64,000 nt of DNA, from NCBI RefSeq assembly GCF_001598215.1, contig NZ_BCXJ01000002.1, positions 310,001 through 374,000 on the forward strand, written 5' to 3'. Under the pieces are notes generated by a model. The model was not told the DNA's origin and made no database searches. It was given only the letters and a program-made list of their open reading frames with translations. The translations under genes were made by a program, and so were the position numbers. The stretch is from Shouchella clausii (GTDB taxonomy: Bacteria > Bacillota > Bacilli > Bacillales > Bacillaceae_D). Below, piece by piece: positions 1-64,000 of this stretch (positions within the stretch are counted from its first letter, which is position 1; the number at the start of each line of letters is the position of its first letter).

Positions 1-382
1 AGGAACGGACGTCGGCAACAAGCGCTTTCGCCTCCCCGTCTACAATAACGAAGATCAGCCCTGACAGCACTTGAGTAATGGCGCGGTCCATTGATTCCGT
101 TTCTTCCACTTGGATATGGGCCAAATGATTTTTAATCGTTACAAACGGTTGTTCAACACGGCGCAACCTGCCTTCAACTTCCATGAGCTCGCGTAAAATT
201 TCAATGATATATAAATTGTCGACAAGACCTGTCAAATAATAAATGCCGACCTCTCTATTAAAAATTTTCAGCTTGCGAACGCCAACATCAAAGGATTGGT
301 CAAGACCAAGTCTTTCCTTTAAAATCGCTTCATTCTCGGAAAAGTCATGGCTAAAGTTCATCGGTTTCATCGGGGACTTCAC
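1..382 (-). CDS. spoVAF: Stage V sporulation protein AF (SpoVAF), N-terminal part, cut by window edge
   Basis: This is the last gene of the spoVA operon. SpoVAF belongs to the GerA-type germinant receptor A-subunit family and sits in the spore inner membrane, where in B. subtilis it affects germination. Only about 127 N-terminal residues lie in the window. They cover the cytosolic N-domain (FDVGVRKLKIF, then YYLTGLVDN, typical of GerAA/SpoVAF proteins) before any membrane segment. I chose the GTG at 382 because AAAGGAG lies 8 nt upstream; in-frame ATGs follow at 370 and 361. The start overlaps the 3' end of spoVAEa by about 30 nt, so the two are probably translationally coupled. The C-terminus lies outside the window. 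Confidence 0.85.
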   Translation of the reverse strand, partial: MKSPMKPMNFSHDFSENEAILKERLGLDQSFDVGVRKLKIFNREVGIYYLTGLVDNLYIIEILRELMEVEGRLRRVEQPFVTIKNHLAHIQVEETESMDRAITQVLSGLIFVIVDGEAKALVADVRS

Positions 383-938
383 GGTATCCACTCCTTTCTA
401 AAATCATTTCTAGCGCTTGCCTCGTCACAGGTGCCCCGCGCTTGACATCATCAAAGCGAGCCATCTTGCCAATATCGCCGATGCCGACTATATAGGGAAT
501 TTGCAGTTCATCAAGAATAGAAACGGTATCGCCATAAATTCGCCCGATTTCCAGGTCAGGCACCCCTTCTTTGTCGACTCCGTACCCAGTCAGTTCGCCT
601 GTTCGGTCAACAGAGACATCGATATGGGCCCACTCTTTTGCATGTGTTTTTGAAGCCACTGCTACCGCCCCGATGATCTCAATCTGGTCGTGGCCCGCAA
701 GATAGCGCATCGCTTCTTCTCCAGGGCCGTTATCACGCCAGCCACAATCATCAAACATGACTAAAATTGGTACGTCAGGAGCAGACAAGATTAACGTAGC
801 AAGCTGTTCGCCAGTTAACGTGGAGGGATTGCCAGATGAAGCGCTAATGCAGCGGCAACCAAGCTCAGCCGAAAGGAACTCAAGTACTTTTTTAGCTGCT
901 AAATCGCCGTCTGTCACAAAAATTACTTTCCTCTTCAT
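351..938 (-). CDS. spoVAEa: SpoVAEa, stage V sporulation protein
   Basis: A 195-residue soluble protein of the SpoVAEa family, encoded in the spoVA operon whose products form the Ca-dipicolinate channel and associated proteins in the spore inner membrane. It begins MKRKVIFVTDGD and contains SASSGNPS and DDCGWRDNG stretches typical of the family, with no membrane segments. Its ATG overlaps the stop codon of spoVAEb (ATGA), which indicates coupled translation. Family membership and operon position agree, so the call is firm. The exact biochemical function of SpoVAEa is not established. Confidence 0.93.
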   Translation of the reverse strand: MKRKVIFVTDGDLAAKKVLEFLSAELGCRCISASSGNPSTLTGEQLATLILSAPDVPILVMFDDCGWRDNGPGEEAMRYLAGHDQIEIIGAVAVASKTHAKEWAHIDVSVDRTGELTGYGVDKEGVPDLEIGRIYGDTVSILDELQIPYIVGIGDIGKMARFDDVKRGAPVTRQALEMILERSGYREVPDETDEL

Positions 939-1291
939 CCTGTCGAACCCCTAGGCTTGAAAAACAAGGCAGCTGCAACGCTAAACAAGATCGAAAAAAC
1001 AATCGTTGTTGAGGCGATTTCAAACACTCCGTCCGTGATCTTAAACAGCCCCCTTGCCCCTTCTTCCATCGCACCATGAACAAGTGAATAACCAAATCCT
1101 GTTAAAGGCACGGTAGCGCCTGCTCCAGCAAGCTCAACCAAATGCTCGTACAAATGAAAGCCATCAAGGACAATTCCCACTATCACCATAACGACGAGCA
1201 TTTGAATAGGGGTCAGCTTTGCTGCATCGAGTAAAACCTGACCGATTAAACAAATCGCTCCACCGACTAGAAACGCCCATAAAAACTCCAT
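935..1291 (-). CDS. spoVAEb: SpoVAEb, dipicolinic acid channel membrane protein
   Basis: A 118-residue hydrophobic protein with about four membrane segments (MEFLWAFLVGGAICLIGQVLLD opening, later TVPLTGFGYSLVHG). It is homologous to SpoVAC and is part of the SpoVA channel moving Ca-dipicolinic acid across the spore inner membrane. A strong ribosome binding site (AAAGGAGG) precedes the ATG. The gene lies 3 nt downstream of spoVAD and overlaps spoVAEa. Confidence 0.94.
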   Translation of the reverse strand: MEFLWAFLVGGAICLIGQVLLDAAKLTPIQMLVVMVIVGIVLDGFHLYEHLVELAGAGATVPLTGFGYSLVHGAMEEGARGLFKITDGVFEIASTTIVFSILFSVAAALFFKPRGSTG

Positions 1292-1294
1292 TTG

Positions 1295-2299
1295 CTAGTT
1301 CCTCCTTTCAAGGACAATTGCATGGGCAATTGCCGGTATCGATTGCTTTTGCAAAACGGTCATCGAACTTAGAAGCGCCCCAGTGGCAACGACAAGAACA
1401 CGTTTTAGTTCTCCGGCGAGAAGGCGATGGTAAATATGCCCGTATACAACGGATGCGGAACAACCTGCGCCACTTCCCCCGGCTAGTGCTTGTTGCTTAG
1501 AGTGGTACATCATGACGCCGCAGTCCTCATAACGCCCGGTTATATAAATGCCTTGCTCTCGCAAAAGCTTACGGTAAATTTCACTTCCAGATATCGCCAA
1601 ATCACCTGTCACAATTAAATCAAAGTCACTTACTTGCTGATTCGTTTTATGCAAATGACCGATTGTCACCTCAGCTGCAGCTGGTGCCATTGCTGCCCCT
1701 AAACTCATTGGATCGGTGATGCCTAGGTCTTGGACACGGCCAATCGTTGCTTCTGTTAATTGAATTTGCGTCCGTTTCTTCCCCAATAGAACGGCACCTG
1801 CTCCAGTTACAGTTGTCTGAGCAGTCCCTGGTTTTTGGACCGCAAATTCAGTTGGATAGCGAAATTGCTTTTCGCAAGCGCCGTAATGACTGCTTGCCGC
1901 TGCGAGCACCAAATCAGCTAACCCGCTAGATACCCATACGCCGCTAATGATTAGCGTTTCTACAGAAGTGGCGCATGCTGAATATGTACCGATGTATGGC
2001 AATTGCAAGTCACGGGCGACAAAACTAGAAGCGGTCGTCTGGTTGCTTAAATCTCCGGCAACAAACAAATCAACAGAGTCTATCGATAAATGGTTTTTAG
2101 TTAAACATTGTTTAATCGCTTGTTTCATCAATGCACGTTCTGCCATTTCCCAACTTTTTTCATTACAATAACTATCCGTGTATCGGTAATCAAAAGAGCC
2201 AGCCAGTGGCCCTGCTCCTTCTTTTGGGCCGACTGCCGTACCGCTCGATTGGATATACACTGGATTTGAGAATGTAATTGTCCGATGTGAAAGGCCCAT
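1295..2299 (-). CDS. spoVAD: SpoVAD, thiolase-fold DPA-binding protein
   Basis: A 334-residue protein with a thiolase/KAS-III-like fold, close to the usual family length. In B. subtilis SpoVAD binds dipicolinic acid directly and is essential for DPA uptake into the spore. Visible family landmarks are GTYSACATSVETL near residue 130, the region of the thiolase active-site Cys, and GSGAGCSASVVYGH near the C-terminus. It is flanked by the membrane proteins SpoVAC (15 nt upstream) and SpoVAEb (3 nt downstream). The start ATG is preceded by a purine-rich AGAGGGA site. Confidence 0.95.
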   Translation of the reverse strand: MGLSHRTITFSNPVYIQSSGTAVGPKEGAGPLAGSFDYRYTDSYCNEKSWEMAERALMKQAIKQCLTKNHLSIDSVDLFVAGDLSNQTTASSFVARDLQLPYIGTYSACATSVETLIISGVWVSSGLADLVLAAASSHYGACEKQFRYPTEFAVQKPGTAQTTVTGAGAVLLGKKRTQIQLTEATIGRVQDLGITDPMSLGAAMAPAAAEVTIGHLHKTNQQVSDFDLIVTGDLAISGSEIYRKLLREQGIYITGRYEDCGVMMYHSKQQALAGGSGAGCSASVVYGHIYHRLLAGELKRVLVVATGALLSSMTVLQKQSIPAIAHAIVLERRN

Positions 2300-2313
2300 A
2301 GTTTCCCTCTTTT

Positions 2314-2787
2314 CTAGTGTAAAATCATGCGGATCAACAGTCTGGAAAAACTGACAAGGTAGGCAGTACTGATGCCAAAAACAAGCACCGGGCCAATCAG
2401 CCGAAATAAATTGGAGCCTACTCCCGTTAACAACCCTTCTGTCCGATGTTCAAGGGCAGTAGCAGCCATGGCATTGGCGAACCCTGTAATCGGGACAAGT
2501 AGCCCTGCGCCAAACAGTTGTGCTCCTTTGCGATAAAAGCCCATACCTGTTGCTAAAACGGCAATGGCAATCAAGGTGATAAGCATATAGCTCGTTGCCG
2601 TTTCATCGGATAATTGGAACAAAGCATGATACCCTCGGAAAATCAGTTGACCGATTACACAAATGAGCCCACCTGAAAAAAAAGCCAGAGACCCATGTTT
2701 TAGATAGCGGCTTTTCGGTTTATACAAGACAATATTCTCTTTGTATTCTTCTTGTTTATTCGCATTCACAATGGATGGCTCCTTCAT
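2314..2787 (-). CDS. spoVAC: SpoVAC, dipicolinic acid channel membrane protein
   Basis: A 157-residue multi-spanning protein; SpoVAC is the mechanosensitive-type channel subunit for DPA. The ORF extends further upstream, but the ATG at 2787 (MKEPSIV) is preferred because AGGAG lies just upstream and the N-terminus then matches the family length of about 150. Membrane segments include FFSGGLICVIGQLIF and GAGLLVPITGFANAMA. It is the first gene of the operon here: spoVAA and spoVAB, found ahead of it in B. subtilis, are absent. A sigma-G-like promoter lies at 2873-2902. Confidence 0.93.
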   Translation of the reverse strand: MKEPSIVNANKQEEYKENIVLYKPKSRYLKHGSLAFFSGGLICVIGQLIFRGYHALFQLSDETATSYMLITLIAIAVLATGMGFYRKGAQLFGAGLLVPITGFANAMAATALEHRTEGLLTGVGSNLFRLIGPVLVFGISTAYLVSFSRLLIRMILH

Positions 2788-3123
2788 TCGCTCTCCTGTT
2801 AGTATGTATCGAATCAACCTATTCATGCGCAGAAACAAAAAAAGCCACATGCTTTCCAATCGTGAAAACATGTGACATGACTTTACATAAAATTAACTAT
2901 TCGCAACATTTATTGTTGACAATGATTTTCGGCAACGGTATACTTGCGGTAACATCTTCGCTCTGCTTCCTCAGGTGGGTCTTCCTCAAGCATTTTTCCT
3001 CAGGCCTTATTCTTACTGTCCAAAGCTTGCCACCTGGATTGTCTGTATAGTACTTACACATTCCTCTACATATGCCCCTAGACAAAAAAGAAAGCAAGCT
3101 CCTAAACCTTTGAGCTTGCTTTT
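2788..3123. other. Intergenic gap where spoVAA/spoVAB sit in B. subtilis
   Basis: These 336 bases separate spoVAC from sigF. They hold a sigma-G-like promoter, a small CACATG/CATGTG hairpin (2846-2875), and the terminator of the spoIIA operon. The ORF on the minus strand here (54-66 codons) has no properly spaced ribosome binding site. A TTCCTCAGG motif recurs at about 2968 and 2996. No gene is supported. Confidence 0.6.
2873..2902 (-). promoter_or_regulatory. Sigma-G-like promoter of the spoVA operon
   Basis: On the minus strand GAATA (2898-2902) is followed after 18 nt by CATGTCA (2873-2879). This fits the published sigma-G pattern GHATR-N18-CATNHTA with one mismatch. It lies about 90 nt upstream of the spoVAC start. 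SpoVA operons are known sigma-G targets, so position and motif agree. Confidence 0.5.
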
Positions 3124-3124
3124 T
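3086..3124 (-). terminator. Rho-independent terminator of the spoIIA-sigF operon
   Basis: Arms AAGCAAGCTC and GAGCTTGCTT enclose a 10-nt loop. On the minus strand they are followed by a T-rich tract. The terminator begins at the sigF stop codon and separates sigF transcription from the spoVA operon. Confidence 0.85.
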
Positions 3125-3888
3125 TAAGTGGCGTCTGACATTGTTTCTTTCATTTGTTCCAATATTTTTTTCTCAAGCCGAGAAACTTGCACTTGCGAAA
3201 TGCCTAAGCGTTCAGCCACTTCTGATTGTGTTTGATCCTTATAATAACGCAAATACACAATCAGCCGCTCCCTTTCGCCAAGGTCGCAAATGGCTTCTTT
3301 TAAAGCGATCTTGTCAAACCACTTGACTTGTGAGTGGTCGGCAATTTGATCTAGAAGTGTAATTGGATCGCCGTCATTTTCATAGACCGTTTCATGGATT
3401 GAAGACAAGCTCCGGTTGGCGTCTCCGGCAAATACGATTTCTTCAGGCGTCACGCCTAAATGCTCAGCGATCTCATTAATGGTTGGTGCCCGGCGCAACG
3501 TTTTCGTCAGTTCGTCCTTTGCTTTGCGAATTTTATTGCTTAATTCTTTAATAGACCGACTGACTTTCACCGTACCATCGTCCCGCAGAAACCGTTGGAT
3601 TTCACCGATAATCATTGGAACAGCATACGTGGAGAACTTCACATCGTAGGAAAGGTCAAATTTATCGACGGACTTTATTAAACCAATGCAGCCAATTTGA
3701 AAAAGGTCGTCTGCTTCATAACCGCGATTCAAAAAACGCTGAACAACAGACCAGACGAGACGTGTATTATGGTTGACGATCGAATCCCGTGCTTCTGTGT
3801 CACCTTCCTGGCTTTTTGCAATAAGCTCTTTTACTTGTTTATCGGATAGTGGCTTTTTTTTGCCGCCGTTTTTCACCTCTGCACTCAT
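3124..3888 (-). CDS. sigF: RNA polymerase sporulation sigma factor SigF
   Basis: A 254-residue sigma-70 family factor, the first forespore-specific sigma. Region 2 is seen as DLFQIGCIGLIKSVDKFDLS and STYAVPMIIGEIQRFLRDD, region 3 as RRAPTINEIAEHLGV, and region 4 as the HTH SEVAERLGISQVQVSRLEKKI near the C-terminus. I chose the ATG at 3888 because AAGGGG sits 8 nt upstream; an upstream TTG two codons earlier lies too close to that site. SigF is held inactive by SpoIIAB, encoded directly upstream, and released by dephosphorylated SpoIIAA. Confidence 0.97.
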   Translation of the reverse strand: MSAEVKNGGKKKPLSDKQVKELIAKSQEGDTEARDSIVNHNTRLVWSVVQRFLNRGYEADDLFQIGCIGLIKSVDKFDLSYDVKFSTYAVPMIIGEIQRFLRDDGTVKVSRSIKELSNKIRKAKDELTKTLRRAPTINEIAEHLGVTPEEIVFAGDANRSLSSIHETVYENDGDPITLLDQIADHSQVKWFDKIALKEAICDLGERERLIVYLRYYKDQTQSEVAERLGISQVQVSRLEKKILEQMKETMSDAT

Positions 3889-3900
3889 AAGCAAGACCCC

Positions 3901-4341
3901 TTATCTGCACATTGCTTTCGTCGTGGCCAGCTGTTTTTTCAAATAAACGGTTGTGCCGATCATTGGTTCGGAAATTACCTTCATCTCTTGGCAAAAATTT
4001 TCCATAATCGTGAATCCCATTCCAGAGCGCTCGAGTTCTGGTTTCGAGGTGTAGAGCGGTTGTCTTGCTTCATCTAAGTCTGAAATGCCTACCCCTTCAT
4101 CGCGGATAATGAGTTCGAGTTCACGGTCCTTCAGTTCAGCTGTAATATAGACTTGCCCATTCGGATCATTCTCGTATCCATGGATAATCGCATTGGTGAC
4201 CGCCTCTGATACAATCGTCTTAATTTCCGTTAATTCCTCCATCGTCGGATCAAGTTGGGCAATAAAGGCACTGACTGTCACTCGGGCAAAAGATTCATTT
4301 TCACTTAAAGCCGAAAACGCTACATTCATTTTATTGGCCAC
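3901..4341 (-). CDS. spoIIAB: SpoIIAB, anti-sigma-F factor and serine kinase
   Basis: A 146-residue GHKL-fold kinase that binds SigF and phosphorylates SpoIIAA. The N box is [11 protein letters not shown], the G1 box is RDEGVGI and the G2 box is [10 protein letters not shown]. The ORF is open further upstream, but the GTG at 4341 gives [21 protein letters not shown], which lines up residue for residue with B. subtilis MKNEMHLEF and has GGGGGTGG upstream. The start lies 1 nt after the spoIIAA stop, implying coupled translation and balanced stoichiometry. Confidence 0.96.
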
Positions 4342-4342
4342 T

Positions 4343-4687
4343 TTATGCCACCCCCAGTTTTTGCAATGCGAATCGTTCGCTTTCTTCCAAACGGATAATT
4401 TTAAAAAGGCCGGACATCTCAAACAGCCGCTCGATCGTTGGCGAAATCGCGCATACGACCATTTCGCCGCCATTTGCCTTAATTTGTTTATACCTCCCCA
4501 GTATCACGCCAAGCCCGGAACTGTCCATAAAAGACAGCTCAGCCAAATTCAGCACAATATGCTGGATGTTTTCTAGCCGCGCTTCTATTTGGCTGCGCAA
4601 TTCTTTGGCAGAATGATGGTCCAGTTCCCCTTCAAGCCGAACCAACAACACATGCTCCTTTTGCTCCAATCCGATTTTTAAGTTCAC
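4343..4687 (-). CDS. spoIIAA: SpoIIAA, anti-anti-sigma factor
   Basis: A 114-residue STAS-domain protein. The phosphorylation site is the first Ser of MDSSGLGV (Ser56), phosphorylated by SpoIIAB and dephosphorylated by SpoIIE to release SigF. I chose the GTG at 4687, with GGAGG 8 nt upstream, because the alternative GTG at 4696 overlaps that ribosome binding site. The chosen N-terminus MNLKIGL matches the B. subtilis start. A sigma-H promoter lies just upstream. Confidence 0.96.
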
Positions 4688-4719
4688 AAACTGCACCTCC
4701 GTCGTTTTGCTAGTAATTC

Positions 4720-4747
4720 ATTCGCCTGCAAAATGACAGATTCCTTG
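4720..4747 (-). promoter_or_regulatory. Sigma-H promoter of spoIIA operon
   Basis: Minus-strand sequence CAAGGAATC (4739-4747), 12 nt spacer, then GGCGAAT (4720-4726). This matches the sigma-H consensus RnAGGAwWW-N11/12-RnnGAAT except for the first purine. It is in the same place as the known sigma-H/Spo0A-P promoter of B. subtilis spoIIA, 33 nt before the spoIIAA start. Confidence 0.75.
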
Positions 4748-4793
4748 TACATGACAAAACTAGTGGCGAAGTTTGCTTTTCCTTTGCGATTAG

Positions 4794-5960
4794 CTATTTT
4801 CCAGCAAATGATGACAGCATCCGTTTAAATAGCGTCCACCACGAAGCGTTTTCTACATCTTCTGCTGCCACAAGGTCCGTTCTTGAGAGTGTTTCGCCAT
4901 CTTTTACAATAATAAGCTGGCCAACTGTATCCCCTTTTGAGACAGGTGCTTCCACGTTTTCAAAAAGCTCGATCGCCGTCTCAATCTCCTCAAGCTTCGT
5001 GCCTTTTTTCAACAGCAATGAAACAGGCTCAGGCGTGATTGCTTGTACATGCCTGTCCTTACCTTTTATAACCGGGACTTCCCCAATAAGGTCTCCTCGC
5101 TCATGCAACCGCTTCGTTGAATATTGGCTATATGAATAGTCAAGCATATTCGTTATGGAAGCATTTCGCTCTTTCGGCGTTTCCGCCCCCATAACGACGG
5201 CAATGACTCGCATCCCGTTCTTCTCTGCTGTTGCCGTCAACCCATACTTCGCTTCTTGTGTAAACCCAGTTTTCAAACCGTCGACGCCAGGGTAAAACTT
5301 GACGAGCTTATTCGTGTTTACTAGCCAGAACTCCTTATCGGTACCTTTGCGTAAATAATCTTCGTATATCCCTGTATAAGAAGTGATGTTTTCGTATTTA
5401 AGCAGTTCTTTCGCCATAACGGCTAAATCATGAGCAGAAGAGTAATGATCTGCTTCAGGCAAGCCATTCGGATTTTGGAACTGTGTATTTTCCAAACCAA
5501 GCTCGGCTGCTTTCGCATTCATCATTTTTACAAACTCCTGCTCGGTGCCGCCAATATGTTCAGCCATCGCTACCGCTGCATCATTCCCAGAAGCTATGGC
5601 AATGGCTTTCAATAAGTCATCAACACTCATTTCTTCTCCAGGTTCTAAAAAGACTTGCGATCCGCCCATGGATGCGGCATTCTCGCTAACGGTCACCATA
5701 TCCTCGTACTTAATCGTGCCTTCTTCAATCGCTTCCATAATAAGCAGCATGGTCATGATTTTCGTCATGCTAGCTGGAGGAAGCATGTTGTCGCTATCTT
5801 TTTCAAACAATACTTCGCCTGTATCCCGTTCAATTAATATCGCGGACGCGGCATTTTCAGCTAACTGAGGCATTTCCTTTTCTTTGGCAAACGCTGCTTC
5901 ACCAGTGCATGCAAACAACAAAACAAACAAGAGCATCCATACGTTCCATTTTCTTTTCAT
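4794..5960 (-). CDS. dacF: D-alanyl-D-alanine carboxypeptidase DacF
   Basis: A 388-residue class A penicillin-binding protein (peptidase S11) that trims the terminal D-Ala of spore cortex peptidoglycan. It has a signal peptide (WMLLFVLLFACTGEAAFA), the SxxK motif PASMTKIMT, the SGN motif (ASGNDA) and KTG (DGLKTGFT), plus the C-terminal PBP5-C domain and a terminal amphipathic membrane-anchor helix (WWTLFKRMLSS). Location next to spoIIA and a sigma-F promoter upstream identify it as DacF rather than DacA or DacB. Confidence 0.93.
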   Translation of the reverse strand: MKRKWNVWMLLFVLLFACTGEAAFAKEKEMPQLAENAASAILIERDTGEVLFEKDSDNMLPPASMTKIMTMLLIMEAIEEGTIKYEDMVTVSENAASMGGSQVFLEPGEEMSVDDLLKAIAIASGNDAAVAMAEHIGGTEQEFVKMMNAKAAELGLENTQFQNPNGLPEADHYSSAHDLAVMAKELLKYENITSYTGIYEDYLRKGTDKEFWLVNTNKLVKFYPGVDGLKTGFTQEAKYGLTATAEKNGMRVIAVVMGAETPKERNASITNMLDYSYSQYSTKRLHERGDLIGEVPVIKGKDRHVQAITPEPVSLLLKKGTKLEEIETAIELFENVEAPVSKGDTVGQLIIVKDGETLSRTDLVAAEDVENASWWTLFKRMLSSFAGK

Positions 5961-6003
5961 GTTTTTCCCTCCACTAGGCCGTCATCATAAAAAAACTATT
6001 TGC

Positions 6004-6033
6004 TAGTGTCTCCATTTACTGGAAAGGTTATAC
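6004..6033 (-). promoter_or_regulatory. Sigma-F promoter of dacF
   Basis: Minus-strand GTATA (6029-6033), a 15-nt spacer, then GGAGACACTA (6004-6013). The -10 element fits the sigma-F consensus GGnnAnAnTR at every fixed position and the -35 fits GYATA. It lies 44 nt upstream of the dacF start, and dacF is a known sigma-F target in B. subtilis. Confidence 0.8.
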
Positions 6034-6103
6034 ATTTGCGCAAAACAAAAATTAAAATGCTTGCCTCCGTTGCCCCTTTGCTGAACAACCTCCAAAAATA
6101 ACA

Positions 6104-6137
6104 AAAAGCAAGTCGAGCCAATGGCTTAACTTGCTTC
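6104..6137 (-). terminator. Terminator overlapping the deacetylase stop codon
   Basis: Arms AAGCAAGT and ACTTGCTT flank a 13-nt loop containing the stop codon of the polysaccharide deacetylase gene. The minus-strand side continues into a T-rich stretch. Confidence 0.7.
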
Positions 6138-6905
6138 GGGCAAATGCAACAATTCGGGGACTGTTACAAATGTATAGCCTTTTTCTTTCAACCATTCAAT
6201 TTCTGCTGGTAGATCCTCAAACAGTTGGTAGCTTGTAGCCGTGCCGTCATGATGAAGGATAATCCCGCCAGAATGGGCATCCTCGACTACATTCATCGCA
6301 ATCGAAAATGGCAGTTGGTATTGCCAATCTAACGAATCAATGCTCCAACCAATTAGGTGGTAACTGTTTGTTGTGAGTGTTTTGACAACCATGTCATTCA
6401 CGCTCCCATAGGGGGCCCTCACCAAATCGGTAGTGACGCCAGTCGCTTCTTCAATGACCGCTTGTGTCTGTTCCACTTCGTCTAGCACCTCGCTTTGTTC
6501 AAGCTTGGTCAACTCTTGATGGGTAAAGCTGTGATTGCCGATGCTATGCCCTTCCGCGACCATTCGTTTTAAGAGCGACGGATGTTGCTTTGCTTTATAG
6601 CCTAGTACAAAAAAAGTCGCTTTGATATCCTCTTCCTTTAATAAATCAAGTAGACGTTCTGTGTAAACGGGATCAGGACCGTCGTCAAATGTTAACGCGA
6701 GCCTTTTTTCGTCATCTGGCCCTTGAAATTGAATTTTTTCACGTTGGATCTGTGTAAGGGCAGTTGTCTGCACAAGAGCCGGGCGCTTTATCTTACCACC
6801 ATCCTCTTCAACCGCTCGATAAGAAATGGCCTCGCTAAATCCTCCGCCAAAAAGAAGTGAACTAACGCAAATAAACACAACAACTGTTAGCCAATTCTTG
6901 CTCAC
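6126..6905 (-). CDS. Forespore polysaccharide deacetylase (NodB-type)
   Basis: A 259-residue secreted or membrane-anchored carbohydrate esterase family 4 protein with an N-terminal hydrophobic segment (WLTVVVFICVSSLLFGG). NodB motifs are TFDDGPDP (MT1), the metal-binding HSIGNHSFTH (MT2), RAPYG (MT3), the SIDSLDWQ region, and LHHDG near the C-terminus. I chose the GTG at 6905 with GAGGAG 8 nt upstream; the ATG at 6923 overlaps that site. A perfect sigma-G-type promoter lies upstream, so a role in spore peptidoglycan (PdaA/PdaB-like) is likely but the exact orthologue is not settled. Confidence 0.85.
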   Translation of the reverse strand: MSKNWLTVVVFICVSSLLFGGGFSEAISYRAVEEDGGKIKRPALVQTTALTQIQREKIQFQGPDDEKRLALTFDDGPDPVYTERLLDLLKEEDIKATFFVLGYKAKQHPSLLKRMVAEGHSIGNHSFTHQELTKLEQSEVLDEVEQTQAVIEEATGVTTDLVRAPYGSVNDMVVKTLTTNSYHLIGWSIDSLDWQYQLPFSIAMNVVEDAHSGGIILHHDGTATSYQLFEDLPAEIEWLKEKGYTFVTVPELLHLPEAS

Positions 6906-6937
6906 GTGAAAAACTCCTCTCAACTAGTCGATCTTCC

Positions 6938-6967
6938 TAGTATGAGAGGAGAATGAGTCATTTATGC
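6938..6967 (-). promoter_or_regulatory. Sigma-G promoter of the polysaccharide deacetylase gene
   Basis: Minus-strand GCATA (6963-6967), exactly 18 nt, then CATACTA (6938-6944). All fixed positions of GHATR-N18-CATNHTA are met. It lies 33 nt before the chosen GTG start. Confidence 0.7.
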
Positions 6968-6975
6968 GCAGGCGA

Positions 6976-7449
6976 TTAAACGGGTCCCCAGTAAAACCAC
7001 CCCATTGCGGCTGTTAAGGCAACAAGCACAACGGTCTCAAGCCAGCTTCCAGTACGAATCCGAGCAATGCGGACACGTATGTTGGCAGGGTAAAAAAAGC
7101 GAATTCCCCGTACCGTTAAAGCATCGAGCAAATAATGAGAAGCGATTCCTATTAACACGCCTGTTTGCACAGCCTCGTTTTCCGGGAACAGCCAGCGCAA
7201 GACAATGCTTGCCAACAGTAGAAACAGCAAACTATGTGTAAATGTGCGATGGCCAAAAATAGCGGCAATCGTTTTCGACAATACCGGAAATCTCCTGCCG
7301 ATTTTGGAATGGGTATGACATATATCAGGCAAGACGGCACCGACAAGCCCAGCCGCATAGTAAGCCCACCCATGGGCTCCTGAGAAAACGATCGTGTCCA
7401 TCGCTTGGCATGCTACTACGCCGCCAATCATATGGGTTTTTCCTGTCAT
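6976..7449 (-). CDS. YvsG/YdjM-like membrane-bound metal-dependent hydrolase (DUF457)
   Basis: A 157-residue integral membrane protein of the DUF457/LexA-binding inner-membrane hydrolase family. Conserved features are the N-terminal GKTHMIGG, VLPDICHTHSK, the His-rich GHRTFTHSLLF, and ASHYLLDALT, the likely metal ligands being the paired His and Asp residues. Two ATGs lie in tandem after AAAGGAG; the second (7449) gives the better 6-nt spacing. Physiological substrate is unknown. It is monocistronic on the minus strand, next to the sigma-G deacetylase gene. Confidence 0.75.
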   Translation of the reverse strand: MTGKTHMIGGVVACQAMDTIVFSGAHGWAYYAAGLVGAVLPDICHTHSKIGRRFPVLSKTIAAIFGHRTFTHSLLFLLLASIVLRWLFPENEAVQTGVLIGIASHYLLDALTVRGIRFFYPANIRVRIARIRTGSWLETVVLVALTAAMGWFYWGPV

Positions 7450-7596
7450 CATTGACTCCTTTATGTATTTGTTGCATCAAGTGCCCCTCCATCATAACAC
7501 ACATACGTTCGCTTATCACGCTCATTTAAATTATTCGTGACGCAATCAGACGATTGTACTAAACTAATCGTAGGAAACTCTTCAGGAGGGATCACG

Positions 7597-7953
7597 TTGC
7601 CTTACATAATCAGTCTACTCACAGCCATTCTTCTTACTAGTTTTGCTTACTTTCTTGGCGATTTCTTCTTGGAGCAAGCTCTAGCAATCTGGCATCCCCT
7701 TTTCATTGGAGCTAGTGTTGTCGTGTTAGGAGCAGTGGTTGAAAAGCTCCGTTCGCCGATGTGGCTCATTATCGTCACTCCATTCCCCGTCGGCATGACG
7801 CTGCTATTTTTGTTCTTAAAAAGCACATGGCCAGTGTGGTTGCTGACCTATGGGCTGACACTGGCTATTTATGTCATTATCCATATGATAGTGAGTTTCT
7901 TTTTCCGTTTCCATTCCCTTATTCCAGCATGGAAGCTCTCCAAAAGTGCATAA
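7597..7953 (+). CDS. Four-helix hypothetical membrane protein
   Basis: A 118-residue protein made almost entirely of four hydrophobic segments (YIISLLTAILL, HPLFIGASVVVLGAVV, LIIVTPFPVGMTLLFLFL, WLLTYGLTLAIYVIIHMIVSFF) with a short basic tail. I chose the TTG at 7597 because AGGAGG lies 7 nt upstream; the longer reading from 7537 has no ribosome binding site. It resembles DUF2512/YndM-type small membrane proteins in layout, but I cannot assign it to a family with confidence. A strong hairpin terminator follows immediately. Confidence 0.6.
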   Translation: MPYIISLLTAILLTSFAYFLGDFFLEQALAIWHPLFIGASVVVLGAVVEKLRSPMWLIIVTPFPVGMTLLFLFLKSTWPVWLLTYGLTLAIYVIIHMIVSFFFRFHSLIPAWKLSKSA

Positions 7954-7955
7954 TG

Positions 7956-7989
7956 AAGAGAGGGCTTGTCACAAGAGACAGCCCTCTCT
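7956..7989 (+). terminator. Hairpin terminator downstream of the small membrane protein gene
   Basis: Near-perfect inverted repeat with arms AGAGAGGGCT and AGCCCTCTCT plus an inner GTC/GAC pair, only 2-3 nt after the stop codon. The downstream T tract is short, so efficiency is uncertain. Confidence 0.65.
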
Positions 7990-8092
7990 TAGGTTCCTTT
8001 AACCAGTCCATTCGCTCTCGGCGTTCTCCACCTACTACTTGAACGTGTGGAACCGTATACGAAATTCCTTTTCTAGCATGACGTCGCGTCGA

Positions 8093-8155
8093 TCTCTTGC
8101 GTCCCTTCCTTCGCTAGTATGCCTCGACTGACAACCGTTTTCTATCAGTCTGAGG
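8093..8155 (+). repeat. Dispersed intergenic repeat, copy A (3' module)
   Basis: This segment resembles the 3' module found at 33085-33148 and 53301-53359: a CTTCCTTCGC-type core, then GACAACCGTTTTCTATCAGTC. It is the more diverged of the copies. It lies in a gene-free stretch (7990-8177) between two convergent genes. Confidence 0.55.
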
Positions 8156-8177
8156 TGGTGGATATCCATTTTGGACA

Positions 8178-8375
8178 CTAAAATGTTTGAATTCCCTGTT
8201 GTTCATGGTTTTCATCGAAAATCATCAACTGGCTTGGCCGGTTGATCTCTGCCAACTTCATGCCTGCTTCAATTGCTTTTGATTGCTTGTCAAACTCTTC
8301 ATAAGGAGCGACGTCTTCTACTTTTAAAAACCATGTAGTCGCGTCCTTATTTGGAACAACCGTATACTTTTTCAC
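8178..8375 (-). CDS. Small DUF2188 family protein
   Basis: A 65-residue soluble protein with the DUF2188 layout: YTVVPNKD at the start, a Trp-containing strand (TWFLKVEDV), a helix with paired alanines, and a final RPSQLMIFDENHEQ strand. I chose the GTG at 8375, with AAGGAG 9 nt upstream; the longer reading from 8402 runs through that site. Function of the family is unknown. Confidence 0.7.
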   Translation of the reverse strand: MKKYTVVPNKDATTWFLKVEDVAPYEEFDKQSKAIEAGMKLAEINRPSQLMIFDENHEQQGIQTF

Positions 8376-8468
8376 ACTTACCGGCTCCTTTCTCCATTTC
8401 AACCATGACCAAATGGCTGTCTTATCTCGTATATTGAACCATACCCGGGAGCCGGCTACCTTTAAACG

Positions 8469-9857
8469 TTAAACCGCCGAAGGCTTCTTAATGAAGAAAG
8501 AGAGCAGTAAACTGATAAAACTTAAAACCGTTGCTACGATAAAGGCGTTGTTGACTCCTTGGATCATCGCTTCATTGGTGTGAAGCGATGCAGATGCCGT
8601 CATAATCGTTACGAGAATAGCTGTACCGATGGAGCCAGTTACTTGTCGCATCGTGTTATTCATCGCTGTTCCGTGTGGAATAAGCTCGCGAGGCAGCACG
8701 TTAAGCCCTGCCGTTGTTACCGGCATCATCACTAACGAGAGCCCGAGCATACGGAATGCATAAACGACTGTTAAATAAACTAGACTCGTTGACTCGCTTA
8801 AATTCGTATACAAAAGTGACGTGGCAACAAGAAGGGCAATGCCTATGATGGACAGCGACCTTGCGCCGATGCGATCAAAGATACGGCCGGTAATCGGCGA
8901 CATCAAACCCATTAAAACAGCACCAGGGAGAATCGTCAGCCCTGTTTCCAGGGCGGAGTGGCCTTGCATATTTTGAATAAAGAGTGGCAAAATCGTTGCC
9001 GGGCCCACAAGCGAGACGAAAACGAGCATGCCGATTCCAGTCGTCAATGTAAACAACGGGTATTTAAAGACACGGAACTCCAGTATAGGATGTTCTAACC
9101 ACAGCTGCCTTTTGATAAACATCACGAGTGCACAAATGCCGATTGCAAGTGGAACAAACACAAGTGGACTCGTCCAACTAGCTTGCCCAGCATTTGAAAA
9201 ACCGAATAACAAACCGCCAAATCCAAACGTTGATAGGATAATCGATAAAAGATCAAGCTTTGGCGAACGCAATTCTGTCACATTGCGGATAACAAAAATG
9301 GCGGCAATGATATCAACGACAACGACTGGAATCAAAATCCAGAATAAGATGGTCCACGGAAACATTTCGACTAGCCAGCCAGACAATGTTGGACCGATAG
9401 CTGGAGCGAATGAAATGACAAGTCCGACCATCCCCATTGCTGCTCCTCGTTTTTCAACTGGAAAAATTAACAAAAAGACCGTTTGCATAAGCGGCATCAT
9501 AATGCCCGCTCCTGCTGCTTGAATGACACGGCCGCTCATAAGAACAGCAAATGAAGGAGCGAGAGCGCAAATGAAAGTACCGATGCCGAAAAGCGACATC
9601 GCTGTTAAGAACAAGAAACGGGTTCGAAATTTCTCAATTAAAAAGGCACTGATCGGAATCATAATGCCATTGACAAGCATGAAAATCGTCGTAACCCATT
9701 GTGCTTTGTTTTCATTGATTTGCAAATCGACCATCAAGTGTGGCAATGCGGTTGTCAGCAATGTTTGGTTTAAAATGGCAATAAATGCGCCTACTAGCAT
9801 AACGGCTACAAGCGGCTTTTTATTAAACGTTGACTCTTCTATTTGTGTAGACTCCAT
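8469..9857 (-). CDS. DHA2-family MFS multidrug efflux transporter (EmrB/QacA, LmrB-like)
   Basis: A 462-residue transporter with the 14-helix layout of drug:H+ antiporter family 2. Visible motifs are LNQTLLTTALPHLMVDL in helix 1, the loop motif KFRTRFLF after helix 2, GRVIQAAGAGIMMPLM (antiporter motif B region), and GPTLSGWLVE matching motif C. It resembles LmrB/YhcA-type exporters of gram-positive bacteria. No TetR or MarR regulator is adjacent. The substrate cannot be read from the sequence. Confidence 0.85.
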   Translation of the reverse strand: MESTQIEESTFNKKPLVAVMLVGAFIAILNQTLLTTALPHLMVDLQINENKAQWVTTIFMLVNGIMIPISAFLIEKFRTRFLFLTAMSLFGIGTFICALAPSFAVLMSGRVIQAAGAGIMMPLMQTVFLLIFPVEKRGAAMGMVGLVISFAPAIGPTLSGWLVEMFPWTILFWILIPVVVVDIIAAIFVIRNVTELRSPKLDLLSIILSTFGFGGLLFGFSNAGQASWTSPLVFVPLAIGICALVMFIKRQLWLEHPILEFRVFKYPLFTLTTGIGMLVFVSLVGPATILPLFIQNMQGHSALETGLTILPGAVLMGLMSPITGRIFDRIGARSLSIIGIALLVATSLLYTNLSESTSLVYLTVVYAFRMLGLSLVMMPVTTAGLNVLPRELIPHGTAMNNTMRQVTGSIGTAILVTIMTASASLHTNEAMIQGVNNAFIVATVLSFISLLLSFFIKKPSAV

Positions 9858-10069
9858 TGTTTACCCTTCTTTTAATTCAATTTAAACAGTCGCTATTCTT
9901 TTCCTGCAAATGAACATCGTTTCGAGGACATACGAAATGAATGTGAGAGGGGAACTGCTACTATGTAAAGGCATAATTGGACGGACAGCGTTTTACTCAT
10001 TGATTATAGCGACGATTTTCTTCGTTTGTCAAAACATTTGTTTCGCCTCACGAATTTTTACACGCTAAA
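9858..10069. other. Gene-free intergenic stretch upstream of the efflux gene
   Basis: About 210 bases between the efflux gene and the terminator of the VLRF1-type gene. It presumably holds the efflux promoter. I saw no convincing operator or small ORF. Confidence 0.4.
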
Positions 10070-10096
10070 ATCCCTGCTCCGTGAAGCAGGGATTGG
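10070..10096 (-). terminator. Terminator of the VLRF1/ohr transcription unit
   Basis: Perfect arms AATCCCTGCT and AGCAGGGATT with a 6-nt loop, followed on the minus strand by TTTT. It lies 35 nt after the stop codon of the VLRF1-type gene. Confidence 0.75.
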
Positions 10097-10130
10097 GGTT
10101 GTCGACAAGGTCAGATAGCCGAACTCAGAC

Positions 10131-10922
10131 TTATACGGCAGATTCATTTACTTCTCTGACGATTTCGTGTGCTTTTAACTTAGCCAAATTCTTTTTTAAG
10201 ACGGCCACATCCGCCGTCGAACATTGTTTGACAAACGCTGTCGTTTGGTCTGGTGAGCCAACGACATGAATCGTTTGCCAATTCCGCTTTCTTGCTTGTT
10301 TCTCAATTTTATTGGCAATCTTTTTAAACCAGCGTTGCTGGTTGGCATCAAATCGGTTTGCGTACGATTCACGGTGAAGGGCCGCACCTGTCTCGCCTTC
10401 AGGACGTGCGCCAATATATTCTTTCCAATCTTCTGCTTCTACATCCCAAGCATAATGCAATTCATCGTTTACTTCCCCTAAACTTGTCTCAACTGCTAAT
10501 ACATCTGTTTTCTGAATCATAACGATGCCAGAAAGAGGGTATTTTGCTTCTAAGTTCTCAAGTTGGTCGACTACAGGGTAGTGCTCCCACCTAAAATCAT
10601 TTTCTACAGGGACTTGCAGTTTCTTCACATATAGGTCACCGCTTGAAGAACCGATAAAAACGATGCTTTTCGGCAGGTTAGTCGATAATTCTTTTATGTT
10701 TTTTTCGGCAAGTTTTTTCAGTCTCTTAAAACTTTTGAGTTCCGTGTCATTCTCACTAGCTTCCAAGTATTCTTCCAGTTTTTTTAGCCCATTTTTTAAA
10801 CGGATCTTCCACTCACCTTTTTGCTGATCCGTACTGGACAAGGACGTGCGCAAGTAAATTGAAAGACAGCCGTCATCGCAATGGATTTGTTTAAACCGCT
10901 CGATATCTTTTGCTAGTGACAA
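10131..10922 (-). CDS. VLRF1-type (aeRF1-like) release factor/peptidyl-tRNA hydrolase domain protein
   Basis: A 263-residue soluble protein resembling the bacterial VLRF1 family, relatives of eukaryotic Vms1/ANKZF1 and archaeal RF1 that release stalled nascent chains. The order of elements fits: an N-terminal GCLSIYLRT strand, a long helical segment, SIVFIGSSSGDLYV, and the C-terminal IHVVGSPDQTTAF. A Gln-containing segment (RFDANQQRWF) lies where the catalytic Gln loop would be expected, but this is inference. Start is TTG with AAGGAGG 7 nt upstream. It lies 15 nt downstream of ohr, so the two are probably co-transcribed. Confidence 0.65.
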   Translation of the reverse strand: MSLAKDIERFKQIHCDDGCLSIYLRTSLSSTDQQKGEWKIRLKNGLKKLEEYLEASENDTELKSFKRLKKLAEKNIKELSTNLPKSIVFIGSSSGDLYVKKLQVPVENDFRWEHYPVVDQLENLEAKYPLSGIVMIQKTDVLAVETSLGEVNDELHYAWDVEAEDWKEYIGARPEGETGAALHRESYANRFDANQQRWFKKIANKIEKQARKRNWQTIHVVGSPDQTTAFVKQCSTADVAVLKKNLAKLKAHEIVREVNESAV

Positions 10923-10937
10923 TGGGTCACCCTCCTT

Positions 10938-11351
10938 TTATTCTGCTTTCGCAGTCAGCTTCACTTGGATGTTACCACGTGTTGCTTTTGAATAAGGGCA
11001 AAACTCATGTGCTTTTTCCACAAGTTCCTGTGCTTCTTCCTCAGATACGCCTTTGACCACCACTTCAAGCTCAGCGCCTATTTGAAACCCTCCGTCAGAC
11101 GGGTCTTTAACGAGAGAGATATGGGCGGTTGTGGTCGAGTCAATTTCTTTTTTCGCATTCTCTGCCATTAAATTCAATGCACCATCAAAACAGGAAGCGT
11201 ATCCAGCCGCAAACAACTGCTCTGGATTTGAGCCTTCCTTTTTCGAACCTGGTTTGACAAGGTCTAAGTCAATCGTTGCATCATCTGATTTTACATGCCC
11301 TTCACGTCCGCCTTGTGCTGTTGCGGATGATGTGTAAACAATGTTTGCCAC
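10938..11351 (-). CDS. ohr: Organic hydroperoxide resistance protein (Ohr/OsmC family)
   Basis: A 137-residue peroxidase of the Ohr subfamily that reduces organic hydroperoxides with two reactive cysteines, seen in GYASCFDGAL and EFCPYSKATRGN. Length is typical. An OhrR regulator is not adjacent. It heads a two-gene unit with the VLRF1-type gene, which suggests that oxidative damage to translation may be the shared theme, though this is inference. Confidence 0.93.
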   Translation of the reverse strand: MANIVYTSSATAQGGREGHVKSDDATIDLDLVKPGSKKEGSNPEQLFAAGYASCFDGALNLMAENAKKEIDSTTTAHISLVKDPSDGGFQIGAELEVVVKGVSEEEAQELVEKAHEFCPYSKATRGNIQVKLTAKAE

Positions 11352-11533
11352 CTATATGCACTCCTTTTTATCTGCTTTATGAATGGTATACACCTTTATG
11401 CTGTTATTTAAACATCGATTTTTTTCCTAAACCTCGTTATTTTTAGCAGTGTTGAAAGGCGCCTCTTTTAGGTGTTAGTTAATCTATTCGCCACGGTTAT
11501 TCTTCATGACAAAATGAGGAATATTTTAGCGAA

Positions 11534-12841
11534 CTATTGGCCGTAGATTTCTTTATAAATGAGCGTTGGTCGTTCCACATTCTCACTGACAATATGATAA
11601 GCATCTTCTACAAGTTTTTTTGCTTCCTCTATCCCTTGTTCGTTGGCGTAAAGGGTTGCAAGCGTCTCTCCTGCCTTTACGTAATCGCCTGTTTTCTTTT
11701 CAAGTACAAGGCCGACCGCTAAATCAATGTCGTCTTCTTTTGTTGCCCTTCCTGCACCAAGCTTCATAGCGGCTGTGCCAATTTTATCGGCTGCAATTTC
11801 TTTAATATAGCCTGCTTTTTTAGTAGAGACAGCGATCTGCTCGGCTGCTTGGGGCATTTGTGCTGGATTTTCGACGACCGATGGGTCACCACCTTGTGTA
11901 GCAATAAAGGTTTTCAGCGTCTCCAGCGCGTCACCGTTTTGAATCGCCTCTTCAAGAAGCTGCCGCGCCGCTTCGACAGACTCCGCTCGTTTAGCCAAAT
12001 AAACCATGTGGCTGCCTAATACAAGACAAAGCTCGCGGACATCAGCAGGCCCTTCGCCTTTTAAGACAGCAAAGGCTTCTTTCACTTCTAGGGCATTGCC
12101 GACTGCCCTTCCTAAAGGTTGGCTCATGTCTGAAATGACAGCCATCGTCTCACGGCCAACACTCGATCCGATTTCAACCATGGCTTCGGCAAGCTCAACG
12201 GCATGATCCAATGTCTTCATAAAAGCACCAGATCCGCATTTCACATCGAGTACAATGGCATCAGCGCCTGAAGCAATTTTTTTACTCATAATCGAGCTAG
12301 CGATTAACGGGGTTGAGTTGACTGTGCCTGTAACATCGCGTAAGCTATAGAGCTTTTTGTCGGCAGGTGTTAAGTTGCCCGTTTGGCCTGCGAGGGCAAG
12401 ATGTTGTTCATTCACTCGTTTCAGAAACGTATCTGTATCCATTTCGACCGAAAAACCAGGAATGGCTTCGAGCTTATCAATCGTACCGCCAGTGTGGCCT
12501 AACCCCCTTCCTGACATTTTCGCGACAGGAACACCGACAGAAGCAACGAGTGGAGCAAGGGCGATCGTCGTTTTATCGCCAACACCCCCTGTAGAGTGCT
12601 TATCAACTTTCACTCCTTCAATCGCGCTCAAATCAATCATATCCCCTGATTCCGCCATTGCCAGGGTCAGCTCTGCCCGTTCTTCTTTGTTCATGTCCTT
12701 AAAGTAAATCGCCATTGACAGCGCCGCCATTTGGTAATCAGGAATGGTGCCGTTTGTATACCCATCAATGACCCAGCGGATTTCTTCCTTTGTAAGAACC
12801 TTGCCATCACGCTTTTTATCGATTAGATCGACCATTCTCAT
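11534..12841 (-). CDS. pdp: Pyrimidine-nucleoside phosphorylase
   Basis: A 435-residue enzyme splitting uridine, thymidine and deoxyuridine to base plus (deoxy)ribose-1-phosphate. It starts [13 protein letters not shown] and carries the family signature [20 protein letters not shown] and the phosphate-binding [11 protein letters not shown] chose the ATG at 12841, which follows AGGGAG with 8-nt spacing and matches the B. subtilis start. The gene is downstream of deoB in the same direction, forming a nucleoside-salvage unit feeding phosphopentomutase. Confidence 0.96.
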
Positions 12842-12944
12842 CGCTGATTCTCCCTCCAACGGCAAAGAAAAGCTGCTGTTCCTTGCCGGATTTTTAGTAG
12901 CTTGCCCTGCTTTGATAGCTGACTTTTTTAACTGAAATAACGCT

Positions 12945-14129
12945 TTACTCAGGTTTTAGTTCTGCTAAAAAGCTCGTTCCGTTGCTAGGCAATTCCACTT
13001 GAAAATTGTCGGCAACAGTTGCCCCTATGTCAGCAAATGTTCGGCGTTTCCCGAGATTGACTGGTTTTATCCCTTTATTGTACACGAGCAATGGCACATA
13101 TTCCCTTGTATGGTCGGTACCTGTATGCGTAGGGTCATTGCCGTGATCGGCTGTAATGATCAGCAAGTCTTCGTCTCCTAATCGGGGCAAGATTTCCCCA
13201 AGTCGTTGATCAAATGCCATAATCGCCTCTCCATACCCGATCACATCTCGTCTATGGCCATAAAGTGCATCAAAATCGACTAAATTTAAAAAACAAAGCC
13301 CTTCGAAAGATGTATTTATTTGTTCTGCTAGCTTGTCCATACCATCCTCATTCGAAGCGGTGCGGACTGCTTTTGTAACGCCTTCCCCATCATAAATGTC
13401 GGAAATTTTGCCTAACGCGATGGAAGCAAGCCCTGCATCTTCAAGCGTATTCATCACTGTACGACCAAATGGCTTTAACGCATAATCATGGCGGTTTGCT
13501 GTCCGTTTCCACTTGCCTGGTTCGCCAACGAACGGCCTTGCAATCACACGGCCAACCATGTACTCCGGAGCTAATGTCAACTTGCGGGCCTTCTTGCAAA
13601 TATCATAAAGCTCTTCCAAAGGCACGACTTCTTCATGGGCGGCAATTTGCAAAACAGAATCAGCTGATGTATAGACAATTAAATCACCTGTTTTCACATG
13701 CTCTTCGCCTAATTCATCCAAAATCTCTGTACCTGATGCGACTTTATTTCCAATGATGCCTCGTCCTGTTTCGCTTTTAAGTTGCTCAAGCAGCTCCGTC
13801 GGAAACCCATCCGGAAACACTTGGAATGGTTTTGTAATATGTAAACCCATTATTTCCCAATGACCTGTCATTGTATCTTTTCCTAAGGACGCTTCTTGCA
13901 TGATTCCGTAGCTTGCCAGTGGAGTCGGGACATCTTTAACCCCTTTTAAAGGAGCAATTTTGCCAAGGCCAAGCTTTTCTAATTCAGGAACATTTAGGCC
14001 ATTAAAAGCCTCTGCAATGGAACCAAGCGTGTTTGTCCCTTCATCGCCAAAGTCTTTAGCATCTGGCGCTTCACCAATCCCGACTGAATCCATGACAATT
14101 AAAAAAATCCGTTCAAACCGTTTCTTCAT
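12945..14129 (-). CDS. deoB: Phosphopentomutase
   Basis: A 394-residue alkaline-phosphatase-superfamily enzyme interconverting ribose-1-/deoxyribose-1-phosphate and the 5-phosphates. Metal and catalytic elements include [22 protein letters not shown] with the phosphorylated Thr, and [25 protein letters not shown] chose the ATG at 14129 following AGAAGGG; length then equals the B. subtilis enzyme. It is placed between xerD and pdp as in B. subtilis (ripX-drm-pupG-pdp order), but the purine nucleoside phosphorylase gene is absent here. Confidence 0.96.
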
Positions 14130-14219
14130 AATTTCCCTTCTCTCGAATGTATTCAACCTTTTGCTTCCCATCCGCTTTCTACCCGTTATTCCAGACGCTG
14201 TTATGATTTCATTTCGGGC

Positions 14220-15113
14220 TTAAGCGCGAGGATGGTAGCGAGAATAAACATCTTTCATACGCGTTTTTGTTACATGTGTATATATTTGTGTTGTCGACAA
14301 ATCGGCATGGCCGAGCATTTCTTGAACAGAACGCAAATCAGCCCCATTTTCAAGCAAATGCGTCGCAAAAGAATGGCGAAGGGTATGTGGGCTAAAATCT
14401 TTTCTTATGTTCGCCGTTTTTGCTAGTTGCTTCATGATTTTCCAAAAACCTTGCCTGCTAATGGGGCGGCCATGGTGATTGACAAACAATTTATCATGCC
14501 GTTCATGCTTAAGCAACGCACGTCTGCCCCGTTCTAAATAGGTATTTAAAGCTTTGGTCGCTTCTTTGCCTAAAGGTACGATCCGCTCTTTATTCCCTTT
14601 TCCGATGACACGGACAAACCCCATGGACAAGTGGACGTCATCGAGCCCAAGAGAAATCAATTCTGTTACACGCATGCCAGATGCATAGAGAAGCTCTAGC
14701 ATCGCTTTATTGCGCAAACCAAACGGCGTAGATGAATCTGGGGCAGCTAGCAGTGCATCAACTTCCTCGATCGAAAGGACACCTGGCAGTTTTTTATCGA
14801 TGCGTGGCGTCTCGATCCATAATGTCGGGTCATGGTCTGTCCATTTTTCACGGTACAAAAACTGGTGCAGCGCTCGAAGCGTGGTGACGTTCCTTGCAAT
14901 CGTCGCCGAAGACTTTCCTGCTTCCTTTAGCGTATATAAATAATGTTGCAACGTTGACCTGTCCACTCGGGTAAATTGGTCGATCCCTCGATCCTTTAAA
15001 TAGACGCCATATTGCTTTAAGTCCCTTGCATACGACTCGATTGTATTTGGCGACAGCCCTTTTTCCACTTTAATAAAATGGATAAACTCTTGAATATCGT
15101 GTTCCATTGCCAT
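14220..15113 (-). CDS. xerD: Site-specific tyrosine recombinase XerD
   Basis: A 297-residue tyrosine recombinase resolving chromosome dimers at dif together with XerC/CodV. Catalytic residues are seen in ASGMRVTEL (Arg), GKGNKERIVPL (Lys), HTLRHSFATHLL (His, Arg), LGHADLSTTQIYTHV (His and the Tyr nucleophile). AAAGGAG precedes the start ATG by 9 nt. The context fur-yqzK-xerD-deoB matches B. subtilis ripX. Confidence 0.96.
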   Translation of the reverse strand: MAMEHDIQEFIHFIKVEKGLSPNTIESYARDLKQYGVYLKDRGIDQFTRVDRSTLQHYLYTLKEAGKSSATIARNVTTLRALHQFLYREKWTDHDPTLWIETPRIDKKLPGVLSIEEVDALLAAPDSSTPFGLRNKAMLELLYASGMRVTELISLGLDDVHLSMGFVRVIGKGNKERIVPLGKEATKALNTYLERGRRALLKHERHDKLFVNHHGRPISRQGFWKIMKQLAKTANIRKDFSPHTLRHSFATHLLENGADLRSVQEMLGHADLSTTQIYTHVTKTRMKDVYSRYHPRA

Positions 15114-15135
15114 GAGGAATTGCTCCTTTAACCGC

Positions 15136-15357
15136 TTATTCTCCCATCCATAAGAACCTTTTTATCCGCTCGTCGATTGATAAGTCTGATTCGCCAACAT
15201 TCATGCTCATTACTTTTAACGCCTTTCCTTCAGGCTCGTCATACTTATGGTACTCGCTAAATTCATGGCTCACCCATAGAATACCATAATAAAAGATGGT
15301 CGTGCACAACGTAAACAGGATCGCCGCCTTAGCCATCTGCAATAAGGATTTTGCCAT
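15136..15357 (-). CDS. yqzK: YqzK family small membrane protein (DUF4227)
   Basis: A 73-residue protein with one membrane segment (AAILFTLCTTIFYYGILWV) and a charged C-terminus (IDERIKRFLWMGE). Position between fur and xerD is the same as yqzK of B. subtilis, and the sequence fits DUF4227. Function is unknown. Confidence 0.85.
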   Translation of the reverse strand: MAKSLLQMAKAAILFTLCTTIFYYGILWVSHEFSEYHKYDEPEGKALKVMSMNVGESDLSIDERIKRFLWMGE

Positions 15358-15502
15358 TTCATCACTCCATTGTTCGATCGTTATACTATTAACCTATGCC
15401 GGTTTTGCCTCATTCTATACGTACAAACGTGATTTATAAAACGGCAATAGACAAATAAAAATGGTTCAGATGGCATCCTCCCATTGGAAACAGCCACGAA
15501 AA

Positions 15503-15543
15503 AAGGCCAACCGACTGGGGACAATACCCTCACGCCGGTTGAC
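15503..15543 (-). terminator. Rho-independent terminator of fur
   Basis: Arms GGTCAACCG and CGGTTGGCC on the minus strand (one G-T wobble) with an inner GGG/CCC pairing in the loop, followed by TTTTTT. Located 50 nt after the fur stop codon. Confidence 0.85.
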
Positions 15544-15593
15544 CGATTAAACGGAAGCCCTATGTACTGGGCTCCATTAGTAGAAAATCCTTT

Positions 15594-16085
15594 TTACGTT
15601 TGCTCATTTAATTGTTTGCTGCCCTGGCCATTCTGTTCTTTACTAGGCTGCTCTTGGCAACGATAGCATATTCCGTGGAACGTTAACCGATGGTCTTTGA
15701 TTTTAAAGGAAAAATCCCGTTCTACTACCGCTTCGACATCGCCAAGCAAATCCTCTGTAATTTCATCAACTGCGCCACACTCAATGCAGACAAGATGGTG
15801 ATGAAAATGATTTGCCCCCTCTTTGCGCAAGTCAAAACGGGAAACGCCATCGCCGAAGTTGATTTTGTCAACAACATTGAGTTCTGTCAATAGTTCTAGT
15901 GTGCGGTAAACCGTCGCCAAACCAATCTCAGGCGCTTTTTCTTTAACAAGGAGGTAGACGTCCTCAGCACTCAAATGGTCCTCTTCATGTTCAAGTAAAA
16001 CCATTACTGTCGCTTCGCGCTGAGGCGTTAATTTATAGCTCTGAGCATGCATTTGCTTTTTAATCCGCTCTAATCGATTTTCCAT
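15594..16085 (-). CDS. fur: Ferric uptake regulator Fur
   Basis: A 163-residue Fur-family repressor. The winged-helix region includes LTPQREATVMVLLE and GLATVYRTLELL; the metal-binding region has the HFHHHLVCIECG segment and a second CYRC pair, forming the structural zinc site. This, together with yqzK/xerD neighbours, identifies Fur rather than PerR or Zur. The C-terminal tail after the last Cys pair is long and polar (about 20 residues). A Fur-box-like element lies upstream, suggesting autoregulation. Confidence 0.95.
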   Translation of the reverse strand: MENRLERIKKQMHAQSYKLTPQREATVMVLLEHEEDHLSAEDVYLLVKEKAPEIGLATVYRTLELLTELNVVDKINFGDGVSRFDLRKEGANHFHHHLVCIECGAVDEITEDLLGDVEAVVERDFSFKIKDHRLTFHGICYRCQEQPSKEQNGQGSKQLNEQT

Positions 16086-16170
16086 AACGGCCTCCTACTC
16101 AAAAGCGATCTAAATGTACATTTATTATAAATGAGAAGAGAACAGTTGTCAATTAATAATAATTCCAATC

Positions 16171-16189
16171 TGCAAATGAATATCATTTA
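16171..16189. promoter_or_regulatory. Fur-box-like element upstream of fur
   Basis: The 19 bases read GCAAATGAATATCATTTAT on the plus strand and are imperfectly palindromic. Compared on the minus strand with the classical 19-bp Fur box about 13 of 19 positions agree by eye. It lies about 90 nt upstream of the fur start. This is suggestive only. Confidence 0.45.
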
Positions 16190-16205
16190 TCATGTTGGAA
16201 TTATT

Positions 16206-16850
16206 CTAAAAAGAGGCCAGGACCCATTTCATTAATAGTGGCGATACATATGCTTCAAACACAGAAGCGACAGTAACAAATGCGCCAACAATTAAAACGA
16301 GTGTCGTGTACCGGAAAAAAGGAGGAAAAATCGGCTCTTTTAGCCCTTTGGCAAACGTTTGCTTGATTAAACGCAGGCAAAATGACACACTCGCTGTACC
16401 AACAACAATAAACGCAGGAACTAACACAACATTCTGTGGCAAGACAGACACAAACGCAAGCAGAAATCCTTGTGCACCCATTTGGTTCACTAAAAACCCG
16501 ACCGTAAAGCCAATAACGAGGCCTTTGACAAAAATAAGTACAAAGATAGCTGGCAATCCAATCAATGAGATGCCAAGGATCCACATTAAACCGATATATT
16601 TGCCATAATGAGTAAAACTGTGGACAAACAGCTCACTTGGTGATGTGACCACAGACCCATTTTTCATTTCATCAAAAAATTGACTTAAATATGTAAACAA
16701 GTCGTGCCGCTGCGACAAACTAAGGCTGTTGACGACAATGGCGCCGAAAACAACGCCAATTAGAAATAGGACACTTGTAAAAATATAAGTCGACCGGTTG
16801 TTTTCTACATGTCTAGCAATCGCTTCATAGACGCGGTTTGGATTGTTCAT
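16206..16850 (-). CDS. spoIIM: Stage II sporulation protein M
   Basis: A 214-residue membrane protein with about five membrane segments; SpoIIM with SpoIID and SpoIIP forms the DMP complex that drives septal thinning and engulfment in the mother cell. Family landmarks are the first segment FTSVLFLIGVVFGAIVVNSL and the FVKGLVIGFTVGFLVNQMGAQGF region. AGGAGGGG lies 8 nt before the ATG. A sigma-E-like promoter overlaps a hairpin that buries the start codon (see separate entries). Confidence 0.94.
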   Translation of the reverse strand: MNNPNRVYEAIARHVENNRSTYIFTSVLFLIGVVFGAIVVNSLSLSQRHDLFTYLSQFFDEMKNGSVVTSPSELFVHSFTHYGKYIGLMWILGISLIGLPAIFVLIFVKGLVIGFTVGFLVNQMGAQGFLLAFVSVLPQNVVLVPAFIVVGTASVSFCLRLIKQTFAKGLKEPIFPPFFRYTTLVLIVGAFVTVASVFEAYVSPLLMKWVLASF

Positions 16851-16899
16851 AGCCTGTCCCCTCCTGCTCTACTTTATGAGCAGCAAAAGCAGGCTATGA
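16847..16899 (-). promoter_or_regulatory. Start-codon-occluding two-tier hairpin in the spoIIM leader
   Basis: Plus-strand TCATAGCCTG (16847-16856) is perfectly complementary to CAGGCTATGA (16890-16899), a 10-bp stem containing the spoIIM ATG. An inner 6-bp stem CTGCTC/GAGCAG (16864-16869, 16878-16883) stacks beneath it and flanks the ribosome binding site. Only transcripts starting upstream of 16899, for example readthrough from nudF, would contain the 5' arm. Confidence 0.6.
16871..16899 (-). promoter_or_regulatory. Sigma-E-like promoter of spoIIM
   Basis: Minus-strand TCATAGC (16893-16899), 14-nt spacer, CATAAAGT (16871-16878). The -10 matches the sigma-E consensus CATACANT at six of seven fixed positions; the -35 match is weaker. 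spoIIM is a known sigma-E target. The predicted start near 16864 is 14 nt before the ATG. Confidence 0.55.
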
Positions 16900-16903
16900 C
16901 TGT

Positions 16904-17443
16904 TTAGCGGCGATTTTTTAATTTCCAGTATTGCAAAGCGTAACTTGTTTTCGCGTCATGAATCCGCCCTTCCTGCTCAAGCCGGTCACACTCTGTTTCG
17001 GTCAATTCTAACACACGGACGAATTCTCCTTCATCAAGGCATTGGTCGCCTTTTTTTAGCCCTGTTGCTTCATATACGTATACAAGCTCATCTGCAAAGC
17101 CTGGCGATGTATAAAATGATGTGATGAATGTTAACGACTCAGCTTGATAACCTGTTTCCTCAACCAGTTCACGCCTAGCTGTTTTTTCAGGTGCTTCACC
17201 AGGTTCCATTTTTCCAGCTGGGATTTCAATTATCGCCTTTTCTAGTGCTTTACGGTATTGCTCCACTAGCACCAGTTTGTCATCTTCGGTGATGGCGACT
17301 ACAGCAACTGCGCCAGGATGGCGCACCAACTCCCGTTTTGCGATGGTTCCGTCTGGAAGTTTGACGTCCTCTACATCAAGCTGAATCAATTTTCCTTTAT
17401 GAATCGTTTGCTTCGCAATGGTTTGTTCAGTCAACTCTTTCAT
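16904..17443 (-). CDS. nudF: ADP-ribose pyrophosphatase NudF (Nudix hydrolase)
   Basis: A 179-residue Nudix enzyme hydrolysing ADP-ribose to AMP and ribose-5-phosphate. The Nudix box is complete: GKMEPGEAPEKTARRELVEETGY with the catalytic REXXEE. Other family features are VVAITEDDKLVLVEQYRK and FYTSPGFADE. It lies divergent from mciZ as in B. subtilis yqkG. Confidence 0.94.
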   Translation of the reverse strand: MKELTEQTIAKQTIHKGKLIQLDVEDVKLPDGTIAKRELVRHPGAVAVVAITEDDKLVLVEQYRKALEKAIIEIPAGKMEPGEAPEKTARRELVEETGYQAESLTFITSFYTSPGFADELVYVYEATGLKKGDQCLDEGEFVRVLELTETECDRLEQEGRIHDAKTSYALQYWKLKNRR

Positions 17444-17516
17444 TTGGTACCCACCTTGTCATCTTTGATGTATGTAGTGCATAAAAGTGTATCATACTTG
17501 AACCGGAGGTGCTTTT

Positions 17517-17681
17517 ATGAAACGATACCATCGCGAGAATAGCATCATACTCATTGGGCAAAAATGGGAAGTGCTCACTGCGTTAAAACAGGCTGCTAAA
17601 ACATTTGACACTGTTGTTGCTTGGCATTCAGCATGGAAGCCCGTAGAAAAAAACAATCCTCCTCTAAAGCGAATAAAATAG
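17517..17681 (+). CDS. mciZ: MciZ, mother-cell inhibitor of FtsZ (long form)
   Basis: A 54-residue peptide. Against the 40-residue B. subtilis MciZ it shares the HR near the N-terminus, the hydrophobic strand plus Trp (IILIGQKWEV versus VVLVGKAWEI), then LK...TF...V..W in register. MciZ caps FtsZ filament minus ends and blocks Z-ring assembly in the sporulating mother cell. GGAGGTG precedes the ATG by a good distance. Its position beside nudF is also conserved. The C-terminus carries about 14 additional residues (VEKNNPPLKRIK region) not present in the B. subtilis peptide. It converges on the thioredoxin gene with a 1-nt gap. Confidence 0.85.
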   Translation: MKRYHRENSIILIGQKWEVLTALKQAAKTFDTVVAWHSAWKPVEKNNPPLKRIK

Positions 17682-17682
17682 T

Positions 17683-18201
17683 TCAGAGAAGTTCCTGCAA
17701 CTTGTTATCGATCCTTTCTTTCGTTACTTCGCCGACGAGCACGTCGGTGACAACGTTGTTTTGATCAATGATGTAAGTCGTTGGCAATGATGAAGGCTTA
17801 AACGCTTGCATAAATGCCCCTTCAGAATCAAAAAAAACCGGCAGCGTCAAACCTTGCTCTTCTATAAACTCGATCGCATCTTCAGGGCGCAATTCTTTCG
17901 ACTGGCTGTTGACAGTGATGACAGACACTCCTCTATTTCGATAGTCTTCTGCCACTTCCATTAATGCAGGCATCTCCCGTATACACGGTTCGCACCATGA
18001 TGCCCACACGTTTAAGACGAGCACGCCGTCTTGGTAATCGCTAAAAGAAGCGCTCGAACCCTTATATACGTCAAGCTCTATGTCCAACAATTGATCCCCC
18101 GCCTGCACCGGTTTTGATTCTCCATTAAATTGCCATATAAAAAACACAATCGCTATGCATGCTCCAGCAAGCACAACGAATGTCCATCTCCGTTTCTGCA
18201 T
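17683..18201 (-). CDS. TlpA/ResA-like membrane-anchored thiol-disulfide oxidoreductase
   Basis: A 172-residue thioredoxin-fold protein tethered by an N-terminal membrane helix (FVVLAGACIAIVFFIW). The active site is WCEPC in NVWASWCEPCIREMPAL, the same CEPC motif as ResA, with the cis-Pro in SLPTTYII. It probably acts outside the membrane on cytochrome c apoproteins or similar substrates. I chose the ATG at 18201; upstream in-frame codons lack a ribosome binding site. Ccm/Res partner genes are not adjacent, so the partner is unknown. Confidence 0.82.
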   Translation of the reverse strand: MQKRRWTFVVLAGACIAIVFFIWQFNGESKPVQAGDQLLDIELDVYKGSSASFSDYQDGVLVLNVWASWCEPCIREMPALMEVAEDYRNRGVSVITVNSQSKELRPEDAIEFIEEQGLTLPVFFDSEGAFMQAFKPSSLPTTYIIDQNNVVTDVLVGEVTKERIDNKLQELL

Positions 18202-18293
18202 TGATGTGGTTGCCCCTTTCCGATTCGCCAAAAGTTTGCTAGAATAAAACAGTTCCATTTATATCAAACTAATAAGCAGAAGGGAATTCACTT

Positions 18294-19127
18294 ATGAGTT
18301 TACTAGAAGCAGTCATCCTTGGACTTGTTCAAGGAATTACAGAGTTTTTGCCGATTTCAAGTTCCGCCCATTTGATTATTGTCCAATCCCTATTCGGCAT
18401 GACATTTGCCGGCTTTAGCTTTGAAATTCTCCTTCATCTCGCTTCTGTTCTTGCGGTTATTCTTTATTACCGCCATGATTTGATTGAGATTATTCGCGGT
18501 TTTTTTGCCTATTTCACAAAACGAACGCCGCAAAATAAAGCGATGTTTTGGTTCGCTATTTATTTAGTTGTCGCCACGGGCATTACGGGTGTTGCCGGCA
18601 TTTTGTTCGAAGACTACATAAGCGAAACGTTTAAAGCGCCTATTTTTATTGCCTTGGCACTTGTGGTCACCGGTCTATTCCTAATCATTATAGAACGTTT
18701 TGTCCGCCACGGAAACCGCACAGAAAAAGAAATGACGATTTGGGATTCGATTATCGTGGGACTAGGCCAATGCCTAGCGCTTGTTCCTGGGCTTTCACGC
18801 TCTGGTACGACTTTAATTGTCGGCATGTTTGCTGGTCTAAACAAGGAAACGGCTGTCCGTTTTTCCTTTTTACTTTCGATCCCAGTTATTTTAGGATCTT
18901 CTGTGTTGGCCATTGACGACCTGCTATCAGGGGAACTGCTCGCTAACACTGGCTTATTTGAGCTTGCCGCTTCCTTTCTAGTTACGTTTATTGCTTCTTG
19001 GCTTGGGATTGTCTTTTTCTTGAACCTTGTCCGCAAAAGCAAACTAGTCTATTTTGCCGTCTATTGTTTTATCGTCGCCATTCTCGTCTTTATTTTCCAA
19101 GATACATTGGGGAGTGCAGACATTTAA
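18294..19127 (+). CDS. uppP: Undecaprenyl-diphosphatase UppP (BacA family)
   Basis: A 277-residue membrane enzyme recycling undecaprenyl-pyrophosphate to the monophosphate carrier for cell-wall synthesis; its overexpression gives bacitracin resistance in other species. Conserved motifs are QGITEFLPISSSAHL near the N-terminus and PGLSRSGTT at about residue 165. A strong hairpin terminator follows. Confidence 0.95.
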   Translation: MSLLEAVILGLVQGITEFLPISSSAHLIIVQSLFGMTFAGFSFEILLHLASVLAVILYYRHDLIEIIRGFFAYFTKRTPQNKAMFWFAIYLVVATGITGVAGILFEDYISETFKAPIFIALALVVTGLFLIIIERFVRHGNRTEKEMTIWDSIIVGLGQCLALVPGLSRSGTTLIVGMFAGLNKETAVRFSFLLSIPVILGSSVLAIDDLLSGELLANTGLFELAASFLVTFIASWLGIVFFLNLVRKSKLVYFAVYCFIVAILVFIFQDTLGSADI

Positions 19128-19146
19128 ATTCTGTCATACACATCAT

Positions 19147-19183
19147 AAAACGAGTTGGGCTATGCCCAACTCGTTTCTTTTTT
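19147..19183. terminator. Bidirectional terminator between uppP and the RuBisCO-like gene
   Basis: Perfect 11-bp arms ACGAGTTGGGC and GCCCAACTCGT around TAT, followed on the plus strand by a T-rich tail. It sits between the convergent genes and can serve both. Confidence 0.85.
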
Positions 19184-20312
19184 AGTTCGTGTTGTTGATT
19201 GCCTTGATAAACGCTTTGCCCCCTGCTTCTACACCACCTTTATAGCGGTGGACGCTGCCGCCGAGGTTGATAATGACATCTTCGCCAAAATCTTGACGGA
19301 CAGTGGCAATTGTTTGAAAATCAATGCCAGCAGAAGGAATCGGAAAGGCGCGCTTTATTTGAGTCGTCATTGTCAGCTGGTCTTTCACCCGTTGCGCTTC
19401 ATCTGCATTTATGCCAATCCTGCCATAAGGCGAAGGAAACAGAACTGCGTCGGCTCCTGCCATGCGCAGCAGCTTTCCTAACAAAAGACGGGAGGCAATG
19501 CCATGCTGTTTGGAGCGTGTCATCATTCCTGTTAATGAGGAATGGGCAAAAATCGGTACATCAATTTCTGGATCTTCACGAAGGCCTTGGAGTACATCAA
19601 TCCCATACGCATACACATTTAGCATCAATGCCGGCGCTCCTAAGCCAATTGCCTCTCTCGCCCGCTCTTTTAACTCAAATGTTTTGCCAGTGAGATTGAC
19701 GACATACAACGGCGTTCGCCCTGTCCGTTCTGCTGCTTCAGCAATAGCAGCTAACCCAGCGGGCACCCGTTGTTCGTACGGCGTCCAATTGTGTTCAAAT
19801 AGCCGCTCATCATCTTGAATGATGTCAATGCCGCCATAACTATGAGCGAGCATTTGTTCATGAAAGGAATCAATTGAACGGCCAATCGCCCCTTTTGCAA
19901 CGCTCATCGCTAGCGGGCGTCCTTCTACTTCCACAAGATCACGGATTCCTTCTATGCCATAGAGCGGTCCTGGAAATCTCTCCACTAAGTCGTTGGAAAA
20001 CTGCAAATCAAGCAGTTTTACATTCGGTTCGTAAGACAACCTGCCATATGTCGTTGTTAAAATGGAGGGAAAGTCTGGAACTTCATAGGCAACGGGGAAT
20101 GAAATTGTCACAATGCTGCCTTCTCCGTAAGAGGGGTCCGTGTTAATGGAAACGACTTTTCCTTTATAAGCAAAGCTTTCCTGTTTCTCAGCTTCAGGCA
20201 TTTCTTGCCAAGGCTTAGCCGTGAGCCCAGTGGCCATTTTCTCTGCTTTTTCCTCAATAAATTCATTTGAATCACTTACATAGTACACCGCATTTATTTG
20301 CGCCACAGCCAA
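19182..20312 (-). CDS. RuBisCO-like protein, MtnW/YkrW type, with altered active site
   Basis: A 376-residue form IV RuBisCO large-subunit family protein. MtnW-type proteins enolise 2,3-diketo-5-methylthiopentyl-1-phosphate in methionine salvage. Shared MtnW features are SVAKGAIGRS (catalytic Lys140), VVNLTGKTFELKERA and LLLGKLLRMAGADAVLFPSPYG. The carbamylation motif, normally K-D-D-E, reads QDDE (Gln166-Glu169; codon CAA), and the glycine-rich phosphate loop near 351-358 reads GGSVHRYK instead of the usual GGGIHGHP. It stands alone, with no mtn genes nearby. Either a different reaction or a non-catalytic protein is possible; I would not name it mtnW. Confidence 0.8.
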   Translation of the reverse strand: MAVAQINAVYYVSDSNEFIEEKAEKMATGLTAKPWQEMPEAEKQESFAYKGKVVSINTDPSYGEGSIVTISFPVAYEVPDFPSILTTTYGRLSYEPNVKLLDLQFSNDLVERFPGPLYGIEGIRDLVEVEGRPLAMSVAKGAIGRSIDSFHEQMLAHSYGGIDIIQDDERLFEHNWTPYEQRVPAGLAAIAEAAERTGRTPLYVVNLTGKTFELKERAREAIGLGAPALMLNVYAYGIDVLQGLREDPEIDVPIFAHSSLTGMMTRSKQHGIASRLLLGKLLRMAGADAVLFPSPYGRIGINADEAQRVKDQLTMTTQIKRAFPIPSAGIDFQTIATVRQDFGEDVIINLGGSVHRYKGGVEAGGKAFIKAINNTN

Positions 20313-20398
20313 ACCTCCTCATCAAGCAAGATGATTTTTTATCAACATTACAAATAAAGCGCTACCATGTCAAGAACGCTGCTCAGACCGGACAGCGT

Positions 20399-20512
20399 CC
20401 AGACTGAAGACAAGCGCATCCTTCGTTGCTCACCTCGTTCAGTCGTTCATAAATGCCTGTTTTGGTCAGACTTCACACGGCTAACACACGCTTTCTATCA
20501 GCCTGGATGATT
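20399..20512 (+). repeat. Dispersed intergenic repeat, diverged copy B (5' and 3' modules)
   Basis: Begins CAGACTGAAGACAAGCGC, similar to the 5' module at 32984, and ends with CGCTTTCTATCAGCCTG, similar to the 3' module end. It lies between the RuBisCO-like gene and the UPF0316 gene. The match is weaker than among copies C, D and E. Confidence 0.5.
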
Positions 20513-20514
20513 TT

Positions 20515-21084
20515 TTAATGGGCGTCTTCCTTCGCTTTTCGTTTTAAATATTTCTCTCGCCTCTTCTTCATCGCTTTTGTAATATAGCCGCCTTTAAAAT
20601 TGCGTGGCTCGAACGAGACGATAAACGCTTGCGGCTCATATTCAGACACAATTTTAATAAATTCCTTCTCCCTGTCCCTGCGTGCCGTGCAGTCAAGGCG
20701 GCATCGTGTTGACGCCATTCCTTCAACGGAAGAGCTGGAAACACTAAAGCCCATTTCCCTAAGGCGGTCAATCAATTGTTGGTTTTTTTGCGGGATATTT
20801 ACTTCAATGGTAACATACCCGATTGCCAGCTTTTCTTCGATTACTGCGCCAATATATAACCCTACACCAAAGCCAAGCGCATAAGCAGCCATATTGTAAT
20901 AATTTGATAAGTCGCTAAACACAATACCTAGCGCGACTACATATATAACGCCTTCAAGCATGCCCATTGCTGCAGCCTTTTGCTTTAGCCCTTTGACCAT
21001 CATGATCGTCCGCAATGTTAAAATGGGTACGTAAATCAGTTGGGCAAAAAAGATAATAAGCGCTTGTAAAACCAACTCCTTCAC
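20515..21084 (-). CDS. UPF0316 membrane protein (DUF2179, YebE-like)
   Basis: A 189-residue protein with three N-terminal membrane segments ([50 protein letters not shown]) and a C-terminal DUF2179 domain ending in a very basic tail ([12 protein letters not shown]). I chose the GTG at 21084 with GGAGGAG just upstream; the TTG seven codons earlier has no such site. Function is unknown; DUF2179 domains are thought to be ligand-sensing. Confidence 0.85.
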
Positions 21085-21180
21085 CTCTCCTCCGTTCCAG
21101 ATCAATCAAAGGGTAGTTTATCAGGTTCCTTCGTCGAACGCTAGCTAAAAAATACCTAAAACAGCTGGAAAGGCCAGTAT

Positions 21181-21225
21181 AAAATAAACGCGCAGAGCTC
21201 TTAGCGCCTGCGCGTTTATTTCCTA
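21181..21225 (-). terminator. Terminator of the EIIA gene
   Basis: Arms AAATAAACGCGCAG and CTGCGCGTTTATTT around a 12-nt loop, located directly after the EIIA stop codon. Confidence 0.85.
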
Positions 21226-21723
21226 TTATTTGGCTTTTATCGTAAAAAGCGCTGTTTTTCCAGCAATCGCTTCGCTGTTTTGTTGTTTTTCAAGCGAATA
21301 ACGATCTGGGTTTGTTAGTACAACTGGCGTAATCGTGTGTGCCGCTTTTGCTTTGACAAGCTCTAAGTCAAAGTCAATGATCGGGTCACCGACTGAAATG
21401 TTATCGCCTTCTTTTACATGGGCAGTAAATCCTTCTCCATTCATTGCGACTGTTTCAAGCCCAATATGAACTAGCAACTCTGCCCCAGACGCTGTTTCAA
21501 TTCCAAAAGCATGCTTTGTCGGAAACACTTGGACAATTTTTCCGCTAATAGGCGCGACAATATGCCCATCCGTTGGCTCAACAGCCAACCCATCGCCAAT
21601 CATTTTTTGCCCGAATGTCGGATCAGGCACTTCTTCTATTGGGACAATTCTTCCATTCACCGGCGAGGTAACTGTTTCCTCCGCAGGCGCTGTCTCTTTC
21701 TTTCCAAATAGTTTTTTAAACAT
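21226..21723 (-). CDS. PTS glucose-type EIIA protein
   Basis: A 165-residue standalone EIIA of the glucose family, comparable to B. subtilis YpqE. It has the two active-site histidines: TKHAFGIE (auxiliary His) and LLVHIGLETV (phosphorylated His). The N-terminal KKLFGKKE tail is the amphipathic leader typical of free EIIA-Glc. No sugar-specific EIIBC gene is adjacent, so it probably serves EIIBC proteins lacking their own A domain. Confidence 0.92.
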   Translation of the reverse strand: MFKKLFGKKETAPAEETVTSPVNGRIVPIEEVPDPTFGQKMIGDGLAVEPTDGHIVAPISGKIVQVFPTKHAFGIETASGAELLVHIGLETVAMNGEGFTAHVKEGDNISVGDPIIDFDLELVKAKAAHTITPVVLTNPDRYSLEKQQNSEAIAGKTALFTIKAK

Positions 21724-21956
21724 ACGACCACTCCTTACTGTCGATAAGCGTTACACTCATCTCGTTTCTTATTGTAATAATCCTGTTTGCACCCTGTCAA
21801 ATTTCGGCTCACTTTTCATTTCCCTATCAACAGTTAAAAATAGCAGTCGCTAGGCTACGATAACGCTGACGTTTTTTAAAAATAGGGAGCCGCCCACGCA
21901 TTTTTCCGCTTATTTGCATAAGCTGTCGTGAACAAAAAATAGGAGGGGTGATCCGA

Positions 21957-22043
21957 TTGGGTTTTAAGTATGATGGCGGTTTTGCTTTTATTGTGGTGTT
22001 ATTCATCCTTCTAGTGATTGTAGGCTCTGCTTACGTCTATTAA
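21957..22043 (+). CDS. YjcZ family sporulation miniprotein
   Basis: A 28-residue peptide consisting of a short polar start (MGFKYDGG) and one membrane helix (FAFIVVLFILLVIVGSAYVY). The GFAxIVVLFILLxIVG pattern is the signature of YjcZ-type sporulation peptides. Start is TTG with AGGAGGGG upstream. A hairpin terminator follows within 10 nt, so this is a monocistronic mini-gene. Confidence 0.85.
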   Translation: MGFKYDGGFAFIVVLFILLVIVGSAYVY

Positions 22044-22051
22044 GAAAAAAA

Positions 22052-22085
22052 CAAAAAACAGGCATACGTTCGCCTGTTTTTTGTT
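22052..22085 (+). terminator. Terminator of the YjcZ-type gene
   Basis: Arms AAAACAGGC and GCCTGTTTT with a 7-nt loop, followed by a T run. Confidence 0.85.
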
Positions 22086-22239
22086 TGCCCGCAAGCTTTA
22101 TTGGCAACAACAAAATAGAGCGCTTAACAATGCAAAAACAAGCAGTTTTCTTTTGCGCGTAGATATGGTAAAGTATGTTTGTTTTTAAGACGATACGTGT
22201 ATATAGTACATAAATATATTGAGCAGGCGGGATGAAGAA

Positions 22240-22785
22240 TTGGCACAACATACACTTGATACAATTAAAAAAATGGAAGAACAGTTTGTCGACCGCATTG
22301 CTGAAAACATGCGGACGTATGGCGTTTCTACTACAGTAGGGCGTGTGCTTGGCATCATTTATATGAACCGAAAGCCAATGACGCTTGAAGCTCTTTCCGA
22401 TGAAACAGGTATGAGTAAAACGCGGATGAGCCAAGTTGTACGGGAAATGTTGTCTTTAAATGTTGCCCATAAAGTGTTTGAAAAAGGTGTCCGCAAAGAT
22501 TTATATGATGTCGAAAAAGATTACTATCAAACGTTCATTTCCATTTTCGTTGCGAATTGGCAAGCTGTGATCGCTAAAAACCGCGCAGTCGGAAAAAGAA
22601 TTCAAAATGAGGTTAAACGGTTTATGGAGGACGAAGCAGACAACTTGTCCGCTGACGAAATGGAGCAATTGAACCACTTGTTAAAAGAAACGGAGCAATG
22701 GCTTCATTATTACAAATGGTTAGACGATCTTGTTGATTTTTTTGAGAGCGGCGATGTATTTCACCATGTGCCAAAGCCAGACTAA
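22240..22785 (+). CDS. GbsR/MarR-type transcriptional regulator
   Basis: A 181-residue winged-helix protein of the GbsR/OpcR subfamily, which in B. subtilis represses glycine betaine synthesis or uptake genes in response to choline. The HTH is MTLEALSDETGMSKTRMSQVVREML, and the C-terminal part is a long helical dimer or effector region. I chose the TTG at 22240; TTG at 22219 is also possible, and neither has a strong ribosome binding site. No betaine genes are adjacent, so its target is not shown. Confidence 0.75.
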   Translation: MAQHTLDTIKKMEEQFVDRIAENMRTYGVSTTVGRVLGIIYMNRKPMTLEALSDETGMSKTRMSQVVREMLSLNVAHKVFEKGVRKDLYDVEKDYYQTFISIFVANWQAVIAKNRAVGKRIQNEVKRFMEDEADNLSADEMEQLNHLLKETEQWLHYYKWLDDLVDFFESGDVFHHVPKPD

Positions 22786-22860
22786 ACACTCTGTGCGTTC
22801 GGCCAGCCTTCCATCATCGGCATGAACCTTCGGTAAACGTTTTTTCTTGCGTGCCTTCGC

Positions 22861-23169
22861 TTATAGGGGGCACGCCGCCCAACTATGCAATTCCATTGCT
22901 ACGCGCCCATCTTGTGAAAACGTAACCCCTTCTTCCAATAGCCGTTCCTTTTGCGTTTTCCCATTAAACAAAAGGCCTGAGGCCAACTCGCCGTTTTGCT
23001 TCACCACACGGTGCGCTGGGACATCGGGAGGCGATTGTCGCATCGCCCAGCCAACAACTCGTGCATGCCGAGGCGCGTGCAAATAGCGGGCAATTTGCCC
23101 ATAAGAAGCGACTTCCCCACGGGGAATACGGCGAACGGCCGTATAGACATGTTCAAAAAAGGCATCCAT
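22861..23169 (-). CDS. Alkyltransferase-like (ATL/YbaZ-type) DNA-binding protein
   Basis: A 102-residue protein homologous to the DNA-binding domain of O6-methylguanine methyltransferase. The active-site PCHR motif reads PAHRVV, with Ala replacing the alkyl-accepting Cys, which is the hallmark of ATL proteins that recognise O6-alkylguanine and hand it to nucleotide excision repair. Helix-turn-helix YGQIARYLHAP and the arginine-finger region HARVVGWAMRQ are present. Its ATG overlaps the VanZ-gene stop codon. Confidence 0.88.
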   Translation of the reverse strand: MDAFFEHVYTAVRRIPRGEVASYGQIARYLHAPRHARVVGWAMRQSPPDVPAHRVVKQNGELASGLLFNGKTQKERLLEEGVTFSQDGRVAMELHSWAACPL

Positions 23170-23648
23170 TATTTTCCCCTCCTCTCACTTTTTATTACCG
23201 GCATAAACACTACCCGTTTTTTTATAAACAATGCCAATCGAAATAAACAATAGCCTACTGCCCCGCCTGCAGTATTTAAGAGGATGTCATCAATGTCAGC
23301 TACACGGTGGGTAAAGGCTAACTGGCTTAGCTCAATCGAACTGGAAACCAAAAAGCTGGCAATCACTGTCTTTCCTATTTGCCGGCAGCAACGAACTGAC
23401 AAAGGCAACAAACACCCAAATGGGACAAACAGTAAAATGTTCCCGCCTAGTATAAAAAGTGGATCACGAACTGTAGGGCTAAAGAAGCTAATTCGATATA
23501 TACTGCGGAATGGGATGTAGTTGTAATTCCGCCCGGCCAACTCACTTGGTTCAAAAGAAGATCCATAATTCCATGCAACCAGTGTAATGTAAAACAGTAT
23601 TGCCATATAACTAGCGAACAGCAACCGCCCTAACATTCGGACATTCAC
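23169..23648 (-). CDS. VanZ-like family membrane protein
   Basis: A 159-residue protein with about four membrane segments and the VanZ landmarks NYIPFRSI, NILLFVPFGCLLPL, SSSIELSQLAF and RVADIDDILLNTAGGAVGY. I chose the GTG at 23648 with GGGGAGG 8 nt upstream; the longer reading passes through that site. Function of most VanZ-like proteins is unknown. It overlaps ATL by one base (TAATG), so the two are co-translated. Confidence 0.85.
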   Translation of the reverse strand: MNVRMLGRLLFASYMAILFYITLVAWNYGSSFEPSELAGRNYNYIPFRSIYRISFFSPTVRDPLFILGGNILLFVPFGCLLPLSVRCCRQIGKTVIASFLVSSSIELSQLAFTHRVADIDDILLNTAGGAVGYCLFRLALFIKKRVVFMPVIKSERRGK

Positions 23649-23723
23649 GATCAAAGCCTCCCCTCCATCCACTTATATGCGAAGCTTGGCCAGCGAATGA
23701 ATGGAGTGGGAAAACGACTTCGC

Positions 23724-24677
23724 TCAACTAGTGAAAAAACGAAAAATATGATCGTTCATTCCTGGAAGGTGCTCATGACCAAAGTCAGGGTAGAGCTCAT
23801 ACGATTTTTTGGCCTTTATTTTATTATAAGCAGCAAACTGGGTAGATGGCGGGCATTCTGTATCCATTAAGCCAACTCCCATTAGGACATCTCCTTGAAT
23901 TCGGTCAGCAAGATGCTGGACATCGATGTAGCCGAGGCGTTCAAAAATTTCCCCATGACGTTTATGTTGCGGATCGTATGAACGGAAATAATCAGCCAAT
24001 TCCTTATACGACCGAATCGCTAAATCCATTTGCCACACTCGCTTGTAATCGCTTAAAAACGGGTATACCGGAGCGAGACGCTTTATTTCAGGGACAAGGG
24101 CAGCACAAGCAAGCGTTAAGGCGCCCCCTTGCGACCACCCTGTGGCCATAAGCCGTGTTTTATCGATGTGAGGCAATGTTTTAGCAGCACGAACCAGTTG
24201 GACTGTGTCCAAAAAAACACTGCGGTAAAAAAGCGCGTCTGGCCCGGCGTCGAGGCCGCGAATAATATGGCCCCTATATGTATTCCCCCTGACGCCCCCA
24301 GGATCCTCTGAAGCTCCTCCTTGTCCACGGACATCCATATAGAAAACAGAAAAGCCCGCCGCTACATAATTTAACAAGCTGCTCCATTCAGCTGAACGCC
24401 CCCCATACCCATGGAACATAAAAACTGCCGGCGTTTTCTCCGCTGTTTTTGGCTGTAAGTATTTCGCATGGATTTTCGCATTTCCAGCGCTTCGATAATA
24501 GAAATGGTAACAGTTTGCAAACGAGCACTGGAAAGGAGCTTCGACAAGAGTGACTTCGGGGTCAATGGCTACAATTTCCGTTTTGGCCCGGTTCCAGTAT
24601 TGGTCAAAGTCTGCTGGTTTAGGGTTTACTCCTTCATAAGCTAACAACTCGCGCAACGGCATATCGACTAATGGCAT
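23724..24677 (-). CDS. Acetylxylan esterase / cephalosporin-C deacetylase (CE7)
   Basis: A 317-residue alpha/beta-hydrolase of carbohydrate esterase family 7. The nucleophile is the Ser of TGWSQGGAL; the oxyanion region is FMFHGYGGRSAEW and the RGQGG motif (DVRGQGGASEDPGG) is diagnostic of CE7. Catalytic Asp and His are in GLMDTECPP and FGHEHLP. No signal peptide is present, so it acts on short acetylated oligosaccharides inside the cell. It is monocistronic and no xylan genes are nearby. Confidence 0.9.
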   Translation of the reverse strand: MPLVDMPLRELLAYEGVNPKPADFDQYWNRAKTEIVAIDPEVTLVEAPFQCSFANCYHFYYRSAGNAKIHAKYLQPKTAEKTPAVFMFHGYGGRSAEWSSLLNYVAAGFSVFYMDVRGQGGASEDPGGVRGNTYRGHIIRGLDAGPDALFYRSVFLDTVQLVRAAKTLPHIDKTRLMATGWSQGGALTLACAALVPEIKRLAPVYPFLSDYKRVWQMDLAIRSYKELADYFRSYDPQHKRHGEIFERLGYIDVQHLADRIQGDVLMGVGLMDTECPPSTQFAAYNKIKAKKSYELYPDFGHEHLPGMNDHIFRFFTS

Positions 24678-24889
24678 AAGCGTCCCTTCCCTTTTTTGTT
24701 TTATGTATAGTATACCAATTTCCAAAGGGATCAAAAAGCGCTCTTTTTTATGGAACCACACTCGTATTCGTACACAAAAAGCAAACCAAGGGCAGGAGGC
24801 TAGACTGTAACCTTAACCTGCATGCACTTGCTTTGCTTCCATTTCGCTGGCACAAGCCCTCCCAATGAGCGCTTTTCAGAGCGAAGTAC

Positions 24890-26740
24890 TCAAGATTCAT
24901 CAATTTGAATGTTGTATGCCTTCATCCAGTAATCGATTTGCACAAAATGGGCAAGGAGTTGTGGTCCTGCCATTAACTGGCCAAAATAAGGTTTCCCTGT
25001 ATCGAAACCGCCTTTATCCGCTATTTCTTTGAGGCGATCACGGTTGATAAAGGTGAACAACGGCGCATCCTTTTGGCGAACGACTTCCTGAATCGCCTTT
25101 GTTACGGCCGCCGTATATAAAGGATGATGGGTTTTCGGGTAAGGGCTTTTTTTCCGGAAAAGCACATCATCTGGGAGCAATCCTTGCAATGCTTTGCGGA
25201 GTATCCCCTTTTCTCTGCCTCCATACGTTTTCATCTCCCAAGGAATGTTCCACACATACTCGACTAAGCGATGGTCCGAAAAAGGAACCCTGACTTCGAG
25301 GGAAGCGCCCATACTCATCCGGTCTTTGCGGTCTAGCAAGTTCGTCATAAACCAAATCATATTTAAGTAAGAAATTTCCCTCCGCCTTGCTTCCTCAGGA
25401 GAATCACCGTCAAACCGCGGTGTTTCTTGAATCGTCTCTTTATAACGATCATAAACGTACTCCTTGAGATTAAGGCGTTTCTGCCAATCAGGCTGCAACA
25501 ATTGAATCCGTTCGTCAAGTGAGCGCATCCATGGAAACCCGTCAATTGCCATCACTTCTGTTTTATGGAACCATGGATAGCCACCAAATATTTCATCAGC
25601 GCACTCCCCGGACAAGCCAACGGTCACATCGTTTTTAATTTGCTTACAAAACCACAATAAGGATGAATCGACATCCGCCATTCCCGGTGTATCCCTTACA
25701 AGGACAGATTCTTTTAGCAAGTTGGCAAGGACATCGTTGCCAATGATGCAATTTTTATGGTTTGTGGCACAATGGGCCGCGACTTTCTTTACCCAATCGG
25801 CATCGGCATTAGGCTGAAAGGTGCTTGCCTTAAAATATTTTTCGTTTTCCTCATAGTCGATGGAATAACTAAAAATCGGAGCGTTTCCTTGCTTTTTATA
25901 AATGCGCGCAGCGATTGCCGTTAGTGCGCTTGAATCGACACCCCCTGACAAAAACATGCCAACGGGAACGTCAGCAAAAAGCTGGCGTTCAACAATGTCT
26001 TCCAAAAGTTCGCGAATGTAAAAAGCGGTTTCATGCGCCGTCTCTGTATGGACATTGCTTTGCAATTGCCAATAACGCCTGACTACGGAACCATTTTTAC
26101 TAAATTGCAAGTAATGGGCCGGACGCAACTCGACAATTCCTTTAAAAATACCGTGGCCTGGCGTCCGTGAAGGTGAAAGCCCCATCACGTCAGCTAAGCC
26201 GCTCCGGTCAACAACCGCTTCGATTTGCGAGTGTGCCAGCAACGCTTTAAGTTCTGATCCAAAGAGAAGCATACCATCTTTTTCTGTATAAAATAGCGGC
26301 TTAACACCAAGACGATCCCTCGCCATAAATAATGTTTGTTCTTGTTCATTCCAAACAGCAAACGCAAAAATGCCATTCAGTTTTTCAAGGCATGCGGCTC
26401 CCCACTCCATATACGCTTTAAGTAACACTTCTGTATCTGAATGGCCAGCAAATGTGTGCCCATGGGCAAGGAGTTCTTTGCGTAGCTCTTCTGTGTTGTA
26501 TAGTTCGCCATTGTAAACGATTGTACATGTATTGCCTTTGGCAGTGCGAGTCATCGGCTGTTTGCCGCCCGCTGGATCAACAACGACAAGCCGTGCATGC
26601 CCGAATGCAGCGTGGTCGGACGTCCATGTTTCGAGCGCATCAGGGCCGCGCCGATTCAGCGTGTTTGCCATGTTTTTCATCTGTTTCGTTTCCGTGCGTA
26701 GGTTTCTTTGCCAGTCAACCCACCCAGTAATGCCACACAT
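24890..26740 (-). CDS. asnB: Glutamine-hydrolysing asparagine synthase (AsnO/AsnB)
   Basis: A 616-residue enzyme. Cys2 of MCGITGWVD is the glutaminase nucleophile, with RRGPDA, GHARLVVVDPAGGKQPM and YNGELYN of the class II amidotransferase domain. The synthetase domain has the PP-loop LSGGVDSSALTA. Length and features fit B. subtilis AsnO, a sporulation-associated paralogue, but AsnB or AsnH cannot be excluded from this alone. It makes asparagine from aspartate, glutamine and ATP. Confidence 0.92.
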   Translation of the reverse strand: MCGITGWVDWQRNLRTETKQMKNMANTLNRRGPDALETWTSDHAAFGHARLVVVDPAGGKQPMTRTAKGNTCTIVYNGELYNTEELRKELLAHGHTFAGHSDTEVLLKAYMEWGAACLEKLNGIFAFAVWNEQEQTLFMARDRLGVKPLFYTEKDGMLLFGSELKALLAHSQIEAVVDRSGLADVMGLSPSRTPGHGIFKGIVELRPAHYLQFSKNGSVVRRYWQLQSNVHTETAHETAFYIRELLEDIVERQLFADVPVGMFLSGGVDSSALTAIAARIYKKQGNAPIFSYSIDYEENEKYFKASTFQPNADADWVKKVAAHCATNHKNCIIGNDVLANLLKESVLVRDTPGMADVDSSLLWFCKQIKNDVTVGLSGECADEIFGGYPWFHKTEVMAIDGFPWMRSLDERIQLLQPDWQKRLNLKEYVYDRYKETIQETPRFDGDSPEEARRREISYLNMIWFMTNLLDRKDRMSMGASLEVRVPFSDHRLVEYVWNIPWEMKTYGGREKGILRKALQGLLPDDVLFRKKSPYPKTHHPLYTAAVTKAIQEVVRQKDAPLFTFINRDRLKEIADKGGFDTGKPYFGQLMAGPQLLAHFVQIDYWMKAYNIQIDES

Positions 26741-27040
26741 CGATTCCATCAGCCCTTTCTAGGAAGTAAGTAAAACCTCATGCCTTACCTATTCCTTCAC
26801 TCCTAACCTATCGTATTCAGCCCAAATCACAAAAGTGCTTCTTTTATGGCGTGATCTTTTGGACGAACGTCACAAAGATTGGTAAAAAAGGCGCTTGGCT
26901 ACGAAAAAGTGGTTGCCTTCTTACTAGCGAGGCAAGCCTTTTTGCCTTTTAGAAAGGAAAACGCCCTGCTAAAAATAACCGTTTCCCGTTGGCTGTCACT
27001 AATTCGCATCCTCTTTATGGTTATTGCAGCCGCAGACGAA
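26741..27040. other. Gene-free region between asparagine synthase and the proline T-box
   Basis: About 300 bases between divergent units. It contains an AGGCAA/TTGCCT hairpin followed by TTTT near 26928-26952, which has no clear upstream gene to terminate. No ORF with a ribosome binding site was found. Confidence 0.4.
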
Positions 27041-27048
27041 AAAAGGAA

Positions 27049-27077
27049 TTGACTTTCTGCGCAAGGCTCGATATAAT
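27049..27077 (+). promoter_or_regulatory. Sigma-A promoter of the proBA-proC operon
   Basis: TTGACT (27049-27054), 17-nt spacer, TATAAT (27072-27077). A near-consensus vegetative promoter placed about 25 nt before the T-box stem I. Confidence 0.85.
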
Positions 27078-27099
27078 CACTTCAATTCGATATGTACGG

Positions 27100-27330
27100 T
27101 GCAGTGATGACTGGGACCAGTAAAAGGCAGAATATGTAAAGAGAGTTGGTTTCACCGGCTGAAAAAACCGACCATCCCTTCTGCGTTTGAAACCTACCCC
27201 ACGATGCTGCTGGCAAAAACCAGCGTAGCATTCTGCGTTAAAGAATGGGAAAGTGGGCATGATTATTGCCAATGAAGGTGGTACCGCGGAGCTTTTTCCG
27301 TCCTTTTAAGGACAGGAAAAGCTTTTTTTA
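27100..27330 (+). promoter_or_regulatory. T-box riboswitch (tRNA-Pro-sensing leader) of proBA-proC
   Basis: The conserved T-box sequence AATGAAGGTGGTACCGCGG lies at 27271-27289, followed by a terminator hairpin at 27289-27328 (AGCTTTTTCC/GGAAAAGCT, then seven Ts). Stem I elements with AGTA and GAA bulge sequences lie upstream. The specifier triplet is most likely CCT after GAAA near 27190, decoding proline, consistent with the downstream genes. Uncharged tRNA-Pro would stabilise the antiterminator and switch on proline synthesis. Confidence 0.9.
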
Positions 27331-27406
27331 TTTGTAAAAAACCTTTTCTAAACCCATGAATTTGCAAGCACCAGCAGAAAAAATGACTCTAATAGGAGGT
27401 CGGCCA

Positions 27407-28525
27407 ATGGCTACAGGAACAATTGTCATTAAAATTGGCAGCAGCAGTTTAACAGATAGCAGCGGCGCCTTAAGCACGGACCGGTTAAGAGGCCATGTTG
27501 AAGCCATATGCGAACTGCGCCACCAAGGCATAAATGTGATTGTCGTGACATCAGGTGCAGTCGCCGCTGGTTTTACGCTCATTGGCTATCACCAGAGGCC
27601 GAAATCGATCTCGCAAAAACAAGCGGCGGCAGCCGTTGGCCAAAGCTTGCTCATGCAAGCGTATATGGATGCATTCCGCTCGCATGGCTACACAGCAGCG
27701 CAGCTGCTGTTAACACGAGCCGACTTTGCTGATCCAGCACGTTTTTCAAACATTTCACAAACATTGCGTGAGCTCTTGAAACGAGGTGCTATTCCGGTTA
27801 TTAACGAAAATGACTCGACCTCAGTCGATGAATTGACGTTTGGCGACAATGACCGCTTGTCCGCCCTCGTTAGCGGCATCATTCACGCAGATATGCTCTG
27901 CTTGTATACCGATGTCAACGGTGTGTATGACCAAAACCCAAACGGCTCGCCTAACGCCAAAAAGTACCATTACTTAGCAAACGTACCTGAAGCATTACTT
28001 GATCGTGTCAGCGCTGATACTTCTGCTGTTGGAACAGGAGGCATGAAGTCGAAGCTACTTGCTGCGAAAACGTCGATTGAGCTTGGCACAAATGTATTTA
28101 TCGGTAATGGAAAAGGACGGGAAACGTTTACGGATGTTTTACTTGGTAAAGGAGATGGTACTTATCTCGGTCCCTTTACGAACAAGACGATGTCGACGAC
28201 AAAACAATGGATTGTCTTCCATAGCGAACCGGCTGGAAGCATTGAAATTGACAGCGGCGCCTCCACAGCGTTGTTAAAAAGGGGCAAAAGCTTGCTGCCT
28301 GCAGGCGTTCTCTCAGCTAAAGGCGATTTTTCAGCCGGTGACATCATTGAAGTGTTTTTCAACAACCGCCCCATCGGCAAAGGAAAAACCAACTTTAGCA
28401 AAAATGAGCTAGAGCTTATTAAAGGGCTCAGTAGCGAGGAAGCCTTGTCTCTAACAAAACGTTCAAAAAAAGCCGTCATTCACCGCGACTTTTGGGTGGC
28501 GACAAAAAAGGAGTGTACTTATTAA
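27407..28525 (+). CDS. proB: Glutamate 5-kinase
   Basis: A 372-residue enzyme phosphorylating glutamate in the first step of proline synthesis. It has the amino-acid-kinase fold (IVIKIGSSSLTD, VTSGAVAAG, NENDSTSVDELTFGDNDRLSALV) and a C-terminal PUA domain starting about residue 275. I chose the ATG at 27407 with AGGAGG 7 nt upstream; the ORF is open further 5' but overlaps the T-box terminator zone. It overlaps proA by one base. Confidence 0.96.
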   Translation: MATGTIVIKIGSSSLTDSSGALSTDRLRGHVEAICELRHQGINVIVVTSGAVAAGFTLIGYHQRPKSISQKQAAAAVGQSLLMQAYMDAFRSHGYTAAQLLLTRADFADPARFSNISQTLRELLKRGAIPVINENDSTSVDELTFGDNDRLSALVSGIIHADMLCLYTDVNGVYDQNPNGSPNAKKYHYLANVPEALLDRVSADTSAVGTGGMKSKLLAAKTSIELGTNVFIGNGKGRETFTDVLLGKGDGTYLGPFTNKTMSTTKQWIVFHSEPAGSIEIDSGASTALLKRGKSLLPAGVLSAKGDFSAGDIIEVFFNNRPIGKGKTNFSKNELELIKGLSSEEALSLTKRSKKAVIHRDFWVATKKECTY

Positions 28526-29772
28526 TGACAACTGCAAAATGGATTTCACAAAAAGCAAAAGCTAATGCTCCATCCCTTTCACAAGCAACCACAGCAGAAA
28601 AAAACGACTTGCTTAAAGCGATGGCCCAACAACTCAAGGATGACACAGACGTATTGCTCGAAGCCAATCAATTGGATATCGCCAATGCCAAGAAAAACGG
28701 GCTCAGCGACCACTTAATTGACCGATTGTTGTTAACAAAAGCGCGAATTGAAGCGATGGCCACAGCCATTGACCACTTGATAAAATTGCCTGACCCGATT
28801 GGCGCAGTAAAAGAGCAGATCAAACGGCCGAATGGTCTTGTTATCAAGGAAATGGTCGTACCGTTCGGTGTAGTCGGCATGATTTATGAAGCAAGGCCAA
28901 ATGTGACCGTCGACGCTTGCACATTAGCAATCAAAACCGGCAATGCTGTCGTCTTACGTGGAAGCGCGAGCGCTATCCACTCCAACAAAGCGATTGTCAA
29001 CACATTAAAGAAAGCATTTAAAAACTCGCCTATTCATCCTGATGTCATTCAATTGCTTGAAGATACGTCGAAAGAGGAAGCAGCCAACATGATGCAGTTA
29101 AAATCAACGATTGACGTCCTTATCCCTCGTGGGGGGGCCAATTTAATTCAAACTGTGTTACAGGAAGCGACCATTCCCGTTATTGAGACTGGTGTTGGCA
29201 ACTGCCATGTGTATGTCGCTAGCTCCGCCGACCCTGATATGGCATTTAACATTGTCGTCAACGCTAAAACGCAACGCCCTTCTGTATGCAATGCATGCGA
29301 GACACTTCTTGTTGAACAATCGTTTGCGAAAGCCCATTTGCCAACGCTAGTTGAACGCTTGTCTGCAAAAGGGGTCTCACTTGTTGGCAATGAAGCGGCT
29401 TGCGCCCTTGATCCACGCATCGCACAAGCGAGCGAGGAGGACTGGTCCACTGAATATTTGGATTTGCGCTTAGCAATCCGTGTTGTTGCTGAAACTAATG
29501 AAGCGATTGCTCATATTAATCAATATGGGACAAAACATTCTGAAGCGATTATTACGGAATCCTTGGAAGAACGAGACGCCTTTTTCGCCAATGTCGATGC
29601 AGCTTGTGTATACCACAATACCTCAACTCGTTTTACAGATGGATTTGAATTTGGATTCGGAGCTGAAATTGGCATTAGTACCCAAAAACTCCATGCGAGA
29701 GGACCCATGGGCTTAAAAGCTTTAACGACAAGCAAATATGGCATTTATGGGGAAGGACAAGTGAAAGAATAG
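28525..29772 (+). CDS. proA: Glutamate-5-semialdehyde dehydrogenase (gamma-glutamyl phosphate reductase)
   Basis: A 415-residue NADPH-dependent enzyme of the aldehyde-dehydrogenase fold. Signatures are GMIYEARPNVTVDACTLAIKTGNAVVLRGS and the catalytic Cys in QRPSVCNACETLL. Start ATG overlaps the proB stop (TAATG) with an AAGGAG site upstream. It acts in complex with ProB, protecting the labile gamma-glutamyl phosphate. Confidence 0.96.
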   Translation: MTTAKWISQKAKANAPSLSQATTAEKNDLLKAMAQQLKDDTDVLLEANQLDIANAKKNGLSDHLIDRLLLTKARIEAMATAIDHLIKLPDPIGAVKEQIKRPNGLVIKEMVVPFGVVGMIYEARPNVTVDACTLAIKTGNAVVLRGSASAIHSNKAIVNTLKKAFKNSPIHPDVIQLLEDTSKEEAANMMQLKSTIDVLIPRGGANLIQTVLQEATIPVIETGVGNCHVYVASSADPDMAFNIVVNAKTQRPSVCNACETLLVEQSFAKAHLPTLVERLSAKGVSLVGNEAACALDPRIAQASEEDWSTEYLDLRLAIRVVAETNEAIAHINQYGTKHSEAIITESLEERDAFFANVDAACVYHNTSTRFTDGFEFGFGAEIGISTQKLHARGPMGLKALTTSKYGIYGEGQVKE

Positions 29773-29784
29773 GAGGCTTATTTC

Positions 29785-30636
29785 ATGACATATCAGACAA
29801 CCTTCGCCATTTTAGGCGCCGGTTCAATGGCTGAAGCGCTTATAGGCGGTATAGCCAAAAATAACGGCGGCAAAGCGCCCTACATCACCGTATTAAACGC
29901 GAGCAACCGCAAACGTCTTGAGCAGCTCCACGCTGCCTATGACGTTTGCACGGCGCAATCCTTCGAAGAGGCGGTTAAAGGCAAAGACGCTATCGTGCTG
30001 GCAATCAAACCGCACCACGTCCAAGAAGTGGCCGCTTCGCTTGTTTCGCTCCTCGATCCACAGAAACAGCTTGTCATTTCCGTTGCTGCAGGTCTAAAGC
30101 TTGAAACGCTGGAAAGCTGGCTGCCTGCCAAAACAGCGGTAATCCGAGCGATGCCAAATACGTCGGCCCGTGTACTTTCCTCGGCCACAACACTATCGAT
30201 CGGCACTTACGCGACAGAGGGGCAACTCGCTTTCGCCCAGACGCTATTTTCGTCAATTGGCAAAGTGACGGTTGTTGATGAAAAGCAAATGGATGCAGCG
30301 ACTGGCGTAGCTGGGAGCGGCCCTGCTTATATTTATTACGTAGCCGAGGCCATGCTGAATGCCGCCATTGCGGAAGGGCTTTCTCCAACTGAGGCAAGGG
30401 CATTGATTAACCAAACGATTGGCGGCGCCGCAAAACAGCTTTCTGATAGCAGCAAATCGCCTAAAGACCTTTACAAAGAAATCATGAGCCCAAATGGGAC
30501 GACTGAAGCGGCGATTGCCCATTTAGATCATTCTTCAACCCAAGAATTGTTTCAACAGGCGATTCATCAAGCTGTCAAACGCTCCGCTGCAATCGGTGCC
30601 TCTTTTGAACGCGATATTATTCATAAACACCATTAA
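29785..30636 (+). CDS. proC: Pyrroline-5-carboxylate reductase
   Basis: A 283-residue NAD(P)H-dependent reductase making proline. It has the Rossmann motif ILGAGSMAEAL and the family signature GSGPAYIYYVAEAMLNAAIAEGLSPTEAR. AGGAGG lies upstream and the gene is 12 nt after proA, completing the pathway. Linkage of all three genes under a proline T-box marks this as the anabolic rather than the osmostress (proHJ) set. Confidence 0.95.
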   Translation: MTYQTTFAILGAGSMAEALIGGIAKNNGGKAPYITVLNASNRKRLEQLHAAYDVCTAQSFEEAVKGKDAIVLAIKPHHVQEVAASLVSLLDPQKQLVISVAAGLKLETLESWLPAKTAVIRAMPNTSARVLSSATTLSIGTYATEGQLAFAQTLFSSIGKVTVVDEKQMDAATGVAGSGPAYIYYVAEAMLNAAIAEGLSPTEARALINQTIGGAAKQLSDSSKSPKDLYKEIMSPNGTTEAAIAHLDHSSTQELFQQAIHQAVKRSAAIGASFERDIIHKHH

Positions 30637-30745
30637 AGGAATTCCCGCTTCCCTTTTTCAAGCGTTTGCTGGTAGGATAAGAAGAGCGCCGTTCTCAAAA
30701 CGCGCTCTAATTGCTGTACCAATTATTTAAGGGGAGAACCACAAA

Positions 30746-31525
30746 TTGCTGAGAGACAAATTTGCTATAGTTGTCAACCATAGGACGTTCCAGTCAACGA
30801 TTATCATGCTTATTTTATTCAACGCAGTATTAGTTGGATTAGAAACGTACCCTAGCATTTATGAAACAAACCGCCATTTTTTTCATTTTATAGACCAAAC
30901 TTTGCTTTGGCTGTTTACGATTGAAATAGCGATGCGCTTTGCGGCAGAAGGGCGATCTTTTTTCCGAAAAGGCTGGAATTGGTTTGATGTTATCATTGTA
31001 CTAACCGGCCATGTGTTTGTTGGTGGACATTTTGTGACGGTGCTCCGTATTTTGCGCGTCTTACGGGTACTCCGTGCTGTAAAAGTTGTACCTTCTTTGC
31101 GGCGCCTCGTCGACGCCCTCATTATGACCATTCCCTCCCTTGCTAATATTTTGATTTTAATGGGGATTTTTTTCTACATTTTTGCTGTCATCGGCACAAT
31201 GCTATTTAGCGAAGTATCGCCTGAGTACTTCGGTAATTTGCAGCTCACGTTATTAACGTTGTTCCAAGTTGTCACACTTGAGTCATGGGCGAGCGGTGTG
31301 ATGCGACCCCTAATGGAATTTAATGAATGGGCTTGGATTTATTTTGTTTCGTTTGTGCTGGTGGGTACGTTTATCATTTTCAATTTATTTATCGGCGTCA
31401 TCGTCAATAATGTGGAAAAAGCCAACGAAGAGGAAACTAAAAACGCAAATTCCCGAGAACTTGAAACGATCCAACGCCAATTAGATGAGTTGAAAGAGAT
31501 GCTTAAAAAAGAACGTTCATCGTAA
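30746..31525 (+). CDS. Bacterial voltage-gated sodium channel (NaChBac family)
   Basis: A 259-residue six-helix ion channel subunit. S4 carries arginines at every third position (LRILRVLRVLRAVKVVPSLRRL), and the selectivity filter is TLESWAS, identical to that of B. halodurans NaChBac, specifying Na+. A C-terminal coiled coil (ETIQRQLDELKEMLKK) follows S6, as needed for tetramer assembly. In alkaliphilic bacilli these channels support Na+ re-entry for pH homeostasis, motility and chemotaxis. Start is TTG with GGGGAG upstream; no better start is available. Confidence 0.93.
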   Translation: MLRDKFAIVVNHRTFQSTIIMLILFNAVLVGLETYPSIYETNRHFFHFIDQTLLWLFTIEIAMRFAAEGRSFFRKGWNWFDVIIVLTGHVFVGGHFVTVLRILRVLRVLRAVKVVPSLRRLVDALIMTIPSLANILILMGIFFYIFAVIGTMLFSEVSPEYFGNLQLTLLTLFQVVTLESWASGVMRPLMEFNEWAWIYFVSFVLVGTFIIFNLFIGVIVNNVEKANEEETKNANSRELETIQRQLDELKEMLKKERSS

Positions 31526-31537
31526 AAATTACACAAT

Positions 31538-31571
31538 AGAAGACCAGTTGGCTCCAACTGGTCTTCTTTCC
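31538..31571. terminator. Bidirectional terminator between the sodium channel and aspartokinase genes
   Basis: Perfect arms AGAAGACCAGTTGG and CCAACTGGTCTTCT around CT, followed by a T-rich tail on the plus strand. Confidence 0.88.
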
Positions 31572-31581
31572 GTATAATAGC

Positions 31582-32940
31582 CTATTGCTTTTGTCCGAAA
31601 AACTCCTCGTAGAGCACGCGGACTGCTTGTTTTGTATCTTTTGAATGAATTCCGAACACAAGACTGACTTCAGATGAGCCTTGGTTAATCATTTCGATGT
31701 TAACCCCCGCTTTGGCTAAAGCAGATGAAGCTCTAGCTGTTACGCCTACCGTATTATGCATTCCTTCTCCAACAAGCATGACCATCGCAAAATCATGCTC
31801 AATATGGACATCATCTACATTCAGTTCATCTTTAATGCGCTCAATAATGGCGCTTTCCAACTGATCAGAAAGTTGCGTTTGGCGGATAATAACAGATGTA
31901 TCATCAATTCCAGAAGGAATATGCTCATAGGAAATTCCTGCATCTTCTAATATTTGCAATAGATGGCGACCAAATCCGACTTCGCGGTTCATTAAATATT
32001 TTCGTACATAAATGGTGGCAAACCCTTCATCGGAAGCAATGCCAATAACAGGGTTAAGTGACCGTTCACGTTCCGCTAAAATCAACGTGCCACTGCATTT
32101 AGGATTGTTTGTGTTTTTGACGCATACAGGGATGCCGTTGCGGAACGCCGGAATCAAGGCCTCATCATGGAAGACGGAAAAGCCCGCGTAAGAAAGTTCG
32201 CGCATTTCCCGATAAGTCATTCGTTTGATTTCAACTGGGTCCTCAACGATAAATGGGTTTGCAGCATAAACAGAGTCAACATCAGTAAAATTTTCATAAA
32301 GCTCGGCTTGAACAGCAGCCGCCAATATAGCCCCTGTAATGTCGGAGCCGCCTCTTGGGAAAGTAACAAGATTTCCTAATTTTGAGAATCCGAAAAAACC
32401 GGGAAACACAACGATCCCTTCCATGTCAGCCAACTTGGCAAGCGCCTCGTATGCTTCAGGTAGCACTTGGGCATTCCCTGGTTCATCACTAACAAGAAGT
32501 CCAGCATCTTTCGGATTTATGTACGTAGCTTTTAGACCGATTTTGCTTAGATAAGCGGCAATGAGTTTTGCATTGTTGTCTTCCCCGCTCGCTTTCATTA
32601 TATCAAGAAAGCGCCCTTTTTCCGCCTCTGTTTCCTCAAGGCGATTTTTCAAATCAGCTTCAATTTCAGCGATCACATCGCGATTAAGCCCTAAATCGTT
32701 CGCTATCGATTCATACCTGCTCATCACAGCATGGAATGCTGCTTCTACTGGCTGATCTGCCACTCTTGCTTCGGCCAAGGTAATCAGCAAGTCCGTCATT
32801 TTTGCATCATCAGAGTAACGTTTTCCTGGTGCTGAGACGACCACGATTTTCCGTTTTTTATCCGCTTTGATGATGGCAGCCACTTTTTTAATTTGCTCTG
32901 CATTTGCGACGGATGAACCGCCAAATTTTGCTACTTTCAC
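31582..32940 (-). CDS. Aspartate kinase (ThrD/YclM type)
   Basis: A 452-residue monofunctional aspartokinase catalysing the first step of the lysine/threonine/methionine family. The kinase domain starts KVAKFGGSSVANAEQI and includes FPRGGSDITGA; two ACT domains follow from about residue 305 (DEGFATIYVRKYL; FAMVMLVGEGMHNTVGVTAR). Length and sequence are closest to aspartokinase III (YclM/ThrD) rather than DapG or LysC. Not in an operon with other pathway genes. Confidence 0.92.
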   Translation of the reverse strand: MKVAKFGGSSVANAEQIKKVAAIIKADKKRKIVVVSAPGKRYSDDAKMTDLLITLAEARVADQPVEAAFHAVMSRYESIANDLGLNRDVIAEIEADLKNRLEETEAEKGRFLDIMKASGEDNNAKLIAAYLSKIGLKATYINPKDAGLLVSDEPGNAQVLPEAYEALAKLADMEGIVVFPGFFGFSKLGNLVTFPRGGSDITGAILAAAVQAELYENFTDVDSVYAANPFIVEDPVEIKRMTYREMRELSYAGFSVFHDEALIPAFRNGIPVCVKNTNNPKCSGTLILAERERSLNPVIGIASDEGFATIYVRKYLMNREVGFGRHLLQILEDAGISYEHIPSGIDDTSVIIRQTQLSDQLESAIIERIKDELNVDDVHIEHDFAMVMLVGEGMHNTVGVTARASSALAKAGVNIEMINQGSSEVSLVFGIHSKDTKQAVRVLYEEFFGQKQ

Positions 32941-32983
32941 GTTCTCTCCAGCCCCACTCTCTTTCTAAACTAAAAAAACGTTT

Positions 32984-33148
32984 CAGACTGTAGACAAACG
33001 CTCGCATACTTCGTCGTTTGTCTCGGTCATATGCTTTGAAACTGGTCGTTTTATGCGCAAGAAAACCATTGCTCATGAACCCCTGTTCTATTCGCATCTT
33101 CCTCGCCTGCACTCCTCGTCTGACAAGCGCTTTCTATCAGTCTGAGTG
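32984..33148 (+). repeat. Dispersed intergenic repeat, full-length copy C
   Basis: The 165-base element holds both modules. The 5' module (32984-33070) contains the stem AGACAAAC (32992-32999) / GTTTGTCT (33016-33023) and matches copy E. The 3' module (33085-33148) with GTTCTATTCGC, CGCCTGCACTCCTCGT and CTATCAGTC matches copy D. The whole gap 32941-33314 holds no gene; the repeat and a terminator account for most of it. Confidence 0.75.
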
Positions 33149-33242
33149 ATTTTATCGACTTTATCGACATCCTCAAACGTTGAAAAACGTTCGTTAATTA
33201 TTCATAATACCATATTCAAAATATCCCTACAACTTAGCATAT

Positions 33243-33274
33243 AAAAAAAGAGCCATTTTTTCTATTATGGCTCC
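33243..33274 (-). terminator. Terminator of the two small genes upstream
   Basis: Minus-strand arms GAGCCAT and ATGGCTC with a 10-nt loop, then TTTTTTT. It follows the small acidic protein gene ending at 33315. Confidence 0.82.
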
Positions 33275-33314
33275 ATAAACGATAACGGTCACATTTTCCG
33301 TTGTTTAGCTCTCT

Positions 33315-33491
33315 TTATGGCTTGTACGCATCCTCTGATTCAGAATCGTCTTTCGTCCGTTCTTTCTCCCTACGCTCTTCTTCCTCTTTTTCAATATCTT
33401 CAAGAGGCAATTCATCAAAGGGTTGTTCTACTTGATCGCGGTTTCGCTGCTCTTTCCAATTTTTACTCGTTTCTTTCTTTTGTTTCCCCAT
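33315..33491 (-). CDS. Small highly charged hypothetical protein
   Basis: A 58-residue protein with no hydrophobic segment: a basic start (MGKQKKETSKNWKEQ) and a strongly acidic middle (EDIEKEEEERREKE). I chose the ATG at 33491 because AAAGGAGG precedes it; the upstream extension lacks a site. Such small charged proteins are often sporulation or stress products in bacilli, but I do not recognise the family. It follows a small membrane-anchored protein gene on the same strand. Confidence 0.55.
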   Translation of the reverse strand: MGKQKKETSKNWKEQRNRDQVEQPFDELPLEDIEKEEEERREKERTKDDSESEDAYKP

Positions 33492-33544
33492 AGACAAAAC
33501 GCCTCCTTTGTCCATCGAGTACCCGTTTTCACGCCAGCAAAAAC

Positions 33545-33838
33545 CTACATAAACCAAGCGAACCAGAGAGGCCCTCGCTTTGTAGCAAATTCGACAGCTG
33601 TACAGGATGACTCAGGGACGTAGGTGGAGTCATTTGCAACTTCTCCGTATGTAGACTCGCCTATATTGTTTGTAAATCCTGCTTGGTCAAAGCAAGCAGG
33701 TGACGAGTAGGCATTTTTACTGTAATCAACGATCACGCGCTCACTATCCGAGGGTCCGTATTCGACTTGAATAATAAACCCTAATGCAATAATAAGAATG
33801 CTTGCCGCGACTCCGAATAGCCAACGATATCGACGCAT
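33545..33838 (-). CDS. Small membrane-anchored extracellular hypothetical protein
   Basis: A 97-residue protein with an N-terminal Arg-rich start and one membrane helix (WLFGVAASILIIALGFIIQV), then an extracellular part with two cysteines (SSPACFDQ and SSCTAVEF) that could pair. GAAGGAGG precedes the ATG at 33838. Family not recognised. The gene is 53 nt upstream of the small charged protein gene and probably shares its terminator. Confidence 0.6.
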   Translation of the reverse strand: MRRYRWLFGVAASILIIALGFIIQVEYGPSDSERVIVDYSKNAYSSPACFDQAGFTNNIGESTYGEVANDSTYVPESSCTAVEFATKRGPLWFAWFM

Positions 33839-33984
33839 TGTTTTCCTCCTTCTCTTCAATCCATTTTTAGTCTACCTATTTTGTTTATCGGAAGCAAGGA
33901 AATTTGACAGGCGCTATTATTCAGAATTCCCCAAACGTATTTTGTTAGATTTTCTTACATTGAAATGCACATTAATCGTTTTTG

Positions 33985-34001
33985 TGTGATATATTGTTAC
34001 A
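33985..34001. promoter_or_regulatory. TnrA/GlnR box upstream of tnrA
   Basis: TGTGATATATTGTTACA fits TGTNA-N7-TNACA exactly. It lies 40 nt before the tnrA start. TnrA activates its own gene under nitrogen limitation in B. subtilis, so autoregulation is likely. Confidence 0.8.
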
Positions 34002-34041
34002 AACAACATGGCTATTATCCGTTACAGCGAGGTGGAGTGGA

Positions 34042-34344
34042 GTGTCTTATAAAGATAAGAAAGTAATTACAATCGGCGTTGTAAGTGAACTTACCGGTCT
34101 TTCAGAACGAAAAATCCGCTATTACGAGGAACGGAAATTGCTGTTTCCTGAACGATCGAAAGGTGGCACACGAAAATATTCTTTTCTTGATGTCGAGCGA
34201 TTAGTTGACATTGCTAATAAGATGGAAGATGGTATGCAAACATTCGAAATCCGCAAAATGGAACAAAAAGCATTGCGCAAACAGGAAGTCCGTGAGCGCA
34301 TGCTAAGAGGCCAACTGAACGCCGCCTTTAATATCCGTAAATGA
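34042..34344 (+). CDS. tnrA: Global nitrogen regulator TnrA (MerR family)
   Basis: A 100-residue MerR-family factor. The HTH and arm read [31 protein letters not shown], close to B. subtilis TnrA, and SYKDKKV precedes it in both. The C-terminus [14 protein letters not shown] corresponds to the glutamine-synthetase-binding tail MLEGQLNAHF that distinguishes TnrA from GlnR. Feedback-inhibited glutamine synthetase sequesters TnrA. GTG at 34042 is chosen since the upstream reading (to 33982) overlaps the TnrA box and lacks a ribosome binding site. Confidence 0.92.
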
Positions 34345-34445
34345 CCAGCCCAGCTCCAATGTGCTGGTTTTTTTATTTCCTATACATTCCACGCATGAAC
34401 AGGACGTTGCCAATAGAAACTAAAAAAAACAAAGGAGTCCCATTC

Positions 34446-34544
34446 ATGACAGTCCAAGTTGCAAACTGCACCTTACAAGCTTGTTTTCCCAACTGTTTGG
34501 ACAGCTCCACAAACAGAACGCACTTTACGAAAAAGGAATGGTAA
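34446..34544 (+). CDS. Cysteine-containing 32-residue peptide upstream of the subtilase
   Basis: Start ATG at 34446 has AAAGGAG 8 nt upstream. The peptide (MTVQVANCTLQACFPNC then a polar tail ending KKEW) has three cysteines in its first 17 residues. Its stop codon lies 3 nt before the subtilase start and its end supplies the subtilase ribosome binding site, so translation is probably coupled. It has no signal peptide. No family is recognised; it may be a leader or a small metal- or redox-binding peptide. Confidence 0.45.
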   Translation: MTVQVANCTLQACFPNCLDSSTNRTHFTKKEW

Positions 34545-34547
34545 CAA

Positions 34548-36341
34548 ATGAAAAAACCTGCAATATGGGGAATCGCATTGGCTGCCCTTGCTATTGCTGG
34601 CATGGTTTTCACAGGCCAAGTTGAACAAAGCCAGCCACATACAGCTATTTATGATGCACCACAGCCTAAAAGTCGAGTCCACTCTACTTCCAAAGACCGG
34701 TTAATGGCAGAAGACTTAGCAAAAACGACCACACTTTTCATCTCCTCTCTATCCGGCCAATTAGAAAAATGGGGCAATACCCAGGGGGAGAGCCTTACGG
34801 ATGAATTTCAACAAGAACTAAATGAACACCCTTATATTTCTGGCTTTTCCGTTTTAGATGAAGGAGGCTCGCCGCTTTTAGCCGCCGGTACGCTCTCCAC
34901 TATCGATACAAGCTTGTTGATCCATCAAGATAATGGCATGCATTATTCCAATCCTTATAATAAAAACGGCAACACCTTTATGCTTATGGGTAAGGACAAA
35001 GAGGATGGCCAGCGTATCATTGGGGAAATCGACCTCAGCTTTATCCGATCTTATTTGGCTAAAACAGCAGCAATCGCTGACAGTTCTGGAACGTTTTTTG
35101 TTAATGGTAGCGATCCCAATGTCCAATTTTCATCCATTGATGAGCTTCCTGACGAACTGGAAGCCCAGGCAGTTCCTGGACTAGGATGGAATATTTACGT
35201 CAAATCTGATGACAATGTAACCATACAGACGTTTCATGAAAACCAAGCGGTCGTGAAACTACCGCCACAAATAAATGGAAGCGAATGGGCGAAGGAAAAG
35301 GGATACGAACTGCTAGCCGACAACCACCCTTATTATATTGTGAAGGACGAAAACAAGGCGCTTCAACCACTGATCGAAGATTTGCAGCAAGACGAAACCG
35401 TATTGTTCGCCGAGCCGAACTATGCCTTTTCGAATCAAGTCCGCACAGTAGAAAAAAAGGTGGAGCCAAACGACGAATATTTCAAGCCATACCAATGGAA
35501 CCTTAAACAAATCCATGCAGACGAAGGTTGGAATTTCGCCAATGGCACGGATACGACGATTGCAATCATCGACACTGGTGTTGATCCTAATCATCCAGAT
35601 TTAAAAGGGAAGCTCACAGAAGGGTACAACGCCATTGACGACAGTTCTGATTATAAAGACACAAACGGGCACGGCAGCCACGTTGCTGGCATTGCCGCAG
35701 CTGTTACGAACAATATTGACGGCATTGCTGGCGTATCTTGGCAAAGCAAAATCATGCCTATAAAAGTGCTCGATGAAAATGGCGAAGGTTCTTCTTATTC
35801 TGTCGCAAGGGGGATTTATTGGGCGGTCGACCATGGAGCGGACGTCATTAATATGAGCCTCGGCGATTATTACCACTCCGATCTATTATATGAAGCAATC
35901 CAATATGCAGATGAACATGATGTTGTCATTGTTAGCGCCTCAGGTAACGACAACTCAGAAGAACCAATGTACCCTGCTGTATACCCGGAAGTGATTACCG
36001 TCGCAGCAGTAGACCAAGACCGCAACCGTTCGTTCTTCTCTAATTTTGGAGACCATGTCGATCTCGCTGCACCTGGAGAAAATATTCCGAGCACATACAA
36101 AGACAACCAATATGCCGTATTGTCAGGAACATCGATGGCTTCTCCACATGTCGCTGGACTTGCTGCCTTATTGCGTTCAGCGAATCCAGACTTAAACAAC
36201 GATCAAATTGGCGACATCATTCTTGGCGCATGCGACCAACTTGGAGACGGGAGTTATAACGTCTATTATGGCTATGGGGAAATGAACGTACAAGCTTCGC
36301 TTAAGCAAAATGAACGCATCCCCGCTCAGACTGGTCGTTAA
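34548..36341 (+). CDS. S8 subtilase with N-terminal Cache-like sensor region
   Basis: A 597-residue exported or membrane-anchored serine protease. Residues 1-22 are a hydrophobic signal/anchor. Residues about 55-235 (HPYISGFSVLDEGGSPLL, later GQRIIGEIDLSFIRSYLA) resemble an extracellular Cache/PAS-like sensor rather than an I9 propeptide. Residues 225-300 look like a fervidolysin-type pro-domain. The catalytic triad is Asp342 (AIIDTGVD), His375 (NGHGSHVAG) and Ser529 (GTSMASPHVAG), with oxyanion Asn467. Length and N-terminal domain are unusual for a Bacillus subtilisin. Confidence 0.85.
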   Translation: MKKPAIWGIALAALAIAGMVFTGQVEQSQPHTAIYDAPQPKSRVHSTSKDRLMAEDLAKTTTLFISSLSGQLEKWGNTQGESLTDEFQQELNEHPYISGFSVLDEGGSPLLAAGTLSTIDTSLLIHQDNGMHYSNPYNKNGNTFMLMGKDKEDGQRIIGEIDLSFIRSYLAKTAAIADSSGTFFVNGSDPNVQFSSIDELPDELEAQAVPGLGWNIYVKSDDNVTIQTFHENQAVVKLPPQINGSEWAKEKGYELLADNHPYYIVKDENKALQPLIEDLQQDETVLFAEPNYAFSNQVRTVEKKVEPNDEYFKPYQWNLKQIHADEGWNFANGTDTTIAIIDTGVDPNHPDLKGKLTEGYNAIDDSSDYKDTNGHGSHVAGIAAAVTNNIDGIAGVSWQSKIMPIKVLDENGEGSSYSVARGIYWAVDHGADVINMSLGDYYHSDLLYEAIQYADEHDVVIVSASGNDNSEEPMYPAVYPEVITVAAVDQDRNRSFFSNFGDHVDLAAPGENIPSTYKDNQYAVLSGTSMASPHVAGLAALLRSANPDLNNDQIGDIILGACDQLGDGSYNVYYGYGEMNVQASLKQNERIPAQTGR

Positions 36342-36390
36342 CGGTTTTAAAAAATGGAATGGAGTGAGTCTTTAAGATGAGCCAACGCTG

Positions 36391-36639
36391 TTATTTAAAA
36401 GCGTTGGCTTTCTTATGAAACGGCAAGATAACAGCCGTCTGCTTTTGCACATATTCACACAAATACCCTTGCTTTTTTCGTTTAAGAAACGTTTCCTTCC
36501 GAATCGGCCTTGGAGCAGACCAAGCGACTGAGTCTAAATTGCTCCATTTGTCATGAGTTATATATTCTTGCTTAAAGTAATACTCATGTCCTGAAGAAAA
36601 TTGCTCGCAAATGTATTTAACTGTTTGTTTTGAATGCAT
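36391..36639 (-). CDS. Hypothetical protein, 82 residues
   Basis: A soluble basic protein (MHSKQTVKYICEQFSSGHEYYF opening) with two Cys and many aromatic residues and a Lys-rich middle (RKETFLKRKKQGY). AAAAGGGG precedes the ATG at 36639 with about 8-nt spacing. It is divergent from cbpB. Family not recognised. Confidence 0.5.
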   Translation of the reverse strand: MHSKQTVKYICEQFSSGHEYYFKQEYITHDKWSNLDSVAWSAPRPIRKETFLKRKKQGYLCEYVQKQTAVILPFHKKANAFK

Positions 36640-36777
36640 GGCCAAACCCCTTTTTTACCATAGTTTTGGCCAAATTCTTCACTCTTATAACGATTGCTGT
36701 TCCTGCCTTGACTGGTTGTGCTACAGCGTTTACCATTAAAGGGGAGCGACAGCAGTCGAACAAATCTATTAAAAGAA

Positions 36778-37227
36778 GTGATTCCATTGTTACATACATT
36801 AAAAGACCTTCCTCTTTCGGATAAAGATATTGCGCCACTGATCATTTCTGCCGATAAAGTGGCCCATGTACAAATGAACAACCCCTTGCAGCATGCACTA
36901 CTTGTGTTAATAAAATCAGGTTATACAGCCATTCCAGTTCTCGATGCCTCCTACCGCCTCCGTGGTTTAATCAGCAAATCGCTCATCCTAGATGCGATGC
37001 TTGGCGATGAAGATTTTGAACTCGAGAGGTTGTCTACATTAACAGTGAACAATGTGATGGCAAAAGATGTGCCGTGCATCCGCCCTGATGCCCCATTTTC
37101 AAAAGCGCTTTCTTTATTGATTAACCATTCGTTTTTATGTGTCGTTGATGAAGAACAAGCTTTTTCTGGCATTTTGACAAGGCGCTCAACACTCGCTCTA
37201 ATCAGCAAATACCTCCACCAACATTAA
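36778..37227 (+). CDS. cbpB: CBS-domain protein CbpB/YkuL (cyclic-di-AMP binding family)
   Basis: A 149-residue protein made of two CBS motifs, aligning along its length with B. subtilis YkuL/CbpB: ISADKVAHVQ, HALLVLIKSGYTAIPVLDASYRLRGLI, and GILTRRSTLALISKY. In Listeria and B. subtilis CbpB binds c-di-AMP and, when unbound, activates the (p)ppGpp synthetase Rel. GTG at 36778 (VIPLLHT) is placed by alignment with MISLLQS; its ribosome binding site is weak, so the start is uncertain. The open frame extends to 36718. Confidence 0.85.
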   Translation: MIPLLHTLKDLPLSDKDIAPLIISADKVAHVQMNNPLQHALLVLIKSGYTAIPVLDASYRLRGLISKSLILDAMLGDEDFELERLSTLTVNNVMAKDVPCIRPDAPFSKALSLLINHSFLCVVDEEQAFSGILTRRSTLALISKYLHQH

Positions 37228-37249
37228 TGGAGGCAATTTTATCAAGTGA

Positions 37250-37302
37250 CAAAAAACCGAAGTCGAATGCTATTGTTGTGATTCGACTTCGGTTTCTGTT
37301 AT
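37250..37302. terminator. Bidirectional terminator between cbpB and the SRPBCC gene
   Basis: Arms AACCGAAGTCGAAT and ATTCGACTTCGGTT with a 12-nt loop; the hairpin includes the stop codon of the minus-strand gene. Confidence 0.82.
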
Positions 37303-37728
37303 CGCTTTGTTCATTTGAAAATATGCGTGTATTTGTTTTTCACGAGCCTTAAACATAACGGTTAAACCTTTAGCGATTATACTTGCCGGCAGTTTAGCGC
37401 GGAAAGAAACTTCATCAACCATTAAAATAGCGTCTCCTTCCCTTTCAAACGAATGCTTATGGTGCCAATACGAAAAAGGGAACGGAGGATTATTCGCTTC
37501 ATCGATAAAATAATGGCCTTTGCGCTCATCAGTGATCACTGATTTCCATTTGATTTGGAAAGCGGCTAACAGAATCACTGATTCTAGATCCTTCTCCCCT
37601 TTTTTACAAACCCTTACTTTCGGTCGCTTGTGCACTTTTTCAATGTTCGTCGCATCTGAAAAAAAGGACCAAACTTGTTTCATCGTGGCATTGATACGAG
37701 TTTTGTACGTAAATACAAATGTATCCAT
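37270..37728 (-). CDS. SRPBCC (START-like) ligand-binding protein
   Basis: A 152-residue protein with a polyketide-cyclase/START-like fold layout: FTYKTRINATMKQVWSFFSDATNIEKV at the N-terminus and a final long helix (ASIIAKGLTVMFKAREKQIHAYFQ). Comparable to small SRPBCC proteins of unknown ligand in bacilli. It converges on cbpB and lies 12 nt downstream of yaaR on the same strand, so those two may be co-transcribed. Confidence 0.7.
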   Translation of the reverse strand: MDTFVFTYKTRINATMKQVWSFFSDATNIEKVHKRPKVRVCKKGEKDLESVILLAAFQIKWKSVITDERKGHYFIDEANNPPFPFSYWHHKHSFEREGDAILMVDEVSFRAKLPASIIAKGLTVMFKAREKQIHAYFQMNKAITETEVESQQ

Positions 37729-37739
37729 TTTTGCTCACC

Positions 37740-38174
37740 TCATAAATACAACTGGATAATTAGCCCCTGCAGTTCTCCAATTTTATTTAGCAAATCCAGT
37801 TCGCTTTTGCTTTGGTCAAAGACCGTGCTCGTCAGTTCGACAAGCCCTTTATCGATTTCTTTCACCAATTTGTATTGCCTCACTTGTCCACTCGCCGCAC
37901 TTGAAGCCGTTTCCACTTTTAATGATTCGAGCAAATGGCTTACACACTGCCGAACGCTTCGCTTAAATGCGTGCAGTTCTGCCGCAGTCCGATGCTTTGC
38001 CAAGCGCTCGCCATCTTTTTCTAGCGTTTCAAGCATGGCATAAACCGTCTTCTCGCTTTTATGCCCGGCAATCTCTTCAAACACGCCTTGGAAGGAAGCG
38101 CGCGATTGCCGGGCCCGGATTTTACTTATTGATAAAGGTCTTTGCTGCTCACGAAGTCTCTCAATATCTAGCAT
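37740..38174 (-). CDS. yaaR: YaaR family protein (DUF327)
   Basis: A 144-residue helical protein of DUF327. Family features are FQGVFEEIAGHKSEKTVYAMLETLEKDGERLAKHRT and the conserved LKVETASSAASGQVRQYKLVKEIDKGL. I chose the ATG at 38174, which AAAGGTGG precedes by 8 nt. Function unknown; in B. subtilis yaaR sits near tmk, but here it is elsewhere. Confidence 0.85.
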   Translation of the reverse strand: MLDIERLREQQRPLSISKIRARQSRASFQGVFEEIAGHKSEKTVYAMLETLEKDGERLAKHRTAAELHAFKRSVRQCVSHLLESLKVETASSAASGQVRQYKLVKEIDKGLVELTSTVFDQSKSELDLLNKIGELQGLIIQLYL

Positions 38175-38323
38175 GTTGATCGCCACCTTTCTTTAAGTTT
38201 AGCACGAAGGACACCGGATGGAAACTGCCTGAAATCGGTTTGAAACTTGTTTAAAAATAAGTTATCATGATAATATAGTAGATTACATGTATACCCTCTA
38301 CTTATATCGGAGGTGGCGCAAAA

Positions 38324-38500
38324 ATGGTAAACCCATTATTACAGACACAACGGACTGTGTACCAGCAAAATAGTCAGCGTATTATTGAATGTTTGTTTGC
38401 TTACTGGAGCCAGCACAATGCCTCTCCTGATTTGCGCACCCTTTCTTTAATGAGTGGCATAACAGAAGAAACAATTCTAGAAACGATGGAATTTAGTTAA
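38324..38500 (+). CDS. Small hypothetical protein, 58 residues
   Basis: Starts at ATG 38324 with GGAGGTG upstream and ends just before a good terminator, so it is a complete mini-transcription unit. The sequence (MVNPLLQTQRTVYQQNSQ..., then AYWSQHNASPDLRTLSLMSGITEETILETMEF) suggests a small all-helical domain; the DLRTLSLMSGITEETI portion resembles a helix-turn-helix. Family not recognised. Confidence 0.6.
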   Translation: MVNPLLQTQRTVYQQNSQRIIECLFAYWSQHNASPDLRTLSLMSGITEETILETMEFS

Positions 38501-38513
38501 ATCGACACGTACA

Positions 38514-38548
38514 AGAAGGGCTGATCCGTAAGGGTATCAGCCTTTTTT
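38514..38548 (+). terminator. Terminator of the 58-residue ORF
   Basis: Arms GGGCTGAT and ATCAGCC around a 10-nt loop followed by TTTTTT. Confidence 0.8.
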
Positions 38549-38730
38549 CTGTAAAAAACAATAGATCACTTTCAACCTATAACCCAGTCCCCCTGTTGGT
38601 GCTGCCAAACAAAAGACCGGAAGCATTACAATTGGCCATTCCTTTGTCATTCAAGTGGCCGCCACAAAAAGACGTTCTCCAGTTCTCCAGCTCACCTTCT
38701 AACCTTACTAGTCTTCTCTCGTCTTATTCG

Positions 38731-39507
38731 TTATTTTTCCCTTGAGACTCCAAGCAACTCTGACACCGTTACAAATGTATAGCCTCGGGATTGTAATTCA
38801 GGGATAATGTCATCCAGCGCATCTGCTGAGTAGATTTCAGGGTTCGGCGTATCCACATCCCCTCCATCATGCATGAGAATAATGCTGCCTGCTTCTACTT
38901 CTTGCAGGACTGTATCCGTTACTTCTTGAGCTGGAATCCCTTGCCAATCTAGTGTGTCGACATCCCAACCAATCACAATGTCATTCAACGCTTGAAGACG
39001 TTCGACTTGTTCTGCCGTCAAAAAACCATAAGGTGGACGAAACAAACGAGGACGGTAGCCAATCGTGGCTTCTATAATCGCATCGGTTTTCGTCACTTCT
39101 GATTCGAGCCGCTCAAGGCTTCCTTCAGATAAATTCGGATGCGAAAACGTATGGTTTCCTACTTCATGGCCTGCTTGGCTTAATCTCACCAACAATTCAG
39201 GATTCGCTTCAACCCGTTGTCCTAAAACGAAGAACGTAGCAGGTACATGATGTTGCTCCAGCTTCGTCAATACTTGTTCAGTGAACCGAGGATCAGGTCC
39301 ATCATCAAACGTTAACGCTATCTGGTTGCTTGCTGGATCCCCTTTGACAAACACCACTCCTGGAAATTGATTTTGCAAAACCGGCAGCGGCACTGCTTGG
39401 CGTACACTCGTCTCCTCATTTCCAGAATCAATCGCCTGTACACACCTTAAACCTGCACTTATACAAATGATAAACACCAAAATAGCCAATATCCCTTTTT
39501 TCCTCAC
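38731..39507 (-). CDS. Polysaccharide deacetylase (second copy)
   Basis: A 258-residue exported CE4 enzyme with N-terminal signal (ILAILVFIICISAGL). NodB motifs are TFDDGPDP, HEVGNHTFSHPN, RPPYG, GWDVDTLDWQ and LMHDGG. It resembles the vegetative or sporulation peptidoglycan N-acetylglucosamine deacetylases. Compared with the gene at 6126 it shares the core but differs in the linker and metal motif context, so they are paralogues. No clear sporulation promoter was found upstream of this copy. Confidence 0.88.
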   Translation of the reverse strand: MRKKGILAILVFIICISAGLRCVQAIDSGNEETSVRQAVPLPVLQNQFPGVVFVKGDPASNQIALTFDDGPDPRFTEQVLTKLEQHHVPATFFVLGQRVEANPELLVRLSQAGHEVGNHTFSHPNLSEGSLERLESEVTKTDAIIEATIGYRPRLFRPPYGFLTAEQVERLQALNDIVIGWDVDTLDWQGIPAQEVTDTVLQEVEAGSIILMHDGGDVDTPNPEIYSADALDDIIPELQSRGYTFVTVSELLGVSREK

Positions 39508-39737
39508 AAGCCTCTACCCTTTCTAACCTTCTTAGCCTTTAGTGTGAGCGGTGACAGTTTGTTCTATGTAAGTTTTCCACTTTTCTTTCGAACTAGATTA
39601 AGAAATGAATAACGGTTATTTTATCTGAATATCGTCGTATCATAGACTGTATTGGTGAATTTACAAATGTTCTAGCCTTCACTATACAGAAATTATTTGA
39701 ATTTTATGGATAACCGACGAGAACAGGATTATCTTTT

Positions 39738-40436
39738 TTACTTATATCGGATTCCATTAGACACTTCTTCTAATTTAACCCAATTTAATATACGAATAGA
39801 GTTTTTATCCCTTTCAATAATTTTTCTTTGGGATAACGAATGAATAACTCGATTTAGATGTCGATATGTCGTACCAAGTAAATCTGCAATCTCTTTTATA
39901 TTGGAAGTCTTTAGCTCTATTCCAAAGACGTTTTCAGGTGCAGGTGAGATCGTGGATATAAGGTAACTTGCAAATTTGTTTTCAACAGAGGCTAATAAAT
40001 TGACACGGGAAGCTGTTGTGCAGGTTTGAAGCTTATAGCTTACATGTTCTAAAAGTGTATGCAAAAACTTCGGATTATTCATTTCATGTTGTTTTATATA
40101 ATCAACATGCAGTCCAATTAATAAGCATTCATTAACTGCTTTAACTTGTGATTGAACGGGAACTTTTCGAATCAGTTCAATATCACCAATAATGGAAAAA
40201 GGTTGGACAAACCGTAGTAAAAGGGATTTTCCAGTTTCAACACTTGATGTTATTTTCACTTTCCCTTCCACTAAAAACAACAGTGTTTTCAGATCCATTC
40301 CTTCGAGTAAAATCATTTCATCTTGTTCATATTGCTGCAATGTAAATGGAAGTTGCTTTTCTCGGTCAAACATTTCTTCAACATGATATTCTCGTAATTT
40401 TGAATGAAGCAGCTTTAAGTCTTGAATATATTTCAT
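39738..40436 (-). CDS. Crp/Fnr family transcriptional regulator
   Basis: A 232-residue factor: N-terminal cyclic-nucleotide-binding-like beta-roll (FTLQQYEQDEMILLEGMDLKTLLFLVEGKVKI, SFIGDIELIRKV-like segment) and a C-terminal HTH (KEIADLLGTTYRHLNRVIHSLSQRKII). It resembles YeiL-type proteins. No Fe-S cysteine cluster is apparent. I chose the ATG at 40436 with AAAAGGAG upstream; the open frame continues across the divergent promoter. It is clearly more AT-rich in codon use than its neighbours and is divergent from a HAD phosphatase gene. Confidence 0.85.
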   Translation of the reverse strand: MKYIQDLKLLHSKLREYHVEEMFDREKQLPFTLQQYEQDEMILLEGMDLKTLLFLVEGKVKITSSVETGKSLLLRFVQPFSIIGDIELIRKVPVQSQVKAVNECLLIGLHVDYIKQHEMNNPKFLHTLLEHVSYKLQTCTTASRVNLLASVENKFASYLISTISPAPENVFGIELKTSNIKEIADLLGTTYRHLNRVIHSLSQRKIIERDKNSIRILNWVKLEEVSNGIRYK

Positions 40437-40451
40437 AGTAAAACTCCTTTT

Positions 40452-40465
40452 AGGACATATGTCCT
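40452..40465. promoter_or_regulatory. 14-bp perfect palindrome in the crp/HAD divergent promoter
   Basis: AGGACATATGTCCT lies 16 nt upstream of the regulator start and overlaps the expected -35 region of the HAD gene (its TATAAT is at 40472-40477). It is a good candidate operator for the adjacent Crp/Fnr protein. Confidence 0.6.
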
Positions 40466-40522
40466 TTTTATTATAATATAAACTGATATGATAAGAACAA
40501 TAATTCGTAGGAGTGGCATAGA

Positions 40523-41305
40523 ATGAAGTTCGTATTTGATTTAGATGGAACAATTTGCTTTAAAGGCCAGCCTGTTTCTGAAAAGTTATTAATAGCATTA
40601 GAAAAATTAGTAAAAAAAGGGCATGAAGTCATTTTTGCATCAGCTAGACCAGTACGCGATTTACTTCCCGTCTTACATGACCGTTTTCATCAATACCCAA
40701 TGATTGGTGGCAATGGATCAATGGTAGCAGTAAAAGGGAAAATCATATCAACAGTCAACTTTGATGAAGAAACGCTCGTAAATATTATTCAATTACTAAG
40801 AACTTATAAAGTTTCCTATTTGATAGATAGTGATTGGGACTATGCCTACACAGGCCCTCTTACACATCCAATTTTAAATAACCTAGATCCACAAAGACGT
40901 GCTAAAAATGTTAGGTTGGATGAACTCCAGTCAATCGTAAAAATTTTGATGCTAACTTCAAATAATATGAAAGAAGTCGAAGAACAGCTTAGAAAAATGA
41001 ATGTTGTTGTTCACTCTCACGAAAGTGAGGGAGTTTTAGATATAAGCCCCAAAGGAATCGATAAATGGAGTGGATTACAACAACTGGGAGTAAAAGAAGG
41101 GGAATACATTGCATTCGGTAATGATGCAAATGATATTGCAATGTTTCAACATGCATTTTATTCAGTCATGATTGGCGAAAGCTTACAACTGTCCCCATTT
41201 TCATCTGAACAATTATTTTTAAGTGAGAATATAGAAAATCTTATCGTTCAAAGGCTTAGTGAATTGGGAGATATGGATCCAATAAATAAACTGGTAAGCT
41301 CATAA
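40523..41305 (+). CDS. HAD-superfamily phosphatase (Cof/YkrA type)
   Basis: A 260-residue Cof-type hydrolase: motif I FDLDGTICFKG at residue 4, motif II ASARP, motif III lysine in the VKILML region, motif IV GNDANDIAMF. These enzymes dephosphorylate small phosphorylated metabolites. It shares the AT-rich style of the divergent Crp/Fnr gene and probably forms a two-gene module with it. Substrate unknown. Confidence 0.88.
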   Translation: MKFVFDLDGTICFKGQPVSEKLLIALEKLVKKGHEVIFASARPVRDLLPVLHDRFHQYPMIGGNGSMVAVKGKIISTVNFDEETLVNIIQLLRTYKVSYLIDSDWDYAYTGPLTHPILNNLDPQRRAKNVRLDELQSIVKILMLTSNNMKEVEEQLRKMNVVVHSHESEGVLDISPKGIDKWSGLQQLGVKEGEYIAFGNDANDIAMFQHAFYSVMIGESLQLSPFSSEQLFLSENIENLIVQRLSELGDMDPINKLVSS

Positions 41306-41416
41306 GTAGGTAACTTATGCTTTATAAAACCAATTTTCGTAGTGTGATCATGCTAAACAAACCCTCGGCTTCCAGCAATTACACCTTCGAGATTTGGAAG
41401 AGTCTTCACTCTGAAA

Positions 41417-41455
41417 AAAATAGAAGTAGAGATCAAGTTCATTCTCTACTTCCGT
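41417..41455 (-). terminator. Terminator of the M20 peptidase gene
   Basis: Arms GAAGTAGAG and CTCTACTTC with a 12-nt loop, followed on the minus strand by a T-rich stretch. Confidence 0.75.
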
Positions 41456-41466
41456 TCTTTCTTATT

Positions 41467-42579
41467 TTATTCCCTGGCTGAGCGGGCAATTTCTACCACA
41501 AGCTTTGCTGTATTTTCAAGTGCTTCGATCGAAATTCGTTCGCTTGTTGTATGAATGCCTTCATAACCTACTGATAAGTTAATGGTCGGGATTCCGTATC
41601 CAGAAATGATGTTGGCATCGCTCCCTCCCCCACTTGAAGTAGTCATAGGCGTTAATCCACATGCTTTTATCGCACGTAGAGCGGTCTGAACCACTTTTGT
41701 GTCTTCTGATTCCTGATAGCCAGGATAACTGTACGTCACTTGCACATCGCAGGTTGTGCTCATTTCTAGTGCTGCTTGTTCAAAGGCTTGTTTCATCGCT
41801 TCCACTTGCTTTTTTAGCTTCTCTTCTACAAGGGAACGGGCTTCCGCCGTGATGGTGACAAAGTCGCAAACAATATTGGTTTGCGTGCCGCCTTCAAATC
41901 GGCCTATATTGGCTGTCGTGTCTGCGTCAATCCTTCCTAACGGCATTTTTGAAACGGCTTTGGAGGCGACTGCAATAGCCGATATTCCTTTTTCAGGTTC
42001 AACGCCAGCATGAGCCGTTTTGCCATATACTTTTGCAAAGATTTTTGCTTGCGAAGGCGCCGCCGTAATCATGCCCCCTACTTCTCCGTCGCTATCAAGA
42101 GCATAGCCATAAGCAGCGGAAATCGCGTCTTTGGCCAACGCTTTCGCACCAACTAAGCCAGCCTCTTCGCCTACAGTAATGACAAACTGAATTTGGCCAT
42201 GTGGTTCTTTGGATGCTTGCAGGACACGAGCCGCTTCTAGCATGGCCGCAATTCCCGCTTTATCGTCTGCTCCTAAAATGGTTGTCCCGTCCGTTTGAAT
42301 ATAGCCATTTTCTACAATTGGTTGAATCCCTTTACCTGGGCCAACTGTATCCATATGGGCAATGAAATAAAGTGGATCAAATCCGCTGCCTGTTTCAGGC
42401 AACGTACAAATTAAATTCCCTGCCCCATGGCCCGTTCTTTCTTTTGCATCATCTTCGACTACGTCTAAGCCTAGTGATGTAAATTTTTCTTTTAAAACAC
42501 CTGAAATTTTTCCTTCATGTTTTGTTTCGGAATCGATTTGCACAAGTTCCAAAAACTCTTCGACCACTCTTGAATACAC
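41467..42579 (-). CDS. yqjE: M20/PepT-like peptidase YqjE
   Basis: A 370-residue zinc peptidase of the tripeptidase T/YqjE group. Metal ligands are in FIAHMDTVGPG and LGADDKAGIAAML, the catalytic Glu pair in TVGEEAGLVGA, and a further His in GYEGIHTTSERI. The start is GTG at 42579 with GGAGTGA upstream. It follows yqjC on the same strand, as in B. subtilis. Confidence 0.88.
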   Translation of the reverse strand: MYSRVVEEFLELVQIDSETKHEGKISGVLKEKFTSLGLDVVEDDAKERTGHGAGNLICTLPETGSGFDPLYFIAHMDTVGPGKGIQPIVENGYIQTDGTTILGADDKAGIAAMLEAARVLQASKEPHGQIQFVITVGEEAGLVGAKALAKDAISAAYGYALDSDGEVGGMITAAPSQAKIFAKVYGKTAHAGVEPEKGISAIAVASKAVSKMPLGRIDADTTANIGRFEGGTQTNIVCDFVTITAEARSLVEEKLKKQVEAMKQAFEQAALEMSTTCDVQVTYSYPGYQESEDTKVVQTALRAIKACGLTPMTTSSGGGSDANIISGYGIPTINLSVGYEGIHTTSERISIEALENTAKLVVEIARSARE

Positions 42580-42639
42580 GTCATCACTCCATCGCTACTT
42601 TACATTTCCTTTTTACTATAGCTGATTTGCTGATTGATT

Positions 42640-43053
42640 TCACGTTTTTCCCTCGCAAAGTTCAACGAGCAAACCGCCTGTACTGCTCGGATGAATAAAA
42701 GCAACCTTGCGCCCGAAGCTTCCGATAAGCGGCAACTCACTCGTTAAACGGACGTGCTTCTCTTTCAACATTCCTATTGCCGTCTCTATATCAGCAACCG
42801 AAAAAGCAATATGGTGAAAAGCAGGTCGATTGTTTTGTTTTGCTAGAAAGCGTTGCAACGATACGTTGCTAGGATGCGGTTCAATCAGTTCATACCCCAC
42901 TCCAATCCCATTAATAAAAACAGCATTAATATGATGGTGTGTCAGCCTTTCTTTATGGCTGGCAGTCGCTTGAAGCGCTTGTTCAAATAAAGGGAGGCTG
43001 GTGCTTAGGGAAGGAACGGCGATAGCAATATGGTCAATTTGAAAACGGTCCAT
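42640..43053 (-). CDS. yqjC: VOC-family methylmalonyl-CoA epimerase-like protein YqjC
   Basis: A 137-residue glyoxalase-fold protein. Metal-binding residues typical of methylmalonyl-CoA epimerase are visible: the His of QIDHIAIAVP, the His of AFHHIAFSV, and the final Glu of LLVELCE. In B. subtilis yqjC lies with yqjE and yqjD. The mutase genes are not in the window, so its actual substrate is uncertain. Confidence 0.85.
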   Translation of the reverse strand: MDRFQIDHIAIAVPSLSTSLPLFEQALQATASHKERLTHHHINAVFINGIGVGYELIEPHPSNVSLQRFLAKQNNRPAFHHIAFSVADIETAIGMLKEKHVRLTSELPLIGSFGRKVAFIHPSSTGGLLVELCEGKT

Positions 43054-43124
43054 AAAAACACCCCTTGATTGCTTGTGTTTTCTTCGGGTAAACTAAAAAG
43101 TAGTTGATTTGGGGAGGAATGGAG

Positions 43125-43223
43125 ATGCCACGTAAATTCCAGCGCTTGATTGTGTATATCATGATTGCAACCTTAGTAATTGGCACGATTTTAACAGGAG
43201 CAGCAGGACTCGGCTTTTTCTAA
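43125..43223 (+). CDS. prli42: Prli42, stressosome-associated miniprotein
   Basis: A 32-residue membrane peptide: basic N-terminus MPRKFQRL, then IVYIMIATLVIGTILTGAAGLGFF. This is the Prli42 pattern (basic start, VVYLM, then a TLLxG-like region). In Listeria Prli42 anchors the stressosome to the membrane and is needed for stress sensing. GGGGAGG precedes the ATG. It is divergent from yqjC. Confidence 0.85.
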   Translation: MPRKFQRLIVYIMIATLVIGTILTGAAGLGFF

Positions 43224-43224
43224 G

Positions 43225-43283
43225 GGGGTTCATGAGCATATGAGTGAGGCAAACACGACGTATGCGAGCGTTTGCCTACAGTC
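43225..43283 (-). repeat. Dispersed intergenic repeat, copy E (5' module with stem)
   Basis: On the minus strand this reads CAGACTGTAGGCAAACGCTC and so on, matching copy C, and continues to TCATATG...TCATGAACCC. The stem is AGGCAAAC (43245-43252) / GTTTGCCT (43268-43275); relative to copy C one base pair has changed on both sides (A-T to G-C), a covariation. Confidence 0.72.
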
Positions 43284-43287
43284 TGTA

Positions 43288-43315
43288 CAGTGCGCAAGAA
43301 GCGCACTGTTTTAAT
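43288..43315 (+). terminator. Terminator between prli42 and the L,D-transpeptidase gene
   Basis: Arms ACAGTGCGC and GCGCACTGT with a 5-nt loop followed by TTTTAATTTT on the plus strand. It also overlaps the stop of the minus-strand gene. Confidence 0.82.
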
Positions 43316-43835
43316 TTTGCTCCTTTATTAGGCCCGCTTCCTTGGCAATCGCCTGGAAGGAGCGATGTTCGTTGACAACGAAGATTTTGCTGCCGATGTC
43401 AATTTTTCGGTAAAGCCGTTCAATCGTCGGATTTGCTAGGCGAATACAGCCTGCAGATGCGCTATACCCGATAGAGCCTGGTCGATTGGTGCCATGTAGC
43501 CCATATGTCCGGCCTGCCGTTCCTAATGCATCGAAACCGATCCATCTGCTTCCTAATGGATTACGGGCATCCCCGCCGGGAATATTTTTTTTGCGGTAAT
43601 AAGGCTGTTCTACTTTAACCAAAACAGTAAACTGTCCAAGGGGTGTTTCATCCCCTTTTTTCCCGGTGGCGACAGGATGAATTTCTGCAATATGGTTGGC
43701 TTCAATTAAAGCGAGCGTATTTGTACGGACATTGACGATGACGCTCGCTTTTTCCACCTCCCATTCCTTGTCACCAGGCATTTGCAGGGGCTGTAACGAC
43801 ATAACCAAAAATATGCACAAAAAAGACCATTTCAC
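43311..43835 (-). CDS. L,D-transpeptidase (YkuD family)
   Basis: A 174-residue exported enzyme with a signal sequence (WSFLCIFLVMSLQPL). The YkuD-domain active site is HGTNRPGSIGYSASAGCIRL, with His and the catalytic Cys of SAGCIR. Such enzymes form 3-3 cross-links in peptidoglycan, often in spores. I chose the GTG at 43835 with AAAGGAGAGG upstream. It is 32 nt downstream of yqjA on the same strand. Confidence 0.9.
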   Translation of the reverse strand: MKWSFLCIFLVMSLQPLQMPGDKEWEVEKASVIVNVRTNTLALIEANHIAEIHPVATGKKGDETPLGQFTVLVKVEQPYYRKKNIPGGDARNPLGSRWIGFDALGTAGRTYGLHGTNRPGSIGYSASAGCIRLANPTIERLYRKIDIGSKIFVVNEHRSFQAIAKEAGLIKEQN

Positions 43836-43867
43836 CGAATACGCCTCTCCTTTTACGGATCTTTCCA

Positions 43868-44851
43868 TTAGGCTTTGCGAAATGGTCTTTTTTTATCCTG
43901 CTTGTTGTTCCAAAGCGCATCTTTCACTTGTAAATATTGTTCAAATTCATTCATCACATAGAGTAGTGATGACCTTGTTTCAAACTCTTCCCGTGTAGCC
44001 GGCAAGGGCATAGCGCGAAAGGCTGCTTTTAGTTCCTCAAGCCGCAGCATAAAATAGGGGACAGAATTAGTCGGACTGACAGCAGCGCTCAACTCGCTTA
44101 AAAAATCGGCAATTGGCTTGCTTTGCGTTACCGCTCCTTCAAGGCTAGCTAAGTGCGGCATGATCCGTTCTATGATTTCCAATTGCTTTTCTCGCATAGC
44201 AAAGTAGTGATAATAATGGTCTTCTTCCCGCAGCAAATGGTTCTCCATTGCCTGAAGCGCCATCGTCTTGCTTTCTTTTAACAAATGGTCTGCTTCGGAA
44301 ATTTCTTTTCCATCCCAATCGCTCGCCCCTTCGCGAATAAAAGCAGCCAATTCCTGCAAAATAACAGCCAGTTTTTGCTCAAATTCTGTCCGATAGCGGC
44401 GAAGCAAATTATCTTTAGACGGCATGTATAAGTTCATAAGCAGCGCTGTGCCAATACCAATCACTATCAGCTGAAGTTCATTCAAGAAAAACGCGAATGT
44501 CGCCTGCTTTTGCGTGTAAAGATGCATGACAATAACAGAGCTGGTGACTATCCCTTGCGCCGATTTTGCAACGAGGACAATCGGGATGAACAATAAAACA
44601 AACAGGCCGACAATGATCGGTTTGTAGCCCAATGTTTCAAACATGATCGCACTGATTACAATGCCAATCATACAGGCAACAAAACGAGCCCAAGAAACCA
44701 ATAGTGAGTTTTTCCTTGTAACCGAAATACATAAAATCGTAATGATTGCTGCAGAACTGGCATAGTTTAATTTCAATGCTTCAGCCATGCTTAAAGCAAT
44801 CACGACACCAACGGCAGTCTTTAACGTGCGATAACCAATTTTAAATGGCAT
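43868..44851 (-). CDS. yqjA: Aromatic acid exporter family protein YqjA (DUF939)
   Basis: A 327-residue protein with an N-terminal block of six membrane segments (first TLKTAVGVVIALSMAEAL; then SAAIITILCISVT, FVACMIGIVISAIMF, GLFVLLFIPIVLVA, ELQLIVIGIGTALLM) and a C-terminal cytosolic helical domain of about 170 residues. This fits the YqjA/ArAE-1 family. Substrate is not known. Confidence 0.85.
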   Translation of the reverse strand: MPFKIGYRTLKTAVGVVIALSMAEALKLNYASSAAIITILCISVTRKNSLLVSWARFVACMIGIVISAIMFETLGYKPIIVGLFVLLFIPIVLVAKSAQGIVTSSVIVMHLYTQKQATFAFFLNELQLIVIGIGTALLMNLYMPSKDNLLRRYRTEFEQKLAVILQELAAFIREGASDWDGKEISEADHLLKESKTMALQAMENHLLREEDHYYHYFAMREKQLEIIERIMPHLASLEGAVTQSKPIADFLSELSAAVSPTNSVPYFMLRLEELKAAFRAMPLPATREEFETRSSLLYVMNEFEQYLQVKDALWNNKQDKKRPFRKA

Positions 44852-44938
44852 TTGATCCCTTTTTTCTCCAGTCGTTTATGGTTGTAGTGTACCACGGAAG
44901 CAGCCGAAAATCGACTGGAGAATGCCAACTTGCGGGGC

Positions 44939-45019
44939 CTATTCTTTCTTTTCTTTTGATTTGCGTTCGCTAGAAAACCATTTTCTTATCCTTGCAATAA
45001 TGGTTAGCGATTCAGTCAT
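44939..45019 (-). CDS. Possible 26-residue basic peptide after the sensor kinase
   Basis: The frame starts at ATG 45019, 3 nt after the kinase stop, and reads MTESLTIIARIRKWFSSERK plus a charged tail (amphipathic basic helix). Its ribosome binding site (GGATAAAG) is modest. B. subtilis has a small yqzJ gene in this neighbourhood, but length and sequence do not let me equate them. Confidence 0.35.
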   Translation of the reverse strand: MTESLTIIARIRKWFSSERKSKEKKE

Positions 45020-45022
45020 GCT

Positions 45023-46078
45023 TTATCCATAAGTTAACATTGCCGTTTTTTCGCGCACCATCGAGGCAGCTCTGTTTTTCGTTTTCAATGGCAAGACTAC
45101 TTTCACCTTTGTTCCACTTTTATTTTTCGACTCGATATCGATCAAGCCACCATGCGTTTCGACCACACGATAACAAATCATCAAGCCGAGGCCTGTTCCT
45201 TTTTCTTTTGTCGAATAAAAGGGCTGGCCAATATAATGAAGTCTCTCAGCTGGAATCCCAGAACCAAAGTCTGTTATTTCAACACAAACATTCGAGCCTT
45301 CCGCATACATAGTAATATGCACAGGTGAATGTTTCAAACTAGCATCAATCGCATTTTCAAGCAAATTGTAAAACAACAAAAAAAGCTCTTTTCTTGACCC
45401 CGACACGGTTGCTTCCTCGCTAATGTTTAGCCGAATAGGGTGCCCGTCGGTAAGCTGTTTCACGTTGTTCTTTTTTAAGAGCGACTGCAAAAAGGCTGCC
45501 ATTTGAATCGATTCGTTTTCACGGGCAGGAGGTTCTTCAGCTAACAGCACATAGTCATTAATAATGTTTTCAATTCGCTCCAACTCTATATTCATGATGT
45601 TGATCTGGCTTGCACTCAACTCCCCAATTTCCGAATAGAGTTGAATAAATCCTTTTATTGTTGTAAGTGGATTACGGAGTTCGTGAGCCACCCCCGCCGA
45701 CAAACGAGAGGCGACTTCCATTGCTTCTTTCCGTTTGTGCGCTTGTTTGAAAGGTTGCTTTAGTACGGACGCATAAAGACGCTTTTTGCCCCACTGAAAC
45801 GGTTTCCCAGCACAAACGACGCTTCGCAGATAGTCTTGCCCGTTGTCAGTATGAATGGACCGGTAAAGCACATGGTTACCTTGCCAGTCGTTTGCCTTAA
45901 AGAATACGATGTCTTCTTCGGAAATAAGCTGTTTTAGCCGTTTCCCATTTAAATGGTCGATCGGTTTTCCTAAACACTCATGGGCGGCACGATTTGCATA
46001 TAAAATCGTTACACCATCGTGAATAAAATAACAATCTTCTGACAAATCCAACAGACCGATAAGCGCTTCTACATCCAT
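45023..46078 (-). CDS. Orphan PAS-domain sensor histidine kinase
   Basis: A 351-residue soluble kinase. Residues about 5-105 are a PAS domain (LLDLSEDCYFIHDGVTILYANRAA). The H box is SAGVAHELRNPLTTIKGFIQLY (His near 131), followed by N box LLENAIDAS, G1 DFGSGIP, F box PFYSTK and G2 GTGLGLMIC. No response regulator is adjacent. The domain layout and family (KinA/KinE-like, single PAS) suggest it may feed the sporulation phosphorelay, as in other bacilli. Two small upstream frames overlap its leader. Confidence 0.85.
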   Translation of the reverse strand: MDVEALIGLLDLSEDCYFIHDGVTILYANRAAHECLGKPIDHLNGKRLKQLISEEDIVFFKANDWQGNHVLYRSIHTDNGQDYLRSVVCAGKPFQWGKKRLYASVLKQPFKQAHKRKEAMEVASRLSAGVAHELRNPLTTIKGFIQLYSEIGELSASQINIMNIELERIENIINDYVLLAEEPPARENESIQMAAFLQSLLKKNNVKQLTDGHPIRLNISEEATVSGSRKELFLLFYNLLENAIDASLKHSPVHITMYAEGSNVCVEITDFGSGIPAERLHYIGQPFYSTKEKGTGLGLMICYRVVETHGGLIDIESKNKSGTKVKVVLPLKTKNRAASMVREKTAMLTYG

Positions 46079-46170
46079 TGCAATCTTCCTTGATTTCCTT
46101 GTTGTAGGCGCAAAGGGGCAACGACTCCTGCTAAAATAGACACTGAACCATTTTCAATCATTGATTTCAT
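46069..46170 (-). CDS. Possible 33-residue upstream ORF overlapping the kinase start
   Basis: The frame runs from ATG 46170 (MKSMIENGSVSILAGVVAPL...) and stops 10 nt inside the kinase gene (its TAG lies within the kinase codons GAT GTA GAA). This overlap suggests translational coupling. The ribosome binding site is weak (AGTGGG). Not recognised. Confidence 0.3.
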   Translation of the reverse strand: MKSMIENGSVSILAGVVAPLRLQQGNQGRLQWM

Positions 46171-46172
46171 TT

Positions 46173-46205
46173 TTAAAACCCACTTTCTGGATTTATCATT
46201 TTCAT
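46173..46205 (-). CDS. Possible 10-residue leader peptide with strong ribosome binding site
   Basis: AAAAGGAG, 5 nt, ATG at 46205, encoding MKMINPESGF and stopping 2 nt before the start of the 33-residue frame. The ribosome binding site is better than that of either following frame. It may be the remains of a longer gene or a leader peptide. Confidence 0.3.
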   Translation of the reverse strand: MKMINPESGF

Positions 46206-46348
46206 TTTTTCTCCTTTTACAGAACTTCCACTTGGAACCTCCCTTATATTGAAATCAAGAGACAGCAATCTACAAAAACATTCGTGAATTGCTAAAATGA
46301 ATCCTTCTTCATTCTATCTTTTTCGATCAAGAAATTTTGACAAGAACA

Positions 46349-46397
46349 ACAAAAAGCCGACATCCCCATGTCGACTAGTTGTCAGCTTTTTGCTTTT
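46349..46397 (-). terminator. Terminator of the purine permease gene
   Basis: Minus-strand arms AAAAAGCTGACA and TGTCGGCTTTTT (one wobble), followed by T-rich sequence. Confidence 0.7.
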
Positions 46398-46440
46398 TGG
46401 CTATTTTATCTTCGAGTCATTATAGGAGGTTAAGTAATCA

Positions 46441-47727
46441 TCACAAATTGGATAAAAGCAAGTGTAGAAAAAACAGCACACCGACGACATACATCGTGGT
46501 GCTCACTTGACGATGTTGACGAGCCATCGTTTTTAACAACGGATAAGCAACAAACCCAAAAGCAATGCCGTCGGCAATTGAATACATAAACGGGATTCCA
46601 ATAACGATAAACACAGCAGGCAACCAATTGGAGATGTCAGCAAATGAAATTTCCCGTACTTCTTTCATCATTAAAGTGCCGACAATGACAAGAATAGGCG
46701 CAATTGCACTATCAGGGATATGCACGAGGAGTGGAAACAGCAAAAATGTAAACAAAAACAACATACCTGTTGTAATCGCTGAAATCCCTGTTTTCCCCCC
46801 TGCTGCCAACCCTGCAGCCGTCTCGGCTGTCGAAACGGTAGGACTTGAGCCAAATACACCGCTGGCAAGCGCTGATATAGCGTTGGCTTGGAGGGCCCGT
46901 TTTCCTTTATCTGGCCGTCCTAATTGTTTCGTATAGCCAGAAATCAGACCGATGTTTTCAAACGTAAGCACCATTGTCATAGCAAAAACAGACGTCCAAA
47001 ATGGCACAGTCGCAATTGCTGAAAATGACAATTGCCCAAAGACGGCCATCATGCCCTCCGTCGAAAACGTGATCGTGTCCTTACCATTAGGGACGTTCAG
47101 TACGAGCCCAATCCCGATTCCGCTTAAAATTGCCCACAAGAAATGACCGGAAACGCCACGGACAAACAAAAACAAAGTGACTACAAGGGTCAATAGCGTT
47201 GCGAGCGGCAATGGTTCAGACAAATCTGCCAGCTGAACCATTGTTTCTCGACTGTGTTCCACGATGCCCCCTTTTTGCAACCCAATAAACACAAGAAAAC
47301 AACCGATTCCAGCTGTAATCCCATGTTTTAAATCAACTGGGATTCCCTTGTCAAGGATTGTCGCAAACCTAGTAAAGCTAACAACGGCAAAAAGCACCCC
47401 GGCGACAAACACAACTGCTAACGCTTCTTGCCAGCTCATACCTACGCCATGAACAAATGTATAAGCAAACATGGCATTAATGCCCATACCTGGAATTAAT
47501 ACAATCGGTGTATTGCTCCACAATCCCATTAGCAAACAGCCAAAAAAACAGGTTAGAATGGTCGCAAAAGCCGCTCCTGCAACAGGCATGCCTGCATCGG
47601 CTAAAATGGAACTATTAATAGCCACAATATAAACGGATGTCAAAAACGCAACCGTTCCAGCTCCAAGTTCTTGTTTGATCGTCGTGTCGTGTTTAGGCAA
47701 CTGAAAAAATGAAAATAACACATTCAT
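46441..47727 (-). CDS. NCS2-family purine permease (PbuG/PbuO/AzgA-like)
   Basis: A 428-residue transporter with about 12-14 membrane segments of the AzgA-like branch of the nucleobase:cation symporter-2 family. Landmarks are GAGTVAFLTSVYIVAINSSILADAG near the N-terminus, GMGINAMFAYTFV and GSSPTVSTAETAAGLAAGGKTG, and MVLTFENIGLISG. These point to guanine/hypoxanthine or adenine uptake. A perfect 18-bp palindrome lies between its promoter and start. Confidence 0.88.
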   Translation of the reverse strand: MNVLFSFFQLPKHDTTIKQELGAGTVAFLTSVYIVAINSSILADAGMPVAGAAFATILTCFFGCLLMGLWSNTPIVLIPGMGINAMFAYTFVHGVGMSWQEALAVVFVAGVLFAVVSFTRFATILDKGIPVDLKHGITAGIGCFLVFIGLQKGGIVEHSRETMVQLADLSEPLPLATLLTLVVTLFLFVRGVSGHFLWAILSGIGIGLVLNVPNGKDTITFSTEGMMAVFGQLSFSAIATVPFWTSVFAMTMVLTFENIGLISGYTKQLGRPDKGKRALQANAISALASGVFGSSPTVSTAETAAGLAAGGKTGISAITTGMLFLFTFLLFPLLVHIPDSAIAPILVIVGTLMMKEVREISFADISNWLPAVFIVIGIPFMYSIADGIAFGFVAYPLLKTMARQHRQVSTTMYVVGVLFFLHLLLSNL

Positions 47728-47766
47728 TTAAATGCGCTCTCTTTATGAATAAACCCTCACCCGCCC

Positions 47767-47784
47767 AGTGCAGTGCACTGCACT
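47767..47784. promoter_or_regulatory. 18-bp perfect palindrome upstream of the purine permease
   Basis: AGTGCAGTGCACTGCACT lies 40 nt upstream of the permease start and about 107 nt before msrA, just after a TATAAA-like -10 on the minus strand. Position fits a repressor operator for the permease. It does not look like a PurR box. Confidence 0.55.
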
Positions 47785-47891
47785 AAGTATTTATACTAGC
47801 ACAGCTTTTATGGAAATGGAAAGCTCATGATAAGATGCCCAGCTTGTGGGTATGGTATACTAAAGACACACGCTTTAAGGGGGAGTAAAGG

Positions 47892-48428
47892 TTGGCAAAA
47901 CTTGAAAAAGCAACATTTGCAGGCGGTTGTTTTTGGTGTATGGTGAAACCATTTGACTCCTATGACGGGATTGAAACGGTCACATCAGGCTACACTGGCG
48001 GGCATACAAAAAACCCGACATACAAAGAAGTATGCAGTGAAACAACCGGCCATTTTGAAGCGGTACAAATCGTTTATGACGCTGCTGTTTTTCCATACAG
48101 CAAGCTTCTAGAAATTTTCTGGCAACAAATCGATCCAACCGATCCTGGAGGCCAGTTCCATGACCGTGGGGATTCCTATCGGACAGCTATTTTCTACCAT
48201 AATGAAACACAAAAGAAAGAAGCGGAACATTCTAAAGAACAACTAGAACAGAGCGGCAAATTTAGCAAGCCCATCGCTACGCTCATATTGCCTGCAAAAC
48301 CTTTTTATCCTGCCGAAGGCTACCATCAAGATTATTACAAAAAAAATCCGTTCCATTATCAAATGTATCGCCGCGGCTCAGGGCGTGAAGCGTTTATTCA
48401 AAAGCATTGGGGAGGAGAAACGACATGA
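47892..48428 (+). CDS. msrA: Peptide methionine (S)-S-oxide reductase MsrA
   Basis: A 178-residue enzyme repairing methionine-S-sulfoxide. The active-site motif GGCFWC is at residue 11; further family residues are [12 protein letters not shown], and the [14 protein letters not shown] stretch. Start is TTG with GGGGGAG upstream, and an extended -10 (TGGTATACT) lies at 47854-47861. It overlaps msrB (ATGA). Confidence 0.95.
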
Positions 48429-48859
48429 CCAAGCCACAAAAAGACGAGTTAAAAAAGAAATTAACGCCGATGCAATATTTCGTAACTCAAGAAAATGGCA
48501 CGGAACCGCCTTTTCAAAATGAATATTATGAAACAGAAGAGGAAGGTATCTATGTAGACATTGTTTCAGGTAAACCGCTTTTTTCTTCAAAAGATAAATA
48601 CGACGCAGGCTGCGGTTGGCCAAGCTTCACCAAACCCATTGATGAAGCAGAAATCATCGAAAAAGAAGATAGGAGCCATTTCATGGTCCGTACAGAAGTA
48701 CGCAGTAAAAATGCTGATTCTCATTTGGGCCATGTCTTTCCAGATGGCCCAGGGCCAAATGGACTTCGTTACTGCATCAACTCTGCAGCCTTGCGGTTTA
48801 TCCCTAAAACAAAACTCAAAGAAGCGGGCTACAGCGCCTATGAAAAGCTATTTGACTAA
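48425..48859 (+). CDS. msrB: Peptide methionine (R)-S-oxide reductase MsrB
   Basis: A 144-residue enzyme for methionine-R-sulfoxide. The catalytic Cys is in [12 protein letters not shown]; the family hallmarks GCGWPSF and [12 protein letters not shown] are intact. ATG at 48425 has GGGGAGGAG upstream and overlaps the msrA stop codon. The Zn-binding CXXC pairs of some MsrBs are absent, as usual for the short Bacillus type. Confidence 0.95.
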
Positions 48860-48862
48860 AGT

Positions 48863-48893
48863 CGAAGCAGAGGAAAAATTCCTCTGCTGTTTT
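48863..48893 (+). terminator. Terminator of msrAB
   Basis: Arms GCAGAGGAA and TTCCTCTGC with a short A-rich loop, followed by TGTTTT. Confidence 0.78.
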
Positions 48894-48972
48894 CATTAAG
48901 TTTTACCTGCAATTCTGGTATGATAGATTTGGAGTTTGTAATTCATTTCGATTATAAAAAAGGGTGATGAAA

Positions 48973-50361
48973 ATGGAAACGCGTACAGAAAGAGATACAA
49001 TCGGCGAAATCGAAGTTCCAGCAGACCGTTTTTGGGGCGCACAAACACAACGTAGCCTGGAAAACTTTAAAATTGGCACCGAAAAAATTCCTTTTGAAGT
49101 TGTTCTCGCCTTCGCCCACTTGAAGAAAGCTGCAGCCATTGTCAACGGGCGCTTAAAAGGACTCGACTCTCGCAAAGTTGAAGCGATTACATATGCAGCC
49201 GATAAAATCATTGAGGGCGGACTAGAAGATCATTTCCCTTTAGTTGTCTGGCAAACAGGTAGCGGCACGCAGTCTAACATGAATATGAATGAAGTGCTGG
49301 CTTACTTAGCAAACCAATACTTAGATGAAAATGGACATCATGATGTTCGTGTCCATCCGAACGACGATGTCAACCACTCACAAAGTTCAAACGATACATT
49401 TCCAACAGCAATGCATGTCGCTACTGTTGTTTTTGCGGAAGAAAACCTCCTTCCAGCGATTCGCGCCTTTAAAGAAACACTTGCTGAAAAAGAAGAGGCC
49501 TTTTCGGATGTTGTTAAAATTGGCCGTACACACTTGCAAGATGCGACTCCGCTCACATTTGGGCAAGAAATCAGCGGTTGGAAACATATGCTCCAAACAT
49601 GCGAAACACTGATTAGCGAAGCACTTGAACATGTACGTTCTCTCACGATCGGCGGAACGGCTGTTGGCACTGGCCTAAACGCGCCAGTCGGTTTTAGCAA
49701 AGAAGTTTCTGCTCAACTTACAAAGCAAACAGGCGTCGCCTTTAAAGCATCGGAAAACTTTTTCCATGGCTTGACAAGCCATGACGAGCTCGTCCATTTT
49801 CATGGCGCGCTGAAAGCACTGGCTGCCGATGCGTTTAAAATTGCAAATGACATTCGCTTGCTTGCAAGCGGGCCGCGCTGTGGCATTGGTGAAGTGTTGA
49901 TTCCTGCCAATGAACCAGGTAGCTCAATTATGCCTGGGAAAGTCAATCCGACGCAAAGTGAAGCGTTAACGATGGTAGCAGCCCAAGTGATGGGGAACGA
50001 TGCGGCAGTCGGCTTTGCCGCAAGCCAAGGCCATTTTCAGCTAAATGTGTTTAAACCAGTCATTATTTACAATGTCCTTCAATCGATGCGTCTTCTTGCA
50101 GACGGGCTCAACAACTTCCGCAACAAATGTTTAGTTGGCCTAAAAGCAGACGAAGAAAAAATGGCGCAATTGTTAAATGAATCTCTTATGCTTGTGACTG
50201 CCCTTAACCCACACATCGGCTACGAAAATGCCGCAAAAATTGCGAAAAAAGCACATGCTGAAAACACAACGCTTAAAGAAGCTGCTATTGAGTCAGGGTT
50301 GCTGACTGAAGAGCAATTTGACGAATATGTAGTTCCAAAGGAAATGATTGCCCCAAAATAA
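48973..50361 (+). CDS. fumC: Class II fumarate hydratase
   Basis: A 462-residue fumarase of the fumarase/aspartase superfamily (TCA cycle). It has [12 protein letters not shown], the catalytic [15 protein letters not shown]-equivalent TAVGTG, and the superfamily loop [16 protein letters not shown] with the catalytic Ser. N-terminus [12 protein letters not shown] aligns with B. subtilis CitG MEYRIERDTMGE, so I chose the ATG at 48973. Confidence 0.95.
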
Positions 50362-50363
50362 AC

Positions 50364-50395
50364 AAAAAAGCAGGCTGACATGCCTGCTTTTTTTA
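50364..50395 (+). terminator. Terminator of fumC
   Basis: Arms AAAAAGCAGGC and GCCTGCTTTTT with a 6-nt loop and trailing Ts. Confidence 0.88.
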
Positions 50396-50460
50396 TTGGA
50401 AGAGCGGACTCAAGGAGGCTGAATCAAACTGTGCTGGCTCTTCTTTAAACAAGAAAATAC

Positions 50461-50685
50461 TTATTTCTTTTCTTGGCGAATCGCTTTAAAACGCGTTGCT
50501 TCAAAAAGTTCTTCCCGGTCAACGCTAAATAATTTTGCAATTAGCTTCGCGATTTCAGCGCTGACTTGGCGCTTGCCCGATTCAATTTGCGACAAATATC
50601 CCGCTGAAATCCCTACCTCTTTTGCTACTTCCTCAAGGCTATAGCCTTTTTTGGTTCGCAAAATTCGAATGCTACTTTCACTCAT
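50461..50685 (-). CDS. Small XRE-family HTH regulator
   Basis: A 74-residue protein that is essentially one Cro/C1-type helix-turn-helix: IRILRTKKGYSLEEVAKEVGISAGYLSQIESGKRQVS. No effector domain. It is divergent from another XRE gene with 152 nt between the starts, so the pair may share control regions. Confidence 0.85.
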   Translation of the reverse strand: MSESSIRILRTKKGYSLEEVAKEVGISAGYLSQIESGKRQVSAEIAKLIAKLFSVDREELFEATRFKAIRQEKK

Positions 50686-50837
50686 CGTTCTTCCTCCTTG
50701 AGTTCTTCAATAAACACATCATTACTTATTTTACTACGCAATCAGCAATTCCTTCAATTCATTTCGCGTATTGCTTCTTTATTTTACAGATTGCAAAGTA
50801 TAATGGAACAAGCTTCAATGAAAGGAGAATGGACGGC

Positions 50838-51143
50838 ATGTTTGCATCACGATTAAAAGAATGCCGCATTAAAAAGCAGTTGACAATGAAAGAACTGGGC
50901 CAAGCGTTAAATATGGCACAATCTACAATTTCAGGTTATGAGAATGGCACAAGAAAACCTGACTTAGACAATTTGGCCCGCCTTGCCGACTACTTTAATG
51001 TTAGCACTGATTATTTGATAGGCCGACTGGACTCAAACGATTCCTTTATACTCCATTCTGATCAGCTCACTAGCGATGAAAAATTGTTTCTAGCAGATTG
51101 CTTGCAGCTATACAGAAAACATTGTGCAACAAACAAGGTATAA
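50838..51143 (+). CDS. XRE-family HTH transcriptional regulator
   Basis: A 101-residue protein with an N-terminal HTH (RLKECRIKKQLTMKELGQALNMAQSTISGYENGTRKP) and a short C-terminal helical part (LTSDEKLFLADCLQLYRKH) that may dimerise. AAAGGAG lies 10 nt before the ATG at 50838. It looks like Xre/SlrR-type regulators. No prophage genes are next to it, so it is not an obvious phage repressor. Confidence 0.82.
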   Translation: MFASRLKECRIKKQLTMKELGQALNMAQSTISGYENGTRKPDLDNLARLADYFNVSTDYLIGRLDSNDSFILHSDQLTSDEKLFLADCLQLYRKHCATNKV

Positions 51144-51149
51144 ACGAAT

Positions 51150-51341
51150 TTACATGACTTCATCATACGTGTAACGAACTACATACTTATTTGATCGTAG
51201 CTTTTTAACTTCAACTAAAGGGCCAATTTCATATCCATTCTGCCAATTATCCTCCAATTTCGCTTTTACGCAACCAGCTTGAAATTTGGAACGGAAAATT
51301 TCTTTATAATAAACCCAGTGGGGTTTTCGACGTTTGATCAT
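51150..51341 (-). CDS. Small basic hypothetical protein
   Basis: A 63-residue basic protein (MIKRRKPHWVYYKEIF opening) that continues with a beta-rich segment (NGYEIGPLVEVKKLRSNKYVVRYTYDEV) suggesting an SH3-like or small nucleic-acid-binding fold. GGAGGAG precedes the ATG. Converges on the XRE gene with 6 nt between stops. Family not recognised. Confidence 0.6.
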   Translation of the reverse strand: MIKRRKPHWVYYKEIFRSKFQAGCVKAKLEDNWQNGYEIGPLVEVKKLRSNKYVVRYTYDEVM

Positions 51342-51494
51342 TTTACTCCTCCATTCGTCACATGCGTCATCCTTTTTAGGTTGTCCATTTTTTTCTATTT
51401 TATCATAGACAGACGTTTGAATAGACGAAATTACCTGGCTTTGACAAAAGTATGTTAAACTAAGCTAAAGCCCGTTAAGAAAGGACGTTGCATC

Positions 51495-52226
51495 ATGGCA
51501 GGTTTAAATGGACAGTTATCTGAGCTGAAAATTGAAAGTACATACTTGGCGGAAATGATTCCTTTATCGATCTATAAACCGCCCCATTATACACCGTTAA
51601 AATCGTACAGACTCTTGATTTGCCAAGATGGCCAAGACTATTTCCGCTTAGGGCGCATTCCGCGCCAAGCGGAGGCATTAATGGAAGAAGGAGATATTGA
51701 GGAAGTTGTTATTGTCGGTGTCCCTTACCCTTCTGTGCCGACTAGAAGAAAATGGTACCATCCAGAAGGTGAAGACGCCGAAAACTATCGACGCTTTCTC
51801 GCATGTGAGCTGCTCCCTTTTCTCGAACAAGAAATTTCAACAGAACCACTCCCAGAAGCACGCATACTTGCGGGGGATTCCCTTGCTGCAACCGTGTCGT
51901 TGCAAACGGCGCTTGAATACCCAAACATTTTCGGAAAAGTTGTGCTCCATTCCCCCTTTGTTTCTGAGCAAGTACTTGAACAAGTAAATCAGTTTTCTAA
52001 CAGCGACTCGTTAACCATCTACCATGTAATTGGGCTAGAGGAGACAGAAGTGACTTTAACAAACGGGGATGTAGCTGATTTTTTGACGCCTAACCGCAGA
52101 GTAAATAAACTGCTTGAACAAGGTCCCTTTTCGTATACGTACTATGAGTTCCAAGGCAATCATACGTGGACATATTGGCAGAAGGATTTGCCTCGGGCGC
52201 TGCAAACGGTGTTGCCGCTCTCCTAG
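51495..52226 (+). CDS. yjcH: Esterase-family protein YjcH
   Basis: A 243-residue alpha/beta-hydrolase of the Fes/IroE-like esterase (D) family. It has the nucleophile elbow AGDSLAATVSL, where the usual GxSxG reads G-D-S-L-A, and the catalytic His in FQGNHTWTYWQ. Linked to yjcG and yjcF in the same order as in B. subtilis. Substrate unknown. Confidence 0.85.
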   Translation: MAGLNGQLSELKIESTYLAEMIPLSIYKPPHYTPLKSYRLLICQDGQDYFRLGRIPRQAEALMEEGDIEEVVIVGVPYPSVPTRRKWYHPEGEDAENYRRFLACELLPFLEQEISTEPLPEARILAGDSLAATVSLQTALEYPNIFGKVVLHSPFVSEQVLEQVNQFSNSDSLTIYHVIGLEETEVTLTNGDVADFLTPNRRVNKLLEQGPFSYTYYEFQGNHTWTYWQKDLPRALQTVLPLS

Positions 52227-52342
52227 CTTACAAGAGAGAGTGCGTGCAATGACATTCAGCTGCCTTTTGTTTTTGCTAATAAAAGTGTGTAAACAAGCGA
52301 AACCGTTCTGATATCATCTAAAAATCGAGGGGGGTTTTTTAC

Positions 52343-52858
52343 TTGAATTACAGCATTGTCATGTTCCCATCTAAACCGTTCCAAGACACGGCAAACGGCT
52401 ATAGGCGGCGTTATGACGCCCATTACGCAAACATACCGCCACATATTACCCTAAAAGAACGTTTTTCAATTGCCGAGGAGGAACGACCTAAAATCATTGA
52501 GGCGTTACGGACCATTGGGAAAAGCCATAAACCAATTGCCATTGACGTTTATAAAGTCGACACGTTTTATCCTCAGTCAACAACCATTTATTATAAAATC
52601 AAAGAAAACGATGGCTTGCTTGCTCTTTATGAAGCTTTACACCGCCATCCGTTTCCGCGCAAGCGGGCGCATCCTGTATTTATTCCCCACATCACGATTG
52701 CCCAGGGATTGCCCCAATCAGAGCATGCTGATATTGTTGGTCAATTGAAAATGATCGATGTTTCCCACCAAGAAACAATTGATCGCTTTCAATTGCTCAA
52801 ACAACTTGACAACGGTTCATGGGCTGTTTATGAAACATTTTTTTTAGAAGGAGATTAA
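52343..52858 (+). CDS. yjcG: 2'-5' RNA ligase-superfamily phosphoesterase YjcG
   Basis: A 171-residue 2H phosphoesterase. The two catalytic HxT motifs are PPHITLKER (residue 34) and IPHITIAQG (about residue 116). It probably acts on 2',3'-cyclic phosphate or similar RNA ends; the substrate in bacilli is not established. Start is TTG with a GAGGGGGG site upstream. yjcF follows 6 nt later. Confidence 0.9.
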   Translation: MNYSIVMFPSKPFQDTANGYRRRYDAHYANIPPHITLKERFSIAEEERPKIIEALRTIGKSHKPIAIDVYKVDTFYPQSTTIYYKIKENDGLLALYEALHRHPFPRKRAHPVFIPHITIAQGLPQSEHADIVGQLKMIDVSHQETIDRFQLLKQLDNGSWAVYETFFLEGD

Positions 52859-52864
52859 GAGGGA

Positions 52865-53302
52865 ATGACTTATTGTACGAAAGTTGCCGCTAGCGCGCAA
52901 GAACACTCGGACTGCGCCAGTGTGCGGCACTATGTATTCATTGAAGAACAAGGCGTCTCCCCTTCCATTGAACGGGATCAGTATGACGAGTCTGCTACAC
53001 ACATCATCATGTACGACGGAAAAACACCGATCGGTACAGGGCGTGTCCGCTTATTGGCTAATGAGGAGGCGAAAATTGAACGGGTTTGTGTGATCAAAGA
53101 AAAGCGTCGGTCAGGTGCAGGGAAACAATTAATGACAGCGCTTGAAGAAGCGTGCGCAAGAATGGGGGCGAAAACAGCAAAGCTCCATGCTCAAACCCAC
53201 GCGAGCTATTTTTATGAAAAGCTTGGTTACACAGTAACTTCCCCTGAATTTATTGATGCTGGCATCCCCCATGTGACGATGAGCAAACCTCTTAATAGCT
53301 GA
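52865..53302 (+). CDS. yjcF: GNAT N-acetyltransferase YjcF
   Basis: A 145-residue GNAT-fold protein. The acetyl-CoA-binding motif A is IERVCVIKEKRRSGAGKQLMTALEE; motif B is in the KLGYTVTSPEF stretch. Substrate unknown. The stop codon adjoins repeat copy D. It is the third gene of the yjcHGF unit. Confidence 0.88.
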   Translation: MTYCTKVAASAQEHSDCASVRHYVFIEEQGVSPSIERDQYDESATHIIMYDGKTPIGTGRVRLLANEEAKIERVCVIKEKRRSGAGKQLMTALEEACARMGAKTAKLHAQTHASYFYEKLGYTVTSPEFIDAGIPHVTMSKPLNS

Positions 53303-53359
53303 CTGATAGAAAACGCTTGTCATACGAGGAGTGCAGGCGAGGGAAGAAGCGAATAGAAC
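53301..53359 (-). repeat. Dispersed intergenic repeat, copy D (3' module)
   Basis: On the minus strand this reads GTTCTATTCGCTTCTT..., CGCCTGCACTCCTCGT, then GACAAGCGTTTTCTATCAGTC. This is nearly identical to the 3' module of copy C at 33085-33148. It starts at the yjcF stop codon and its other end forms one arm of the 28-bp inverted repeat. Confidence 0.75.
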
Positions 53360-53403
53360 AATAGCTGGAGACAGAGTCTCCAGCTATTGTTCTATTCGCT
53401 TCT
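53345..53403. repeat. 28-bp perfect inverted repeat overlapping the fusion gene's 3' end
   Basis: Positions 53345-53372 (beginning AGAAGCGAATAGAACAATAG) are the exact reverse complement of 53376-53403, with a 3-nt loop AGA. The right arm contains the last seven codons (EKRIEQ plus stop) of the minus-strand fusion gene; the left arm includes the end of repeat D. It may act as a bidirectional terminator despite the lack of a T tract. Confidence 0.85.
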
Positions 53404-54430
53404 CTTGCACAGATTTACGTTTTCCTTCCATCGTTAAAGGCTGATCGCGGCGGTCGTCAATACGAATCGATGTTGCCGTCCTCAAGGCTCCTTGTTCAAA
53501 CGGTGCTTCATGGATTTTTTGGATCACTTCAAATAACACAGGCAGCTCTGCCTCAATCAACGTGCTCATAGGGGTAAGCTCGTAACGGATTTGCTTTTCT
53601 TTCCGATAGGAGTCAAGCACTTGTTGGATATATGCTACATAAGCGCTAACGCTTGTAGAAGAAGTACCAATTGGAATGATCGATACGTCTGCAATTGCCA
53701 TTCTCTTGTTCTCCTTTTGCGGAAGCCTCCGCTTTTTTATGTTTTCCGGAAAAGCCAAATAGCCTAACTGTTGATAGGCGGCGATCGCGCATTGAAGATG
53801 CTTCTCGCCAGGCTCTTTCGTTGTCACATGAAGTTGCAACCAGTAGGAAAGAATTAAAACGACCTTCTCGAACCATTTTAGCCACGGCTTGCGGTGAAAA
53901 AGTTGATAAAAGACAACAATAGCCAGAGCCGCATAGGAGGAAACCATTAGCGCTTGTTCTATTGGCGTGAACAAGGAAAGCCCCCCGCTTAGAAGGAAGA
54001 CGCTTAAAAAATAGACGACAACGAGCCCGGTGGAACAACCACGATTGCGAATATCCGCTCTTTTTATCGCCTTTAATCGTTCCGTACAAATACGCCCTCT
54101 TGCACTAAACACTTTATGCTCTGCTCCATGGTACTTTTTTAACGGCTCAGGAAATAGAAAATGCCCAGCAAACAATAAATAAAAGAACGTATAAACAGGC
54201 AACCCATTCCAGCCGCTTGGAACGATTTTGGGCCCAATGATCAAACACAGCAGTGCGACAAAGAGCACGACGAACCGAAATGGCATGGTTTTCACAATCA
54301 GTTTGCCAGCTTGTAAATAAGCTGGCATTCCGGCAGGCTTTCCCCACGAATGTAGCTTGCCCTGTTTATCATAGTAGGCACAAGACAAAAAGCCTGCCCC
54401 GCTGTAAAAAATCCCCACATTAAACGACAT
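53384..54430 (-). CDS. Fusion: DUF1385 (YqhQ-like) membrane protein + YqgV/MTH1187 thiamine-binding domain
   Basis: A 348-residue protein. Residues 1-240 are DUF1385/YqhQ-like: KYHGAEHKVFS, RNRGCSTGLVV and the diagnostic WLQLHVTTKEPGEKHLQCAIAAYQQLG, with about four membrane segments. Residues 244-348 are a complete UPF0045/YqgV domain: MAIADVSIIPIGT, IRYELTPMSTLIEAEL, TSIRIDDRRDQPLTM. These 100-residue domains bind thiamine in solved structures. At the junction AAAAGGAG lies 9 nt before the ATG at 53701, exactly the normal YqgV start, so a separate 105-residue product (53384-53701) may also be made. It is the likely last gene of the thi operon, starting 4 nt after its upstream neighbour; GTG 54454 is an alternative start. 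Confidence 0.8.
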   Translation of the reverse strand: MSFNVGIFYSGAGFLSCAYYDKQGKLHSWGKPAGMPAYLQAGKLIVKTMPFRFVVLFVALLCLIIGPKIVPSGWNGLPVYTFFYLLFAGHFLFPEPLKKYHGAEHKVFSARGRICTERLKAIKRADIRNRGCSTGLVVVYFLSVFLLSGGLSLFTPIEQALMVSSYAALAIVVFYQLFHRKPWLKWFEKVVLILSYWLQLHVTTKEPGEKHLQCAIAAYQQLGYLAFPENIKKRRLPQKENKRMAIADVSIIPIGTSSTSVSAYVAYIQQVLDSYRKEKQIRYELTPMSTLIEAELPVLFEVIQKIHEAPFEQGALRTATSIRIDDRRDQPLTMEGKRKSVQEKRIEQ

Positions 54431-54434
54431 GCCG

Positions 54435-54992
54435 CTAATCCGCAAGCAACTCACCTAATTCCACCGTTTTTACCCAATGCTGAACGTTTTTGGCACTACC
54501 AAAAGAAGGTGCTTCAAAAGTAGCGTCCTCCATTGTCAACGGTTCATGGTTCGTCCACGTATGTAGAACAGAAATGGTGATGTCTTCAGCAGAAGCAGGC
54601 AACGGTTGGACAATCGTGCCCCTCGTGCCAATACTTTGATGTTCTGCCATTTCTGTCGGGTATGCAAAAATAATCCCGTTTTCAACACGCTCGCCTTTAT
54701 AGCGATGTTGTTCTTCTATATCAAGCACTGCCTCGCCAACTTCCACTTCATCTCCCCCAGTAAAGGCAATGCCAATATAGTCGGTTCCATACATGCCTTC
54801 TGCTGGCATTTGCGGCCAGCTCCATTCAAGTGACAACGTACCGTCTTCCGCCCGTTCAGCAACCAATTCAATTTCAGCTTTAAGCTGTTCGTTCGTCATC
54901 GTTTCTTCTTGGTTCAAGTAATAAATACCGCTTAAAGCGATCGCGATCATTAAAATGACCGGCAATATCAATACGACTATATGCTTTCTCAA
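54435..54992 (-). CDS. Membrane-anchored hypothetical protein in the thiamine operon
   Basis: A 185-residue protein: a lysine/arginine start, one N-terminal membrane helix (HIVVLILPVILMIAIALSGIYYL) and an acidic extracellular beta-rich domain (LSLEWSWPQMPAEGMYGTDYIGIAF, later HTWTNHEPLTMEDATF). I do not recognise the family. Start TTG at 54992 has AAGGGGG 6 nt upstream and overlaps the thiD stop. Position between thiD and the thiamine-binding fusion suggests a thiamine-related extracellular role, but this is inference. Confidence 0.65.
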   Translation of the reverse strand: MRKHIVVLILPVILMIAIALSGIYYLNQEETMTNEQLKAEIELVAERAEDGTLSLEWSWPQMPAEGMYGTDYIGIAFTGGDEVEVGEAVLDIEEQHRYKGERVENGIIFAYPTEMAEHQSIGTRGTIVQPLPASAEDITISVLHTWTNHEPLTMEDATFEAPSFGSAKNVQHWVKTVELGELLAD

Positions 54993-55807
54993 TTGCAACC
55001 CCCTTCTTGGCCAAGGCGGCGATAAGCAGCATGATCGGTCGGGCCGATTCCGGCTCCTAATGGGATTCCTTCCGAAATCGCGGCAGTCACATACGCTTTT
55101 GCTGTTTTAGCTGCTTCGATTGGCTTTCTCCCTTTTGCGAGTTCTGCTGCTATCGCTGAAGCAAACGTACAACCAGTCCCATGTGTATGCTTTCTGTCTA
55201 GCCGTTTTGCCTTTAACTCAAAGAAAGCTTGGCCATCATAGCATAAATCAATCGCTTCCCCTTGTTGCAAATGGCCACCTTTCAAAATGACCAGCTTAGG
55301 TCCCATTTTATGCAATTGTACCGCGGCTGCTTTCATTTCAGCAATGGTTTTACATTCTGGTTTATTAAGGAGCATGGCCGTTTCAGGCAAATTAGGCGTA
55401 AATACAGTCGCAAGTGGCAAAAGCTTTTGTACAAGCACCTGTTGGCCTTTCGCCGAAAGAAGCGCTGTTCCACTTGTCGAAGCCATGACAGGATCAACGA
55501 CGATGTTAGCCACTCCATAGGTTTTCGCCAATTCAGCCACCGTCGTGACAATGTCTGCATTGACCAACATGCCTGTCTTGATGACATGAACACCGATATC
55601 ACTTAATACCGCTTCAATTTGGTCCCGTACAATCGTGGCATCAAGTCCTTGCCACGATTGTACGCCAGTTGTATTTTGGGCTGTAATTGCAGTAATGGCA
55701 GTAGCAGCATAAACGCCAAGCTCTTGGCATGTTTTTATATCAGCTTGAATGCCAGCGCCGCCGCTGGAATCTGAACCAGCAACGGAGAGGACTGTTGGAA
55801 TTGGCAT
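54989..55807 (-). CDS. thiD: Hydroxymethylpyrimidine/phosphomethylpyrimidine kinase
   Basis: A 272-residue ribokinase-fold enzyme producing HMP-PP. Features include VAGSDSSGGAGIQADIKT at the N-terminus, MLVNADIV, VVDPVMASTSG and the anion hole/catalytic KHTHGTGCTFASAIAA. It follows thiO by 20 nt. Confidence 0.94.
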   Translation of the reverse strand: MPIPTVLSVAGSDSSGGAGIQADIKTCQELGVYAATAITAITAQNTTGVQSWQGLDATIVRDQIEAVLSDIGVHVIKTGMLVNADIVTTVAELAKTYGVANIVVDPVMASTSGTALLSAKGQQVLVQKLLPLATVFTPNLPETAMLLNKPECKTIAEMKAAAVQLHKMGPKLVILKGGHLQQGEAIDLCYDGQAFFELKAKRLDRKHTHGTGCTFASAIAAELAKGRKPIEAAKTAKAYVTAAISEGIPLGAGIGPTDHAAYRRLGQEGGCN

Positions 55808-55827
55808 CAGTACGCCTCCTTTTATGA

Positions 55828-56934
55828 CTACGAAAAACGTTCTGGCTCAAAAAGGGCGATTGGTACAGGTGGCTTTTGCCCAGCCAACTGCGCACTCGCT
55901 ATTTTTGCGGTAATAGCGCTTAATAAAATGCCGTTCCGGTAATGGCCACAAGCCATAAAAACGCGGGGATGGTTGCGGAGAAAACCGATAAGCGGATAAC
56001 CGTCTTGTGTCGCCGGCCTAAGGCCAGCCCATTTATGAAACGGCGAAAGTTCAGCTAAAAAGGGGACCATCTTATGGTTCCAATTTGTTAGGCGGCGAAT
56101 GCCCTTGTCGGTAATTTCTGTTTGAAAGCCAGCGATATCTTCAGATGCACCATTGACAAGTGTGCCATTTGCTTTTGGGACAAGATACCCTTGGCTTGTG
56201 TATAAAATGTGGCGAATACGGCCTGGTTCAATATTGTAAGCACAAATCTGCCCTCTTATTGGATAAATGGGCAAGTTAAGGCCAAGCTGGCTTTCTAGCT
56301 CTTTCGCCCATGCACCTGTCGCCACAACGAGCTGGTCTGCTGTAAAACGTTGCCCTGAAGCGCTTTGTAGCTCGATGTAGGGCTCTGTTTTTACGAGTGA
56401 AACGTGTTTGAGCTGCTCATAAATGTGGACGCCGCGATTTCTACAAGCCTGTTGCAACGCCTTTACATAATCAGGCGCGTAGACATGAGCTTCTTCTGGA
56501 TAGTGGATCGCACCAATCATGTCTTCAGCAAGCTCAGGCTCTTTCTTCTTCAACTCTTCGCGTGTCAATACGTCGACTTTCGCCCCAAATTCCTCTTGCC
56601 ATGCTTTTCTGGTGGCAAGTGACAACAAATCAGCTTCATGATAAACGCAATGAAGGCTCCCTGATTCTGTAAATTCAAACGTCATGCCTGACTCCTGTTT
56701 CACTAACGCTTGCCATTCTTTAAAAGCACGCAAACTCGCTAAACAGAGGCGAAAAAAATCATCTGGATCCTCGCCAATTTCTGAATACGGGGCAAGCATG
56801 CCTGCAGCTGCGCCAGATGCCTGCCCGCCACATGTGTTTATTTCTAGGACAGAAACAGCCTTGCCGTCCATCGCTAACTGAAAAGCAACAGACAACCCAA
56901 TAACGCCGCCCCCTAAAACAATTGTATGCTCCAT
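55828..56934 (-). CDS. thiO: Glycine oxidase ThiO
   Basis: A 368-residue FAD enzyme of the DAO family; it makes iminoglycine for the thiazole ring. The FAD-binding Rossmann motif is IVLGGGVIGLSVAFQLA, with the conserved RPATQDGYPLIGFL and ACGHYRNGILLSAITA at the C-terminus. It lies 5 nt downstream of thiG. Confidence 0.93.
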   Translation of the reverse strand: MEHTIVLGGGVIGLSVAFQLAMDGKAVSVLEINTCGGQASGAAAGMLAPYSEIGEDPDDFFRLCLASLRAFKEWQALVKQESGMTFEFTESGSLHCVYHEADLLSLATRKAWQEEFGAKVDVLTREELKKKEPELAEDMIGAIHYPEEAHVYAPDYVKALQQACRNRGVHIYEQLKHVSLVKTEPYIELQSASGQRFTADQLVVATGAWAKELESQLGLNLPIYPIRGQICAYNIEPGRIRHILYTSQGYLVPKANGTLVNGASEDIAGFQTEITDKGIRRLTNWNHKMVPFLAELSPFHKWAGLRPATQDGYPLIGFLRNHPRVFMACGHYRNGILLSAITAKIASAQLAGQKPPVPIALFEPERFS

Positions 56935-56939
56935 TTAGA

Positions 56940-57731
56940 CTACCCCTTACTGTGAACGGACAGTAAATCGTCAAGCTGGCTGCTTGCTGTCGCATAACGC
57001 TTCATCGGTATGCGCCCTGCTTCGTAGGACAACAAACCGGCTTCAATGGCTTGTTTCATTGCCAGCGCCATTTTTACTGGATCCTTCGCTTTCGCTACTG
57101 CCGTGTTCATTAATACTCCATCTGCTCCTAATTCCATTGCCTTGGCGACATCGCTTGCTGAACCGAGGCCAGCATCCACAATGATCGGTACAGAAGCCTC
57201 CTCGCTAATTACGCCAAGGTTATACGGGTTTAATATGCCGAGGCCAGTGCCAATTGGAGAAGCTCCAGGCATAACTGCCGCTGCACCAGCTTCCTCAAGT
57301 TTTTTGCAAAGAATTGGGTCATCTGATGTATACGGCAATACAGTAAACCCTTCTTTTGCTAAAGCTTCAGTCGCTTTTAATGTCTCGATTGGATCAGGCA
57401 AAAGCGTTTTTTCAGATACGCTGATTTCGACTTTGATCCAATCACTCAGCCCAGCAGCTCGGGCCAAACGAGCAATACGGATTGCCTCTTCAGCGTTATT
57501 CGCTCCTGATGTGTTTGGCAAGTATTGAAAAGTGCGCCCTTCTAAATGCTGCAAAATCGCATCCTCATCAGGGTGTTCTAAGTTAATGCGGCGAATGGCA
57601 AACGTTAAAACATCCGCGCCAGAGGCTTTAATGGCTTCATTTTGAACAACCGGGTTTGGATAACGGCCTGTCCCAATGAAAAACCGCGATGACAGCGTTT
57701 TTCCACCAATAGCAAGTGGTGCTTTTTTCAT
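56940..57731 (-). CDS. thiG: Thiazole synthase ThiG
   Basis: A 263-residue TIM-barrel enzyme forming the thiazole phosphate from DXP, dehydroglycine and ThiS thiocarboxylate. The Schiff-base Lys lies in DWIKVEIS; other family segments are [27 protein letters not shown] and [18 protein letters not shown]. 2 nt downstream of thiS. Confidence 0.95.
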
Positions 57732-57733
57732 GT

Positions 57734-57931
57734 TTACCCTCCCCCTACGAAATGGACTAGCTCGATTTTCATTCCTTCGCTCAAAGAAGTGGCCTCCCAG
57801 TCAACCCGGTCAATAATCGTCCCATTGACTTCCGCCACCACTAGTTGGCTCGCTAAGCCAAACTCAGAAACAAGTTCGCTAAGCGTTGTGCTTTCTGCAA
57901 TTCGTTCTTCACCATTCACGACTAATTTCAT
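57734..57931 (-). CDS. thiS: Sulfur carrier protein ThiS
   Basis: A 65-residue ubiquitin-like carrier ending VHFVGGG; the C-terminal Gly-Gly is adenylated by ThiF and converted to thiocarboxylate. One glycine more than the usual GG end is present (VGGG). ThiF is not in the window. ATGA overlap with thiE. Confidence 0.92.
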
Positions 57932-58557
57932 TGACTTGCCTCCTCCATCGCAGCGAGCAACGCTTGACTAGCTGCTTTGACGTCACTGGCAGCAACAATT
58001 TCGGTGATGACGCAAATCGCTTCAGCACCAGCCTCGATTACTTCACGGACATTATGACGCTTGATCCCGCCAATTGCCACAAACGGAATCGTCACATGTT
58101 CCTTTACTTCGCGAATATAAGCAGTTGTAACCGGGTCTACTACATCCGCTTTACTGTTTGTTGGAAAAATCGGGCCGACGCCAATATAATCGGCTCCGTT
58201 CTTTTCAGCTTCAAGCGCCTCTTCCAGCTTGTGGGTAGAAACGCCAATGATTTTGTCTGGCCCCAGCAATTTTCTCACTTCTGGAAGGGGCAAATCATCT
58301 TGTCCAACATGGACGCCGCTTGCGTCGACGGCAAGGGCGACATCAATATGGTCATTGACAATAAACGGAATTCCATAATCCGCCGCAAGCTTTTTTAGCC
58401 TACGGGCTTTTTCCAAGACAGCCTTTTTGCTGCTCGTTTTATCACGAAGCTGAATAATGTCAACCCCACCTTGGATGGCTTCTTCCATCACTTCTACGAC
58501 ATCGCGTCCAGGATGGAATTCTTCTCCTGTAATCGCGTAAAGTCGAAAAGGCTTCAT
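57928..58557 (-). CDS. thiE: Thiamine-phosphate synthase ThiE
   Basis: A 209-residue TIM-barrel enzyme coupling HMP-PP with thiazole phosphate to make thiamine monophosphate. The substrate-binding motifs QLRDKTSSK, VNDHIDVAL, GVHVGQDDLPL and GVGPIFPTNSK are intact, so this is ThiE rather than TenI. I chose the ATG at 58557 with AAAGGAG upstream; the frame extends through the riboswitch terminator. Confidence 0.95.
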   Translation of the reverse strand: MKPFRLYAITGEEFHPGRDVVEVMEEAIQGGVDIIQLRDKTSSKKAVLEKARRLKKLAADYGIPFIVNDHIDVALAVDASGVHVGQDDLPLPEVRKLLGPDKIIGVSTHKLEEALEAEKNGADYIGVGPIFPTNSKADVVDPVTTAYIREVKEHVTIPFVAIGGIKRHNVREVIEAGAEAICVITEIVAASDVKAASQALLAAMEEASQ

Positions 58558-58577
58558 GTTGTTCACTCCTTTTGCAA

Positions 58578-58608
58578 AATAAAAAGGCCAAAGCGAGAAG
58601 CTTCGGCC
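58578..58608 (-). terminator. Riboswitch-controlled terminator before thiE
   Basis: Arms GGCCGAAGC and GCTTTGGCC (one wobble) on the minus strand, a 5-nt loop and TTTTTATTTT. It lies between the TPP aptamer and the thiE ribosome binding site, so TPP binding probably promotes termination. Confidence 0.82.
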
Positions 58609-58643
58609 ACATGCAAGCATGTCATTCAATCACGGCAAACCGA

Positions 58644-58733
58644 CTTCCCTCCGCTGGCATCACCCAGATCAGGTTATTAGGGTAAAAGAAATACGTTCTA
58701 ATTCTCAGCCTAACTTCATTAGGCACCCCTAGT
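58644..58733 (-). promoter_or_regulatory. TPP riboswitch (THI element) of the thi operon
   Basis: On the minus strand the aptamer has AGGGGTGCC, GGCTGAGA, then ACCTGATCTGGGTGATGCCAG and CGGAGGGAAG, the conserved THI box. It senses thiamine pyrophosphate and controls the thiE-thiS-thiG-thiO-thiD transcript via the following terminator. Confidence 0.95.
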
Positions 58734-58744
58734 CTTTCTATTTC

Positions 58745-58772
58745 ATTATCGCATACAATGATCCATTTGCAA
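58745..58772 (-). promoter_or_regulatory. Sigma-A promoter of the thi operon
   Basis: Minus-strand TTGCAA (58767-58772), 16-nt spacer, GATAAT (58745-58750), about 12 nt before the aptamer. Confidence 0.65.
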
Positions 58773-58795
58773 AAGCAAAAGTCGCTCTTTAGTGG

Positions 58796-60208
58796 TTACA
58801 ATGATAAAAAACGGGAACCCGCGATACCCGGTTTCGTCATTTCTTTTGGATCAAGAATTTCGTTCAACTCTTCCTCTGAAAGGATGCCCCTTTCAAGGCA
58901 AATTTCCCTGACTGGTCGCCCTGTTTCGATTGCCTCTTTAGCAACACGAGTCGCAACTTCATAGCCGACATGGGGATTGATTGCCGTCACAATACCGACA
59001 CTATGCTCAACGAGTTCGCGACACCGTTCCACATTAGCCGTAATGCCGGAAATGGCGTAATCCTTAAAGACACGCATGCCGTTTTGTAGCACCGTTAATG
59101 ATTGCAGTAAATTAAAAACGAGTACTGGTTCCATCACGTTTAGTTCAAGTTGGCCCGCTTCTGAAGCAAGGCTGATCGTATGGTCATTGCCGATAACTTG
59201 AAAAGAGAGCTGGTTAATGACTTCACACATGACCGGATTAACTTTTCCGGGCATGATCGATGAACCCGGCTGTCGTGGTGGTAAATTGATTTCATTCAAT
59301 CCGGTCCGCGGGCCCGAGCTCATTAAACGTAAGTCATTCGCGATTTTTGATAAATTAATGGCTAAAATTTTTAACGAACTAGAAAGCTCCGTATATGCAT
59401 CTGTATTTTGTGTGGCATCAACAAGGTCCTCCGCCGTTTTCAACGGTAATTGAGTCAAGTCAGCCAAATGTTTTGCCACTCTTTCAATGTATTCCGGTTT
59501 TGCGTTCAAGCCAGTTCCTACAGCCGTTGCACCCATATTGACTTCGTGGAGGTGGTCTGCCGAACGGCTTACCCGTTTTAAATCACGGGCTAGCACTCTG
59601 CGGTACGAGCCAAATTCCTGCCCTAATCGGATAGGAACTGCGTCTTGTAGATGGGTCCGTCCCATTTTTAGGACGCTGTCAAATTCTTCGGCTTTCGCGT
59701 CCATTTCGTTGATCAATTTGTGCAATTCTTCCGTCAAGCCCCGTGTCATATTTAAAGCGGCAATATGAATCGCTGTCGGGAATGAATCATTGGTAGACTG
59801 GGCCATGTTGACGTGTGTATTAGGGCTGACTTTTAAATAATCGCCTTTTTCGCCGCCAAGAATTTCAATCGCCCGGTTAGCAATGACTTCGTTGGCATTC
59901 ATATTAAACGACGTGCCGGCGCCTCCTTGGATTGAATCGACAATAAAATGATCATTCAAACGCCCTTCAATCACTTCATCGCTTGCCTTGATAATGGCTT
60001 CAGCAATGTGAGGACGCAGTACACCGACATCGCGGTTTGCAAGGGCAGCCGCTTTTTTCACATAGCCAAAAGCGCGAATAAGCTCAGGGTGGGGCGGATA
60101 GCCGGTAATCGGAAAATTATCTTTTGCCCGCAGCGATTGGATGCCATAATAAGCATGTTTCGGTACTTGTTTTTCTCCTAGTAAGTCTCGTTCAACCCGG
60201 TACTCCAT
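58796..60208 (-). CDS. aspA: Aspartate ammonia-lyase
   Basis: A 470-residue enzyme deaminating aspartate to fumarate, superfamily sister of fumC in this window. Signatures are GTSFNMNANEVIANRA, STNDSFPTAIH, and the catalytic loop [16 protein letters not shown]-terminus MEYRVERDLLGEKQVP matches the aspartase rather than fumarase type. I chose the ATG at 60208 with AAAAAGGAG 9 nt upstream. Confidence 0.93.
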   Translation of the reverse strand: MEYRVERDLLGEKQVPKHAYYGIQSLRAKDNFPITGYPPHPELIRAFGYVKKAAALANRDVGVLRPHIAEAIIKASDEVIEGRLNDHFIVDSIQGGAGTSFNMNANEVIANRAIEILGGEKGDYLKVSPNTHVNMAQSTNDSFPTAIHIAALNMTRGLTEELHKLINEMDAKAEEFDSVLKMGRTHLQDAVPIRLGQEFGSYRRVLARDLKRVSRSADHLHEVNMGATAVGTGLNAKPEYIERVAKHLADLTQLPLKTAEDLVDATQNTDAYTELSSSLKILAINLSKIANDLRLMSSGPRTGLNEINLPPRQPGSSIMPGKVNPVMCEVINQLSFQVIGNDHTISLASEAGQLELNVMEPVLVFNLLQSLTVLQNGMRVFKDYAISGITANVERCRELVEHSVGIVTAINPHVGYEVATRVAKEAIETGRPVREICLERGILSEEELNEILDPKEMTKPGIAGSRFLSL

Positions 60209-60231
60209 TTCATGCGACTCCTTTTTCTCAT

Positions 60232-61209
60232 TCACTTTTTTCCTAATGTCTCATCTTCTTGTGTTGCTTTTGCTTGAATAGCAAGCCAAACAGCACCGTA
60301 AATCCCAGCGTCATTCCCTAAATGGGCCAATTTGATTTCAGCACTCTCGGAAACACGGGGCAACGCAAATTGCTTAAATACGGTGCGAAGCGGGGCAAGC
60401 AAGCTTTCTTTTGCTTTAGAAACACCACCGCCGATAATGATTTTGGTCGGATTGAGCGCATTAGCCAGATTTGCTATCGCAAAACCAAGGTGGAAGGTTG
60501 CTTCACTTACCACATCCTTAGCAAGAGCATCGCCAGCTTTAGCGGCATCGAAAATGTCCTTTGTCGTTAATTTCCCTTCTCCAATGCTATGCAAAGAGCT
60601 ATCTAAATTTGTTGTTAACTTTTCCTTGGCAATCCGTAAAATGCCTGTTGCCGAAGATACGGTCTCCAGGCAGCCCGTCTTGCCACAATTGCACGGTGCC
60701 CCTCCTTTCGGGATGACCGTTATGTGGCCAATTTCGCCGCCCATTCCATTTGCGCCGTGGAGAATTTGCCCTCTTGTAATAATTCCACCGCCGACGCCTG
60801 TACCAAGCGTGATGAACAACTCTTCTTCAGCACCATCCCCAGCGCCGCGCCATTTTTCTCCAAGTGCAGCCAAATTGGCATCATTGTCGACGCGGACAAC
60901 CACTCCAAGAGCGCGTTCAAGCTCTTCCCTTAGTGGATAGTTGCGCCAGCCAATATTAACGGCATGGTGAATAAAACCAGTTTCCATTTCAATGAATCCT
61001 GGCGCACCTACTCCAGCCCCTAACAAGGTTGCATGTTGCGGCAGCCGGCTTTGAATGCTTGCAGCGATGTGATCGACAATGTGTTTGCCGTTTTCGCTCA
61101 CGTCTGTGGGAATCTCCCATTTATCTTTTAACTCGCCTGTTTCCGTAAGAAACGCCAACTTTACGGTGGTACCACCAATGTCAATTCCTGCATAGTAGTC
61201 CTCAGTCAT
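60232..61209 (-). CDS. glcK: ROK-family glucokinase GlcK
   Basis: A 325-residue kinase phosphorylating glucose. The ATP-binding motif is GIDIGGTTVKLAF; DNDANLAALGE carries the catalytic Asp; the zinc motif CNCGKTGCLE of ROK proteins is intact. Start ATG overlaps the yqgQ end (the GCAAATGACTGA region). yqgQ-glcK order is the same as in B. subtilis yqgQ-yqgR. Confidence 0.95.
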   Translation of the reverse strand: MTEDYYAGIDIGGTTVKLAFLTETGELKDKWEIPTDVSENGKHIVDHIAASIQSRLPQHATLLGAGVGAPGFIEMETGFIHHAVNIGWRNYPLREELERALGVVVRVDNDANLAALGEKWRGAGDGAEEELFITLGTGVGGGIITRGQILHGANGMGGEIGHITVIPKGGAPCNCGKTGCLETVSSATGILRIAKEKLTTNLDSSLHSIGEGKLTTKDIFDAAKAGDALAKDVVSEATFHLGFAIANLANALNPTKIIIGGGVSKAKESLLAPLRTVFKQFALPRVSESAEIKLAHLGNDAGIYGAVWLAIQAKATQEDETLGKK

Positions 61210-61414
61210 TTGCTCTCTCCCCCATTTTTGCAGCACGCTGTTCACGTTTTAATACAAGCATCGCTTGTTGGAATTCGACGCGTTCAATTAGGCCAAGTCG
61301 ATGAAGCTCCTCCATTTCCATTTGCATCAACTGAATGTCTGCATCCAAATCCCTTGTATAAATGAAAGCGCCGTATTGCTTTAACAACTGCTTGACTTCG
61401 AAAAGCGTTTTCAT
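61202..61414 (-). CDS. yqgQ: YqgQ family protein (DUF910)
   Basis: A 70-residue helical protein (KTLFEVKQLLKQYGAFIYTRD, then an E/L-rich helix) matching the small YqgQ family encoded before glucokinase in bacilli. It is a putative single-stranded nucleic-acid-binding protein by structure; function not known. Its stop overlaps the glcK start. Confidence 0.9.
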   Translation of the reverse strand: MKTLFEVKQLLKQYGAFIYTRDLDADIQLMQMEMEELHRLGLIERVEFQQAMLVLKREQRAAKMGERAND

Positions 61415-61432
61415 TGGCTCACCTCTAGCTTA

Positions 61433-61942
61433 TTATATCAGTTTCAGTACTGCAATAAAAAGAAATGAGATGAGAGGCAAGAATGCCGCAATGTAAACAT
61501 TTCGTAGCCAACCCAATATCGTATTATACAACAATACGCCTAAAAAAACGCTTCCTGTAAACAAAATCGCCATTCCTAATGTAAAGAACGTGCCGAATCC
61601 TGCCGTTCCCCATTGTACGCCCATCAAGAAAAACAGAACAGCGGCAATGAAGCCGACTGGACTTACACCAGGACGATAGCCGCAAGTAGGATGATACGAA
61701 CGAAACAAGGCGATGATAAACAAAAACGAGCACATGGCGATTACAATGTCCAAAAACCGCAAGCCAAGCCAATTTGGGCCAATCAGTGCGAGAAACATGC
61801 CGACATAAGCAAAAAAGAAAAAGCTAATGCTAGACACAGATAGGCCTAAAATAGGCGGGACAAATTTCATTGTGGCGACGATCCCGCCAATCGCGGCACC
61901 CAACACAAACACAAAAGCGGCCACCATAAATGCAAACCCCAT
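61433..61942 (-). CDS. Six-helix hypothetical membrane protein
   Basis: A 169-residue protein of five to six membrane segments with one Cys (YHPTCGYRPG). It occupies the place where B. subtilis has the rhomboid yqgP, but no GxSx rhomboid motif is visible, so it is not a rhomboid. Family not recognised. It lies 18 nt upstream of yqgQ on the same strand, so it probably belongs to the same transcript. Confidence 0.65.
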   Translation of the reverse strand: MGFAFMVAAFVFVLGAAIGGIVATMKFVPPILGLSVSSISFFFFAYVGMFLALIGPNWLGLRFLDIVIAMCSFLFIIALFRSYHPTCGYRPGVSPVGFIAAVLFFLMGVQWGTAGFGTFFTLGMAILFTGSVFLGVLLYNTILGWLRNVYIAAFLPLISFLFIAVLKLI

Positions 61943-62055
61943 GTGATCAACCCCTCATGAAAATTGTTAAACAATTGTACTACTATAGCTTATGTGCTTG
62001 GTTGAAAAATAAGGACATGAATGCCATGATGGAGATATAAAGAAGGAGTGGGAAA

Positions 62056-62454
62056 ATGGGAAGAGATGTAAACGATCTATTAGAAAAAGCAATTTATGGA
62101 AATCCAGAAACAAAACCAGCGGAACGCCGTTTGTTTTTGACAACAATCTTTGAAAGGGTCTATATTGCTTTAACGAAAAAGCAAGTCCAGGCTGCCCCGG
62201 TATACAGTGAAGTCGAAAAAACAATGGCTAAGGCTAACAACCTCCATCTGTTTTTAAATGGCAACCTGGCTTACGGCGATTATGCAGCTTATATTAAAAT
62301 GGCCGTCAGCCAGAACGTTCCCTACACGATTGTGAACCCGCCAACGCCGACACCTTTTGCCCTTGTTTTAGCTGACAAAAACCAGCCGGTGCAAAGAGCA
62401 GACCGTTTTATAAAAGATGACTTGTATGAAATAGACATGGCTGCTGCTGATTGA
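62056..62454 (+). CDS. yueI: YueI family protein (DUF1694)
   Basis: A 132-residue soluble protein of DUF1694: NDLLEKAIYGNPETKPAERRLFLTTIFERVYIALTKKQV and the DYAAYIKMA segment fit the family. AGAAGGAGTGG precedes the start. Function unknown. It converges on the germination gene, 13 nt apart. Confidence 0.88.
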   Translation: MGRDVNDLLEKAIYGNPETKPAERRLFLTTIFERVYIALTKKQVQAAPVYSEVEKTMAKANNLHLFLNGNLAYGDYAAYIKMAVSQNVPYTIVNPPTPTPFALVLADKNQPVQRADRFIKDDLYEIDMAAAD

Positions 62455-62467
62455 AAACACCCACTTG

Positions 62468-63931
62468 CTAACGGTCCGGATCTTGGGGATGAATAATGAC
62501 TGGCCTGCGGTTTTTTACAGGCATTGGCACTCGAAAAACAACGTCTCGTAATGCTTTTGCATTAAAAGGAATAAAAGGCCACATATACGGAACATCCATC
62601 CCCTTTAAACGGACAAGCATGATTAACCAAATGGTCGAGGCAATCAAAAGCCCTGGCAACTTAAAGGCGGCAGTGGCTACCAACAAAAGTACACGCATAA
62701 AGCGGTTGGCAAGGGAAAGTTCATAACTAGGTGTTGCAAACGTACCAACAGCGGCAATCGCTAAGTAGAGAATCACTTCTGGGGAAAAGACACCGACTTG
62801 GATGGCAATATCACCAATCAATAAGGCTGCCACAAGTCCAAGCGCTTCTGCGACTGCATTCGGTGTATGAATCGACGCCATCCGCAACATTTCAATCCCT
62901 GCTTCTGCGATGACAAATTGCGTAAACAGTGGCAAGCTCCCCTTTTCTTCTGTGCCGATAAACGCCAAACTGTCTGGCAGTAAAAACGCATTTGTCGCGA
63001 ATAAATACCATAAAGGCAGCAAGAAGATCGACGAGAAAACAGCAGCAAATCTAACTAGCCGCAGCATTGCGCCAATGATTGGTTTTTGACGGTACTCCTC
63101 TGCATGTTGAAGCAAGTGCCAAAAAGTAGTCGGCGTAATCATGACACTTGGCGACCCATCGACAAGAATGAGAACATGGCCCTCAAATAAATGGGTGGCA
63201 CACACGTCTGGCCGTTCTGAATAGCGCACAAGTGGATAAGGATTGCTGCTTTCCTTAAAGATAAATTCTTCAATCGATTTATCTGCCATTGGTACGCCAT
63301 CGGTGTCAATTGCATCAAGGGCAGCGGTCATTTGCTCGACGTAACGCCTATCAGCAATATCGCCAATGTACATTAAGGCTATATCCGTTTTAGAGCGACG
63401 CCCAACTTGCTTGAAAACAACGCGCAGCGTTCGGTCGCGAACTCTTCTGCGGATGAGAGCTGTGTTCATAACGAGCGTTTCAACAAGCCCGTCTCTAGAA
63501 CCGCGGACAACTTGCTCTGTATCTGGCTCCTCCGGGCTCCGAACAGGATACTCCCTCGTGTCAATCAACAGGCAATAGTCAAGGCCCTCAACGAGCAAAG
63601 CTGCAGGGCCGGCCAACACTTGCTCTACGACTTGGTTCAAGTCTCTTTCGGTTTCAACTTCTGCATAAGGAATCCGGCTTTGCAGTAAGGCATCGTATCG
63701 TTCTTGCAACTCATCTTCAGTGGTATGAGAAAGTTCCCGTTGGATTTGCGTCAGCGCAATGTCTTTGGCAAAACCATCAACTAAAAAAAGCGCCATCCGT
63801 TTGTTTGCATGACGCATTTCCAAGCAAATCAAATCAAAATTGTCTTCAACCGCCAATTCTTTTTTCAAAAAGGCAAGCCCTTCTTCATAAGAGGTCAACT
63901 TTTGCTGTTTTTGGCCAGGCATTCTTGTCAC
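62468..63931 (-). CDS. SpoVAF-type spore germination protein (GerA family A subunit), second copy
   Basis: A 487-residue membrane protein. Residues 1-285 are the cytosolic GerA N-domain with LVDTREYPVRSPEEPDTEQVVRGSRDGLVET-type motif (here IDTREYPVRSPEEPD, VRGSRDGLVETLVMNTALIRRRVRD) and ILVDGSPSVMITPTTFW; then about five membrane segments. It resembles SpoVAF more than GerAA by length and motif spacing. A GerC/GerB partner or SpoVA genes are not adjacent. It is the second SpoVAF-like gene in this window. Confidence 0.9.
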   Translation of the reverse strand: MTRMPGQKQQKLTSYEEGLAFLKKELAVEDNFDLICLEMRHANKRMALFLVDGFAKDIALTQIQRELSHTTEDELQERYDALLQSRIPYAEVETERDLNQVVEQVLAGPAALLVEGLDYCLLIDTREYPVRSPEEPDTEQVVRGSRDGLVETLVMNTALIRRRVRDRTLRVVFKQVGRRSKTDIALMYIGDIADRRYVEQMTAALDAIDTDGVPMADKSIEEFIFKESSNPYPLVRYSERPDVCATHLFEGHVLILVDGSPSVMITPTTFWHLLQHAEEYRQKPIIGAMLRLVRFAAVFSSIFLLPLWYLFATNAFLLPDSLAFIGTEEKGSLPLFTQFVIAEAGIEMLRMASIHTPNAVAEALGLVAALLIGDIAIQVGVFSPEVILYLAIAAVGTFATPSYELSLANRFMRVLLLVATAAFKLPGLLIASTIWLIMLVRLKGMDVPYMWPFIPFNAKALRDVVFRVPMPVKNRRPVIIHPQDPDR

Positions 63932-64000
63932 CCTTTCAATCGTCGGAGTCCTTTTACATAGCTTGGCATTCCTTTACAAAAATATGTGAATTATCGTCGG

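Follow-up and report, generated by a model that had tools for sequence, protein, structure and literature searches.

The YqgV/MTH1187 family is oligomeric, and the structure entry of MTH1187 contains four chains. To our knowledge, no function has been assigned to DUF1385, and little has been established about what the YqgV-type domain does. The corresponding family, Thiamine_BP (PF01910), is named for thiamine binding, and a passage of PMC6393860 that cites Dermoun 2010 describes the family as possibly thiamine-binding. In the literature on DUF1385, YqhQ, YqgV/MTH1187, and UPF0045/DUF77, which was covered with subscription journals mostly outside, no paper on a fusion of the type described here was found among the matches listed, and no study of YqhQ function was found by title. 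PMC3711429 was considered as a source for DUF77 and set aside, since the relevant part of its text concerns DUF772. An internal start within a gene has been described in another system; i.e., according to a section of PMC11899642, Cas11b is produced from an in-frame internal start, as shown by experiment. In this study, we analyzed a DNA stretch of 64,000 nucleotides (the window, meaning this whole stretch), in which a gene joining DUF1385 and YqgV, here called FUS, follows thiamine biosynthesis genes and a gene for an anchored protein, here called ANC.

Organization of the locus

The window is assigned to a Shouchella, because a comparison over 247 aa showed no difference between the membrane part of its FUS and that of S. 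tritolerans. A TPP-riboswitch operon with the gene order thiE-thiS-thiG-thiO-thiD is followed by ANC and then by FUS, all on the minus strand, and the features are as follows.

58629..58740, minus strand: TPP riboswitch upstream of thiE (Rfam RF00059, 68.4 bits)
58586..58608, minus strand: terminator-like hairpin with T-run just past the aptamer (9 pairs, 6 of them G-C)
57928..58629, minus strand: thiE, open reading frame as listed (TIGR00693)
57734..57931, minus strand: thiS (PF02597)
56940..57731, minus strand: thiG (PF05690)
55828..56934, minus strand: thiO (TIGR02352)
54989..55807, minus strand: thiD (TIGR00097)
54435..54998, minus strand: ANC, no known family; start TTG 54998 or 54992, the latter overlapping the thiD stop
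53384..54454, minus strand: FUS, 356 aa; start GTG 54454 or TTG 54445 (Pfam and NCBIfam)
53702..53718, minus strand: internal Shine-Dalgarno (SD) region (AAAAGGAG at 53718-53711) and spacer (synonymous-recoding and codon tests)
53384..53701, minus strand: putative free Thiamine_BP product from ATG 53701 (conserved start; split relatives)
53351..53397, no strand assigned: palindromic hairpin where FUS and the GNAT gene converge (25 pairs)

The genes are tightly packed: ANC starts over the end of thiD, and FUS starts over the end of ANC, with an overlap of 20 nt if FUS uses its GTG start. The hairpin at 58586-58608 is probably the expression platform of the riboswitch, and its position inside the listed thiE reading frame suggests that the true start of thiE is probably the ATG at 58557, downstream of the hairpin. 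The sequence-only reading of this DNA had seen no promoter or terminator within the unit, which stands insofar as none of the sites is strong: promoter-like sites in 53200-59000 are about as frequent as chance predicts (8 found versus 7.3 expected). The claim has to be qualified for terminator-like sites, which are above chance in the same interval (18 found versus 7.7 expected). The sole good minus-strand hairpin with a T-run is that at 58608-58586, and the others are weak and lie within genes; those on the minus strand from thiD to the end of FUS have 5 to 7 pairs. The palindrome at 53351-53397, which takes in the last FUS codons, folds at -42.9 kcal/mol (z = -12.5, minus strand folding) and is called terminator-like on the plus strand only. 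The region is flanked by two paralogous genes of the same cluster (48964-50361, plus strand, and 58796-60235, minus strand), which we take to be of the fumarase/aspartase type.

Domains and predicted structures of FUS and ANC

Residues 99-229 of FUS match DUF1385 (PF07136; 45.9 bits, cut-off 22.1), and residues 255-350 match Thiamine_BP (PF01910; 106.1 bits, cut-off 24.9); FUS also matches TIGR00106 with 107.6 bits against a cut-off of 54.7. With both Pfam domains above their cut-offs, the suggestion that a YqhQ-like membrane domain is joined here to a YqgV domain is confirmed. The computed sizes are approximately 40 kDa for full FUS and 12.0 kDa for the free domain of 105 aa, in place of the 38 and 11.5 kDa proposed earlier. 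In the structure model of FUS (mean pLDDT = 92.9), the C-terminal domain has the MTH1187-type fold (Foldseek, 1lxn_A with TM = 0.85 and 1lxj with TM = 0.77, target-normalised), and no PDB match was found at E ≤ 0.001 for the model outside this domain.

The membrane domain of FUS probably contains four TM segments with the C-terminus in the cytosol, of which a hydropathy scan of the window FUS separates only three hydrophobic stretches; the first of these is long and is followed by a basic loop (10 Lys and Arg, 4 Asp and Glu). Structure alignments were made with 55 rows for the FUS membrane part, six of them lone short forms, and with 48 rows for ANC. Nine residues are invariant in the 55 rows (H98, H109, E112, H113, K114, N137, C140, S141, and T142). 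The HGAEHK segment is identical in 13 of 13 rows compared, 5 of which are canonical YqhQ, and a TTxxP segment is present in most of these 13. None of the fused and lone short rows in this comparison has the GGQAV N-terminal part; on this alignment, the FUS membrane domain is therefore a diverged short form of DUF1385, not YqhQ itself.

ANC consists of a single N-terminal TM helix and a predicted β-sandwich (model pLDDT = 91.2), and we read the β-sandwich domain as lying outside the membrane. A profile search of the window assigned ANC to no Pfam or NCBIfam family, no Pfam family was found in more than 2 of the 48 members of the ANC group at E 0.05 (best single E = 0.0021), and no PDB match was obtained by fold at E ≤ 0.001 or by sequence. 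An APT toxin-domain model, matched by 1 of the 48 members (E = 0.0021) with no second member, was rejected as a chance match. ANC is thus an unrecognised family, and its initial description as an unrecognised membrane-anchored protein holds, given the TM helix and the absence of a known family by profile or fold.

Distribution of FUS and ANC

In a set of 60 genomes, ANC was matched in 38 (own genome included) and some FUS match was found in 55, many of them to the YqgV part alone. Among the 38 genomes with ANC, the junction is fused in 33 and split in 4 (G003, G004, G007, and G011), and FUS is absent from 1 (G006). Two of the genomes with a fused junction, G005 and G026, have an interrupted membrane part ahead of it. 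Extraction of the junction motif gave none for six rows; five of these were N-terminal fragments of split or interrupted genes, and the sixth was L063, a fused open reading frame. DUF1385 was found in 51 of the 60 genomes searched. The 12 same-genus genomes (G000-G011, with G005 86% complete) gave no canonical YqhQ match, and any DUF1385 found in them is the diverged copy at the FUS locus. Canonical YqhQ occurs in 9 of the 36 family genomes and is interrupted in two of these. Across the same 36 genomes, no Thiamine_BP match other than FUS or its split copy exceeds 95 bits (second copies score up to 89), and FUS is the sole Thiamine_BP match in 7 fused genomes. The genome of the window has a second Thiamine_BP gene (L181; G000:C3:230591-230848), which does not lie beside thi genes and whose neighbor looks like a chromate-transporter gene, as we assume.

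Two short peptide patterns were used to scan 84,980 species genomes, which gave 88 loci; the best 80 of these were kept. A DUF1385-like part and YqgV are found together at 56 of these loci, referred to below as the named loci; 53 are fused and 3 are split. The other 24 of the best 80 comprise 23 short lone DUF1385 genes and one locus cut by a contig end (L174). The lone genes (L155-L180 except L156, L163, and L174) encode about 214 to 242 aa and are nearly all from Brevibacillus, and no YqgV domain was found near any of the 23. The fused gene occurs in Shouchella, Halalkalibacter, Alkalihalophilus, Alkalihalobacillus, Alkalicoccobacillus, Anaerobacillus, Evansella, Salipaludibacillus, Salibacterium, Alteribacillus, Marinococcus, Litchfieldia, and a few more; these genera are presumably mostly haloalkaliphiles. 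The range of the fusion among genomes may be wider than the pattern scan shows.

Where a locus has both genes, ANC and FUS are nearly always adjacent, either overlapping or separated by a short gap. No ANC was detected next to FUS in L134, L137, L146, and L153. In Halalkalibacter alkalisediminis (L113), ANC is present as two short open reading frames of 88 and 143 aa. The same-genus genome G006 (2.6 Mb; L097) has thi genes and ANC without FUS, and a palindrome and a convergent gene directly follow ANC.

Genomic context and linkage to thi genes

Two or more thi genes lie upstream of FUS in 33 of the 56 named loci, in some cases with an ABC pair in between. The remaining 23 consist of 21 loci without thi genes nearby, most of which keep ANC with FUS, and two (L119 and L131) cut by contig ends. 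A TPP riboswitch is present in the window and in all 7 of the thi-linked loci tested (of 33), so the proposed riboswitch control is supported where thi genes are linked. No Rfam TPP riboswitch was detected at the locus in the 14 unlinked loci tested (of 21); thiG and TPP riboswitches occur somewhere in all 21 unlinked genomes. A home-made riboswitch pattern, applied to the 80 loci, found four and clearly missed others, and Rfam was used instead. The linkage to thi genes originally proposed is consequently real in the 33 loci and weakened as the defining context by the 21 that keep FUS without thi genes.

All 21 unlinked loci have an ROK glucokinase upstream, and many linked loci have YqgU (PF21101, one member profiled) ahead of thiE. 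This neighborhood presumably corresponds to the yqgQ-glcK-yqgS-T-U-V order of B. subtilis, and the yqgV position close to glcK appears to be the older address of FUS. In several linked loci (L107, L110, L114, L118, L122, and L134) and unlinked loci (L132, L136, L142, L147, and L163), ANC or FUS comes after a UPF0014-type ABC pair, and in G054, which belongs to another family, an unfused yqgV follows thiE-S-G-O-D and the ABC pair. Thus, thi genes, the ABC pair, and yqgV repeatedly occur together, but the fusion does not depend on thi genes. The neighbors c16 and c20 were considered as ThiZ and ThiX, an assignment that was dropped because Pfam gives ABC_tran and UPF0014. The permeases of G054 and G059 score 221.1 and 201.6 bits, compared with the 410 bits that the FetB equivalog model requires. 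A search for NMT1-type (ThiY-like) genes matched a broad family.

A possible, although doubtful, alternative is that the module has nothing to do with thiamine, i.e., that the glcK address is old, that the thi genes arrived by chance, and that the module serves another ligand or a stress response. The unlinked loci, together with the lack of a TPP riboswitch in all of those tested, mean that the context does not require a thiamine role, and the UPF0014-type pair is another recurrent neighbor. On the other hand, the association with two or more thi genes in most of the named loci, the recurrence of the thi genes and the ABC pair before the unfused yqgV of G054 in another family, and the naming of the domain family for thiamine binding speak for a thiamine role.

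Internal start of the YqgV domain

The sequence AAAAGGAG ends 9 nt upstream of the internal ATG 53701. For comparison, the 54 fused genes (53 named and the window) gave 52 distinct junctions with a wider motif that caught all 54; a first motif had missed 12. As the null model, we used synonymous recodings that encode the same junction residues. The mean SD energy of the 52 junctions is -12.7 kcal/mol, versus -6.5 kcal/mol for the recodings, and every junction reaches -9.3 kcal/mol or lower; when the other internal Met codons of genes at these loci are examined (2004 codons), 4.8% reach a level of -8 kcal/mol. The ribosome binding site suggested at the exact start of YqgV is therefore a shared feature, with a strong SD in 52 of 52 distinct junctions. 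Taken singly, 25 of the 52 junctions give p < 0.05 (median p = 0.052; the rows are related by descent), and the strength of the SD evidence, as judged from these comparisons, is the agreement across junctions, not single p values. In a subset of 19 junctions that we chose to represent one per genus or separate species lineage, the Wilcoxon p is 3.8e-6 and the combined p is 1.2e-9, and GAG is found at position -4 in 18 of the 19.

The start codon itself is conserved as such. The 54 fused genes carry ATG (45), TTG (7), or GTG (2) at this position, and the probability that all nine non-ATG codons are start codons is about 6e-8 by Leu and Val usage, ignoring kinship. Codon choice in the linker follows the same pattern: within the SD core, Glu at -4 is encoded by GAG in 47 of 47 cases (32% expected) and Lys at -5 by AAG in 37 of 38 (34% expected). 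Glu codons at -3 and -5, within reach of the SD, lean toward GAG (14 of 24, p = 0.008, and 5 of 6, p = 0.015, respectively), and the linker Lys codons at -8, -7, -6, -2, and -1 have no significant bias (2/12, 2/14, 16/33, 15/34, and 3/16, respectively; p ≥ 0.098). In S. xiaoxiensis (L102), the residues are RRRR instead of KKE, and the SD is still present in another reading phase. The conservation of the junction is best read as selection on the RNA for initiation, not on the linker residues.

In the split relatives, the YqgV gene begins at the same internal start codon. The unfused yqgV genes of three distant relatives (G053, G054, and G056) have an SD of the same kind before the same start, MAIVDV or MAIIDV, which suggests that the FUS linker probably arose from the untranslated leader of a separate yqgV gene. 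Because the SD, the start codon, and the codon bias are conserved at the internal start, FUS probably gives two products, i.e., a membrane-bound protein of approximately 40 kDa and a free protein of 12 kDa. The SD in all 52 junctions and the start codon in all 54 genes thus make the predicted pair of membrane-tethered and free products likely.

That FUS is a plain fused protein, of which one product matters and in which the SD is a leftover of yqgV or a pause signal for membrane insertion, appears very unlikely. SD-like motifs do precede internal Met codons without known purpose, as the 4.8% given above illustrates, and 27 of the 52 junctions singly miss p = 0.05 against recoding. However, a leftover would decay, and the SD persists in every junction, with the codon bias located on the codons of the motif itself; a start codon is not required for a pause signal, yet ATG, TTG, or GTG is present in all 54 genes.

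Age of the fusion

A maximum-likelihood tree was calculated from 81 membrane-domain rows and midpoint rooted; L139 and L174 were left out, and two unnamed split rows and the window were added. A branch with 99/99 support parts the 58 fused and split rows from the 23 lone rows. Three label changes suffice for the tree, and the simplest history is one gain of the fusion followed by two splits, one in Shouchella (4 rows, near-copies among them) and the other in Sinobaca (1 row). Strong support places the split rows of Shouchella within fused rows of the same genus; the position of the Sinobaca row (L154) is unsure, since it is a long branch that may falsely join the Marinococcus rows, as the program warned. 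On the evidence of this tree, the fusion is old and the split forms are derived. In Bacillus sp. JCM 19041 (L139), a frame change lies inside the DUF1385 part; the YqgV part is intact, as is its GTG start.

Although split versions exist in some Shouchella and Sinobaca, the chance that the fusion in the window reflects a stop codon lost recently, as suggested earlier, or a sequencing error is practically negligible, because 53 named loci are fused, the fusion is ancestral to the split rows, and four of the five split rows form the one group nested within fused Shouchella.

Proposed mechanism

The fusion, its age, the selection at the internal start, the conserved neighbors, and the riboswitch are established at the level of sequence. 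We consider it fairly probable that these features are best explained jointly by a dual-product FUS, mixed oligomers at the membrane, ANC as a partner, and riboswitch coupling where the locus is linked to thi genes. Translation from the first start would yield a membrane protein with the short diverged DUF1385 domain and with its C-terminal YqgV/MTH1187 domain on the cytosolic side, and translation from the internal SD and its ATG, TTG, or GTG would yield the free YqgV domain; the linker joining the two domains encodes this SD, so it is likely the former leader of yqgV. Free and anchored copies could assemble into mixed oligomers, i.e., a ligand-binding YqgV oligomer that sits on the membrane with some of its subunits anchored, and ANC may be the outside partner of the FUS module. 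At the thi-linked loci, the TPP riboswitch would allow synthesis of the module when thiamine pyrophosphate runs short, with thiamine or a precursor then as the most likely ligand.

A more specific reading, which we regard as rather unlikely, is a two-sided device in which ANC on the outside and a four-TM FUS with its mixed oligomer would capture, sense, or move thiamine or a precursor. It would include, as a similarly speculative element, a ratio of anchored to free domain that is set by the internal start, with the TPP riboswitch wired to the device in one group.

The joining of DUF1385 and YqgV by a deeply conserved internal start means, under the dual-product explanation, that the cells need the binding domain both anchored and free. 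Either product can be removed by a few base changes that leave the other domain untouched, which allows clean tests. The locus is also an example of a ribosome binding site that may have turned into a protein linker while keeping its first job.

Comparison with known systems

The gene cas8b resembles FUS in that one gene gives nested products, of which the small one, Cas11b, is translated from an internal start that may have an SD. The proteins are different, and conservation is what reveals the internal start of FUS, whereas that of Cas11b is known from experiment. UPF0014/FetAB-type ABC transporters share the neighborhood, since the pair precedes ANC or the unfused yqgV in some relatives; however, the pair is absent from the operon of the window, and the two permeases tested are under the FetB cut-off. 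With YqhQ and other members of DUF1385 (PF07136), FUS shares a score over the Pfam cut-off and the HGAEHK segment, but it is shorter and lacks the YGGQAV N-terminal part, and FUS-type copies score 40 to 59 bits, compared with about 257 to 279 bits for intact canonical copies. The C-terminus of FUS resembles the MTH1187/YqgV/UPF0045 proteins (PF01910; 1LXN, 1LXJ, 2EKY, 1YQH, and 1VK8) in both profile and fold. The solved chains of this family are stand-alone proteins of approximately 100 aa, whereas the FUS domain is tied to a membrane protein and is apparently also made free.
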